From contig REAR01000072.1 in the NCBI GenBank assembly GCA_004295245.1, positions 1 to 33,217 on the forward strand: 33,217 nt of DNA, read 5' to 3'. Below the pieces are notes generated by a model. The model was not told where the DNA came from and searched no databases. It saw only the letters and a program-made list of their open reading frames with translations. Both the position numbers and the translations under genes were made by a program. Below, piece by piece: positions 1 to 33,217 of this stretch; position 1 is the stretch's first letter; each line of letters starts with the position of its first letter. This DNA is from Sphingobacteriales bacterium (GTDB lineage Bacteria > Bacteroidota > Bacteroidia > Chitinophagales > Chitinophagaceae).

Positions 1-231
1 GCATTGCAGCAATTATCAGCCGCTACTAATGGTGTGTATGTGCGTTTAGAAGATGCTGCTGCCGCGGTAAAACAAATAACAGCACAATTGGCAACAATAG
101 AACAAAGCGCCGGAAAAGATCAATCTTTTATTAACTACAAAAACTATTTTCAATGGTTTTTAGTAGCGGCATTAATTTTACTGATAACAGAATACTTGTT
201 GCCCGAACGTAAAAAAATTAAACTGGCTTGA
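1..231 (+). CDS. BatB-like VWA membrane protein, C-terminal fragment
   Basis: This is the last 76 codons of a gene that begins left of the window; the frame is open from base 1. The visible part contains a short NGVYVRL stretch typical of the end of the von Willebrand A domain in BatA/BatB proteins, a charged linker, a KNYFQWF motif and one membrane segment (about residues 50-69 of the fragment), then the basic tail PERKKIKLA. In this family the VWA domain sits in the periplasm between membrane helices. The neighbour starting at its stop codon is BatC-like, which supports the Bacteroides aerotolerance (Bat) operon. BatA and BatB are similar, so the choice of BatB rests on the PERK-type tail and on gene order. 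The VWA metal site is not in view. Confidence 0.8.
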   Translation, partial: ALQQLSAATNGVYVRLEDAAAAVKQITAQLATIEQSAGKDQSFINYKNYFQWFLVAALILLITEYLLPERKKIKLA

Positions 232-902
232 GTAAAGTAGTAACTATACTAACAAAATACCAGGTAGCAAACCGCAAAGCAATGGCCACTATACTGCTGG
301 CTGCTTGTTTTGCCAACATGCATGCACAACAGCCTGCTGCAATAGTACGCAAGGGCAATGAGCTGTATAAGAAAAACGAATTTGAAAATGCCCGTAAAGA
401 GTATTCTAAGGCTATAAAAGCAAATAGTAAAGATGCAGTAGCACATTACAATACCGGCAATGCCAGCTTTCGCTTAAACAATTTTGATGATGCTATTACC
501 AGTTACGAAACTACTATTGAAAACAGCAAAGACAAAGAAACCCGTCAGCAAGCTTTTTACAATAAAGGGGTAGCCTTGCAAAAAGAACAAAAACTGGCCG
601 AAAGTATTACTGCATGGAAGGAAGCATTAAAGCTAAACCCCAACGATAATGAGGCCCGTGAAAATTTACAGAAGGCGTTATTAGAACAAAAAAAGCAACA
701 ACAGGAAAAAGAAAAAGAGAAAGACAAGCAAAAGGAAAAGCAGCAGCAAAAAGAAAAACCAAAACAAGAGCAGCAACAAAGCAAGTTGAACAAACAGCAG
801 GTGGAACAGTTATTAAAAGCCATGCAGCAAAAAGAAAAAGAAATACAGCAAAAACTGCAAAAGGGCAGCCCTGCTCCTAATAAACCAGAAAAAGACTGGT
901 AA
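228..902 (+). CDS. batC: BatC-like TPR protein of the aerotolerance operon
   Basis: The 224-residue protein has an N-terminal hydrophobic segment (about residues 19-33, ending in HAQQ) that looks like a signal peptide. Tetratricopeptide repeats follow at about 38-150, with a recognisable helix pair around AVAHYNTGNASFRLNNFDDA. A very K/Q/E-rich low-complexity stretch (about 150-205) comes next, and the protein ends in KPEKDW, an ending common in BatC. The start used is a TTG overlapping the stop of the upstream gene by three bases, which suggests translational coupling; an ATG at 282 would give a shorter n-region, so the start is uncertain. Bat proteins were named for a role in aerotolerance in Bacteroides; the biochemical function is unsettled. 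Confidence 0.78.
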   Translation: MSKVVTILTKYQVANRKAMATILLAACFANMHAQQPAAIVRKGNELYKKNEFENARKEYSKAIKANSKDAVAHYNTGNASFRLNNFDDAITSYETTIENSKDKETRQQAFYNKGVALQKEQKLAESITAWKEALKLNPNDNEARENLQKALLEQKKQQQEKEKEKDKQKEKQQQKEKPKQEQQQSKLNKQQVEQLLKAMQQKEKEIQQKLQKGSPAPNKPEKDW

Positions 903-943
903 GTTTATTTACTTAAAACACAACCCCGGCGCATATTGTTTGT

Positions 944-951
944 TATTTTTG
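944..951 (+). promoter_or_regulatory. putative -7 box of the ispG promoter
   Basis: TATTTTTG matches the Bacteroidota -7 consensus TAnnTTTG and lies 34 bases before the proposed ispG ATG. No convincing TTG is seen at the expected -33 position, so the call is tentative. It does argue against starting ispG at 940, because that start would sit inside the promoter. Confidence 0.35.
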
Positions 952-984
952 TGCGGTTTACAACGCATAAAAAGAAATTTAAGC

Positions 985-2970
985 ATGCAATTATACACGC
1001 CTTCATTAACCAGTTATCAGCGCCTCAAAACAATGGAGGTAAAAATTGGTGATTTACTGCTGGGCAATAATCATCCTATCAGGGTGCAAACCATGACCAC
1101 CACCGATACGATGGACACACTCGCCACAGTGGAACAATCCATACGATGTATAGAAGCTGGTGCCGAACTGGTACGTATTACAGCACCCAGTAAAAATGAA
1201 GCAGAAAACTTACTGAATATAAAAAGTGCATTAAGAAAACGCGGGTATCATACACCCTTGGTAGCCGATATTCATTTTACACCTAATGCTGCAGAAATAG
1301 CCGCACGCATTATAGAAAAAGTGCGTATTAATCCCGGTAACTATGTAGATAAAAAGAAGTTTGAGCAGATTGATTATACAGATGCCGAATATGCAGAAGA
1401 AATAGATCGCATCCGCGAACGATTTACACCCTTGGTTAAAATTTGTAAAGAGTATGGTACGGCCATGCGCATTGGCACCAACCACGGCTCGCTAAGCGAT
1501 CGTATTATGAGCCGCTATGGAGATACGGCCATTGGTATGGTAGAAAGTGCTATGGAGTTTTTGCGTATTGCCCGTGCAGAGAGCTACCATAATATTATTC
1601 TTAGCATGAAGAGCAGTAACCCACAAGTAATGGTACAGGCGTATCGTTTATTGGTGCAAACTATGCAGCAAGAGTTTGATGCTTGTTATCCGTTGCATTT
1701 AGGTGTTACAGAAGCCGGTGACGGCGAAGATGGGCGTATTAAATCGGCCATTGGTATTGGCACGCTGTTAGAAGATGGTATTGGCGACACCATTCGTGTT
1801 TCATTAACCGAAGACCCTGAGTTTGAGATACCGGTTTGTAAAGACCTTGTAAAAAGATACAACACTACAACGCCAACAACTACGGTACCCGCCATAGAAA
1901 AAATTACCTACAACCCGTTTGAGTATAAACGCCGCGAGACATTTGCCGTAGATATTATTGGTGGCAAACAAGTACCTGTTGTGATAGCAGATTTAAGCAA
2001 GATAGAAAGCATAACGCCACAACATTTGCAAAGCGTAGGGTATACTTACAATGTCAGCACTGATAAATGGGCCATCAGCGATGCTGCAGCAGATTATATT
2101 TTTACCGGTGCCCAATTAGTACCCTTTGCCTTGCCCGGCACTTTAAAAGTAATTGTATACAGCAGTGCATGGCTGCAGGCAACAGATAAAAGAACATACT
2201 TTCCCATTTACGATGCCAAAGAGTTTTTAGCTGCAACCACATGCAGCCAGCAATTAAATTTTGTAATGGTAGATTGTTACAGTGTTGATGAAGTGTATGA
2301 CTATCTGCCGGCATTAGGTGCTAATAAAACCGTAGTGCTTTGCTTAAGCAGCACTAATAATAATGCCATGCAAAGCGTACGGCGCATGTTTATGCAAATG
2401 CAGCAACAGCAAATAAACAACCCGGTGGTTTTAATTACAGATAGCAATGGCCATACACCCGACGAACATTTAATACATTTTGCCACAGAAACCGGCGCCT
2501 TGTTTTTAGAAGGCATGGGCGATGGTATTTGTTTAGGTTATGGCGCAGCAGCCACAATAAATAACACTAAAGTATCGGGCCGCACTTATTTGCCCGTTGC
2601 CAATATTTACCAGTTTACTAATAACACAGCCTTCTCTATTTTGCAGGCCACAAGAACCCGTATTTCTAAAACAGAATATATCAGCTGTCCCAGTTGCGGC
2701 CGCACTTTGTTTGATTTGCAGGAGACCACGGCAAAAATCCGGGCTGTTACTAATCATTTAAAAGGACTTAAAATTGCCATCATGGGCTGTATTGTAAACG
2801 GGCCCGGAGAAATGGCCGATGCCGATTTTGGTTATGTAGGCAGTGGCACCGGTAAAATAACATTGTATAAAGGTAAAGAAGTAATAAAACGAAGTGTGGA
2901 TAGCGACATTGCTGTTGAAGAGTTAATTAACCTTCTAAAAGAAAACAACGCGTGGGTAGATCCTCAATAG
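985..2970 (+). CDS. ispG: 4-hydroxy-3-methylbut-2-enyl diphosphate synthase, long form
   Basis: IspG (GcpE) converts methylerythritol cyclodiphosphate to HMBPP in the MEP isoprenoid pathway, using a [4Fe-4S] cluster. The 661-residue protein has the N-terminal TIM-barrel start (IRVQTMTTTDTMDT, then GAELVRITAPS). A large middle insertion follows (very roughly residues 280-545), then the reductase-like C-terminal domain with C568, C571 (SCPSCG), C602 and E609 (GCIVNGPGE), the expected cluster ligands. The insertion makes this the long form known from plants, Chlamydia and Bacteroidota rather than the short E. coli type. I start at the ATG at 985; the frame is open upstream to 940 but that stretch covers a promoter-like box. 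It lies 82 bases after batC and is probably transcribed separately. Confidence 0.95.
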   Translation: MQLYTPSLTSYQRLKTMEVKIGDLLLGNNHPIRVQTMTTTDTMDTLATVEQSIRCIEAGAELVRITAPSKNEAENLLNIKSALRKRGYHTPLVADIHFTPNAAEIAARIIEKVRINPGNYVDKKKFEQIDYTDAEYAEEIDRIRERFTPLVKICKEYGTAMRIGTNHGSLSDRIMSRYGDTAIGMVESAMEFLRIARAESYHNIILSMKSSNPQVMVQAYRLLVQTMQQEFDACYPLHLGVTEAGDGEDGRIKSAIGIGTLLEDGIGDTIRVSLTEDPEFEIPVCKDLVKRYNTTTPTTTVPAIEKITYNPFEYKRRETFAVDIIGGKQVPVVIADLSKIESITPQHLQSVGYTYNVSTDKWAISDAAADYIFTGAQLVPFALPGTLKVIVYSSAWLQATDKRTYFPIYDAKEFLAATTCSQQLNFVMVDCYSVDEVYDYLPALGANKTVVLCLSSTNNNAMQSVRRMFMQMQQQQINNPVVLITDSNGHTPDEHLIHFATETGALFLEGMGDGICLGYGAAATINNTKVSGRTYLPVANIYQFTNNTAFSILQATRTRISKTEYISCPSCGRTLFDLQETTAKIRAVTNHLKGLKIAIMGCIVNGPGEMADADFGYVGSGTGKITLYKGKEVIKRSVDSDIAVEELINLLKENNAWVDPQ

Positions 2971-2992
2971 AAGTATGAAACCAGCAGTAATG

Positions 2993-3027
2993 TTTCATAG
3001 CAGCATCCTTGCGTCGCACACTTCAGC
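2993..3027 (+). repeat. dispersed TTGCGTCGCAC repeat, copy A (forward)
   Basis: The exact 15-mer core TTGCGTCGCACACTT is at 3009-3023. Its left flank TTTCATAGCAGCA is shared with the copy at 17141. It lies between ispG and the epimerase gene and forms an inverted pair with copy B at 4056, so the two bracket that gene. Confidence 0.85.
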
Positions 3028-3091
3028 GGTGGTGCAATAAACAACACCATGCTTTGTATTGATTATTTATTTTAAATAGGAAAACGGCTAC

Positions 3092-4045
3092 ATGAGTTTT
3101 AAAATTTCGCATTTTACAGAAAACGATATACAGTTGGTACAAGTTACCAATGAGGCAACCGGTACTTTTATACAGGTAGCTCCTGCTTATGGTGCCATGT
3201 TGCATGCCTTTACTGTAAAGCATAAAGAGGGCTGGCATAATGTAATAGATAATTATAGCAGCAAAGAACAGATTGAGGCTGAACTGGCAATGAGTTATAA
3301 AAGTAGCAAGCTGTCTCCTTTTGTTTGCCGCATAAATGAGGGCAAATACAAGTATGAAGGAGAGTTATTTGAATTTGAGAATAAGTTTATAGATGGAACA
3401 GCCATACATGGTTTGCTGTTTAATAAACCCTTTGTATTGGTAGATGAGTTTGCGGATGATGAGCAAGGCAGCGTGGTGTTTAAATACAATTATAATGAAG
3501 AAACGGAAGGGTATCCTTTTTTTTACCGCTGTGAAATACGCTACACCTTACTACCTCAAAGTGTAGTGCAGTTACAAACCACAATTATTAATCTGGATGA
3601 TTTAGTAATACCCATTGCAGATGGCTGGCACCCTTATTTTTCGTTGGGTGGACTGGTGGATGACTATGATTTCTTTTTTAATGCAGAAGGAAAACTGGAG
3701 TTTGATGATAAGTTGCTGCCAACAGGTAAAACAATCGGCTATCGGGAGTTTGCAGAAGAAAAGAAAATTGGCACAGCAAGCTTTGATAATTGTTTTGTAC
3801 TGGTACAGGATGAATCGGTGCCGGCTTGTACTATTTACAACGAAGCTACCGGGTTGGGGGTGGAGTTGTATCCGGATAACAGTTATCCTTTTTTACAAGT
3901 GTACACACCAGCACACCGTAAAAGTATTGCCATAGAAAACCTGAGTGCTGCACCTGATGCATTTAATAATAAAATTGGGTTGCTGTTGCTGCAGCCGAGG
4001 CACACTCATAGTTTTACCACACACTATAAAGTAATATGTTCATAA
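3092..4045 (+). CDS. aldose 1-epimerase family protein
   Basis: A 317-residue member of the galactose mutarotase superfamily, which interconverts alpha and beta anomers of aldoses in the cytoplasm. Family marks are an IHG motif (H106), the DGWHPYF motif with the likely catalytic H180, and a late GVELYPDN...FLQVYTP segment where the catalytic base is expected. There is no signal peptide. It is closer in layout to the LacX/YeaD-type mutarotase-like branch than to GalM, and the sugar cannot be told from sequence. The gene stands alone between inverted copies of the dispersed repeat (3009 and 4060) and ends just before a strong bidirectional terminator. No sugar-metabolism neighbours are visible. 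Confidence 0.85.
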   Translation: MSFKISHFTENDIQLVQVTNEATGTFIQVAPAYGAMLHAFTVKHKEGWHNVIDNYSSKEQIEAELAMSYKSSKLSPFVCRINEGKYKYEGELFEFENKFIDGTAIHGLLFNKPFVLVDEFADDEQGSVVFKYNYNEETEGYPFFYRCEIRYTLLPQSVVQLQTTIINLDDLVIPIADGWHPYFSLGGLVDDYDFFFNAEGKLEFDDKLLPTGKTIGYREFAEEKKIGTASFDNCFVLVQDESVPACTIYNEATGLGVELYPDNSYPFLQVYTPAHRKSIAIENLSAAPDAFNNKIGLLLLQPRHTHSFTTHYKVICS

Positions 4046-4055
4046 AACTACTGTA

Positions 4056-4090
4056 GTTGAAGTGTGCGACGCAACACTGCTGCTGTAAAT
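4056..4090 (-). repeat. dispersed TTGCGTCGCAC repeat, copy B (reverse)
   Basis: The exact 15-mer core is on the minus strand at 4060-4074, eleven bases past the stop region of the epimerase gene. The flank toward 4090 reads CTGCTGCTGTAAAT, the complement of the family's usual left flank. Confidence 0.85.
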
Positions 4091-4109
4091 ACCAAAGCTG
4101 ATAACAATA

Positions 4110-4141
4110 AAAAAACCGCATTGCATGCAATGCGGTTTTTT
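4110..4141. terminator. bidirectional terminator, epimerase / hup
   Basis: A perfect 32-base palindrome: A-tract, CCGCATTGCA, then its exact complement and a T-tract. It lies between convergent genes and has a run of T at the 3' side on either strand, so it can end both transcripts. Confidence 0.9.
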
Positions 4142-4160
4142 TAATCTAATGGGTGCAGTG

Positions 4161-4430
4161 TTATAATTTAGCAGCCAATTCTTTACCAGCTTTGAATTTT
4201 GCCACTTTACGGGCTTTAATTTTAATAACAGCGCCGGTTTGTGGATTGCGGCCATTACGGGCAGCTCTTTTGCTCACAGAAAAAGTACCAAAACCCACAA
4301 GGGTTACTTTACCGCCACCTTTTAAAGTTTTAGTTACTGCTTCTACAAAAGAATCTAACGCACTGTTAGCTTGTGTTTTGGTAATACCTGCATCATCAGC
4401 AAGCTTTGCAATTAATTCAGCTTTGTTCAT
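4161..4430 (-). CDS. hup: HU-family DNA-binding protein
   Basis: An 89-residue histone-like protein that bends and compacts DNA as a dimer. It starts [18 protein letters not shown], has the family signature [21 protein letters not shown] in the beta-arm region (about residues 46-66), and ends in a basic helix. Length and motifs are standard for HU/IHF. It is a single gene with its own promoter-like sequence upstream and a palindromic terminator downstream. Confidence 0.95.
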
Positions 4431-4462
4431 AGTGTGATGTTTTATAATTTTTAATAGCCCGA

Positions 4463-4493
4463 CAAATTTAGATGCTTTTATTTTTTAGCAAAA
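4463..4493 (-). promoter_or_regulatory. putative hup promoter
   Basis: Read on the minus strand: TTTTG, an 18-base gap, then TAAATTTG, a good fit to the Bacteroidota pattern TTG-N18/19-TAnnTTTG. Transcription would begin about 25 bases before the hup ATG. Confidence 0.6.
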
Positions 4494-4722
4494 TTTTTTT
4501 ATATGTGTGCAATTCTGTAGCAATGCTTGTAACCCGCGTGCAACGTGCTTTTCAGCCACCTGTATATTTTTTAATTATTTGATTTTAAAAAGGCAAAGTA
4601 ACAAAAGCCTTGCTGGTAAAGGGTTTTAGCTATGTATGGCTGAAAGGCTTACTGCTATTGCGTTTCAGCGAAATGTACAACAAAACTTTTTGTATGCAAG
4701 TGTAATTATTTATTTTCCACAA
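4494..4722. other. gene-free stretch with an inverted repeat
   Basis: No reading frame of note. TTTCAGCCA at 4550-4558 and its exact complement TGGCTGAAA at 4637-4645 could pair across a 78-base loop, which itself holds a weaker AAGGC/GCCTT pair. Nothing else is recognised. Confidence 0.35.
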
Positions 4723-5028
4723 TCAGTCCACAACCTGCATTAAGCTTCTGAAGGCTACCACCTGATTGCCCCAATGATCTGTTACCTCTTTTCTCATTGA
4801 AGGTGCAAATTGTGTTAGATAATGATTGTATTCTGTAATAGATGCAGCAAAATATTGAACGGCATAAGTAGGTCCGTCTGATTCATCAGTTTCAAGTAAA
4901 TGTAATAACTGGCTTTTTATGAAGCAGCCTGTATTTACAACTGCAGGTATATGTTCTTTTTGCATCCATTCCAGCCATGCTTCGTGTATACTCCAGTCTA
5001 CTTTTGTGGTTACGTTGTATATAAGCAT
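4723..5028 (-). CDS. DUF4286 family protein
   Basis: A 101-residue soluble protein beginning MLIYNVTTKVDWSIHEAWLE, followed by MQKEHIP, GPTYAVQYF and VAFRSLMQVV, the usual blocks of DUF4286, a Bacteroidota family of unknown role. The length is normal for the family. It starts one base after the stop region of the DUF3999 gene, so it is probably the last gene of the DUF2339-DUF3999-DUF4286 operon. Confidence 0.85.
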   Translation of the reverse strand: MLIYNVTTKVDWSIHEAWLEWMQKEHIPAVVNTGCFIKSQLLHLLETDESDGPTYAVQYFAASITEYNHYLTQFAPSMRKEVTDHWGNQVVAFRSLMQVVD

Positions 5029-5029
5029 C

Positions 5030-6223
5030 TTATTTCTTTTTATTTACTTCTGTAGTTAATTTGCGTGTTAAAAGCAATAACAATACCAGTACTGCAGCCA
5101 GTATTATCCATATCATATAATGATTGGTGTTCTTTTTGGTGGTGTTTATAGGTAAACTGATATTGGTAATTGCACCCACCATTAATTCTATTGGGTTTTG
5201 AGCACTGTCTTTAAAAAAGGCAAGATCATATTGCGGTGTTGTTGCTAATGAGTCGCCAGTGGTTAACTTATATTCTATGCCTTTTTCCAACCATGCTATC
5301 AGGTAATTGTTTAGTTGATATGCCTTTACTTTATTAATTTTTAAAGGAGGGTTATCGTTATTTTGTATAACTAAATAAAGCTGATTACCTTTTAAATGGC
5401 AGTTGAATGAATGTACCGCTGCAGCATTGAGTGTATAACTATTGTTATAATCCGCACTTGTAGTATTATTAATGGTAAATGTTCGGTTGTAAAAACGGCT
5501 GCCGCTAATAGTTAACTCAAAACGGTCTATAGTATAGGTATCATCAAAGGCTAATGTTACATATGTTTTTTTATCGCTACTGTCTTTTTGAGAAATGATA
5601 GGCGCGGGCAATAGCATATGTTTACCTGCCTGATACGTTTGGCGGTAAATGCCTGCTTGTGATATATGTACCGGCAATACATCTTCTCCATTAATGGTTA
5701 TTTTAAAGTATGCGTATTGACTGTTTGGAAAAGACAGAGATTGTATGAAATGTGCCTCGGGCGAACTTAGGTAATTATCCAGCGATATATTTTCTTTTAT
5801 TACAAACCACTGTTTTAAATTATCACTGCCACTTAATGTAACTGTTCGATAAGCATCCGTATTTTTAATAATCAATAATAACCGGTTAATGGGTGTGGAA
5901 GCTTTATTCTCAATAGTAATATGTGTCTGTTTGTCTACTTCCTTTTTGGCAGACAAAATAGGGAATGATATAAAGCTAGCTGCTGTAAATGCTGGTAAAT
6001 CTGTTTTTAAAATATAAGGCACTTCCTGTTCGCTATTGTCTATAATACGAATATCCTGCAACCTCTTGTTGCTTTTAGCAATAAGAGAAGGCGGCAGGTT
6101 TATTTTATAAAAACCACTTTTACTAACTGCTGAAAGCGAGGCATGGTAATAAGGCTGCGCTTTACAAGCAATAACAAATAAGAACGCCCAAAACAATAAT
6201 TTATACTTCTTTTTGTGCATCAT
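5030..6223 (-). CDS. DUF3999 family membrane-anchored protein
   Basis: A 397-residue exported protein. The N-terminus is a signal sequence (about residues 5-22) ending VIACKAQ; VIAC fits a lipobox, so it may be a lipoprotein. The long middle part is beta-rich with repeated sugar- or protein-binding-like strands and no enzyme motif that I can see. A single C-terminal helix (about 373-389) is followed by a basic tail. DUF3999 proteins are typically encoded beside DUF2339 proteins, as here: its start overlaps the end of the DUF2339 gene by 23 bases. A joint envelope function is likely but unknown. The start is either of two adjacent ATGs (6223 or 6220). Confidence 0.72.
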   Translation of the reverse strand: MMHKKKYKLLFWAFLFVIACKAQPYYHASLSAVSKSGFYKINLPPSLIAKSNKRLQDIRIIDNSEQEVPYILKTDLPAFTAASFISFPILSAKKEVDKQTHITIENKASTPINRLLLIIKNTDAYRTVTLSGSDNLKQWFVIKENISLDNYLSSPEAHFIQSLSFPNSQYAYFKITINGEDVLPVHISQAGIYRQTYQAGKHMLLPAPIISQKDSSDKKTYVTLAFDDTYTIDRFELTISGSRFYNRTFTINNTTSADYNNSYTLNAAAVHSFNCHLKGNQLYLVIQNNDNPPLKINKVKAYQLNNYLIAWLEKGIEYKLTTGDSLATTPQYDLAFFKDSAQNPIELMVGAITNISLPINTTKKNTNHYMIWIILAAVLVLLLLLTRKLTTEVNKKK

Positions 6224-8561
6224 CTATCAGAATTTTTTTTAAGCGTTGGTACATAAAAGAAACCACCAATAATAAAACACCCAGGCAGAAAAAAGCGGCA
6301 ATTTTACCTGCAATGGGAATGTTTTTTATGTCAAATAAAAACAGTTTAACCAAAGTAATTGAGAACAGGGTTAAAGAAATAATGCGCAGGGTACGGTATT
6401 TAAATTTCATGCCCCACCACATAAATGCAAAAGAACAAAGACCCCATAAAATGGGTAACCCTGTTTTTACGTATACCCTTTCAATTTCAGCCAGGGGCAT
6501 TGTTTTAGAAAAATAAAGCTGGTTAAATAGTAACAAAAATTCAATACTTAAAAATGTTACTATAAAACTACAATACAACCAGGTCATAATATTTTTATTG
6601 TAAAATTGTTTGCCTGCCACAGTTTTTATAAGCACTATTATAAATGCCGCTGTAAATAGTACCAACAGCCAATGTACTGTAAAATAGTAGCCATTTTGCC
6701 CTGTGTACAGTAAATTACTTTGCCAGTTAAATGTAGTAGGTAATGATAAAAGGTAGCTGATTAATGCAAATATTAATAATGTGATTTTTAATGTAGAATT
6801 TAGCTGCAAACTGGTAACCTTATTGGTTATAAAAAGTAGTATTGCATAAAAAATAAAACTGTATAAAAGCAGGTAAATAGTGGTGTTATGTAGCGTAGGG
6901 TTAGCTTGATGAAGCTGGTAATAAATTTCTAAGCCTCCGGTTAAGTAAAGTAATATTATAGCAGTAACCCTGAAAATAGATAGGGCCTTAACTGTTGCTT
7001 CTTTCTTTCTTATTATAAATAAAATGTAATTAGCAGCAGCTGCGTATATACCCGTTAAGAACAACTTATTCAAAACTACAGGCAGTGCCTTGTTTTGCAG
7101 AAAGTAACCATTCATCCAATCAATTAAAAGGCTACCCAACATAGCAAACCATACCAGCCACACGCCCGTTTTTATAAGCTTAATATCTGATTTCAGATAT
7201 AGCCAATACAATAAAACTATTTCTGAGGCCCAGAATAGGGTGATGAAATTTCCCTGTAATTGCAAGGGGGCTGTTAATGATACAAACGTAAGCGTTAACC
7301 CAATTAAGAGGTATAAAATGTTTTTATCTGTTTTTTGATTGCGGAATAAAATATAACTGGCAGCAAGATTAAAAATGGCCATTGCCGCACTATAGAAACC
7401 TCGGTATTCATTTGCATGCATGGCATCAATCAAGTAAAGGCTGGCGCTAAAATAAAGGCTGGTATTGGCCAATAAAATACCAAAGTCTGAAGCCAGAAAT
7501 TGTTTCTTCTCTTTTATATTATATGCAATGTTTATAGAAAAGAAAAGAAGGTAGAAGGTCGTAGCAAAGCTCAATGCGTTTTTATAAGTAACGGCAGGTG
7601 TGTTATAGGCAAGGGTAAACAACCATCCGCCAAACAGTAGTACAGTAAAAATAAACGCCAACAGATTTAACAGGCGCCATGCTTTATAATAGGCAATTAC
7701 TAACAAACCAATATTTAAAATAAGCAGGTAACAAAACAGGGCGATATAATTACCACTGCCATTACTAACCAGAAAAGGAGTAATAAAACCGCCCAATAAT
7801 GCTATTATTGCTACTTCCTGCCGATTATATAAAATGGAAAGTATTACAGCAAAAGCAGTAATAACAATCATAATTATAAACGAAACCAATTGGCTGAATA
7901 AATGAAACTGGTGATATGCCAGCGCAATCGTAAAATATAAAACGGCCAAGCCACCCCCCACCAGTACAGAGCTAAATGCTTTATAGCCGCTACGTAAACG
8001 ATGTGCCAGCCCAATAAGAATTCCCCCACAAGCAATACCAATTGCAACCCGTCCCGCTTCACCAATCCAATTATTATCAATAGCATATTTTACAAAAAAA
8101 CCAATGGCAAGCACCAGTATTGCAATACCAATTTTACTAACCAGATTTTCTCCAATAAATTTTTCTAAATCGGGGTTGCGTTCAAAGAAGCCGGGCTTGG
8201 GTGGCACTATTACTTTTGCTGGTGTAACAATAGCTGCTGGCTTTGGTGTGGTGTCAGTAGTTACTGTTGGTGTTTTTTCAGCAGCTATTTCTTCTACTTT
8301 AAAACCACTTACCCATTCTTCCTTCTTAATAATTACAGGTTGTGACTTTTCCGGAGGCGGTGGTTGTTCAATAATAGTGATCGCATTCTTTTCTTCTTTA
8401 ACCGTTGTTTGTGCATGTTCAGACTTTTGCAGTTTAGATAACTGGTCTCTCAAAAGTTTAAGCTCAGCTTCTAAGCGGGAAAATTTTTCTGCAATACTGT
8501 TTTTTTGTGCTAATACAATAAAGAGTAAAATAATCAGTAAAAGCACTATAAAAACTTCCAT
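6201..8561 (-). CDS. DUF2339 polytopic membrane protein
   Basis: A 786-residue protein. It starts with a hydrophobic helix (MEVFIVLLLIILLFIVLAQ), then a coiled-coil segment (about 24-52) and a Pro/Lys/Thr-rich linker (about 60-135). A long array of twenty or more membrane helices fills the rest. The EKFIGENLVSKIGI and LAIGFFVKYAIDNNWIGE region at the start of the array is the hallmark of DUF2339. The function is unknown. I start at the ATG at 8561 because the open frame upstream (to 8684) runs through a promoter-like box and the terminator of the exonuclease gene. It overlaps the following DUF3999 gene. Confidence 0.82.
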   Translation of the reverse strand: MEVFIVLLLIILLFIVLAQKNSIAEKFSRLEAELKLLRDQLSKLQKSEHAQTTVKEEKNAITIIEQPPPPEKSQPVIIKKEEWVSGFKVEEIAAEKTPTVTTDTTPKPAAIVTPAKVIVPPKPGFFERNPDLEKFIGENLVSKIGIAILVLAIGFFVKYAIDNNWIGEAGRVAIGIACGGILIGLAHRLRSGYKAFSSVLVGGGLAVLYFTIALAYHQFHLFSQLVSFIIMIVITAFAVILSILYNRQEVAIIALLGGFITPFLVSNGSGNYIALFCYLLILNIGLLVIAYYKAWRLLNLLAFIFTVLLFGGWLFTLAYNTPAVTYKNALSFATTFYLLFFSINIAYNIKEKKQFLASDFGILLANTSLYFSASLYLIDAMHANEYRGFYSAAMAIFNLAASYILFRNQKTDKNILYLLIGLTLTFVSLTAPLQLQGNFITLFWASEIVLLYWLYLKSDIKLIKTGVWLVWFAMLGSLLIDWMNGYFLQNKALPVVLNKLFLTGIYAAAANYILFIIRKKEATVKALSIFRVTAIILLYLTGGLEIYYQLHQANPTLHNTTIYLLLYSFIFYAILLFITNKVTSLQLNSTLKITLLIFALISYLLSLPTTFNWQSNLLYTGQNGYYFTVHWLLVLFTAAFIIVLIKTVAGKQFYNKNIMTWLYCSFIVTFLSIEFLLLFNQLYFSKTMPLAEIERVYVKTGLPILWGLCSFAFMWWGMKFKYRTLRIISLTLFSITLVKLFLFDIKNIPIAGKIAAFFCLGVLLLVVSFMYQRLKKILIDDAQKEV

Positions 8562-8608
8562 AAGTAGTGTATTAGTAATAATTAAAGGTAAAAGCCATAG
8601 CGTGAAGC

Positions 8609-8616
8609 CAAAAATA
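8609..8616 (-). promoter_or_regulatory. putative -7 box for the DUF2339 operon
   Basis: TATTTTTG on the minus strand matches TAnnTTTG and would start transcription about 40 bases before the ATG at 8561. The -33 element is not clear. Confidence 0.35.
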
Positions 8617-8625
8617 TTAGTTGTT

Positions 8626-8655
8626 AAAAAGCCCAGCAGTAGCCGGGCTTTTTTT
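8626..8655 (-). terminator. intrinsic terminator of xth
   Basis: On the minus strand the stem GCCCGGC...GCTGGGC is flanked by A and T tracts and follows immediately after the TAA of the exonuclease gene. Confidence 0.85.
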
Positions 8656-9421
8656 ATAAATCCAGTTGCAGGTAAACCGGGCAATGGTCGCTATGCTTTA
8701 CGTCGGGGTAAATTTCTGCATCTTTAATATTTTTTTTTAGAGGTGCAGTAACTGAAATATAATCAATACGCCACCCTTTATTTTGTAAACGTACGCTTGG
8801 GAAACGCTGACTCCACCAACTATACCGGTGTGGTTCTGGGTGAATATGGCGAAAAGTATCTACCCATCCGGCTTTTAAAAAAGCATCCATCCATTCTCTT
8901 TCTTCTGGTAAAAAGCCAGATGATTTTTTATTTCCCTTGGGGTCGTGTATATCAATTTCTTTATGCGCAATATTATAGTCTCCGCACAAAATGAGGTTAG
9001 GGTGTGTTTTTTTTAATTGTTCCAGGTATTGATGAAATGTATCCAGCCAGGTATATTTAAAAGACTGCCGCTCATCGCCACTGGTACCACTGGGAAAATA
9101 AGCATTTATTAAACGTACTTTACCAAAATCAAGCTGTATTACACGGCCTTCATCGTCGCTTTCCTTATGGCCGGTACCCATAGTTACAGCATCGGGCTTT
9201 TGTTTGGTAAAAACGGCCACACCACTATAGCCTTTTTTTTGTGCACTAAACCAATAATCATGAAAACCTAAATCGTTAAACTGTTTATAATCCACATTGT
9301 CTTTATGTGCTTTTGTTTCTTGTATACAAATAATATCTGCCGGGTTGGTTTTTAGCCAATCTATTAAACCTTTGTTCATAGCGGCTCTTATGCCATTGAG
9401 GTTGTAAGAAATAATTCTCAT
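8654..9421 (-). CDS. xth: exodeoxyribonuclease III (AP endonuclease)
   Basis: A 255-residue Mg-dependent nuclease of the ExoIII/APE1 fold that cuts at abasic sites and removes 3'-blocking groups in base excision repair. All catalytic marks are present: N7 (SYNLNG), E35 (CIQETK), Y108 (NAYFP), D148 and N150 (GDYN), D220 (WRIDY) and D245-H246 (HSDHCPV). The length matches the family. It ends in its own terminator, and about 160 bases without a gene separate it from the upstream protease gene, so it may be transcribed alone. Confidence 0.95.
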   Translation of the reverse strand: MRIISYNLNGIRAAMNKGLIDWLKTNPADIICIQETKAHKDNVDYKQFNDLGFHDYWFSAQKKGYSGVAVFTKQKPDAVTMGTGHKESDDEGRVIQLDFGKVRLINAYFPSGTSGDERQSFKYTWLDTFHQYLEQLKKTHPNLILCGDYNIAHKEIDIHDPKGNKKSSGFLPEEREWMDAFLKAGWVDTFRHIHPEPHRYSWWSQRFPSVRLQNKGWRIDYISVTAPLKKNIKDAEIYPDVKHSDHCPVYLQLDL

Positions 9422-9582
9422 GTATAAAAAATTAGAACAGCAATTTAATAAATGCTACTGCAGTTTGCTGTTTTTACTTTAAAATAAATGTAATTGTATG
9501 CAAGGGTTGCTGCTGTAAACAGGTGCAACTGTCTATTCTGATTCATCGGCAAAACAGCTCTTGCACTAAGCGGTGCTGCTGG

Positions 9583-10785
9583 TTACAAAATACTTTTTAC
9601 CCTAAGAATGAGTAAAACAGGGCCTTCTTCCCGCTGCACTAGAATTTTTACTTTTTCTCCGGGTACCTGTAAAGCATTTTTTAATGCCAGCATGTTTTTG
9701 CTGAGTATATTATTGATGCCAATAATTTCATCGCCTTCCTTTATACCGGCTTGTTCTGCCGGAGACCCCTTCATCACCTCGGTAACAATTACTTTGTTAT
9801 TGATGTAATAAAAGTTTAAACCGGTGTAAGAGTAATCAAACGGGTCTCTGAAGTGGGTATTGGGCACCAGGTATACATCTCTTTTTTCGTAATTAATAAT
9901 AGTATTAAAGCGCCGCAGTATATCGTTGCCAATTAAACCACCCAGATAGGGGTATGAGGTTACGTTAAACTCATCATCAAAAACATACGCAGGCACTTTT
10001 CTAAATTTATAAGGCCCCAGTTTAAAATTTTTTACAACGGTTAGTTCCATCATTTTCTTACCGCCCATACCTTCTACCTGTGTAATTACTCTTTTGCGTT
10101 GGGGGCTAACAACGGCACTGTCCTGCACAAAATCTTGCGAGAGTAATAAACACAAACCAGCACCGGTATCAAAGTAAAACCGAGAGAAGCGGGTTACATC
10201 TTCGCCAATGGTGGCCGATTGTATGAGCAGGTTAACCAGTAAAGGCTTTAATAAATGTCCCCCCCGCGGGTATTTCATTGAACCTTTTGAAAACACATGA
10301 ATCTTCATGCTGTCGTAATCAATCTTTACAATATAGCGGTTAAAAAAACTATACCCAATTATGCCATCAATACGCTCACCATATACACTGGTTAAAATTT
10401 CATAATCGTTTATATGAAAATTCAAACTGTCTACAATAATACCCGGCAACTTAAGTGTATTGTTATATGCAAAACTTACGGTGCGTACACCGGCAATGCC
10501 ACGTATGGTTTTATCAGAAGGGGTAATGGGCACTTTTAATTGAAGTGCAGTAACAGAGTCTAAAGAAATGCCACCGCTACCCGTATCTAAAATAAAGTTT
10601 AAAGAATCGCTTAAGTTATTAATGCTGCCTTTTATTAAAATAACACCGCCGGTAAACATTCTAAAATTAAAAGTGGTTAACTTTTTTGCCGGCGGTGGCA
10701 CAAATTCTTCTTGTGCCTGTAAATAACAAGAAAAGGATAATAAACCCAGCAGTAGTGCTACAATATAGCGTTGGTTGCGTCGCAC
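9583..10785 (-). CDS. exported aspartyl protease with PDZ domain
   Basis: A 400-residue protein with a signal peptide (about residues 7-24), two retropepsin/pepsin-like halves each with an active Asp motif (DTGSG at 67-71, DTGAG at 206-210), and a C-terminal PDZ domain (about 305-395; VMKGSPAEQAGIKEGDEI). It probably cleaves or processes proteins in the cell envelope; the target is unknown. The only evident start is a GTG at 10785, inside copy C of the dispersed repeat, so the first residues MRRNQRY and probably part of the signal peptide come from repeat sequence. No ATG precedes the mature part in this frame. The divergent neighbour is mqnC. Confidence 0.85.
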   Translation of the reverse strand: MRRNQRYIVALLLGLLSFSCYLQAQEEFVPPPAKKLTTFNFRMFTGGVILIKGSINNLSDSLNFILDTGSGGISLDSVTALQLKVPITPSDKTIRGIAGVRTVSFAYNNTLKLPGIIVDSLNFHINDYEILTSVYGERIDGIIGYSFFNRYIVKIDYDSMKIHVFSKGSMKYPRGGHLLKPLLVNLLIQSATIGEDVTRFSRFYFDTGAGLCLLLSQDFVQDSAVVSPQRKRVITQVEGMGGKKMMELTVVKNFKLGPYKFRKVPAYVFDDEFNVTSYPYLGGLIGNDILRRFNTIINYEKRDVYLVPNTHFRDPFDYSYTGLNFYYINNKVIVTEVMKGSPAEQAGIKEGDEIIGINNILSKNMLALKNALQVPGEKVKILVQREEGPVLLILRVKSIL

Positions 10786-10793
10786 ACTTGTAC
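10755..10793 (+). repeat. dispersed TTGCGTCGCAC repeat, copy C (forward)
   Basis: The exact 15-mer core is at 10775-10789, followed by GTAC. The left flank CAGCAGTAGTGCTACAATAT (10749-10768) resembles the family's CAGCAGTAATACTATTTCAT flank although it is coding sequence of the protease gene, whose GTG start is at 10785. It forms an inverted pair with copy D around mqnC. Confidence 0.8.
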
Positions 10794-10937
10794 AGTTAAT
10801 GGTTATTCAGCAAAAATGCAATCGATACCCGATACTTGACAGCCGCTTTTAAGCAATAGCTGCTCAGGTAAATTAATGTTTTCTGTTGGAATGCCGCTAC
10901 CTCTTATACATTTTATGGCATTGCCACTTCATATTAG

Positions 10938-10945
10938 TAATTTTG
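10938..10945 (+). promoter_or_regulatory. putative -7 box for mqnC
   Basis: TAATTTTG fits TAnnTTTG and lies 22 bases before the mqnC ATG, giving a short leader. No well-placed -33 TTG is seen. Confidence 0.35.
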
Positions 10946-10967
10946 GGCCAGCTAAATAAACCAATAT

Positions 10968-12092
10968 ATGCAATTAGCCGACCTGTATCAAAAAGCTTTA
11001 AACAAAGAGTTTTTATCTATAGAAGAGGGCATTTTTCTTTTTCAGCAAGCACCCTTAACAGAGTTAATGTTTGCGGCCGATGAACTGAGAAAAAAGCAAG
11101 TGCCGCATGGCAAAGTAACCTGGATAATTGACCGCAATGTAAACACTACTAATGTATGTATTGCCAACTGCAAGTTTTGTAACTTTTACCGTATACCCGG
11201 TCATGCCGAAGCCTATATTACCGATATCGCAACCTATAAAAGAAAAATTGAAGAAACTTTTAAGTACGGCGGAGAACAGTTGTTGCTGCAAGGTGGCCAT
11301 CACCCCGGCTTGGGTTTACAGTATTATATAGATTTGTTTAAAGAGTTAAAGCAGCTTTACCCATCTCTTAAGCTTCATGCTTTGGGGCCGCCAGAAATTG
11401 CACATATTACTAAACTGGAAAAAAGTACCCACCGGGAGGTACTGACCGCATTAAAAGAAGCAGGTTTAGACTCATTGCCCGGTGCCGGTGCAGAAATATT
11501 GGTAGATAGAGTAAGGCGGTTAATCAGCAAAGGCAAGTGCGGCTCAGATGAGTGGCTGGCTATAATGCACGAAGCGCATCTGCAAGATTTAACCACATCT
11601 GCAACAATGATGTTTAGCCATGTAGAAACTTTGCAGGAACGATTTGAGCATTTGGTGCGCATCCGCGATGTGCAGGCTATTAAGCCAGCACATGCAAAAG
11701 GTTTTTTGGCATTTATACCCTGGACTTTTCAGGATGTAGATACCTTGCTGGCCAGAATAAGAGGTGTACACAATCTTACCACACCAGAAGAATATATCAG
11801 AATGATTGCCATTAGCAGGTTAATGTTACCCAATGTACTTAATATACAAGCATCCTGGTTAACGGTTGGTAAGCAGGTGGCGCAAATATGTTTGCATGCC
11901 GGTGCCAACGATTTTGGAAGTATTATGATTGAAGAAAATGTAGTTAGTGCAGCTGGTGCCCCACATCGGTTTACTTATAAAAGTATACAGGATGCTATTA
12001 GAGAAGCTGGGTTTGAACCGCAATTGCGAAACCAGCAATATGAGTTCAGGCAGTTACCAACGTTTATAGAAGAACAGGTTATTACTTATTAA
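10968..12092 (+). CDS. mqnC: cyclic dehypoxanthinyl futalosine synthase (radical SAM)
   Basis: A 374-residue radical SAM enzyme of the futalosine route to menaquinone; MqnC cyclises dehypoxanthine futalosine. The cluster motif CIANCKFC (C64, C68, C71) follows a VNTTNV strand. Downstream blocks GAGAEILVDRVRRLIS, TTSATMMFSHVET and FIPWTF are those of MqnC rather than its paralogue MqnE. The length is standard. The start is a clear ATG with a promoter-like box before it. A terminator follows, and inverted copies of the dispersed repeat lie on both sides, so it is a single-gene unit. No other mqn gene is in the window. Confidence 0.92.
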   Translation: MQLADLYQKALNKEFLSIEEGIFLFQQAPLTELMFAADELRKKQVPHGKVTWIIDRNVNTTNVCIANCKFCNFYRIPGHAEAYITDIATYKRKIEETFKYGGEQLLLQGGHHPGLGLQYYIDLFKELKQLYPSLKLHALGPPEIAHITKLEKSTHREVLTALKEAGLDSLPGAGAEILVDRVRRLISKGKCGSDEWLAIMHEAHLQDLTTSATMMFSHVETLQERFEHLVRIRDVQAIKPAHAKGFLAFIPWTFQDVDTLLARIRGVHNLTTPEEYIRMIAISRLMLPNVLNIQASWLTVGKQVAQICLHAGANDFGSIMIEENVVSAAGAPHRFTYKSIQDAIREAGFEPQLRNQQYEFRQLPTFIEEQVITY

Positions 12093-12113
12093 AAGGCAAC
12101 TCTTTTAATATTG

Positions 12114-12140
12114 AAACCGCTTTAACCAGCGGTTTTTTTT
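12114..12140 (+). terminator. intrinsic terminator of mqnC
   Basis: Stem AAACCGCT / AGCGGTTT with a six-base loop, then a run of T, 22 bases after the mqnC stop. Confidence 0.88.
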
Positions 12141-12161
12141 ATTGTTGCTTTTTGCACAAAT

Positions 12162-12200
12162 GTTGAAGAGTGCGACGCAACCAAAGCCGAGTATTGAAAC
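12162..12200 (-). repeat. dispersed TTGCGTCGCAC repeat, copy D (reverse)
   Basis: Minus-strand core TTGCGTCGCACTCTT at 12166-12180. It shares the CTCTTCAAC variant with copy F at 18987. It lies between the mqnC terminator and the hybrid kinase gene. Confidence 0.82.
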
Positions 12201-12323
12201 AAATGCAAGGCTACTATATAACTTTTTAAAAAAAGCAGGTGAAAACACTTAAGCGGGGGTAAAAGATCTGGTATAGTTCAATAATACCGCGGGTTTGTAG
12301 TTATACACCCACAGATCCAATGA

Positions 12324-15300
12324 ATGACTATGATTACGGCTCCTATTAAGAAAGTGATGCGTATTGCCATGATAATTGTGGCAGTGGCGCTTTTGTTTAA
12401 CTTCTTTGCCTATTACCTAGTTTATATAAAAAATAAGGAGAATGGCAAATTAGTAGACGTGGTAAATATTGCCGGCAAGCAGCGTATGCTGAGTCAGAAA
12501 ATTACCAAAGAGTCATTATTATTATTAGAGGGCAACTTAAAAGAATCTGAATACTTTTCTGTAAACCGCAGCTTGCAGCAGGCGGTTTTATTATTTGAAA
12601 CACAGCATCTTTATTTAACACGTAAACAGGGGTTTAAAAATCTTCCCCCACCGCCTGTTAATGAAAGTACTGATCGTTTATTAAAAGAAGTGGAGACCTA
12701 TGTAAGTAAAATAATTGCTACATCTAAAGAAGTAGCGGTGGCTGATTCATCTTTACTTGCAATAAATAAATCCTTGTATCAGCGAGAACTGACTTATAAT
12801 GAAAGTATGTTTTTGCCTTTGATGGAAGAGATAACGGCAGATTATGTTTTTATCAGTAATAGAAGGGCAAAAGAATCTGAAAATATTAATACCGGCAAAT
12901 TTACTTCTTTACTTATTGCATTGTTATGTATAATTGTATTAGTAATAGAGCCTTTGTTCAGAAGCAACAAATCTAATCTGGCGCAATTGCAATTAGCAAA
13001 GGTAGAGTTGATGCAAGAGAAGAAATACCTGTCTTCTATATTAAACAACCAAACCAATTTTGTTATTAGATTAAACCGCGATGGTTGTTTTACCTATGCA
13101 AACCCAGAATTTTTAAAAATATTTGGCTATGCGTGGATGAACCTGCAACACACACCCTTTTTTAACACAATTTATCAGAAAGATATAAAGCTGTGTTTGT
13201 CTGTTGCTGATGATTGCTGGAAAAATCCGGGTACAGCGCATAAATTATTAATACGCAAACCGCTTTCTGGTAAGCGTGATTTTTTATGGACAGAGTGGGA
13301 GTTTATTGCTTTGGAAAATGCAGTAGGCGATGCTTATGAAATACAGGGAATAGGAATAAACGTAACTGATAAAATTAAATTAGAACAGCGCAAAGAAGAA
13401 GCCATTGAAACATTATCTTATGCTATGTCTTATGGCAATATGGGTGCGTGGAAGGTTACGCTGGATACACAGGTGATGGAAATGAGTAAAGAATTTAAGG
13501 CATTACTGCATTTACCAGCGGATATACCCAATGAAATTTTATTAGAAGATTATTGCAATAATTTTATTTGTGAAGAAGACCGGGAATTTTTTATACAGCA
13601 AATTGAAAAGGTATTATTAAACCGTGGCAACAAAGAGTTTAGCGCTGCATTTGAATACAGGGTGCAGGTAGCCGGTAACAGCATTGTACATATTTCCACT
13701 AAAAGTAAATATCTGGGCGAAAACGATTTGTTTGGCGTAGCCCAAGATATTACTGGCCAAAAAGAAGCTGAAAAAGCTTTGATTGAAAATGAAAAATTAT
13801 ACCGCTTATTGGCAGAAAACTCTGAAGATATTATTTCTGTGCATAAATCAGATGCTACGCTAACATTCATTTCTCCTTCAGTAAAAAATGTATTGGGATA
13901 TGAACCAGAAGAGGTGGTGGGTCATAATATATTAGAGTACGTACACCCCGATGATCATTTTAAATTTTTTCCGGTTGCCGGCAACCCATCTGTTGAAGAC
14001 TCAGACAGTTTGGTATTGCGCTATCGCATGCTGCATAAAGTGGCCGGCGAACATGTGTGGCTGGAAAGTATTATTAAGCCGGTTAAAGAAGGCAATACGG
14101 TTATACAACTTATCTGCACCAGCCGTAATATAACCGAGCGCAAAAAAGTAGAGAAGCAAAAAGAAATGCTGTTGGCAGAAATGAAACAGTCTGAACGAAT
14201 GCTGCGTACCGTAATCGATTCCACCCCCGATTGGATTTTTATTAAAGATTCAGCACATCGCTATATACTGGTAAATAAAGCCTTTGCAGATAGTTTGAGC
14301 CGCGATGCGATGGATTTTGTTGGAAAAAATGATATTGAAATGGGCTTTCCTGAAGAATTGGTTAAAGGCAATCCGGAAAAAGGTATTAAAGGTTTTTGGA
14401 CGGATGATGACGAAGTAATGGCCACCAAAAAAATTGTAAATATAGAAGAAGAACCTTCTGGTGCTGATGGAGATTTTAAAATATTCAGTACGGTTAAAGT
14501 GCCGTTGATGGATGAAGAAAATAACGCCTGGGGTGTGTTAGGTTTTGCACACAATATAACTGCCATTAAGCAAGCCGAAAAAAGTCTGTTAAATAAAGAT
14601 CGCTTTTTGCAAGGCGTGGCAGCAGCTACGCAACAACTTATTTTAGATGAAGGGCTTGATGACGCTATTAAACACTCTTTACACGTTTTGGGTGAAAAGG
14701 CAAGTATAGACCGTGTATACTTTTATAGAAATGATTTTGATGCCACACTAAATGAGCTAACCAGCAGTCATATTTTTGATTGGACTCTAGCTACCCATTC
14801 AATCATAGAAAACCATCCTGAATTTCAAAACGTACGGTTTAGTTCTTACGCTGGTTTTTTTGATGACTTACAAGTACGTAAGCCAATTACCGGGTTTGTA
14901 AAAGACTTACCCTTTGAGCGGTTTAAAAAATTAAAAGAAAAGCAAGGGGTTCATTCAATGGCGGCGTATCCTTTGTATATAAAAGACAATTTCTGGGGCT
15001 TTATTGGGTTTGATAATTATACCAAAGATGTTGATTGGACCAGTACTGAATACTCTATTCTGCACTCTTATACCATTACACTAGCCGCGGCTATAGAACA
15101 ACATTATACAAAAAATGAATTGCTAAAGGCAAAAGAAATGGCCGAAATGGCCAGTAAAGCCAAAAGTGAGTTTATGGCTAATATGAGCCATGAGCTGCGT
15201 ACGCCAATGAACGGTATTATTGGATTTACCGATCTGGTATTAACTACGCAATTACAAAAAGGGCAACGTGAGTATTTGCAAAACGTACGTAAGTCGGCGT

Positions 15301-16706
15301 ATAACCTGCTTACTATTATTAACGATATTCTTGACTTTTCTAAAATTGAAGCTGGCAAATTATTTATTGATGAAGTTGAGTTGGATTTGAATGAACTGGT
15401 AGAAGAAACAGTTGATCTTTTAAATGTAAAAGCATTTGAGAAAAAGCTGGAAATGTTATTGTGGTTTAACCCGCAAATACCCCGTGGCTTTATGGGAGAC
15501 CCGGTAAGAATACGCCAGATACTAGTAAACCTAATTGGCAATGCTATTAAGTTTACTGAGAAAGGAGAAATATTTGTATCGGTAGATAAAGCCGGCGACC
15601 TGTATCAAAAAGATGGAAAGAAATTGCAGAACCTGCAGATAAAAGTAAAAGACTCTGGTATTGGTATACCAAAAGATAAACTCAATTCTATTTTTGAAAG
15701 CTTTACACAAGCCGATAATTCCACCACCCGAAAATTTGGGGGCACCGGTTTAGGCCTAACCATTGCAAAAAGCCTGGCGCAATTAATGACGGGCGATTTA
15801 TTTGTAGACAGTGATTATGGCAATGGCAGTGTATTTACTTTTGAACTGCAATTAGAAGTATTAGATGAACAGCCTTTGATTGCAGAACAACCAAAGGGCC
15901 AATTAAAACGCATACTGGTGGTAGATGATAATGAAACGAACCGCCAGTTAATGAAAGGCATTTTTGAGTTCTTAAATATTAACTGCACCATTACGGCTTC
16001 TGCTATGGAAGCGCTGGAAGCTTTTAAAGCTTCAGAAAATAGAGGAGAACATTTTGATTTAATAATAACCGATCATCAGATGCCAGATATGGATGGATTG
16101 GAATTAGCTAACAAAATTTATCAGCAACACGATAAACAGTCTAACCCCATGGTGCTGATGCTATCATCGCTGGAGCGAAATATGTACCAGGCTGAAGCTA
16201 AAAAATCGGGTATCGACATGTTTTTAAGCAAGCCGGTAAAACTGCACCAGCTTAATGAAATATTAAGTTCTTTGTTTGAAACCAATATTCAGATAAAAGA
16301 ACGGGTTACCACGGTGCCTACTATAGAAAAAATGGCATCGGGCACCACCATTATGGTGGTAGAAGATGAACCCATAAACATGATGTTGATTACAGAAGTA
16401 TTGGGTAAAATGGGCTTTAGTCTGTTAAAGGCATCAAATGGTAAACAAGCATTGGAAGTACTGAGCGAGCACGACCCCAAGCTTATTTTTATGGATGTAA
16501 ACATGCCAGAAATGGATGGCCTGGAAACCACACAGCATATTCGCAAGTTTACCAACAATAAAGCCAACATACCCATTATTGCACTTACTGCAGATGCCAT
16601 GAAGGAAGACCGCTTAAAATGTTTAGATGCCGGCATGAACGATTATATCTCTAAACCCTTTAAGCTGGAAGAAATAAATGGCATTCTGAAGCAGTATCTT
16701 TCTTAA
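12324..16706 (+). CDS. hybrid sensor histidine kinase, PilJ/NarX-type sensor, PAS, GAF, two receivers
   Basis: A 1460-residue membrane kinase. Layout: TM1 (about 13-34); a periplasmic PilJ/NarX-like four-helix domain with the motif [15 protein letters not shown] (about 44-58); TM2 (about 191-209); four PAS-type segments (about 235-350, 360-480, 482-608, 627-750); a GAF domain (about 758-922); HisKA with H956 in MSHELRTP; HATPase with [16 protein letters not shown] and GTGLGLTI; and receivers with D1250 (IITDHQMP) and D1391 (FMDVNMP). Both receivers keep their Asp and Lys. No DNA-binding domain or separate regulator is adjacent, so output is probably through phosphorelay to a distant partner. 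The ligand is unknown; nitrate is not implied by the fold alone. Confidence 0.93.
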
Positions 16707-16799
16707 AGTTTTTATAACAAACAGTCTATAACTGCCATTATTGCAACCCCAAAAGGTTTCTGCACGTCATTTGATAGTTATTTAAAAACATAACTTAAA

Positions 16800-17093
16800 A
16801 TGAACAACAAAAAACCTTCTTTACTGGTGTGTATTGCAATGGATGCTTTAGGATATGCAACCTATGCCATACCTTTTCTGGGAGAGTTGGGCGATTTGAT
16901 TTGGGCCCCTGTTTCTGCCGCTGTTTTCTTTAAAGTATTTGGCGGTTGGAAGGGAGCACTGGGTGGCACATTTAATTTTATTGAAGAATTGTTACCCGGC
17001 TTAGACTTTGTTCCCTCTTTTACCATTATGTGGCTGCTGCAACACTTTGGTAAAAAGCAACCCACTACCACCACTATTATAAAAACAGCATAA
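16800..17093 (+). CDS. small conserved membrane protein, unknown function
   Basis: A 97-residue protein with two or three hydrophobic stretches (about 7-26, 33-60, 70-82) and short motifs IPFLGELGD, WAPVSAAVF and NFIEELLPGLDFVPSFTI. I have the impression of similar small hypothetical proteins in other Bacteroidota but know no function. The gene follows the hybrid kinase by 93 bases on the same strand and ends in a strong terminator, so it may be co-transcribed with the kinase. The ATG start has no competitor nearby. Confidence 0.7.
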   Translation: MNNKKPSLLVCIAMDALGYATYAIPFLGELGDLIWAPVSAAVFFKVFGGWKGALGGTFNFIEELLPGLDFVPSFTIMWLLQHFGKKQPTTTTIIKTA

Positions 17094-17094
17094 C

Positions 17095-17119
17095 AAAACC
17101 CCGCGTTAGCGGGGTTTTT
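17095..17119 (+). terminator. intrinsic terminator after the small membrane protein
   Basis: A ten-base stem AAAACCCCGC / GCGGGGTTTT with loop GTTA and a final T-tract, one base past the stop codon. Confidence 0.92.
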
Positions 17120-17140
17120 ACTTTTAGGTTGCCAGCCAAA

Positions 17141-17180
17141 GTATTTCATAGCAGCAGCCGTTGCGTCGCACACTTGTACG
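17141..17180 (+). repeat. dispersed TTGCGTCGCAC repeat, copy E1 (forward)
   Basis: Exact 15-mer core at 17161-17175, with left flank GTATTTCATAGCAGCAGCCG and right extension GTACGG. A GGTTGCCAGCC stretch further left (17128-17138) resembles the outer end of copies G and I2. It pairs with E2, 81 bases on. Confidence 0.87.
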
Positions 17181-17252
17181 GTTGCAGGTTAATGGTTCAT
17201 AACTTATAGTAAATGGTATTGCTATTAACTATGTACAATAAGCATACTGTAG

Positions 17253-17271
17253 CACCAGTGTGCGACGCAAT
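17253..17271 (-). repeat. dispersed TTGCGTCGCAC repeat, copy E2 (reverse)
   Basis: Minus-strand core TTGCGTCGCACACTG at 17256-17270. With E1 it closes a 110-base segment having inverted ends, lying between convergent genes. Confidence 0.82.
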
Positions 17272-17314
17272 CCCGAAGTTTCGGGACTTAACCGGAGTTA
17301 CCGTTGCCGGTTAA
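17271..17314. other. two adjacent stem-loops downstream of nadB
   Basis: TCCCGAA/TTCGGGA (17271-17286, two-base loop) is followed by TTAACCGG/CCGGTTAA (17288-17314, 11-base loop). They sit between repeat copy E2 and the nadB stop. There is no T-tract, so classical termination is doubtful; they may protect the nadB mRNA 3' end or belong to the repeat element. Confidence 0.55.
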
Positions 17315-17320
17315 CCAACA

Positions 17321-18937
17321 TTACCATATAATATTTTGGGGCACTTTATTTTGTTGCGGGTAATCGGTATTAAAATGCAGGCCACGGCTTTCGTGCCTAA
17401 ACTGCGCACACTTAACCACCAGGTAGGCTACCGTTATCATATTACGCAACTGGCATAGCTGCGGAGAAAGAATGGTACTCTTATACAGCGCTTCTGTTTC
17501 TTGCCACAATAAATCCAATCGTTTCATGGCACGGGCCAACCGCACATTGGTGCGCACAATGCCCACATAATCGCTCATCAGCAACTGCAACTCTTTTAAA
17601 CTTTGTGTAAGCAAAATCATTTCTTTGGGGGCGGTGGTGCCGGCAGCATTCCACTCTGGTATGGCAGTGGCACTGTCTTTAGTAGTGGCGCTGAGTATGT
17701 TTATATTATTGGTAACATCTATAAAACTGCGGTGGCCAAATACCATGGCTTCCAGCAGCGAGTTGCTGGCTAAGCGATTGGCGCCATGCAGGCCGGTGCT
17801 GGCACACTCGCCGGCAGCGTATAAATTTTTTATAGAAGTGCGTCCATGCTCATCGGTTTTAATGCCACCACAACTGTAATGGGCTGCCGGTGCAACGGGT
17901 ATTAAATGTTTGGTAACATCTACACCAATGCTTAAACACTTTTCATAAATATTTGGAAAGTGATGAATAAATTTTTCTTTATCCATGTGGCGGCAATCCA
18001 GGTACACATGTTCTGTACCAGTTATCTTCATTTCACTGTCAATGGCACGGGCTACAATATCTCTGGGTGCTAAATCTTTTCTGGCATCGTAACGCTCCAT
18101 AAAAGCTTCGCCGTTTTTGTTACGTAAAATGCCACCATCTCCACGCACCGCTTCAGTAATTAAAAAGGCTTGGCCACCCAGGCCCGGTTCATACAAAGCA
18201 GTTGGATGAAATTGTATAAACTCCATATTTTCTACCCGGCCTTTGGCTCTATGAAACATTGCCACGCCATCACCTGTGGCAATAGCCGGGTTGGTGGTGG
18301 TGCGGTAAATTTGTCCGTTGCCACCCGTAGCCAGCAAAGTAACGGTAGCAGTTATTTTTTCTATCTGGTTATTTTGAAGGTTTAGTGCATACACACCGTA
18401 GCAGGTAACATCGGGGGTTGATTTGGTAACCAGGTAACCCATATGGTGCTGCGTGATGAGTTCTATAACAAAACAATGATTAATAAGTGTAATGTTTTTT
18501 TGCGCCTGCACGGTTTGCAACAGTGCCCGTTCCATTTCTTTACCTGTAACATCTTTATGATGCAAGATGCGATGCTGACTATGGCCGCCTTCTTTACCCA
18601 ATGAATAAGTACCGGCCGCATCTTTGTCAAACTGTGCACCCCATTCAATAATTTCTTTAATGCGTTCTACGCCTTCTTTAACTACAATTTCAACCACCTG
18701 CCGGTTGCACAAACCATCACCGGCAATTATTGTGTCTTCTATATGTTTTTCAAAACTATCGTTTACCGTATCCCAAACGCCGGCAATGCCGCCTTGTGCG
18801 TATTTGGTATTGGTTTCATCTGGCGCGGCCTTGGTTATTACTAATACCTGTTGCTGCGGAAACTGTTTGGCAATTTTTAATGCATAGGTTAAACCTGCAA
18901 TGCCACTGCCCACTACTAAAAAATCGGTCTGTATCAT
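17321..18937 (-). CDS. nadB: L-aspartate oxidase
   Basis: A 538-residue FAD enzyme that oxidises aspartate to iminoaspartate, the first step of de novo NAD synthesis. Marks: dinucleotide-binding VVGSGIAGL at residues 8-16, TKYAQGGIAGV, HHKDVTGKEME, ATGGNGQIY, ENMEFIQFHPTAL, TEAVRGDGG, the PRDIVARAI helix and the C-terminal YAAGECASTGLHGANRLASN. The frame is open 20 codons further (GTG at 18997), but that extension begins MRRN and is translated from repeat copy F, so I take the ATG at 18937. The next pathway genes, nadA and nadC, are not in the window. Confidence 0.95.
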   Translation of the reverse strand: MIQTDFLVVGSGIAGLTYALKIAKQFPQQQVLVITKAAPDETNTKYAQGGIAGVWDTVNDSFEKHIEDTIIAGDGLCNRQVVEIVVKEGVERIKEIIEWGAQFDKDAAGTYSLGKEGGHSQHRILHHKDVTGKEMERALLQTVQAQKNITLINHCFVIELITQHHMGYLVTKSTPDVTCYGVYALNLQNNQIEKITATVTLLATGGNGQIYRTTTNPAIATGDGVAMFHRAKGRVENMEFIQFHPTALYEPGLGGQAFLITEAVRGDGGILRNKNGEAFMERYDARKDLAPRDIVARAIDSEMKITGTEHVYLDCRHMDKEKFIHHFPNIYEKCLSIGVDVTKHLIPVAPAAHYSCGGIKTDEHGRTSIKNLYAAGECASTGLHGANRLASNSLLEAMVFGHRSFIDVTNNINILSATTKDSATAIPEWNAAGTTAPKEMILLTQSLKELQLLMSDYVGIVRTNVRLARAMKRLDLLWQETEALYKSTILSPQLCQLRNMITVAYLVVKCAQFRHESRGLHFNTDYPQQNKVPQNIIW

Positions 18938-18961
18938 TTTTAAATTCTGTTTATGGTACCA

Positions 18962-19008
18962 GCTGTTGAGCTTTGTGCAACAGTGGTTGCGTCGCACTCT
19001 TCAACAGC
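18962..19008 (+). repeat. dispersed TTGCGTCGCAC repeat, copy F (forward), with flanking arms
   Basis: Core TTGCGTCGCACTCTT at 18987-19001. The copy is enclosed by perfect eight-base arms, GCTGTTGA at 18962-18969 and TCAACAGC at 19001-19008, so it can fold back on itself. It lies upstream of the nadB ATG. Confidence 0.83.
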
Positions 19009-19046
19009 AGTAAACTATTCTCCTATTGTTGTTTCAGGCAACAAAA

Positions 19047-19733
19047 TTATTTAATAACGGTTTGTTTGCTGTTAAAATATTTTATGGCCCCGGTTATAAT
19101 TAACAACTGTGCCAGTGCATAAGTTAGCATTATTAAAAAACCAGCAGTTGTAAAGGGCTGGTAAAATTTATTAATGGCCAGCAATGAGTCTGAACACACA
19201 AAGAGCAATGCACCTGCTATAAACCAGTATGCCCAATTTTTTGTGGCGGGGCTTGTGGTATGTATGGCCATTACCAGCATGGTGCTGATGGTTACGGCAT
19301 AAATAAGTACGGGTGTTTTTAATGCGCCCAGACCCGGACTTAAAAAGAAAAACAACGCAACCGCATAAATGCTGATGGCAATAATGGTAATGATGTTAAT
19401 GGGTAGTGGTGTTGTGTTTTGTTTTCTTACCTGCCAGAAGAAAAAGATATAAGTAAGGTGTGCCAGCAGAAAACTGCTGAGACCAGCGATAAAGAAATCA
19501 GGGTTTTTATCTTCCAGCATCAGAAACACATCTCCCAACCACGATAGTAAGAGTGCCAATATTACCACCCAACGACCCTGGCCTTTGGGTGTGGCTGCAA
19601 TAAACCATGCCAGAAGGGTTGCTATTAATAAGGGCTTGCTTACAAAACGCAGGGCTGCCCAATGGGTGCAAATAAAAAACAACTCCAGCGTTAACACTAA
19701 AAAAAACAGGTAAAGCCAGCCTCTTACTTTCAT
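19047..19733 (-). CDS. YhhN family membrane protein (lysoplasmalogenase-like)
   Basis: A 228-residue protein with about eight membrane helices. Motifs FVSKPLLIATLL, LLSWLGDVFLM, FIAGLSSFLLAHLTYI and VCSDSLLAINKF, with conserved polar residues in the membrane, are those of the YhhN/TMEM86 family. Animal TMEM86 proteins hydrolyse lysoplasmalogens; whether bacterial members do is known for few cases, so the substrate here is inference. It lies downstream of paaD on the same strand across a 136-base gap and may not belong to the paa operon. Confidence 0.8.
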   Translation of the reverse strand: MKVRGWLYLFFLVLTLELFFICTHWAALRFVSKPLLIATLLAWFIAATPKGQGRWVVILALLLSWLGDVFLMLEDKNPDFFIAGLSSFLLAHLTYIFFFWQVRKQNTTPLPINIITIIAISIYAVALFFFLSPGLGALKTPVLIYAVTISTMLVMAIHTTSPATKNWAYWFIAGALLFVCSDSLLAINKFYQPFTTAGFLIMLTYALAQLLIITGAIKYFNSKQTVIK

Positions 19734-19869
19734 ACAAAAGTTTTGCTGAAGCTACAGCATTTTGCAGGTATGGGTAGTATAAAAGCAGAATAAAGTGCTG
19801 CCGATGAACGGAGCGCCGCAACGGTGTTGCGCATTGATATAATGCTGGTAACCCAATAAAAAAAATGCG

Positions 19870-20364
19870 TTAATGGCATTTAAAATAATCAAACGGTTCT
19901 TTGCACTGCTGGCATTGGTATAAGGCTTTGCAGGCAGTGCTGCCAAACTCGCTAATGAGTTTTGTGTGGTGGCTGTTGCAATGCGGGCATTGTACCCCAT
20001 CGGCAGGAATGATAAATTGCTTATTGGGTGCAGCAATACCGTAGTCTTTTAATTTTTGTTTGCCGGTGGCGGTCATCCAATCGGTGGTCCATGCCGGAGA
20101 AAGAATAGTTGTTAAGATTATATTTTTATACCCTGCTGCCAGCAATGCCATTTTAATATTGGTTGCAATCATATCTGTGGCGGGGCAACCAGAGTAAGTA
20201 GGTGTAATAAAAATGGTGGTGGCGTCAGCAGTTATTTGTACGTTTCTTACAATGCCTAAATCTGTAATGGTAAGCACGGGTATTTCCGGGTCTTCAATGT
20301 TTGCAAGAATATTCCAGATGGTTTGTTCTGCGGTGTTTGTAATATGGGGTGTTGTGTTGTTCAT
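19870..20364 (-). CDS. paaD: phenylacetyl-CoA epoxidase accessory subunit PaaD
   Basis: A 164-residue protein with an N-terminal MIP18/DUF59 domain (IEDPEIPVLTITDLGIV, then PTYSGCPATDMI) and a C-terminal zinc-ribbon-like tail with CPHC and CQQC pairs. PaaD is thought to help mature or load metal into the epoxidase complex that converts phenylacetyl-CoA to its ring epoxide. Length and domain order are standard. I start at the ATG just after the paaC stop; a GTG at 20382 would overlap paaC. It is the last clear gene of the paaABCD set here; paaE, the reductase, is not next to it. Confidence 0.93.
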   Translation of the reverse strand: MNNTTPHITNTAEQTIWNILANIEDPEIPVLTITDLGIVRNVQITADATTIFITPTYSGCPATDMIATNIKMALLAAGYKNIILTTILSPAWTTDWMTATGKQKLKDYGIAAPNKQFIIPADGVQCPHCNSHHTKLISEFGSTACKALYQCQQCKEPFDYFKCH

Positions 20365-20368
20365 TGTG

Positions 20369-21103
20369 TTACCATTCTGCACCGGGGTAGGTTCTTTGCA
20401 GGTATTGCAGTTCTGCTAAAATATAACCCATTGCTTCTGTATGCAGGCCTTGTTTGCCGCCTTGCTGCATAAAAGTAGTAGCAGGTATTGGTAAGGTTGC
20501 TTCTGTAAAAATTGCATCCACATTTTGCAGCCAGGGTGTTTGCAGTGTTTCTACTGTTATAAATTCTTTTTCATAATTGGCGGGTATAAAAAACTCTCCG
20601 GTAAAAGGCCATAAAACACTAATAGCATTTTGCATGCGTTGGTTGCTTTCGGTAGTGCCATCGCCCAAGCGTATGACCCACTCGCTGCTCCAGCGCAGGT
20701 GATAGCTTACTTCTTTTATTGCTTTTGCAGCAATAGCAGCCAGTTGTTGGTTATGGCTTTGCTGTAGTTGTTGCAATTGTAAATATTGAAACTGGCTAAA
20801 AAGATATTGGCGCAAAATAGTTTGTGCCCAATCTCCGTTGGGTTGCTCTGCCAGCAATAGGTTTTTAAATTCACGTTCGGTTCTATGGTAAGCAAGACTG
20901 TCTTCTGTTGCAGTGCCGCCAATAATTGTGGCGGCGTATTGATAATAATTTCTTGCCTGGCCTAACAGGTCTAAAGAAATATTGGTAATGGCAATATCCT
21001 GTTCTAATACGGGGCCAAGGCCGCACCACTCAGCATTGCGTTGTGCCAGTATTAAAGAGGTATCTGCCAGATGAAGGGTATAGTCTATTAAAAAATTATC
21101 CAT
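20369..21103 (-). CDS. paaC: phenylacetyl-CoA epoxidase structural subunit PaaC
   Basis: A 244-residue ferritin-like helical subunit that pairs with the catalytic PaaA. The N-terminus carries LADTSLILAQRNAEWCGLGPVLEQDIA and the family block ITNISLDLLGQARNYYQYAA. KEVSYHLRWSSEWVIRLGDGT and GKQGLHTEAMGYILAELQYLQRTYPGAEW follow near the C-terminus. PaaC keeps the fold of PaaA but is structural. It sits between paaB and paaD with short gaps, in the classical order, indicating one transcript. Confidence 0.94.
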   Translation of the reverse strand: MDNFLIDYTLHLADTSLILAQRNAEWCGLGPVLEQDIAITNISLDLLGQARNYYQYAATIIGGTATEDSLAYHRTEREFKNLLLAEQPNGDWAQTILRQYLFSQFQYLQLQQLQQSHNQQLAAIAAKAIKEVSYHLRWSSEWVIRLGDGTTESNQRMQNAISVLWPFTGEFFIPANYEKEFITVETLQTPWLQNVDAIFTEATLPIPATTFMQQGGKQGLHTEAMGYILAELQYLQRTYPGAEW

Positions 21104-21123
21104 TATTCATTTTCAATTAGCTG

Positions 21124-21492
21124 TTACATATGGTTCACTTCATCGGGCAGTTGGTAAAAAGTGGGGTGGCGGTATACTTTATCTGTGGCGGGGTCGTACA
21201 GGCTGCCAGCATCATCGGGGTTAGAAGCATGTATGTATTTGCTTTCTACTACCCAGATGCTTACACCTTCCATGCGACGGGTGTACACATCACGGGCATT
21301 TTCTATAGCCATTTGCGCATCTGCTGCGTGCAGGCTGCCCACATGTTTATGATCTAAACCTTGCTTGCTGCGGATGAAAACTTCCCATAAGAGCCAGTTG
21401 CTTTCATTGCTGTATTGAGGGCTGGGGGCATCAGCACCGCTGCCGCTATCGGGAATGTCTCCGTAATAATATTTTTGTATGTAGTGTTTCAT
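21124..21492 (-). CDS. paaB: phenylacetyl-CoA epoxidase subunit PaaB
   Basis: A 122-residue small subunit of the epoxidase complex. The core LWEVFIRSKQGLDHKHVGSLHAADA, NARDVYTRRMEGVSIWVV and DKVYRHPTFYQLPDEVNHM follows the E. coli type closely, with an N-terminal extension of about 27 residues ahead of it (a DIPDSGSGAD stretch). I use the ATG at 21492; the frame is open to a TTG at 21576, but that extension starts at repeat copy G. The gene is separated from paaA by 132 bases containing that repeat. Confidence 0.92.
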   Translation of the reverse strand: MKHYIQKYYYGDIPDSGSGADAPSPQYSNESNWLLWEVFIRSKQGLDHKHVGSLHAADAQMAIENARDVYTRRMEGVSIWVVESKYIHASNPDDAGSLYDPATDKVYRHPTFYQLPDEVNHM

Positions 21493-21570
21493 ATTGCTTA
21501 GCTGAGTAAATTTTTTTTTAGTGCCACTACTAATGCCGGGTGCCATTAAAATGTTTATTTGCATTGTATG

Positions 21571-21633
21571 GCACAAGTGTGCGACGCAACGATGTTGAAA
21601 TACTTGTTGCTGCTGGCTACCTAATTAAGCTAC
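21571..21633 (-). repeat. dispersed TTGCGTCGCAC repeat, copy G (reverse)
   Basis: Minus-strand exact core at 21575-21589. From ACAAGTG at 21573 through GGCTACC near 21622 it aligns closely with copy I2 (31446-31494), so the unit extends over about 50 bases. ACAAGT at 21573 and ACTTGT at 21602 form short inverted arms. The end overlaps the last codons of paaA only slightly, if at all. Confidence 0.82.
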
Positions 21634-22572
21634 TTGTTTTTGTTGTTTGTTTTTTTTCTTTGTTGCGTATGCAATGGCTGCTTCACGCACCCATGCTCCG
21701 GCTGCATGGGCGTTGCGCCTTGCTTCTAAACGTTCTTTATTACAGGGGCCATTGCCTTTAACTACGTTCCAAAACTCCTGCCAGTTAATAGCGCCAAAAT
21801 CATAATGCTGTGTGGTTTCGTTCCATTTCAAATCAGGGTCGGGCAGCGTCATGCCTAATAGCTTTACCTGCTGTGCACACATATCTACAAATTGCTGGCG
21901 CAGTTCATCGTTAGTTTTTCTTTTAATTTTCCATTTCATGCTCTGGTCACTATTGGTACTTTCGCTGTCTTTGGGGCCAAACATCATCAGGCTGGGCCAC
22001 CACCAGCGGTTAATAGCATCCTGGCACATGGCTTTTTGTGCTTCGGTGCCTTTACTTAATACCAATAAACTTTCAAAACCCTGGCGTTGGTGAAAACTTT
22101 CTTCTTTACAAATGCGTACCATGGCTCTGGCATAAGGGCCATATGATGTGCGGCATAGCATTACCTGGTTTAAAATAGCTGCGCCATCTACCAGCCAACC
22201 AATGGCACCCATATCTGCCCATGTAAGGGTAGGGTAATTAAAAATAGAAGAGTATTTGGCTTTGCCGCTGTGCAAATCATTAATCATTTCATTGCGGCTG
22301 GTACCCAATGTTTCTGCGGCACTGTATAGATATAAACCGTGGCCAGCCTCATCTTGCACTTTGGCTATTAAAATTGCCTTGCGTTTTAATGAGGGTGCCC
22401 TGCTGATCCAGTTGCCTTCGGGCAGCATGCCTACAATTTCGCTGTGAGCATGCTGGCTAATTTGCCGCACATTGGTTTTGCGGTAGGCATCGGGCATCCA
22501 ATCTTTAGGTTCAATCTTCTGCTCAGCATCAATCTTTTGCTGAAACAATTGCTCTAATTCCAGTACAGACAT
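21625..22572 (-). CDS. paaA: phenylacetyl-CoA epoxidase catalytic subunit PaaA
   Basis: A 315-residue diiron oxygenase subunit that epoxidises the ring of phenylacetyl-CoA. The likely iron ligands are all present at a constant offset from the E. coli positions as I recall them: E45 (HSEIVG), E75 and H78 (DEAGHG), D129 (LVDGAA), E158 and H161 (KEESFH). The length is standard and the tail is Lys/Gln-rich. It is first in the operon, with a promoter-like box and a 14-base perfect palindrome just upstream. The dispersed repeat separates it from paaB, so PaaA might be made in a different amount from the other subunits. Confidence 0.95.
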
Positions 22573-22601
22573 GGCAAAAAAACTTTAGACGTAAAGATAG
22601 C

Positions 22602-22609
22602 CAAAAATA
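22602..22609 (-). promoter_or_regulatory. putative -7 box of the paa promoter
   Basis: TATTTTTG on the minus strand fits TAnnTTTG exactly and places the start of transcription near 22595, about 23 bases before the paaA ATG. The -33 region has no TTG but coincides with the palindrome at 22619. Confidence 0.45.
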
Positions 22610-22618
22610 CCCAAGCTC

Positions 22619-22632
22619 CTAACACGTGTTAG
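22619..22632. promoter_or_regulatory. operator-like palindrome upstream of paaA
   Basis: CTAACACGTGTTAG is a perfect 14-base palindrome centred about 31 bases before the proposed paaA transcription start, where a bound dimeric regulator would cover the -33 region. TetR-family repressors of paa genes bind sites of this general kind, but no regulator gene is in the window. Confidence 0.5.
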
Positions 22633-22745
22633 CGATGGGTTCTTTACCGCTGCAGGGGGTTAAACAATAAATACCCTGAGGCTGGTATTGGCAGGCTTTT
22701 ATTAAAGATGCAGATTTATAACTGTTATTATATCCTTTTTCATGC

Positions 22746-22785
22746 AACCCCCACCTCTTTCCAGAAACCGGGGGTTCTTTTTTTA
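22746..22785 (+). terminator. orphan terminator-like hairpin upstream of tatC
   Basis: AACCCCC / GGGGGTT (22746-22752 and 22770-22776) with a 17-base loop, then C and a long T-tract. It points rightward but lies before the tatC promoter and has no plus-strand gene upstream; the gene-free stretch from 22633 holds nothing else recognisable. Confidence 0.6.
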
Positions 22786-22790
22786 TAATC

Positions 22791-22820
22791 TTGATTCCTT
22801 TATTTATTCCTTTAAATTTG
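22791..22820 (+). promoter_or_regulatory. tatC promoter
   Basis: TTG at 22791-22793, a 19-base gap, then TAAATTTG at 22813-22820: a full match to the Bacteroidota promoter pattern. Transcription would begin near 22827, nine bases before the ATG at 22836. The upstream TTG that opens the longest frame is the -33 element itself. Confidence 0.72.
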
Positions 22821-22835
22821 CTGCCTCTATATACT

Positions 22836-23684
22836 ATGGCACTATTTAAAAGAAACCGCGGCGCCGAAAAGGCAGAAATGACATTTGTAGATCATCTGGA
22901 AGAATTGCGTTGGCACCTTGTAAGGGCTGCTATTGCAGTAGTGGTGGGTGCCATTCTAATTTTTATTTTTGCCAGAGAAATTGTTGACGTAATTATTTTA
23001 GGCCCTGCCCACCCCGATTTTATTACATATGACGTATTATGCAAATTGGGGCAAAAGCTGCACATTGGAGATGCATTGTGTATGGGTAATGTATCTGCAA
23101 AGTTTCAGGAAACTGCCATGACCGGCCAGTTTATGAGCACTTTTACCATTGCATTTGTGGGTGGGTTTGTAATTGCATTTCCGTATGTGTTTTGGGAGTT
23201 TTGGCGCTTTGTAAAACCAGCACTCAGCTCTAAAGAATTAAAAAGAACCCGTGGTGTTATATTTTGGGTTTCTGTATTGTTTTTTTTAGGTGTTGCATTT
23301 GGTTATTATGTATTAACACCTTTCATGGTAAACTTTTACTTTAGTTATTCTTTAAGCCCGCTAATAGAAATAAGACCAACATTTACAGATTATATAGAAA
23401 ACTTAATTTATACTACTGTAGGCATTGGAATACTATTTCAAATGCCGCTGTTGGTGTTTATACTTTCTAAAATTGGCATTCTTACACCAACTTTATTACG
23501 CAAGTATCGCCGCTATGCTTTTGTAATAATACTTATTCTGGCAGCCATCATTACTCCATCAACAGATCCTTTCAGTTTAACATTGGTAACAATACCATTG
23601 TATTTGTTATACGAAATAAGTATAACAGTATCTGCAAGAGCAGTAAAAGACCGCATTAAAAGAGAAGAAGAAGAATGGAGTTAG
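22836..23684 (+). CDS. tatC: Sec-independent protein translocase TatC
   Basis: A 282-residue membrane protein with six helices, the receptor for twin-arginine signal peptides in the Tat export system. Near the N-terminus is MTFVDHLEELRWHLVRA, holding the family's conserved acidic and arginine residues. Later blocks are FVGGFVIAFPYVFWEFWRFVKPAL and the FGYYVLTPFMVNFYFSY helix. The first periplasmic loop is longer than in E. coli TatC. The start at 22836 is fixed by the promoter just upstream; the extra 15 codons of the open frame are not translated in this reading. tatA is not adjacent. Confidence 0.95.
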   Translation: MALFKRNRGAEKAEMTFVDHLEELRWHLVRAAIAVVVGAILIFIFAREIVDVIILGPAHPDFITYDVLCKLGQKLHIGDALCMGNVSAKFQETAMTGQFMSTFTIAFVGGFVIAFPYVFWEFWRFVKPALSSKELKRTRGVIFWVSVLFFLGVAFGYYVLTPFMVNFYFSYSLSPLIEIRPTFTDYIENLIYTTVGIGILFQMPLLVFILSKIGILTPTLLRKYRRYAFVIILILAAIITPSTDPFSLTLVTIPLYLLYEISITVSARAVKDRIKREEEEWS

Positions 23685-23699
23685 TGTTGAACCTGCTTT

Positions 23700-23745
23700 A
23701 GCAATACTATTAAACATCGTTGCGTCGCACACTTCAGCAGTAACG
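23700..23745 (+). repeat. dispersed TTGCGTCGCAC repeat, copy H (forward)
   Basis: Exact 15-mer core at 23720-23734, followed by CAGCAGTAA. The left flank CAATACTATTAAACATCG fits the family pattern. It lies between the convergent ends of tatC and the lamin-tail gene. No reverse partner is seen before the next forward copy at 31290. Confidence 0.82.
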
Positions 23746-23765
23746 CGTTGTTGTGCCTGCAGGTT

Positions 23766-25298
23766 TTATTCTTTCATCAATTTTACTACAGCTATTGGTA
23801 TGGCAAGTTTACTGTCTGATAGAGAAGCGATATACATTCCTTTTGGCATCCCCTCAATATTTATCAGAATATTATTAATACCGGGTATTAAAACGGCATT
23901 TTGAGTAAGAACTATTCTTCCGGCAATATCTTTTACCTCTATAATAATATCTTTTGCAGCATTACTAATAATGGCCATAGCAGTATTATTTTTAAACGGA
24001 TTTGGATATGCCTTAAGTAAAATACCTGCCGTATTACTTTTTTTGGCGGCCAGCACAGCAGAGTATTTACTGCTTCCATTAATACCATTAATACGTATGC
24101 GGTAGAAACCAGCACTACCAGCAGCCAGTTTATAATTAAAGTTTTGAATAGGTGCCTGTGTTGTAACAGCTACTATACCGGCATACTCAAAATCAAAACC
24201 ATTATTACTACTTTCAATAGTAAAACTTTCAATTTCGGTACAAAAATCTGTAGCCCAATTTAGTTCAGTATTATTGCTGCTAAAATCAATAAACGAGCAG
24301 TGCAATAGAGTACCATTACAATCCAGTATAGTAAAATTGAAGGTTTTGTTGCTACATCCTGCAGCTGGCGTTAAAACAATACTGTATCGTCCGGGGGCTA
24401 AACCGCTAATGCCAACAGCGTTGCCAATATTATCTGTACCATTGGTATAACTATCTGTGCTTTCAAATACCTGATCATTATCCGTATCGTAGCCCAAAAT
24501 ATAAGATACCGGAAATATAGAACCCGATCCTGAAAAAAGAATATCAACTGCCCCATTATTACTGCAACTGGTAGATTGTAAAATGGTAAGCGAAGCAGTA
24601 ATATCAGAATTATCTCCAGATGTATTATTAGTTTCGCCACCACTTTGTTGCGTATCTTTCACCCAGCCACAATCTCCGTCTAATCGTCGGGCAAAACTAT
24701 TTCCCCTACCAGCAGATTCCCCAATAGTTTCATAAGTAAGCGCCATTAAATCAAGATCAAAACTTTGGCTGGCGCAACTTCCACCTGCTGATGAAGTAGT
24801 GATGAGGGAGGATGATTCTACTGGTAAATCTCTTACAACAGCATCTACAACAGAAAGTGTTGGAGACAATAGAACTACTTGTTCAGAAGCGGATCCACCA
24901 TCTGTAAAAAAGCCATCTCCGGTTGTTGGTATTGCGCCACTGGTACAATTACAGGTATTCCAATTTAAATCTACCGTAACATCATTATTAATATTAGCAC
25001 AACCAGTTGTTATAAAATTTTGCCCGGCAATAACATAAAACTGCCCGGGCTGTAAAATGGTATTTGCCGGAATGGTTACAGAAAAATCACCATCGGTAAG
25101 TATATAACATCCAATATTAATTGGTCCGGGCCCAAAATTATAAAGTTCTACAAATTCTGAAGTAACACCACAACCGTTAACTGGCCACGGCAAATATTCG
25201 TTAATTACCACCCGCCCTTGGGCTTGGGTAGAAGATGTGCCTGTTAAAAAGAGGAAGAAGGCAGCAACGAACAATCTTATAGTAATTGTCTTTTGCAT
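23766..25298 (-). CDS. lamin-tail-domain protein secreted by the type IX system
   Basis: A 510-residue protein with a signal peptide (about 1-26, ending TQAQ), then a lamin-tail (LTD) domain (about 28-150; VVINEYLPW, FVELYNFG, LTDGDFSVTIP, LQPGQFYVIAG). Middle sections are Ser/Asn/Gly-rich and carry several Cys. The C-terminal domain (about 428-510) shows YPNPFKNN, VKDIAGRIVLTQ, GINNILINIEGMPKGMYIASL and a final KLMKE, typical of T9SS type A sorting domains. It is therefore probably exported across the outer membrane and attached or released there. LTD domains occur in secreted nucleases and adhesins, but no enzyme motif is seen. Confidence 0.87.
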   Translation of the reverse strand: MQKTITIRLFVAAFFLFLTGTSSTQAQGRVVINEYLPWPVNGCGVTSEFVELYNFGPGPINIGCYILTDGDFSVTIPANTILQPGQFYVIAGQNFITTGCANINNDVTVDLNWNTCNCTSGAIPTTGDGFFTDGGSASEQVVLLSPTLSVVDAVVRDLPVESSSLITTSSAGGSCASQSFDLDLMALTYETIGESAGRGNSFARRLDGDCGWVKDTQQSGGETNNTSGDNSDITASLTILQSTSCSNNGAVDILFSGSGSIFPVSYILGYDTDNDQVFESTDSYTNGTDNIGNAVGISGLAPGRYSIVLTPAAGCSNKTFNFTILDCNGTLLHCSFIDFSSNNTELNWATDFCTEIESFTIESSNNGFDFEYAGIVAVTTQAPIQNFNYKLAAGSAGFYRIRINGINGSSKYSAVLAAKKSNTAGILLKAYPNPFKNNTAMAIISNAAKDIIIEVKDIAGRIVLTQNAVLIPGINNILINIEGMPKGMYIASLSDSKLAIPIAVVKLMKE

Positions 25299-25515
25299 AG
25301 GGTTGGGATTGTAAACAAAATACGGATTATTGACCCATGCAGTTTGTGTTGGTTTAAAAATTGCACTTTGGTATTGGTAAATACTTATATTGTAACATCA
25401 TTTACGCTTAAATTGCTGCACATCAACAGGTCATTCATTTTCCACTGGGTGAAGCATTTGGCCATTCATATAATTGGGTAGTATAACCCCCTTTTGAAAA
25501 GTATAGATTTGTACT

Positions 25516-26571
25516 ATGAGTTTGATTAAAAAACTATCAACTTATTGGCTGTACCAGTTATTAGGCTGGGGAGGGTTTATTATTATAAACATGTTTTTTG
25601 CCTATACTTTTGATCGCTTTGACAGCCGCTTTTTATACCGCATTTTTATTTATGTGGCATTGGGTGTTTTGTTTTCTCATATAATGCGATATACTATTAG
25701 AAGGTTAAATCTTTTAATGCAACCACTGCAACAGCAAATTATTAATTTTATAATTCTTACAATTGTTTTCTCTACCCTTTTAGGTGCAACAGAGGCTTTC
25801 GGGTCACGTTATTTACATATAGAAAATAGCGGTGCAAAAAAGTATGAATTATCAATTATAATATTGAATAACTCTTTTTATGCCTTCCTCTTCTTCTTTA
25901 TCTGGAATTGTATTTACTATATCTATCATTACATTCAGCAAAACCGCCGCCAGCAACTAGATACTTTAAAACTGGAAGCATTGGTTAAGGAGCTGGAATT
26001 AAAAACTATAAAGTCTCATATAAACCCACATTTTATTTTTAATGCATTAAATAGCATTCGTGCACTTATTGATGAAAACCCCAGCCGTGCCCGAACTGCT
26101 ATTACTGAACTGAGTAATATTCTAAGAAGTAGCATGCAGGCAGAAAAGCTGGAAACAGTGCCATTTGAAAGAGAATTAAATATTGTTAAAGATTATCTGG
26201 CATTAGAGTACATCCGTTTTGAAGATCGTTTGAAAATAGAGTATCAGATTGATGAAGATACATTAGACCAACCGGTACCCCCCATGATGTTGCAGACTCT
26301 GGTTGAAAACGCAATAAAGCACGGCATTAGTAAACAAATGAATGGAGGCATCGTAAAAATTATTTCAGATTTTAACAGAGATCAACACGAATTAATTGTA
26401 CAGAATACTGGTAAAATAAATGGAACAATAAATGGGGATGGTTTTGGTATTACCAGTACACAAAACAGGTTGCACTTGTTGTTTGGAGATAAAGCTAATT
26501 TTTCAATTAAAGAGGTTGCTGGTAATATAGTTGAAGCCAAAGTGGTTTTACCAGTAGCAATAACTGTATAA
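25516..26571 (+). CDS. LytS/AlgZ-type sensor histidine kinase
   Basis: A 351-residue membrane kinase with four helices in the first 135 residues and no recognised sensor domain. A short coiled coil is followed by the His_kinase (PF06580-type) block with the likely phosphorylated H172 in SHINPHFIFNALNSIRAL. A HATPase region carries LVENAIKHGI and GFGITSTQNRL. This family works with LytTR-type regulators, and exactly such a gene starts ten bases downstream. The signal is unknown. Confidence 0.92.
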   Translation: MSLIKKLSTYWLYQLLGWGGFIIINMFFAYTFDRFDSRFLYRIFIYVALGVLFSHIMRYTIRRLNLLMQPLQQQIINFIILTIVFSTLLGATEAFGSRYLHIENSGAKKYELSIIILNNSFYAFLFFFIWNCIYYIYHYIQQNRRQQLDTLKLEALVKELELKTIKSHINPHFIFNALNSIRALIDENPSRARTAITELSNILRSSMQAEKLETVPFERELNIVKDYLALEYIRFEDRLKIEYQIDEDTLDQPVPPMMLQTLVENAIKHGISKQMNGGIVKIISDFNRDQHELIVQNTGKINGTINGDGFGITSTQNRLHLLFGDKANFSIKEVAGNIVEAKVVLPVAITV

Positions 26572-26581
26572 ATTTTTTATA

Positions 26582-27316
26582 ATGATTAAAGCAATTATTA
26601 TTGATGACGAGCGACTTGCCCGTAACGAGCTAAAGAAACTCTTAATGGATTTTCCGGAAATAGAAGTGATTGCAGAAGCGGCCAATGCTAATGAAGGGTT
26701 AGAGAAAATTGAAACCATTAACCCCGATCTGGTTTTTCTGGATATTCAAATGCCGGGTAAAACAGGGTTTGATATGTTAGCAGAACTGGACAAAGCACCA
26801 CATGTAATTTTTACTACAGCCTATGATGAATATGCTTTAAGAGCTTTTGAAGTAAATGCGCTGGATTACTTATTAAAACCTGTAGAACCAAAGCGATTGG
26901 CAGATGCTGTACAGAAACTGCAATTGCAGGAAGAAAAAGAACAGATTTCAACTGGTGTAATTAATGTAAACCGCGAGCTATTAAAAGAAGACGATCAGGT
27001 ATTTGTAAAAGATGGGGAACGTTGCTGGTTTGTAAAACTTTCTGAAATACGTTTATTTGAAAGTGTGGGTAATTACGCCAAAGTTTTCTTTGGGCCTAAT
27101 AAGCCACTTATCTTAAAATCATTAAACGCATTAGAAGAACGGCTGGATGAAAAACTGTTTTTCAGGGCTAACCGAAAACATATAGTTAACCTGCGCATGA
27201 TTGAAAAGATTGAGCCTTATTTTAACGGGGGTTTATTATTGGAGCTAAAGGGGGGAGAAAAAATTGAAGTTAGCCGCCGGCAAACTGTTAAGTTTAAAGA
27301 AATGATGAGTTTGTAA
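26582..27316 (+). CDS. LytTR-family response regulator
   Basis: A 244-residue regulator. The N-terminal receiver has acidic pair D8-D9, phospho-acceptor D54 (VFLDIQMPG) and K99 (YLLKPVEP). The C-terminal LytTR DNA-binding domain (about 140-244) shows VFVKDGERCWFVKLSEI, ESVGNYAKVFF, FRANRKHIVNLRMI and VSRRQTVKFKEM. It partners the kinase ten bases upstream in one operon and ends with a strong terminator. Targets cannot be read from the window. Confidence 0.95.
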   Translation: MIKAIIIDDERLARNELKKLLMDFPEIEVIAEAANANEGLEKIETINPDLVFLDIQMPGKTGFDMLAELDKAPHVIFTTAYDEYALRAFEVNALDYLLKPVEPKRLADAVQKLQLQEEKEQISTGVINVNRELLKEDDQVFVKDGERCWFVKLSEIRLFESVGNYAKVFFGPNKPLILKSLNALEERLDEKLFFRANRKHIVNLRMIEKIEPYFNGGLLLELKGGEKIEVSRRQTVKFKEMMSL

Positions 27317-27336
27317 ATGCAGCTATTATATTCTTC

Positions 27337-27365
27337 AAAGGCCCTGCTTTTAGTAGGGCCTTTTT
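27337..27365 (+). terminator. intrinsic terminator of the two-component operon
   Basis: Stem AAAGGCCCT / AGGGCCTTT with a nine-base loop and a T-tract, about 20 bases after the regulator stop. Confidence 0.9.
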
Positions 27366-27415
27366 ATTAAAACTAGTGTATGGTAATCTTTTAATAAATT
27401 GAAATACTTATTTTC

Positions 27416-28531
27416 ATGGTAATGAAGATTAAAATACACAAAACCACATACCTTTCTGAGACGCATACCTGTCAAAACTGCGGGCACGTGTATCAGGGTA
27501 AAGTGTGTAATATATGTGGCGAAAAAGTATTTCAGGAAAAGCAATTAAGCGCTGGCCATTTTTTTCATGAAGTGATTGATTTTTTTTACCATTTTGAAAA
27601 CAAGGTTTTAAAAACACTAAAGCTGAATTTTTTAAAACCCGGTTTTGTTACTAAAGAAAACCTTAGAGGGGTAAGAGCCCCTTATGCAAAACCAGTGCAG
27701 TTGTATTTGGTTACTGCAGTTTTCTTTTACGTGGTTGTTTCAAAATTAAACGTTACAGATTATATACCTGATTATGGAGATCATAATTACTATGCTTTGT
27801 CATTACACGCACCGATGCCTTTTGCCAAGCCGCTGGATGAAGCTGTGGTGAATGCTATAGACTCTGCATGGGTACAAAAAGGGCGGGAAATAGAAAACCG
27901 TATGATACAAGAGGGTGTATATGATAATTTTAAAGGCGAAAATGACAATATAAAATTCTATGGCCGGCTAAGAAAAGATAGTTTGGTACTGAATACCGAC
28001 AAAAGCAAAATTATTTTCTTTAGAAACATGGTGGTGGTAAGAAATGAGAACTTTAAAGCTAAGATTGGAGCCTACGCCAAAACGTTTATTTTTATTTTAC
28101 TTCCTTTTTTTGCTTTTTGTTTGTTTGTTGTTTTTTATAAAAAGATAAAGTACTACGGGGCATCACTTATTTTGGCAACCCATTTTATGGTATACAATCT
28201 TTGTTTTTACACATTGCATTCTATTGTAGATGTGTGGCCGCGCAGGTTATGGGGCAGTGCGTTTGGGGCTATTATATGGCAACCTTTTTATCTGGCATTG
28301 TACAATGATGGGGTAAAACCCTTTTCAGTATTTTTGTTTGGGCACGAATTTGAGTTTATACATCTTGTGTTTTGGATGCCTTGGTTTTTTATAGCTTTTA
28401 AAAGATTATTTAACACCCCCTGGTGGAAAAATTTATTAATCAGCTATTGTTTTTCAAGGCTATTTTTCTATCTGATATTTGGGGTATTTAAAAAAGTGCT
28501 GATTGCTTTTACAATATGGACGATGCATTAA
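27416..28531 (+). CDS. DUF3667 zinc-ribbon membrane protein
   Basis: A 371-residue protein with an N-terminal zinc ribbon (C19, C22, C31, C34: CQNCG...CNICG). The DUF3667 block follows (TLKLNFLKPGFVTKENLRG, then RAPYAKPVQLYLVTAVFFY), with a membrane helix near 90-108 and three or four more helices in the last third. The family is common in Bacteroidota and its function is unknown. ATG codons at 27416 and 27422 are both possible starts. It ends only five bases from the convergent methyltransferase-like gene, without a visible terminator between them. Confidence 0.85.
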   Translation: MVMKIKIHKTTYLSETHTCQNCGHVYQGKVCNICGEKVFQEKQLSAGHFFHEVIDFFYHFENKVLKTLKLNFLKPGFVTKENLRGVRAPYAKPVQLYLVTAVFFYVVVSKLNVTDYIPDYGDHNYYALSLHAPMPFAKPLDEAVVNAIDSAWVQKGREIENRMIQEGVYDNFKGENDNIKFYGRLRKDSLVLNTDKSKIIFFRNMVVVRNENFKAKIGAYAKTFIFILLPFFAFCLFVVFYKKIKYYGASLILATHFMVYNLCFYTLHSIVDVWPRRLWGSAFGAIIWQPFYLALYNDGVKPFSVFLFGHEFEFIHLVFWMPWFFIAFKRLFNTPWWKNLLISYCFSRLFFYLIFGVFKKVLIAFTIWTMH

Positions 28532-28536
28532 TTATA

Positions 28537-28977
28537 CTAGAAAATAAATGGAAGTAACCGCCAGGTTTTTTTCTTGTACAATGCGTACTCAGCAAAATTT
28601 ATTTGCAATAATTTTTCTTCTGTTACTATCTTAATAATGATATCTGTTAGCAGGATAAAGAAAATTATTATCCGAAAGGGCGATAAGTAGTTTAGTAGCC
28701 AGCTTCCGCACATTAATAACACAGCATTGTACATAGGATGCCTGATGTATTTGTAAATGCCATTTGTTATAAGACGGGCACCAGGTAAGGGAGCAGGTAG
28801 TACGCTGAGCCGCGATGCATTCATATTAATAATAGCCAAACACCCTATTACAAATGCTGCTACCTGCAGTAGCTGCAACCCAATTGCTTTGGTAATTACA
28901 GGCCCCGTTAAAACTAATAAAGAAATACAGGTAAACTGTATTATTACAAGTACTAATTGTTTTGTTTTTTGCACCAA
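28537..28977 (-). CDS. isoprenylcysteine carboxyl methyltransferase family protein
   Basis: A 146-residue protein with about four membrane helices. The motif GIYKYIRHPMYNAVLL and the late EEKLLQINFAEYALYKKKTWRLLPF fit the ICMT/PEMT-like integral membrane methyltransferase family, in which these residues bind S-adenosylmethionine. The substrate in bacteria is mostly unknown. The stop of the upstream hydrolase gene is one base from its start, so the two are probably co-transcribed. Confidence 0.82.
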   Translation of the reverse strand: MVQKTKQLVLVIIQFTCISLLVLTGPVITKAIGLQLLQVAAFVIGCLAIINMNASRLSVLPAPLPGARLITNGIYKYIRHPMYNAVLLMCGSWLLNYLSPFRIIIFFILLTDIIIKIVTEEKLLQINFAEYALYKKKTWRLLPFIF

Positions 28978-28978
28978 T

Positions 28979-29830
28979 TTAAAGCTTTAAGAGTAGGGCT
29001 TTTATTTCTTTAAAGCGTGTCCAGGGTATAAAGTGGTTTTCGTTTTCAAAAACAATACGCTCTTTTTTTGAAGCATTTACCAATTTGCTTTCTGTATAGG
29101 CCAAATTACTAAAAGGTACCAGCACATCTTTAGTGCCATGCAATAAAAAAACAGGGCAGGTTATTTTACTCAAATCACCGCTAAGGTTTACCAGGTCTTG
29201 TTTTAAATACCACAGTTCTTCATTAGAAGGGCGCAACGCACCGGGCACTAAATATTTAAGCGGAGACTTGTATAAAACCGGCCTCCATTTTTCTGGCTTT
29301 TCAGCCGCGGGGTCCTGAGAGCCGGCTAATATTATTAATCCGGCAAACAAGCCTGGGTTATCTGCTGCTAAGCGGCATATCATTGGCCCACCTAATGAAT
29401 GACCCACCAGGTAAACAGGCGCACCATTTTTTATATGATCAAATAAAGGGCTTATTACCAAAGATTGCTGGGTAAGATTTAATGCTTGCCCAAAATCGCT
29501 ATGCCCAAAGCCGGGCCGGTCAATAGCAATCAACCTGAACTTTTGCAACAGCTCAGCATCTTTTAAATATCCTTCAAAAGCATCCCAACTACCCGGTGTG
29601 CCATGCACAAAAACAATAGTAGGTAATTTATTATCTCCCGTTTGAGCGTAGTGTAACTGGCGGCTACTTACAGTAATGGTATTAAAACTAATATCCACTC
29701 CGTTTTTTTTAAACTGTGTTATGGCCTCCGTATCTGCTTTTCTAAAGGTCATACAGCTTTGGGCAAATACTATCCATAGTAATAGTACAATGCCGGTTAC
29801 TAAACTTATTTTCATTAGTATTCTTTTCAT
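28979..29830 (-). CDS. alpha/beta hydrolase, membrane-anchored
   Basis: A 283-residue serine hydrolase. It starts with a membrane anchor or lipoprotein-like signal (about residues 6-26, ending FAQSC), then has the fold marks FVHGTPGSWDAF, the oxyanion region and IDRPGFGHS. Catalytic residues are S145 (VGHSLGG), D235 (HGTKDVLVP) and H266 (NENHFIPW). The substrate is unknown. I chose the ATG at 29830; ATGs at 29839 and 29815 are also possible. The longest frame (from 29881) is excluded because it runs into the terminator of the gene upstream. Confidence 0.85.
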   Translation of the reverse strand: MKRILMKISLVTGIVLLLWIVFAQSCMTFRKADTEAITQFKKNGVDISFNTITVSSRQLHYAQTGDNKLPTIVFVHGTPGSWDAFEGYLKDAELLQKFRLIAIDRPGFGHSDFGQALNLTQQSLVISPLFDHIKNGAPVYLVGHSLGGPMICRLAADNPGLFAGLIILAGSQDPAAEKPEKWRPVLYKSPLKYLVPGALRPSNEELWYLKQDLVNLSGDLSKITCPVFLLHGTKDVLVPFSNLAYTESKLVNASKKERIVFENENHFIPWTRFKEIKALLLKL

Positions 29831-29860
29831 AATAGCCATTAGGCTTGCTACATTAAAATT

Positions 29861-29893
29861 AAAAATCCGTTTGCTTAACAAACGGATTTTTTT
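29861..29893. terminator. terminator downstream of the ricT-like gene
   Basis: A 13-base stem AAAAATCCGTTTG / CAAACGGATTTTT with a five-base loop. It has T-tracts on both strands; the minus-strand sense ends the ricT-like transcript. Confidence 0.9.
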
Positions 29894-29912
29894 AAAAGAA
29901 TTAAATATTTAA

Positions 29913-31208
29913 CTATTTACGAGGGCCTTTAAAAGGAGGTCTTTGTTGTGGCCCACGGTTATTCTCGGGTCTTCTGTCTCCACGTTGTTGTGGTGGCTGC
30001 TGTTGGTTGCCAGGTCCATTATTACCACCCATACGGTTTTGGGGTGGTGGCCCTTGTTGCGGCCCACGGTTATTACCCCTGTTAGGCGGCCCTTGTTGTT
30101 GTCTTTTTCTACGGTCGTTTTTCTCTAAAGATTTTAAGCTTATCTGTCCCACTAATTCTACAAATCCATTTTCATTTTCTTCTTTGGCTTTGTTGGTGCT
30201 TATTTCTACCGGCTCTAATTCATCTGGCACAATACCTTGTGCATTCAGTTGTTTAATTTTTCTTACTCTTTCTATTGACAGGGGGTATTGTTTATTACTA
30301 TCGGGCAACACATACCACATCAGGTTTTTAAAAATATCTTTCTTTATTAAAAAAGCATTGCCACGGGCAACCTGTAAGTTGTCAGCATTTTCCGGAAAAT
30401 GTTGCAAAGCATCCAGGTAAGTATCCAATTCATAATTCAAACAGCATTTTAAACGGCCACACTGCCCGCTTAATTTAGTTTGATTAATTGATAAGTTTTG
30501 ATAACGGGCAGCTGTTGTGTTTACACTTTTAAAATCGCTTAGCCAGGTGCTGCAGCACAGTTCTCTGCCGCAACTGCCAATGCCACCTACCTTTGCTGCT
30601 TCCTGCCGGGCACCAATCTGCCGCATTTCTACCTTCACCTTAAACTCACCGGCATATACTTTAATCAGTTCTCTAAAATCAACCCGGTCGTCGGCTATAT
30701 AAAAGAAAGTAGCTTTCCTGCCATCGGCCTGCATTTCCACTTCACTAATCTTCATGTTCAACTTTAGCTGTTTGCTAATAGCCCGGGCACGTATTAAGGC
30801 TTCTTTTTCCCGAGACTTGTTATGACGCCAGGTATCAAGGTCTCTATCGTTAGAACGACGTAATACCTTTTTCATTTCCGGGTTAAACTCATTGGCTTCC
30901 CGCTTTTTTAATTGCAGTCGTACCAGCTCTCCTGTTAAAGAAATTTCGCCCAAGTCAAATCCGCTTACTCCTTCAACGGTAACAAACTCGCCTTTTTCCA
31001 GCAATTGAAGGGTATTGTTTAAAAAGAAGTCTTTACGGCTTCCTTTGTTAAAACTTACCTCTACCACTTTGCAAGCAGCATCGGGGTCGGCAAAGGGAAT
31101 ATTCACCAACCAATCGTGCACATTTAAACGGTTACAACCACCGGTACTGCAACCGCCATTGCTTTTGCAACCGTTTGGTTTACCCGTGCCACAGCTTCCA
31201 CAACCCAT
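29913..31208 (-). CDS. PSP1/RicT-like protein with Cys-rich N-terminus
   Basis: A 431-residue protein with an N-terminal Gly/Cys cluster (GCGSCGTG...GGCSTGGC). The PSP1 domain (about 75-300) contains VDFRELIKVYAGEFKVKVEMRQ, IGSCGRELCCSTWL and SGQCGRLKCCLNYE, the blocks of B. subtilis YaaT/RicT, which acts in RNA processing and development. A disordered Pro/Gln/Gly/Arg tail (about 365-431) may bind RNA. The extra N-terminal Cys cluster could bind metal. Placement next to holB is a usual arrangement in Bacteroidota. A repeat element of about 250 bases now lies between them. Confidence 0.86.
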   Translation of the reverse strand: MGCGSCGTGKPNGCKSNGGCSTGGCNRLNVHDWLVNIPFADPDAACKVVEVSFNKGSRKDFFLNNTLQLLEKGEFVTVEGVSGFDLGEISLTGELVRLQLKKREANEFNPEMKKVLRRSNDRDLDTWRHNKSREKEALIRARAISKQLKLNMKISEVEMQADGRKATFFYIADDRVDFRELIKVYAGEFKVKVEMRQIGARQEAAKVGGIGSCGRELCCSTWLSDFKSVNTTAARYQNLSINQTKLSGQCGRLKCCLNYELDTYLDALQHFPENADNLQVARGNAFLIKKDIFKNLMWYVLPDSNKQYPLSIERVRKIKQLNAQGIVPDELEPVEISTNKAKEENENGFVELVGQISLKSLEKNDRRKRQQQGPPNRGNNRGPQQGPPPQNRMGGNNGPGNQQQPPQQRGDRRPENNRGPQQRPPFKGPRK

Positions 31209-31261
31209 AGTAATTAAATTAGAGTAATAAATTTATTTAAGTAGCAGGTGTAGTTGTGGGC

Positions 31262-31315
31262 CAGCGTTAGAATATATATGCAGCTTTGCTTGCGTCGCAC
31301 ACTTGTACGGCAGTA
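31262..31315 (+). repeat. dispersed TTGCGTCGCAC repeat, copy I (forward)
   Basis: Exact 15-mer core at 31290-31304, then GTACGGCAGTAACTG. The left flank CCAGCGTTAG...ATGCAGC matches the longer unit. It forms an inverted pair with the decayed copy I2. Confidence 0.82.
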
Positions 31316-31438
31316 ACTGTATTGAACTTTATAGCTGTGGTAGTAAACAGGCTGCCGAGGGGGCTGGCCATGTTTATGGTAAAACAGTTGCTATAAGAGT
31401 ATGCAAGAGATTGCATAAAAAAAGTTCAGTTAAGTAGT

Positions 31439-31495
31439 TACAGTACAAGTGAGTGACACAACGATGCTGCATAGTATTACTGCTGCCGGCTACCT
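31439..31495 (-). repeat. dispersed repeat, decayed copy I2 (reverse)
   Basis: The core position (31447-31461) differs from the 15-mer at three bases, but the flank ACGATGCTGCATAGTATTAC and the distal CTGCCGGCTACC align well with copy G. CAGTA and TACTG flank it as short arms. It is the only copy without an exact core. Confidence 0.7.
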
Positions 31496-31539
31496 TGTTT
31501 ACTCACCTTAATTTTTCTAAACGCACGTTTGCTAACACC

Positions 31540-32760
31540 TCAATTTATCAAAATTACGGCTTTATTGGCAATGATATGGTATAGTTTAATGCTAAGGGCA
31601 TGAAAGAGCATTTTGGCGTTGGCATTGCGTTCTATATAATAAGCGGCTTTATCCAGTTCTTCTATTATTGCTTCTTGCTGGTCTATGGTGGCCAGTTTGT
31701 TAAGGCGCAGTGCAAAATCTCGTTCATTCTCCAGCATTTGCAGGGGTGTGGTTATTATGCGTAGACGAATGCTTTGTTGCAGCAGGTGGTTAAAATAGCG
31801 TAGAAACTGCTTTTGTTTTTCGCGGCCTTGCTTGGCTATCTCTTCTATCCATTTTACTTGTGCGGCGGGGCCGGTTTTTAGTAAAGCGTTCAGCCACTCT
31901 CTTAGCAGGTTTTGCCAGTCTTCTTCTGCGTGTTGTAGTAACTGTAGCGCCTCGCGGTAGTTGCCTTCTGCAATGCCAGCAATTTGGTGGGCCTGGTTGG
32001 CATTAATATGGGCTCTTTCTTCAAGGGCAGTGGCTATGGCTGTATTTTCTAAAGCCGGTATTTTAACTAATTGGCAGCGGCTTAAAATGGTGGGCAAAAT
32101 TTGCGATTCGCTTTCGGCCACCAATATAAACAAGGTATTGGCTGGCGGCTCTTCAATAATCTTAAGTAGTTTATTGCCTTCTTTTTCTAAATATTCAGGC
32201 ATCCAAAGCACCAATATTTTATTAGGGCTTTCAAAGCTTTTTAGGCTTAGTTTTCTAATTATGTCATTGCACTCTGCTGCGGTTATATTGCCTTGTTTAT
32301 TATCGGCACCAATAAACTGCAACCAATCAAAGCTATTGCCATAAGCATATTGTTTTACAAACTCTCGCCAATCGGTTATAAACTGGGTGCTAATTGGTTT
32401 TTCTCCGGTCTTTTTGGTAATTACGGGGTAGGTATAATGTATGTCGGGGTGCACCATTTGGCTGGCTTTGCTAAAACCGGGTTGTTGTTGCATCCATGCA
32501 TCTGCTTCATGGGCATTTGTAATGGCAGTGGGTATGGGGTTGGTGGGTAAGGCTTCTCCAAACAAAGAGGCTGCCGGCTCTGGTGCTTTTTTATCAGTTG
32601 GGTTTAAGCATACAAAATTAGCAAAGGCTAAAGCAAGGGGCAAAGCACCGCTGCCTTCTTTGCCTAAAAACAACAAGGCATGGCTTAGCCGGTTATGCAT
32701 TACCATTTCTACCAGATGCTGTTTAACTTCTTGTTGCCCTATTATATTAGAAAATAACAT
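31540..32760 (-). CDS. holB: DNA polymerase III delta' subunit-like protein
   Basis: A 406-residue clamp-loader subunit of the AAA+ superfamily. It begins FSNIIGQQEVKQHLVEMV and RLSHALLFLGKEGSGALPLA, where the P-loop lysine is replaced, as is usual for delta'. Next come MVHPDIHYTYPVI, ILVLWMPEYLEKEGNKLLKIIEEPP, TLFILVAESESQILPTILSRCQ and a C-terminal helical collar. The zinc-finger cysteines expected just before the HPDIH block are missing (residues DAWMQQQPGF instead). The length is typical for Bacteroidota. It lies upstream of the ricT-like gene on the same strand. Confidence 0.9.
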   Translation of the reverse strand: MLFSNIIGQQEVKQHLVEMVMHNRLSHALLFLGKEGSGALPLALAFANFVCLNPTDKKAPEPAASLFGEALPTNPIPTAITNAHEADAWMQQQPGFSKASQMVHPDIHYTYPVITKKTGEKPISTQFITDWREFVKQYAYGNSFDWLQFIGADNKQGNITAAECNDIIRKLSLKSFESPNKILVLWMPEYLEKEGNKLLKIIEEPPANTLFILVAESESQILPTILSRCQLVKIPALENTAIATALEERAHINANQAHQIAGIAEGNYREALQLLQHAEEDWQNLLREWLNALLKTGPAAQVKWIEEIAKQGREKQKQFLRYFNHLLQQSIRLRIITTPLQMLENERDFALRLNKLATIDQQEAIIEELDKAAYYIERNANAKMLFHALSIKLYHIIANKAVILIN

Positions 32761-33117
32761 GGCCGCAAATTAAAAACATTATTGCTTGCAGTGGTAAATA
32801 AAAAACCGCCCAGTTTTAAGCAGGGCGGCTCTTTGTTTAGAAAAGCGGGACAAATAAACCTTAAACATTAGTGTACGGATTAGAACTATTTAAATGTTTT
32901 TTTTGACCTAATTTCTTGTTTTGACGATAGATTATCAACCTCAAATTTTAATATCAAACTACTGTCCAGGTGCATTTGATGTTGTAAAGGTGTAAAGGAA
33001 AAGGCGGCGTTGAAACTTTATTCGCTGATCTCAATCAATGCTTCGATAAACAGCCTTTTATTTCCGATAAATGCATTTTGAGTAGTAAAAACAAAATTAG
33101 TTAAGGGGAGATGACAT
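32761..33117. other. gene-free stretch with a possible coding relic
   Basis: No intact gene is seen. On the minus strand one frame reads FVFTTQNAFIGNKRLF and IEALIEISE, a stop, then SFNAAFSFTPLQ and LDSSLILKFEVDNLSS, ending at a TAG near 32890. From its internal ATG this would be a 29-residue peptide. It could be a decayed gene end or chance. Confidence 0.3.
32801..32829 (-). terminator. minus-strand terminator T1
   Basis: Stem CCGCCC / GGGCGG with an 11-base loop; on the minus strand it is followed by a T-tract. It lies upstream of holB and resembles terminator T2 about 315 bases to the right. Confidence 0.75.
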
Positions 33118-33150
33118 AAAAAAAACCGCCCCGGATACTTGTCGGGGCGG
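33118..33150 (-). terminator. minus-strand terminator T2
   Basis: Stem CCGCCCCG / CGGGGCGG with a nine-base loop and a T-tract on the minus strand. It lies about 40 bases past the stop codon of the gene entering from the right edge. Confidence 0.88.
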
Positions 33151-33189
33151 CTAGTGAGAAAGCTGGAATCTATAAAACCTGAATACTAA

Positions 33190-33217
33190 TTACGGTTTGG
33201 GTTTGGTTTTAAAAGGG
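33190..33217 (-). CDS. C-terminal end of an unidentified gene
   Basis: Only eight codons plus a TAA are visible, reading PFKTKPKP. The frame choice rests on the minus-strand terminator that follows closely, since such a terminator implies a gene to the right. The product cannot be named. Confidence 0.25.

Follow-up and report, generated by a model that had tools for sequence, protein, structure and literature searches.

A facing pair between convergent genes

The DNA analysed here (the window) is a stretch of 33,217 nucleotides from a Sphingobacteriales bacterium, and the features of interest occupy the gap between two convergent genes. The left neighbour (16800-17093, + strand) is an open reading frame of 97 amino acids that gave no Pfam match, and the right neighbour (17321-18937, - strand) encodes a FAD-binding/succinate-dehydrogenase-C-terminal protein, which we label L-aspartate-oxidase-like or nadB-like. 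The gap holds two copies of a short motif, E1 (TTGCGTCGCACACTT, 17161-17175, + strand) and E2, its reverse complement (17257-17270, - strand). As the original prediction had it, these copies face each other at a distance of 81 bases and span 110 bases from core to core (17161-17270).

The same prediction placed two hairpins after E2, as if they had been added to the pair. Both are present just outside E2, TCCCGAA-GT-TTCGGGA being followed by TTAACCGG...CCGGTTAA, but they are a variant of the E2 arm and no independent module: the former abuts a core directly in 3/3 occurrences in a 424.5-kb sample of the window's genome (one further occurrence lies outside the sample, in locus L010), and the latter, with a single occurrence in that sample, arises where the box of the E2 arm (GTTAACCGGC) base-pairs with the stretch of that arm adjoining it. 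The sample comprises the window and 20 further stretches; it is not a random draw, and its 123 exact 11-mer cores are near the genome mean. A 1-kb region around the pair contains one terminator-like hairpin (1.2 expected in shuffles), which belongs to the left gene and lies before E1 (Table 1). The 204-nt unit of the window folds at z = -4.2 relative to dinucleotide shuffles, and the whole window gave no Rfam match at the gathering threshold.

Table 1. Repeat units and neighbouring hairpins in the window
Feature	Position	Strand	Remarks
Core copy	3009-3019	+	11-mer
Core copy	4064-4074	-	11-mer
Core copy	10775-10785	+	11-mer; missing from the orthologous gap of congener G002
Core copy	12170-12180	-	11-mer
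Intrinsic-terminator-like hairpin of left gene	17095-17118	+	separate from the pair, upstream of E1
E1 outer arm	17121-17160	+	T-rich start, GGTTGCCAGC box, TTTCATAGCAGC; consensus T-run/CCAGC/AGCA boxes between -43 and -1 relative to the core
E1 core TTGCGTCGCAC	17161-17171	+	conserved motif extends to about 17179: ACTTGTAC
Interior between E1 and E2 cores	17172-17259	.	related to the interior of 8/37 other pairs
E2 core (facing copy)	17260-17270	-	
Hairpin TCCCGAAGTTTCGGGA (TCCCGAA-GT-TTCGGGA)	17271-17286	-	recurrent variant of the core-adjacent arm end
Remainder of E2 outer arm	17287-17318	-	GTTAACCGGC box pairs with CCGGTTAA, giving the second hairpin at 17288-17314
Core copy	18987-18997	+	11-mer; missing from the orthologous gap of congener G001
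Unit with alternative core TTGCGGCGCTC	19811-19821	-	
Core copy	21579-21589	-	11-mer; missing from the orthologous gap of congener G002
Core copy	23720-23730	+	11-mer
Core copy	31290-31300	+	11-mer; in a facing pair (162 bp) with the unit at 31451-31461
Unit with alternative core TTGTGTCACTC	31451-31461	-	

Organisation of the unit and of its pairs

The unit represented by E1 and E2 measures about 85 nt. An outer arm of 40 nt leads to a core of 10 nt that hardly varies, and an inner part of about 45 nt follows. Across 131 sites with the exact 10-mer in the sample of the window's genome (G000), the arm is T-rich from -43 to -35 and continues with GG/TT, a CCAGC box near -28 and AGCA-TCG before the core; the core reads TTGCGTCGCA, C.CTT(CA/GT)(A/G)C extends from it as far as +18, and around +36 there is a weaker box resembling GCA. 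Units of G164, another genome of the family, are built on the same plan, with GAGCCGGGC, TATGAAGC and GTTCGGAA.TCTATTGAGCA. The parts of single units, whether arms, cores or inner parts, fold no better than dinucleotide shuffles (mean z from -0.24 to -0.23 in G000 and from +0.21 to +0.57 in G164, with control flanks at -0.23 to -0.03 in the same test), and for the core together with the inner part the values are -0.24 (G000, n=131) and +0.57 (G164, n=159). A search for RNA-type covariation over the 131 sites was likewise fruitless, the strongest mutual information being between close positions and mostly reflecting one-base shifts. A coding role for the core was dropped because the arm varies in length by single bases.

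Neighbours less than 260 bp apart in G164 are arranged almost exclusively head-to-head (25 '+-' against 1 '-+'). The outer arms within a pair are less alike than shuffled ones, both in G000 (4.15 vs 8.42, sd 1.73, 31 pairs) and in G164 (7.41 vs 10.86, sd 1.48, 50 pairs); arm-arm complementarity was therefore rejected, the observed similarity being opposite to expectation. The inner halves resemble each other more than shuffled halves do in G000 (9.66 vs 1.61, sd 1.52); in G164 they exceed the shuffled value by about 1 sd (12.24 vs 10.45, sd 1.77). Close exact-core pairs of G000 are spaced from 26 to 146 bp. This variable spacing speaks against the proposal that the facing pair is the basic mobile form, as does the lack of a facing partner within 260 bp at 88 of 152 sites in the G000 sample and 120 of 242 in the G164 sample, counted over the recognised core types. 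Several pair interiors of G000 (L048, L043, L056 and others) hold AAGTCCGAAAGTC-like sub-repeats, i.e. a short repeat nested between cores.

Copy number, phyletic distribution and placement

The units are numerous, intergenic and restricted to one clade, and their presence differs between congeners. In the window alone the 11-mer matches at 10 places, each time exactly, where 0.28 matches would be expected if one mismatch were tolerated. G000 has 955 exact copies (474 + 481), or about one per 3.5 kb, and the backwards pattern used as control has 2 (0 + 2). Among 195 genomes of the family, including G000 itself, 39 carry at least 20 copies, with 9 as the largest backwards control; more than 900 are found in six (G000, G074, G079, G086, G156 and G164), the maximum being 1,832 in G164. 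The congeners G001 and G002 are nearly empty, with 3 copies and 1 copy, respectively. High copy numbers are met only in the family of the host, Chitinophagaceae to judge by matching records, and are patchy even among congeners; outside the family, a single 15-mer match occurs in 5 of 381 sampled genomes of the phylum, against 2 in the backwards control. Among the matches listed (80 of at least 117 stretches), the record titles name Chitinophagaceae/Chitinophagales, a particular genus or unplaced Bacteroidota. The genera Limnovirga, Segetibacter, Foetidibacter and Hydrotalea belong to Chitinophagaceae, as presumably do the carriers Flavisolibacter, Pinibacter, Paracnuella and Niabella, and named strains such as Limnovirga soli KCS-6 and Segetibacter koreensis DSM 18137 carry the repeat. 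Plasmid and phage records gave no match to it. In G006 the 45 places among the matches listed fall, by eye, on both strands along the chromosome.

Placement was analysed in the G000 sample and in a 419-kb sample of G164 with 142 exact 11-mers, which is not random either, its second set of stretches having been picked around places that match L079. In G164 (about L079:840-1100) and G591 (about L160:2470-2750), a tandem GGGGTT..GAACC.. array whose unit sequence differs between the species lies downstream of an orthologous gene, and tandem GTGAAAAATCAC(G/A) repeats lie upstream of an orthologous gene in both (about L079:230-310 and L160:1840-1930). Predicted genes cover 86% of the G000 and 82% of the G164 sample, and the repeat is intergenic at 126 of 131 sites in the former (4 at ends, 1 inside a predicted gene) and at 194 of 206 in the latter (11 at ends, 1 inside). 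The sampled intergenic gaps that measure 30 nt or more number 232, and 96 of them contain one or more cores. Site density per kb of gap falls from convergent (4.2 in G000, 4.0 in G164) through co-directional (2.5 and 2.8) to divergent gaps (1.1 and 2.0), and in co-directional gaps the orientation of the units is even (37:36 in G000, 63:61 in G164). At '++' sites of G164 the stop codon lies 40-46 nt from the core in 22/63 cases and never nearer than 35 nt, and at the 37 '+-' sites one stop lies at 20 nt; the T-run is therefore the outer edge of most units. At '--' and '-+' sites of G164 a predicted start falls within 5 nt in 3/94.

Discrete core alleles

The cores fall into a small number of discrete alleles, and point mutants are scarce. 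A profile of the arm that leaves out the core also finds sites in front of TTGCCACGCTC, TTGCTACGCTC, TTGTGTCACTC, TTGCGGCGCTC and others; at 9 bits or more the reversed sequence, used as control, yields one match in G000 and none in G164. G000 has 90 arm matches of at least 12 bits. The exact core follows in 75 of them and, judged by eye, either it or a different core follows in 10 of the remaining 15. A scan with arm and inner part but the core masked found 142 sites above 20 bits in G000 and none in the reversed sequence. These comprise 115 sites with the exact 11-mer, 1 with an exact core one base out of register, 22 with another core allele (7 TTGCGTCGCAAT and 15 other full alleles), 1 point mutant and 3 unlike any of these, the other alleles being undercounted here and in G164, since the profile was trained on exact-core sites. 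The corresponding 221 sites in G164 divide into 138 exact cores, 47 TTGTGTCACTC, 13 TTGCGTCGC(T/G)C, 5 TTGCCACGCTC, 5 of the TTGCGTCGCAA type and 13 others, about 7 of which resemble single-occurrence core variants.

Facing pairs may combine different alleles, as TTGCGTCGCAC and TTGTGTCACTC do at 31290-31461 of the window; such mixed pairing is frequent in G164. The latter genome (L080, L081, L147, L149, L152 and others) also has a second family, with the core TTGCCACGCTC and a conserved tail some 90 nt long (GTTTCACAGTTCC...AAGCGAAGCGTGGCAG), the end of which can by eye pair with the core; its best shared blocks are 83-97% identical.

Copied interiors and orthologous sites

The middle of the window pair's interior recurs (z>4) in 8 of the 37 other pairs of G000, all eight being in loci fetched for their match and two of these places also in the sample stretches. 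Together with the coming and going of copies at orthologous sites these pairs lend support to the original view of the facing pair as a copied unit, and they mark the 110-bp core-to-core block as a genuine copied segment. That view had further cast the pair as MITE-like, which fared less well: neither at the edges of the cores nor at those of the arms do target-site duplications exceed shuffled controls in 48 + 46 pairs.

The limits of the copied blocks emerge from G164, where 16 places have a common interior of about 110-120 bp between differing arms. Across 46 pairs of this genome, 67 comparisons with interiors at least 80% identical (mean 86%, and up to 97% for interiors on different contigs) have a mean arm identity of 0.604, against 0.589 for 1,029 comparisons with interiors less than 60% identical; the 67 stem from the 46 pairs and one dominant interior family, and are not independent. 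Only 1 of the 134 arms in these 67 comparisons reaches 80% identity. Site by site, inner parts with an identity of at least 0.90 (n=51) go with a mean arm identity of 0.570 (0.540 overall), and 24 pairs with arms at least 85% alike go with an inner identity of 0.546 (0.497 overall). As interiors with 80-97% identity lie between arms that are hardly more alike than those of unrelated pairs, the copied blocks stop at the cores. The test rests on G164, since G000 offers just 3 comparisons that reach 80% interior identity (arm identity 0.546 vs 0.565). That the arms fail to track the interiors suggests that exchange or conversion would be needed.

At all three orthologous gaps that were aligned the element is absent from the congener (10775 and 21579 in G002, 18987 in G001), the gaps being too diverged for exact joints. 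No element was seen beside the nadB-like gene of G001 and G002, the left neighbour of which differs in both; the sole near match there, TTGCGGCGCTC in G001 (L117:1368), is not preceded by an arm and falls in sequence that looks coding. In the comparison of G156 with G074, the site at L088:15176 is occupied in G156 and empty in G074, and the gap at 16402 holds a different arrangement; both genomes retain a single site and a pair, whose interior is about 40 nt in one species and about 200 nt in the other. Over six comparisons of retained orthologous cores, 60/61 core positions are identical, against 167/257 (65%) in the arms and 104/162 (64%) in the inner parts, the core figure being inflated, as most comparisons needed an exact core in both species, and two of the six sharing one G164 unit.

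Search for a mobilising enzyme

The Y1_Tnp domain was searched in 34 chosen genomes and matched in 28. No match was found in the complete genome G156, with 1,690 copies of the repeat, nor in G041 (263) and G088 (101), and the Y1/RAYT transposase was accordingly rejected as a necessary mobiliser on account of G156. Strong Y1_Tnp matches are found in genomes that nevertheless lack the repeat (e.g. G003, G023 and G120). Of 29 other fetched Y1 loci, 6 hold the core or the TTGTGTCACTC allele anywhere in stretches of roughly 3 kb or less. The sole Y1_Tnp match of G000 (L078:1250-1866 on G000:C141) has a core about 185 bp away, and its residues DHVH ... YIMNQKQHH resemble subclass 1.2 as it is characterised in the parts of PMC6006769 drawn on here. 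This gene adjoins the palindromes CCATGGTTAAAACCATGG and CCCACGGTTTTAACCGTGGG, a second type of repeat unrelated to the core. The genome-wide search, which covered the Y1 class, linked no enzyme to the repeat.

Interpretation and alternatives

The repeat is best read as REP/REPIN-like with a new architecture. E1 and E2 make up one of its head-to-head dimers, which are dispersed in high copy number between the genes of Chitinophagaceae, and we propose, at a probability of roughly 45%, that the core is the recognition and exchange site of a putative enzyme. A sequence-specific enzyme, not necessarily a resident Y1/RAYT protein, would cut or copy at the core; core-to-core segments would spread among resident sites while the outer arms stayed behind; and exchange, or selection for recognition, would keep the core uniform. 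Cutting or copying specific to the core is suggested because reassortment occurs at the core and the core itself comes in discrete alleles. A bolder form of the idea, which we regard as rather unlikely, would make the core the crossover site of a novel cassette-exchange system: arm-plus-core units would be fixed docks by genes, cassettes would be copied between matching core alleles with neither target duplication nor Y1, and the alleles (TTGCGTCGCAC, TTGTGTCACTC, TTGCNACGCTC and so on) would represent specificity classes of the enzyme. Against the main reading stands the observation that arms rarely occur without some core and are in this respect unlike mere targets. Moreover, at orthologous gaps without the core no arm is seen either, strongly diverged as these gaps are, and as arm and core are absent together they seem to arrive together. 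The likeness of the inner halves in G000 makes the pairs there in part true palindromes, as a plain hairpin view would predict too.

The uniformity of the core could equally be explained by selection through a host DNA-binding protein, and in-place selection of this kind is the main rival, although we consider it doubtful. On this account a chromosomal protein (a nucleoid, insulator or transcription-boundary factor) would bind the core, purifying selection would act in place and the amplification would be old. The excess of core over arm and inner identity at retained orthologous sites fits such a site well, as do the scarcity of point-mutated cores (1/142 in G000, about 7 single-occurrence variants among 221 in G164), an orientation that ignores transcription, as expected of a site acting at the DNA level, and coding sequence that mostly ends at the outer edge of the arm, to judge by the stop-codon distances in G164. 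Congeners with 3 copies and 1 copy nonetheless live without the repeat, gain and loss take place at orthologous sites, several core alleles stand beside the same kind of arm, and such selection, while predicting a uniform core, does not predict core-bounded copying. An ordinary REP/REPIN population mobilised by RAYT (TnpA-REP) of the IS200/IS605 superfamily would account for the head-to-head dimers, the intergenic placement with its enrichment in convergent and depletion in divergent gaps, and the several related core types, all typical of REPs in the parts of PMC3733652 drawn on here. It is made improbable by the heavy carriers without Y1_Tnp and the Y1-bearing genomes without the repeat, by the different palindrome flanking the Y1 gene of G000 and the rarity of the core at other Y1 loci, and by the lack of a hairpin in the single unit.

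The MITE reading, in its non-autonomous DDE-type form, draws on the facing cores, the copied interior and the 90-97% identity between places; we find it quite improbable, given the missing excess of target-site duplications, the single state of about half of the sites and outer arms that are less alike within a pair than shuffled ones. In a transcription-termination role, facing units would fold into a strong hairpin acting in both directions between convergent genes, and the arm could supply the 3' half of a terminator. In favour of it are the peak of site density in convergent gaps, the stop codons that often abut the T-run, and a few arms that pair with upstream sequence into a textbook terminator; pairing of the arm with sequence upstream also lies above cross-paired controls, by 1.6 sd for G000 and 1.4 sd for G156. 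The same pairing does not exceed controls in G164, G086 and G006, however, and the T-run precedes the hairpin instead of following it, so that the order of an intrinsic terminator (a stem and then a T-run on the coding strand, with orientation linked to transcription) is not what is found; orientation is even, and the left gene has a terminator-like hairpin of its own before E1. This makes the explanation very improbable. Scarcely credible is a DNA-uptake signal accumulating by biased transformation: a short uniform core with weaker flanks, the spacing of about 3.5 kb and inverted pairs after genes would suit it, but known uptake signals are common in coding sequence, against 1 of 127 classified sites inside a predicted gene here, and the long copied interiors would go unexplained.

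Relation to known repeat systems

Among the matches listed, the literature on RAYT, REPIN and REP in Bacteroidetes, on intergenic or interspersed repeats of Chitinophaga(ceae) and on the host genera does not describe this repeat, and the core string turns up in five papers, seemingly unrelated. MITEs of DDE transposons have inverted facing ends and a copied interior. The present repeat resembles them in its facing cores and copied interior; the inner halves of a pair are alike in G000, and the arms beyond the cores are not complementary. It differs in that the outer arms are not co-copied, target-site duplications are not in excess, and many units are single.

REPINs and the GTAG REPs that accompany RAYT (see PMC6006769) share with it facing short conserved motifs, a variable interior, intergenic placement and hundreds of copies. 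As to two facing motifs being mobile as a unit, interiors recur at different places, but about half of the sites are single. Unlike in REPINs, a resident Y1 transposase is missing from some heavily loaded genomes (G156, G041, G088), singles are as common as pairs, the unit has neither a GTAG/GTGG foot nor a hairpin of its own, and the core-to-core interior is the part most alike between loci in G164.

The CGTC-tagged REPs of Di Nocera et al. 2013, within the parts of PMC3733652 drawn on here, are hairpins of 20-40 bp with stems of 8-9 bp and no associated transposase, reported in Bacteroidetes; their dimers are often heterodimers, set in some species in longer flanking palindromes. Like them, the repeat described here is high-copy, intergenic in both G000 and G164, arranged in head-to-head dimers, which predominate among close G164 neighbours even though about half of the sites are single, and endowed with CGTC in its core. 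In those REPs an unpaired CGTC precedes a stem of 8-9 bp with a loop of 4-5 nt, whereas here CGTC is followed by GCACNCTT(GT/CA)(A/G)C, with a stem of at most 3-4 bp, and the folding z-scores give no such structure; the unit of about 85 nt, its T-run arm, the unfolded state of single units and the occurrence of discrete core alleles next to one kind of arm set it further apart. For CGTC REPs the question has been raised of what moves and maintains high-copy bacterial repeats that lack RAYT. A repeat that occupies 96 of 232 sampled gaps with no linked enzyme offers a clean test of that question, and reassortment at a uniform core, combined with discrete core alleles, provides sequence-level predictions for it.
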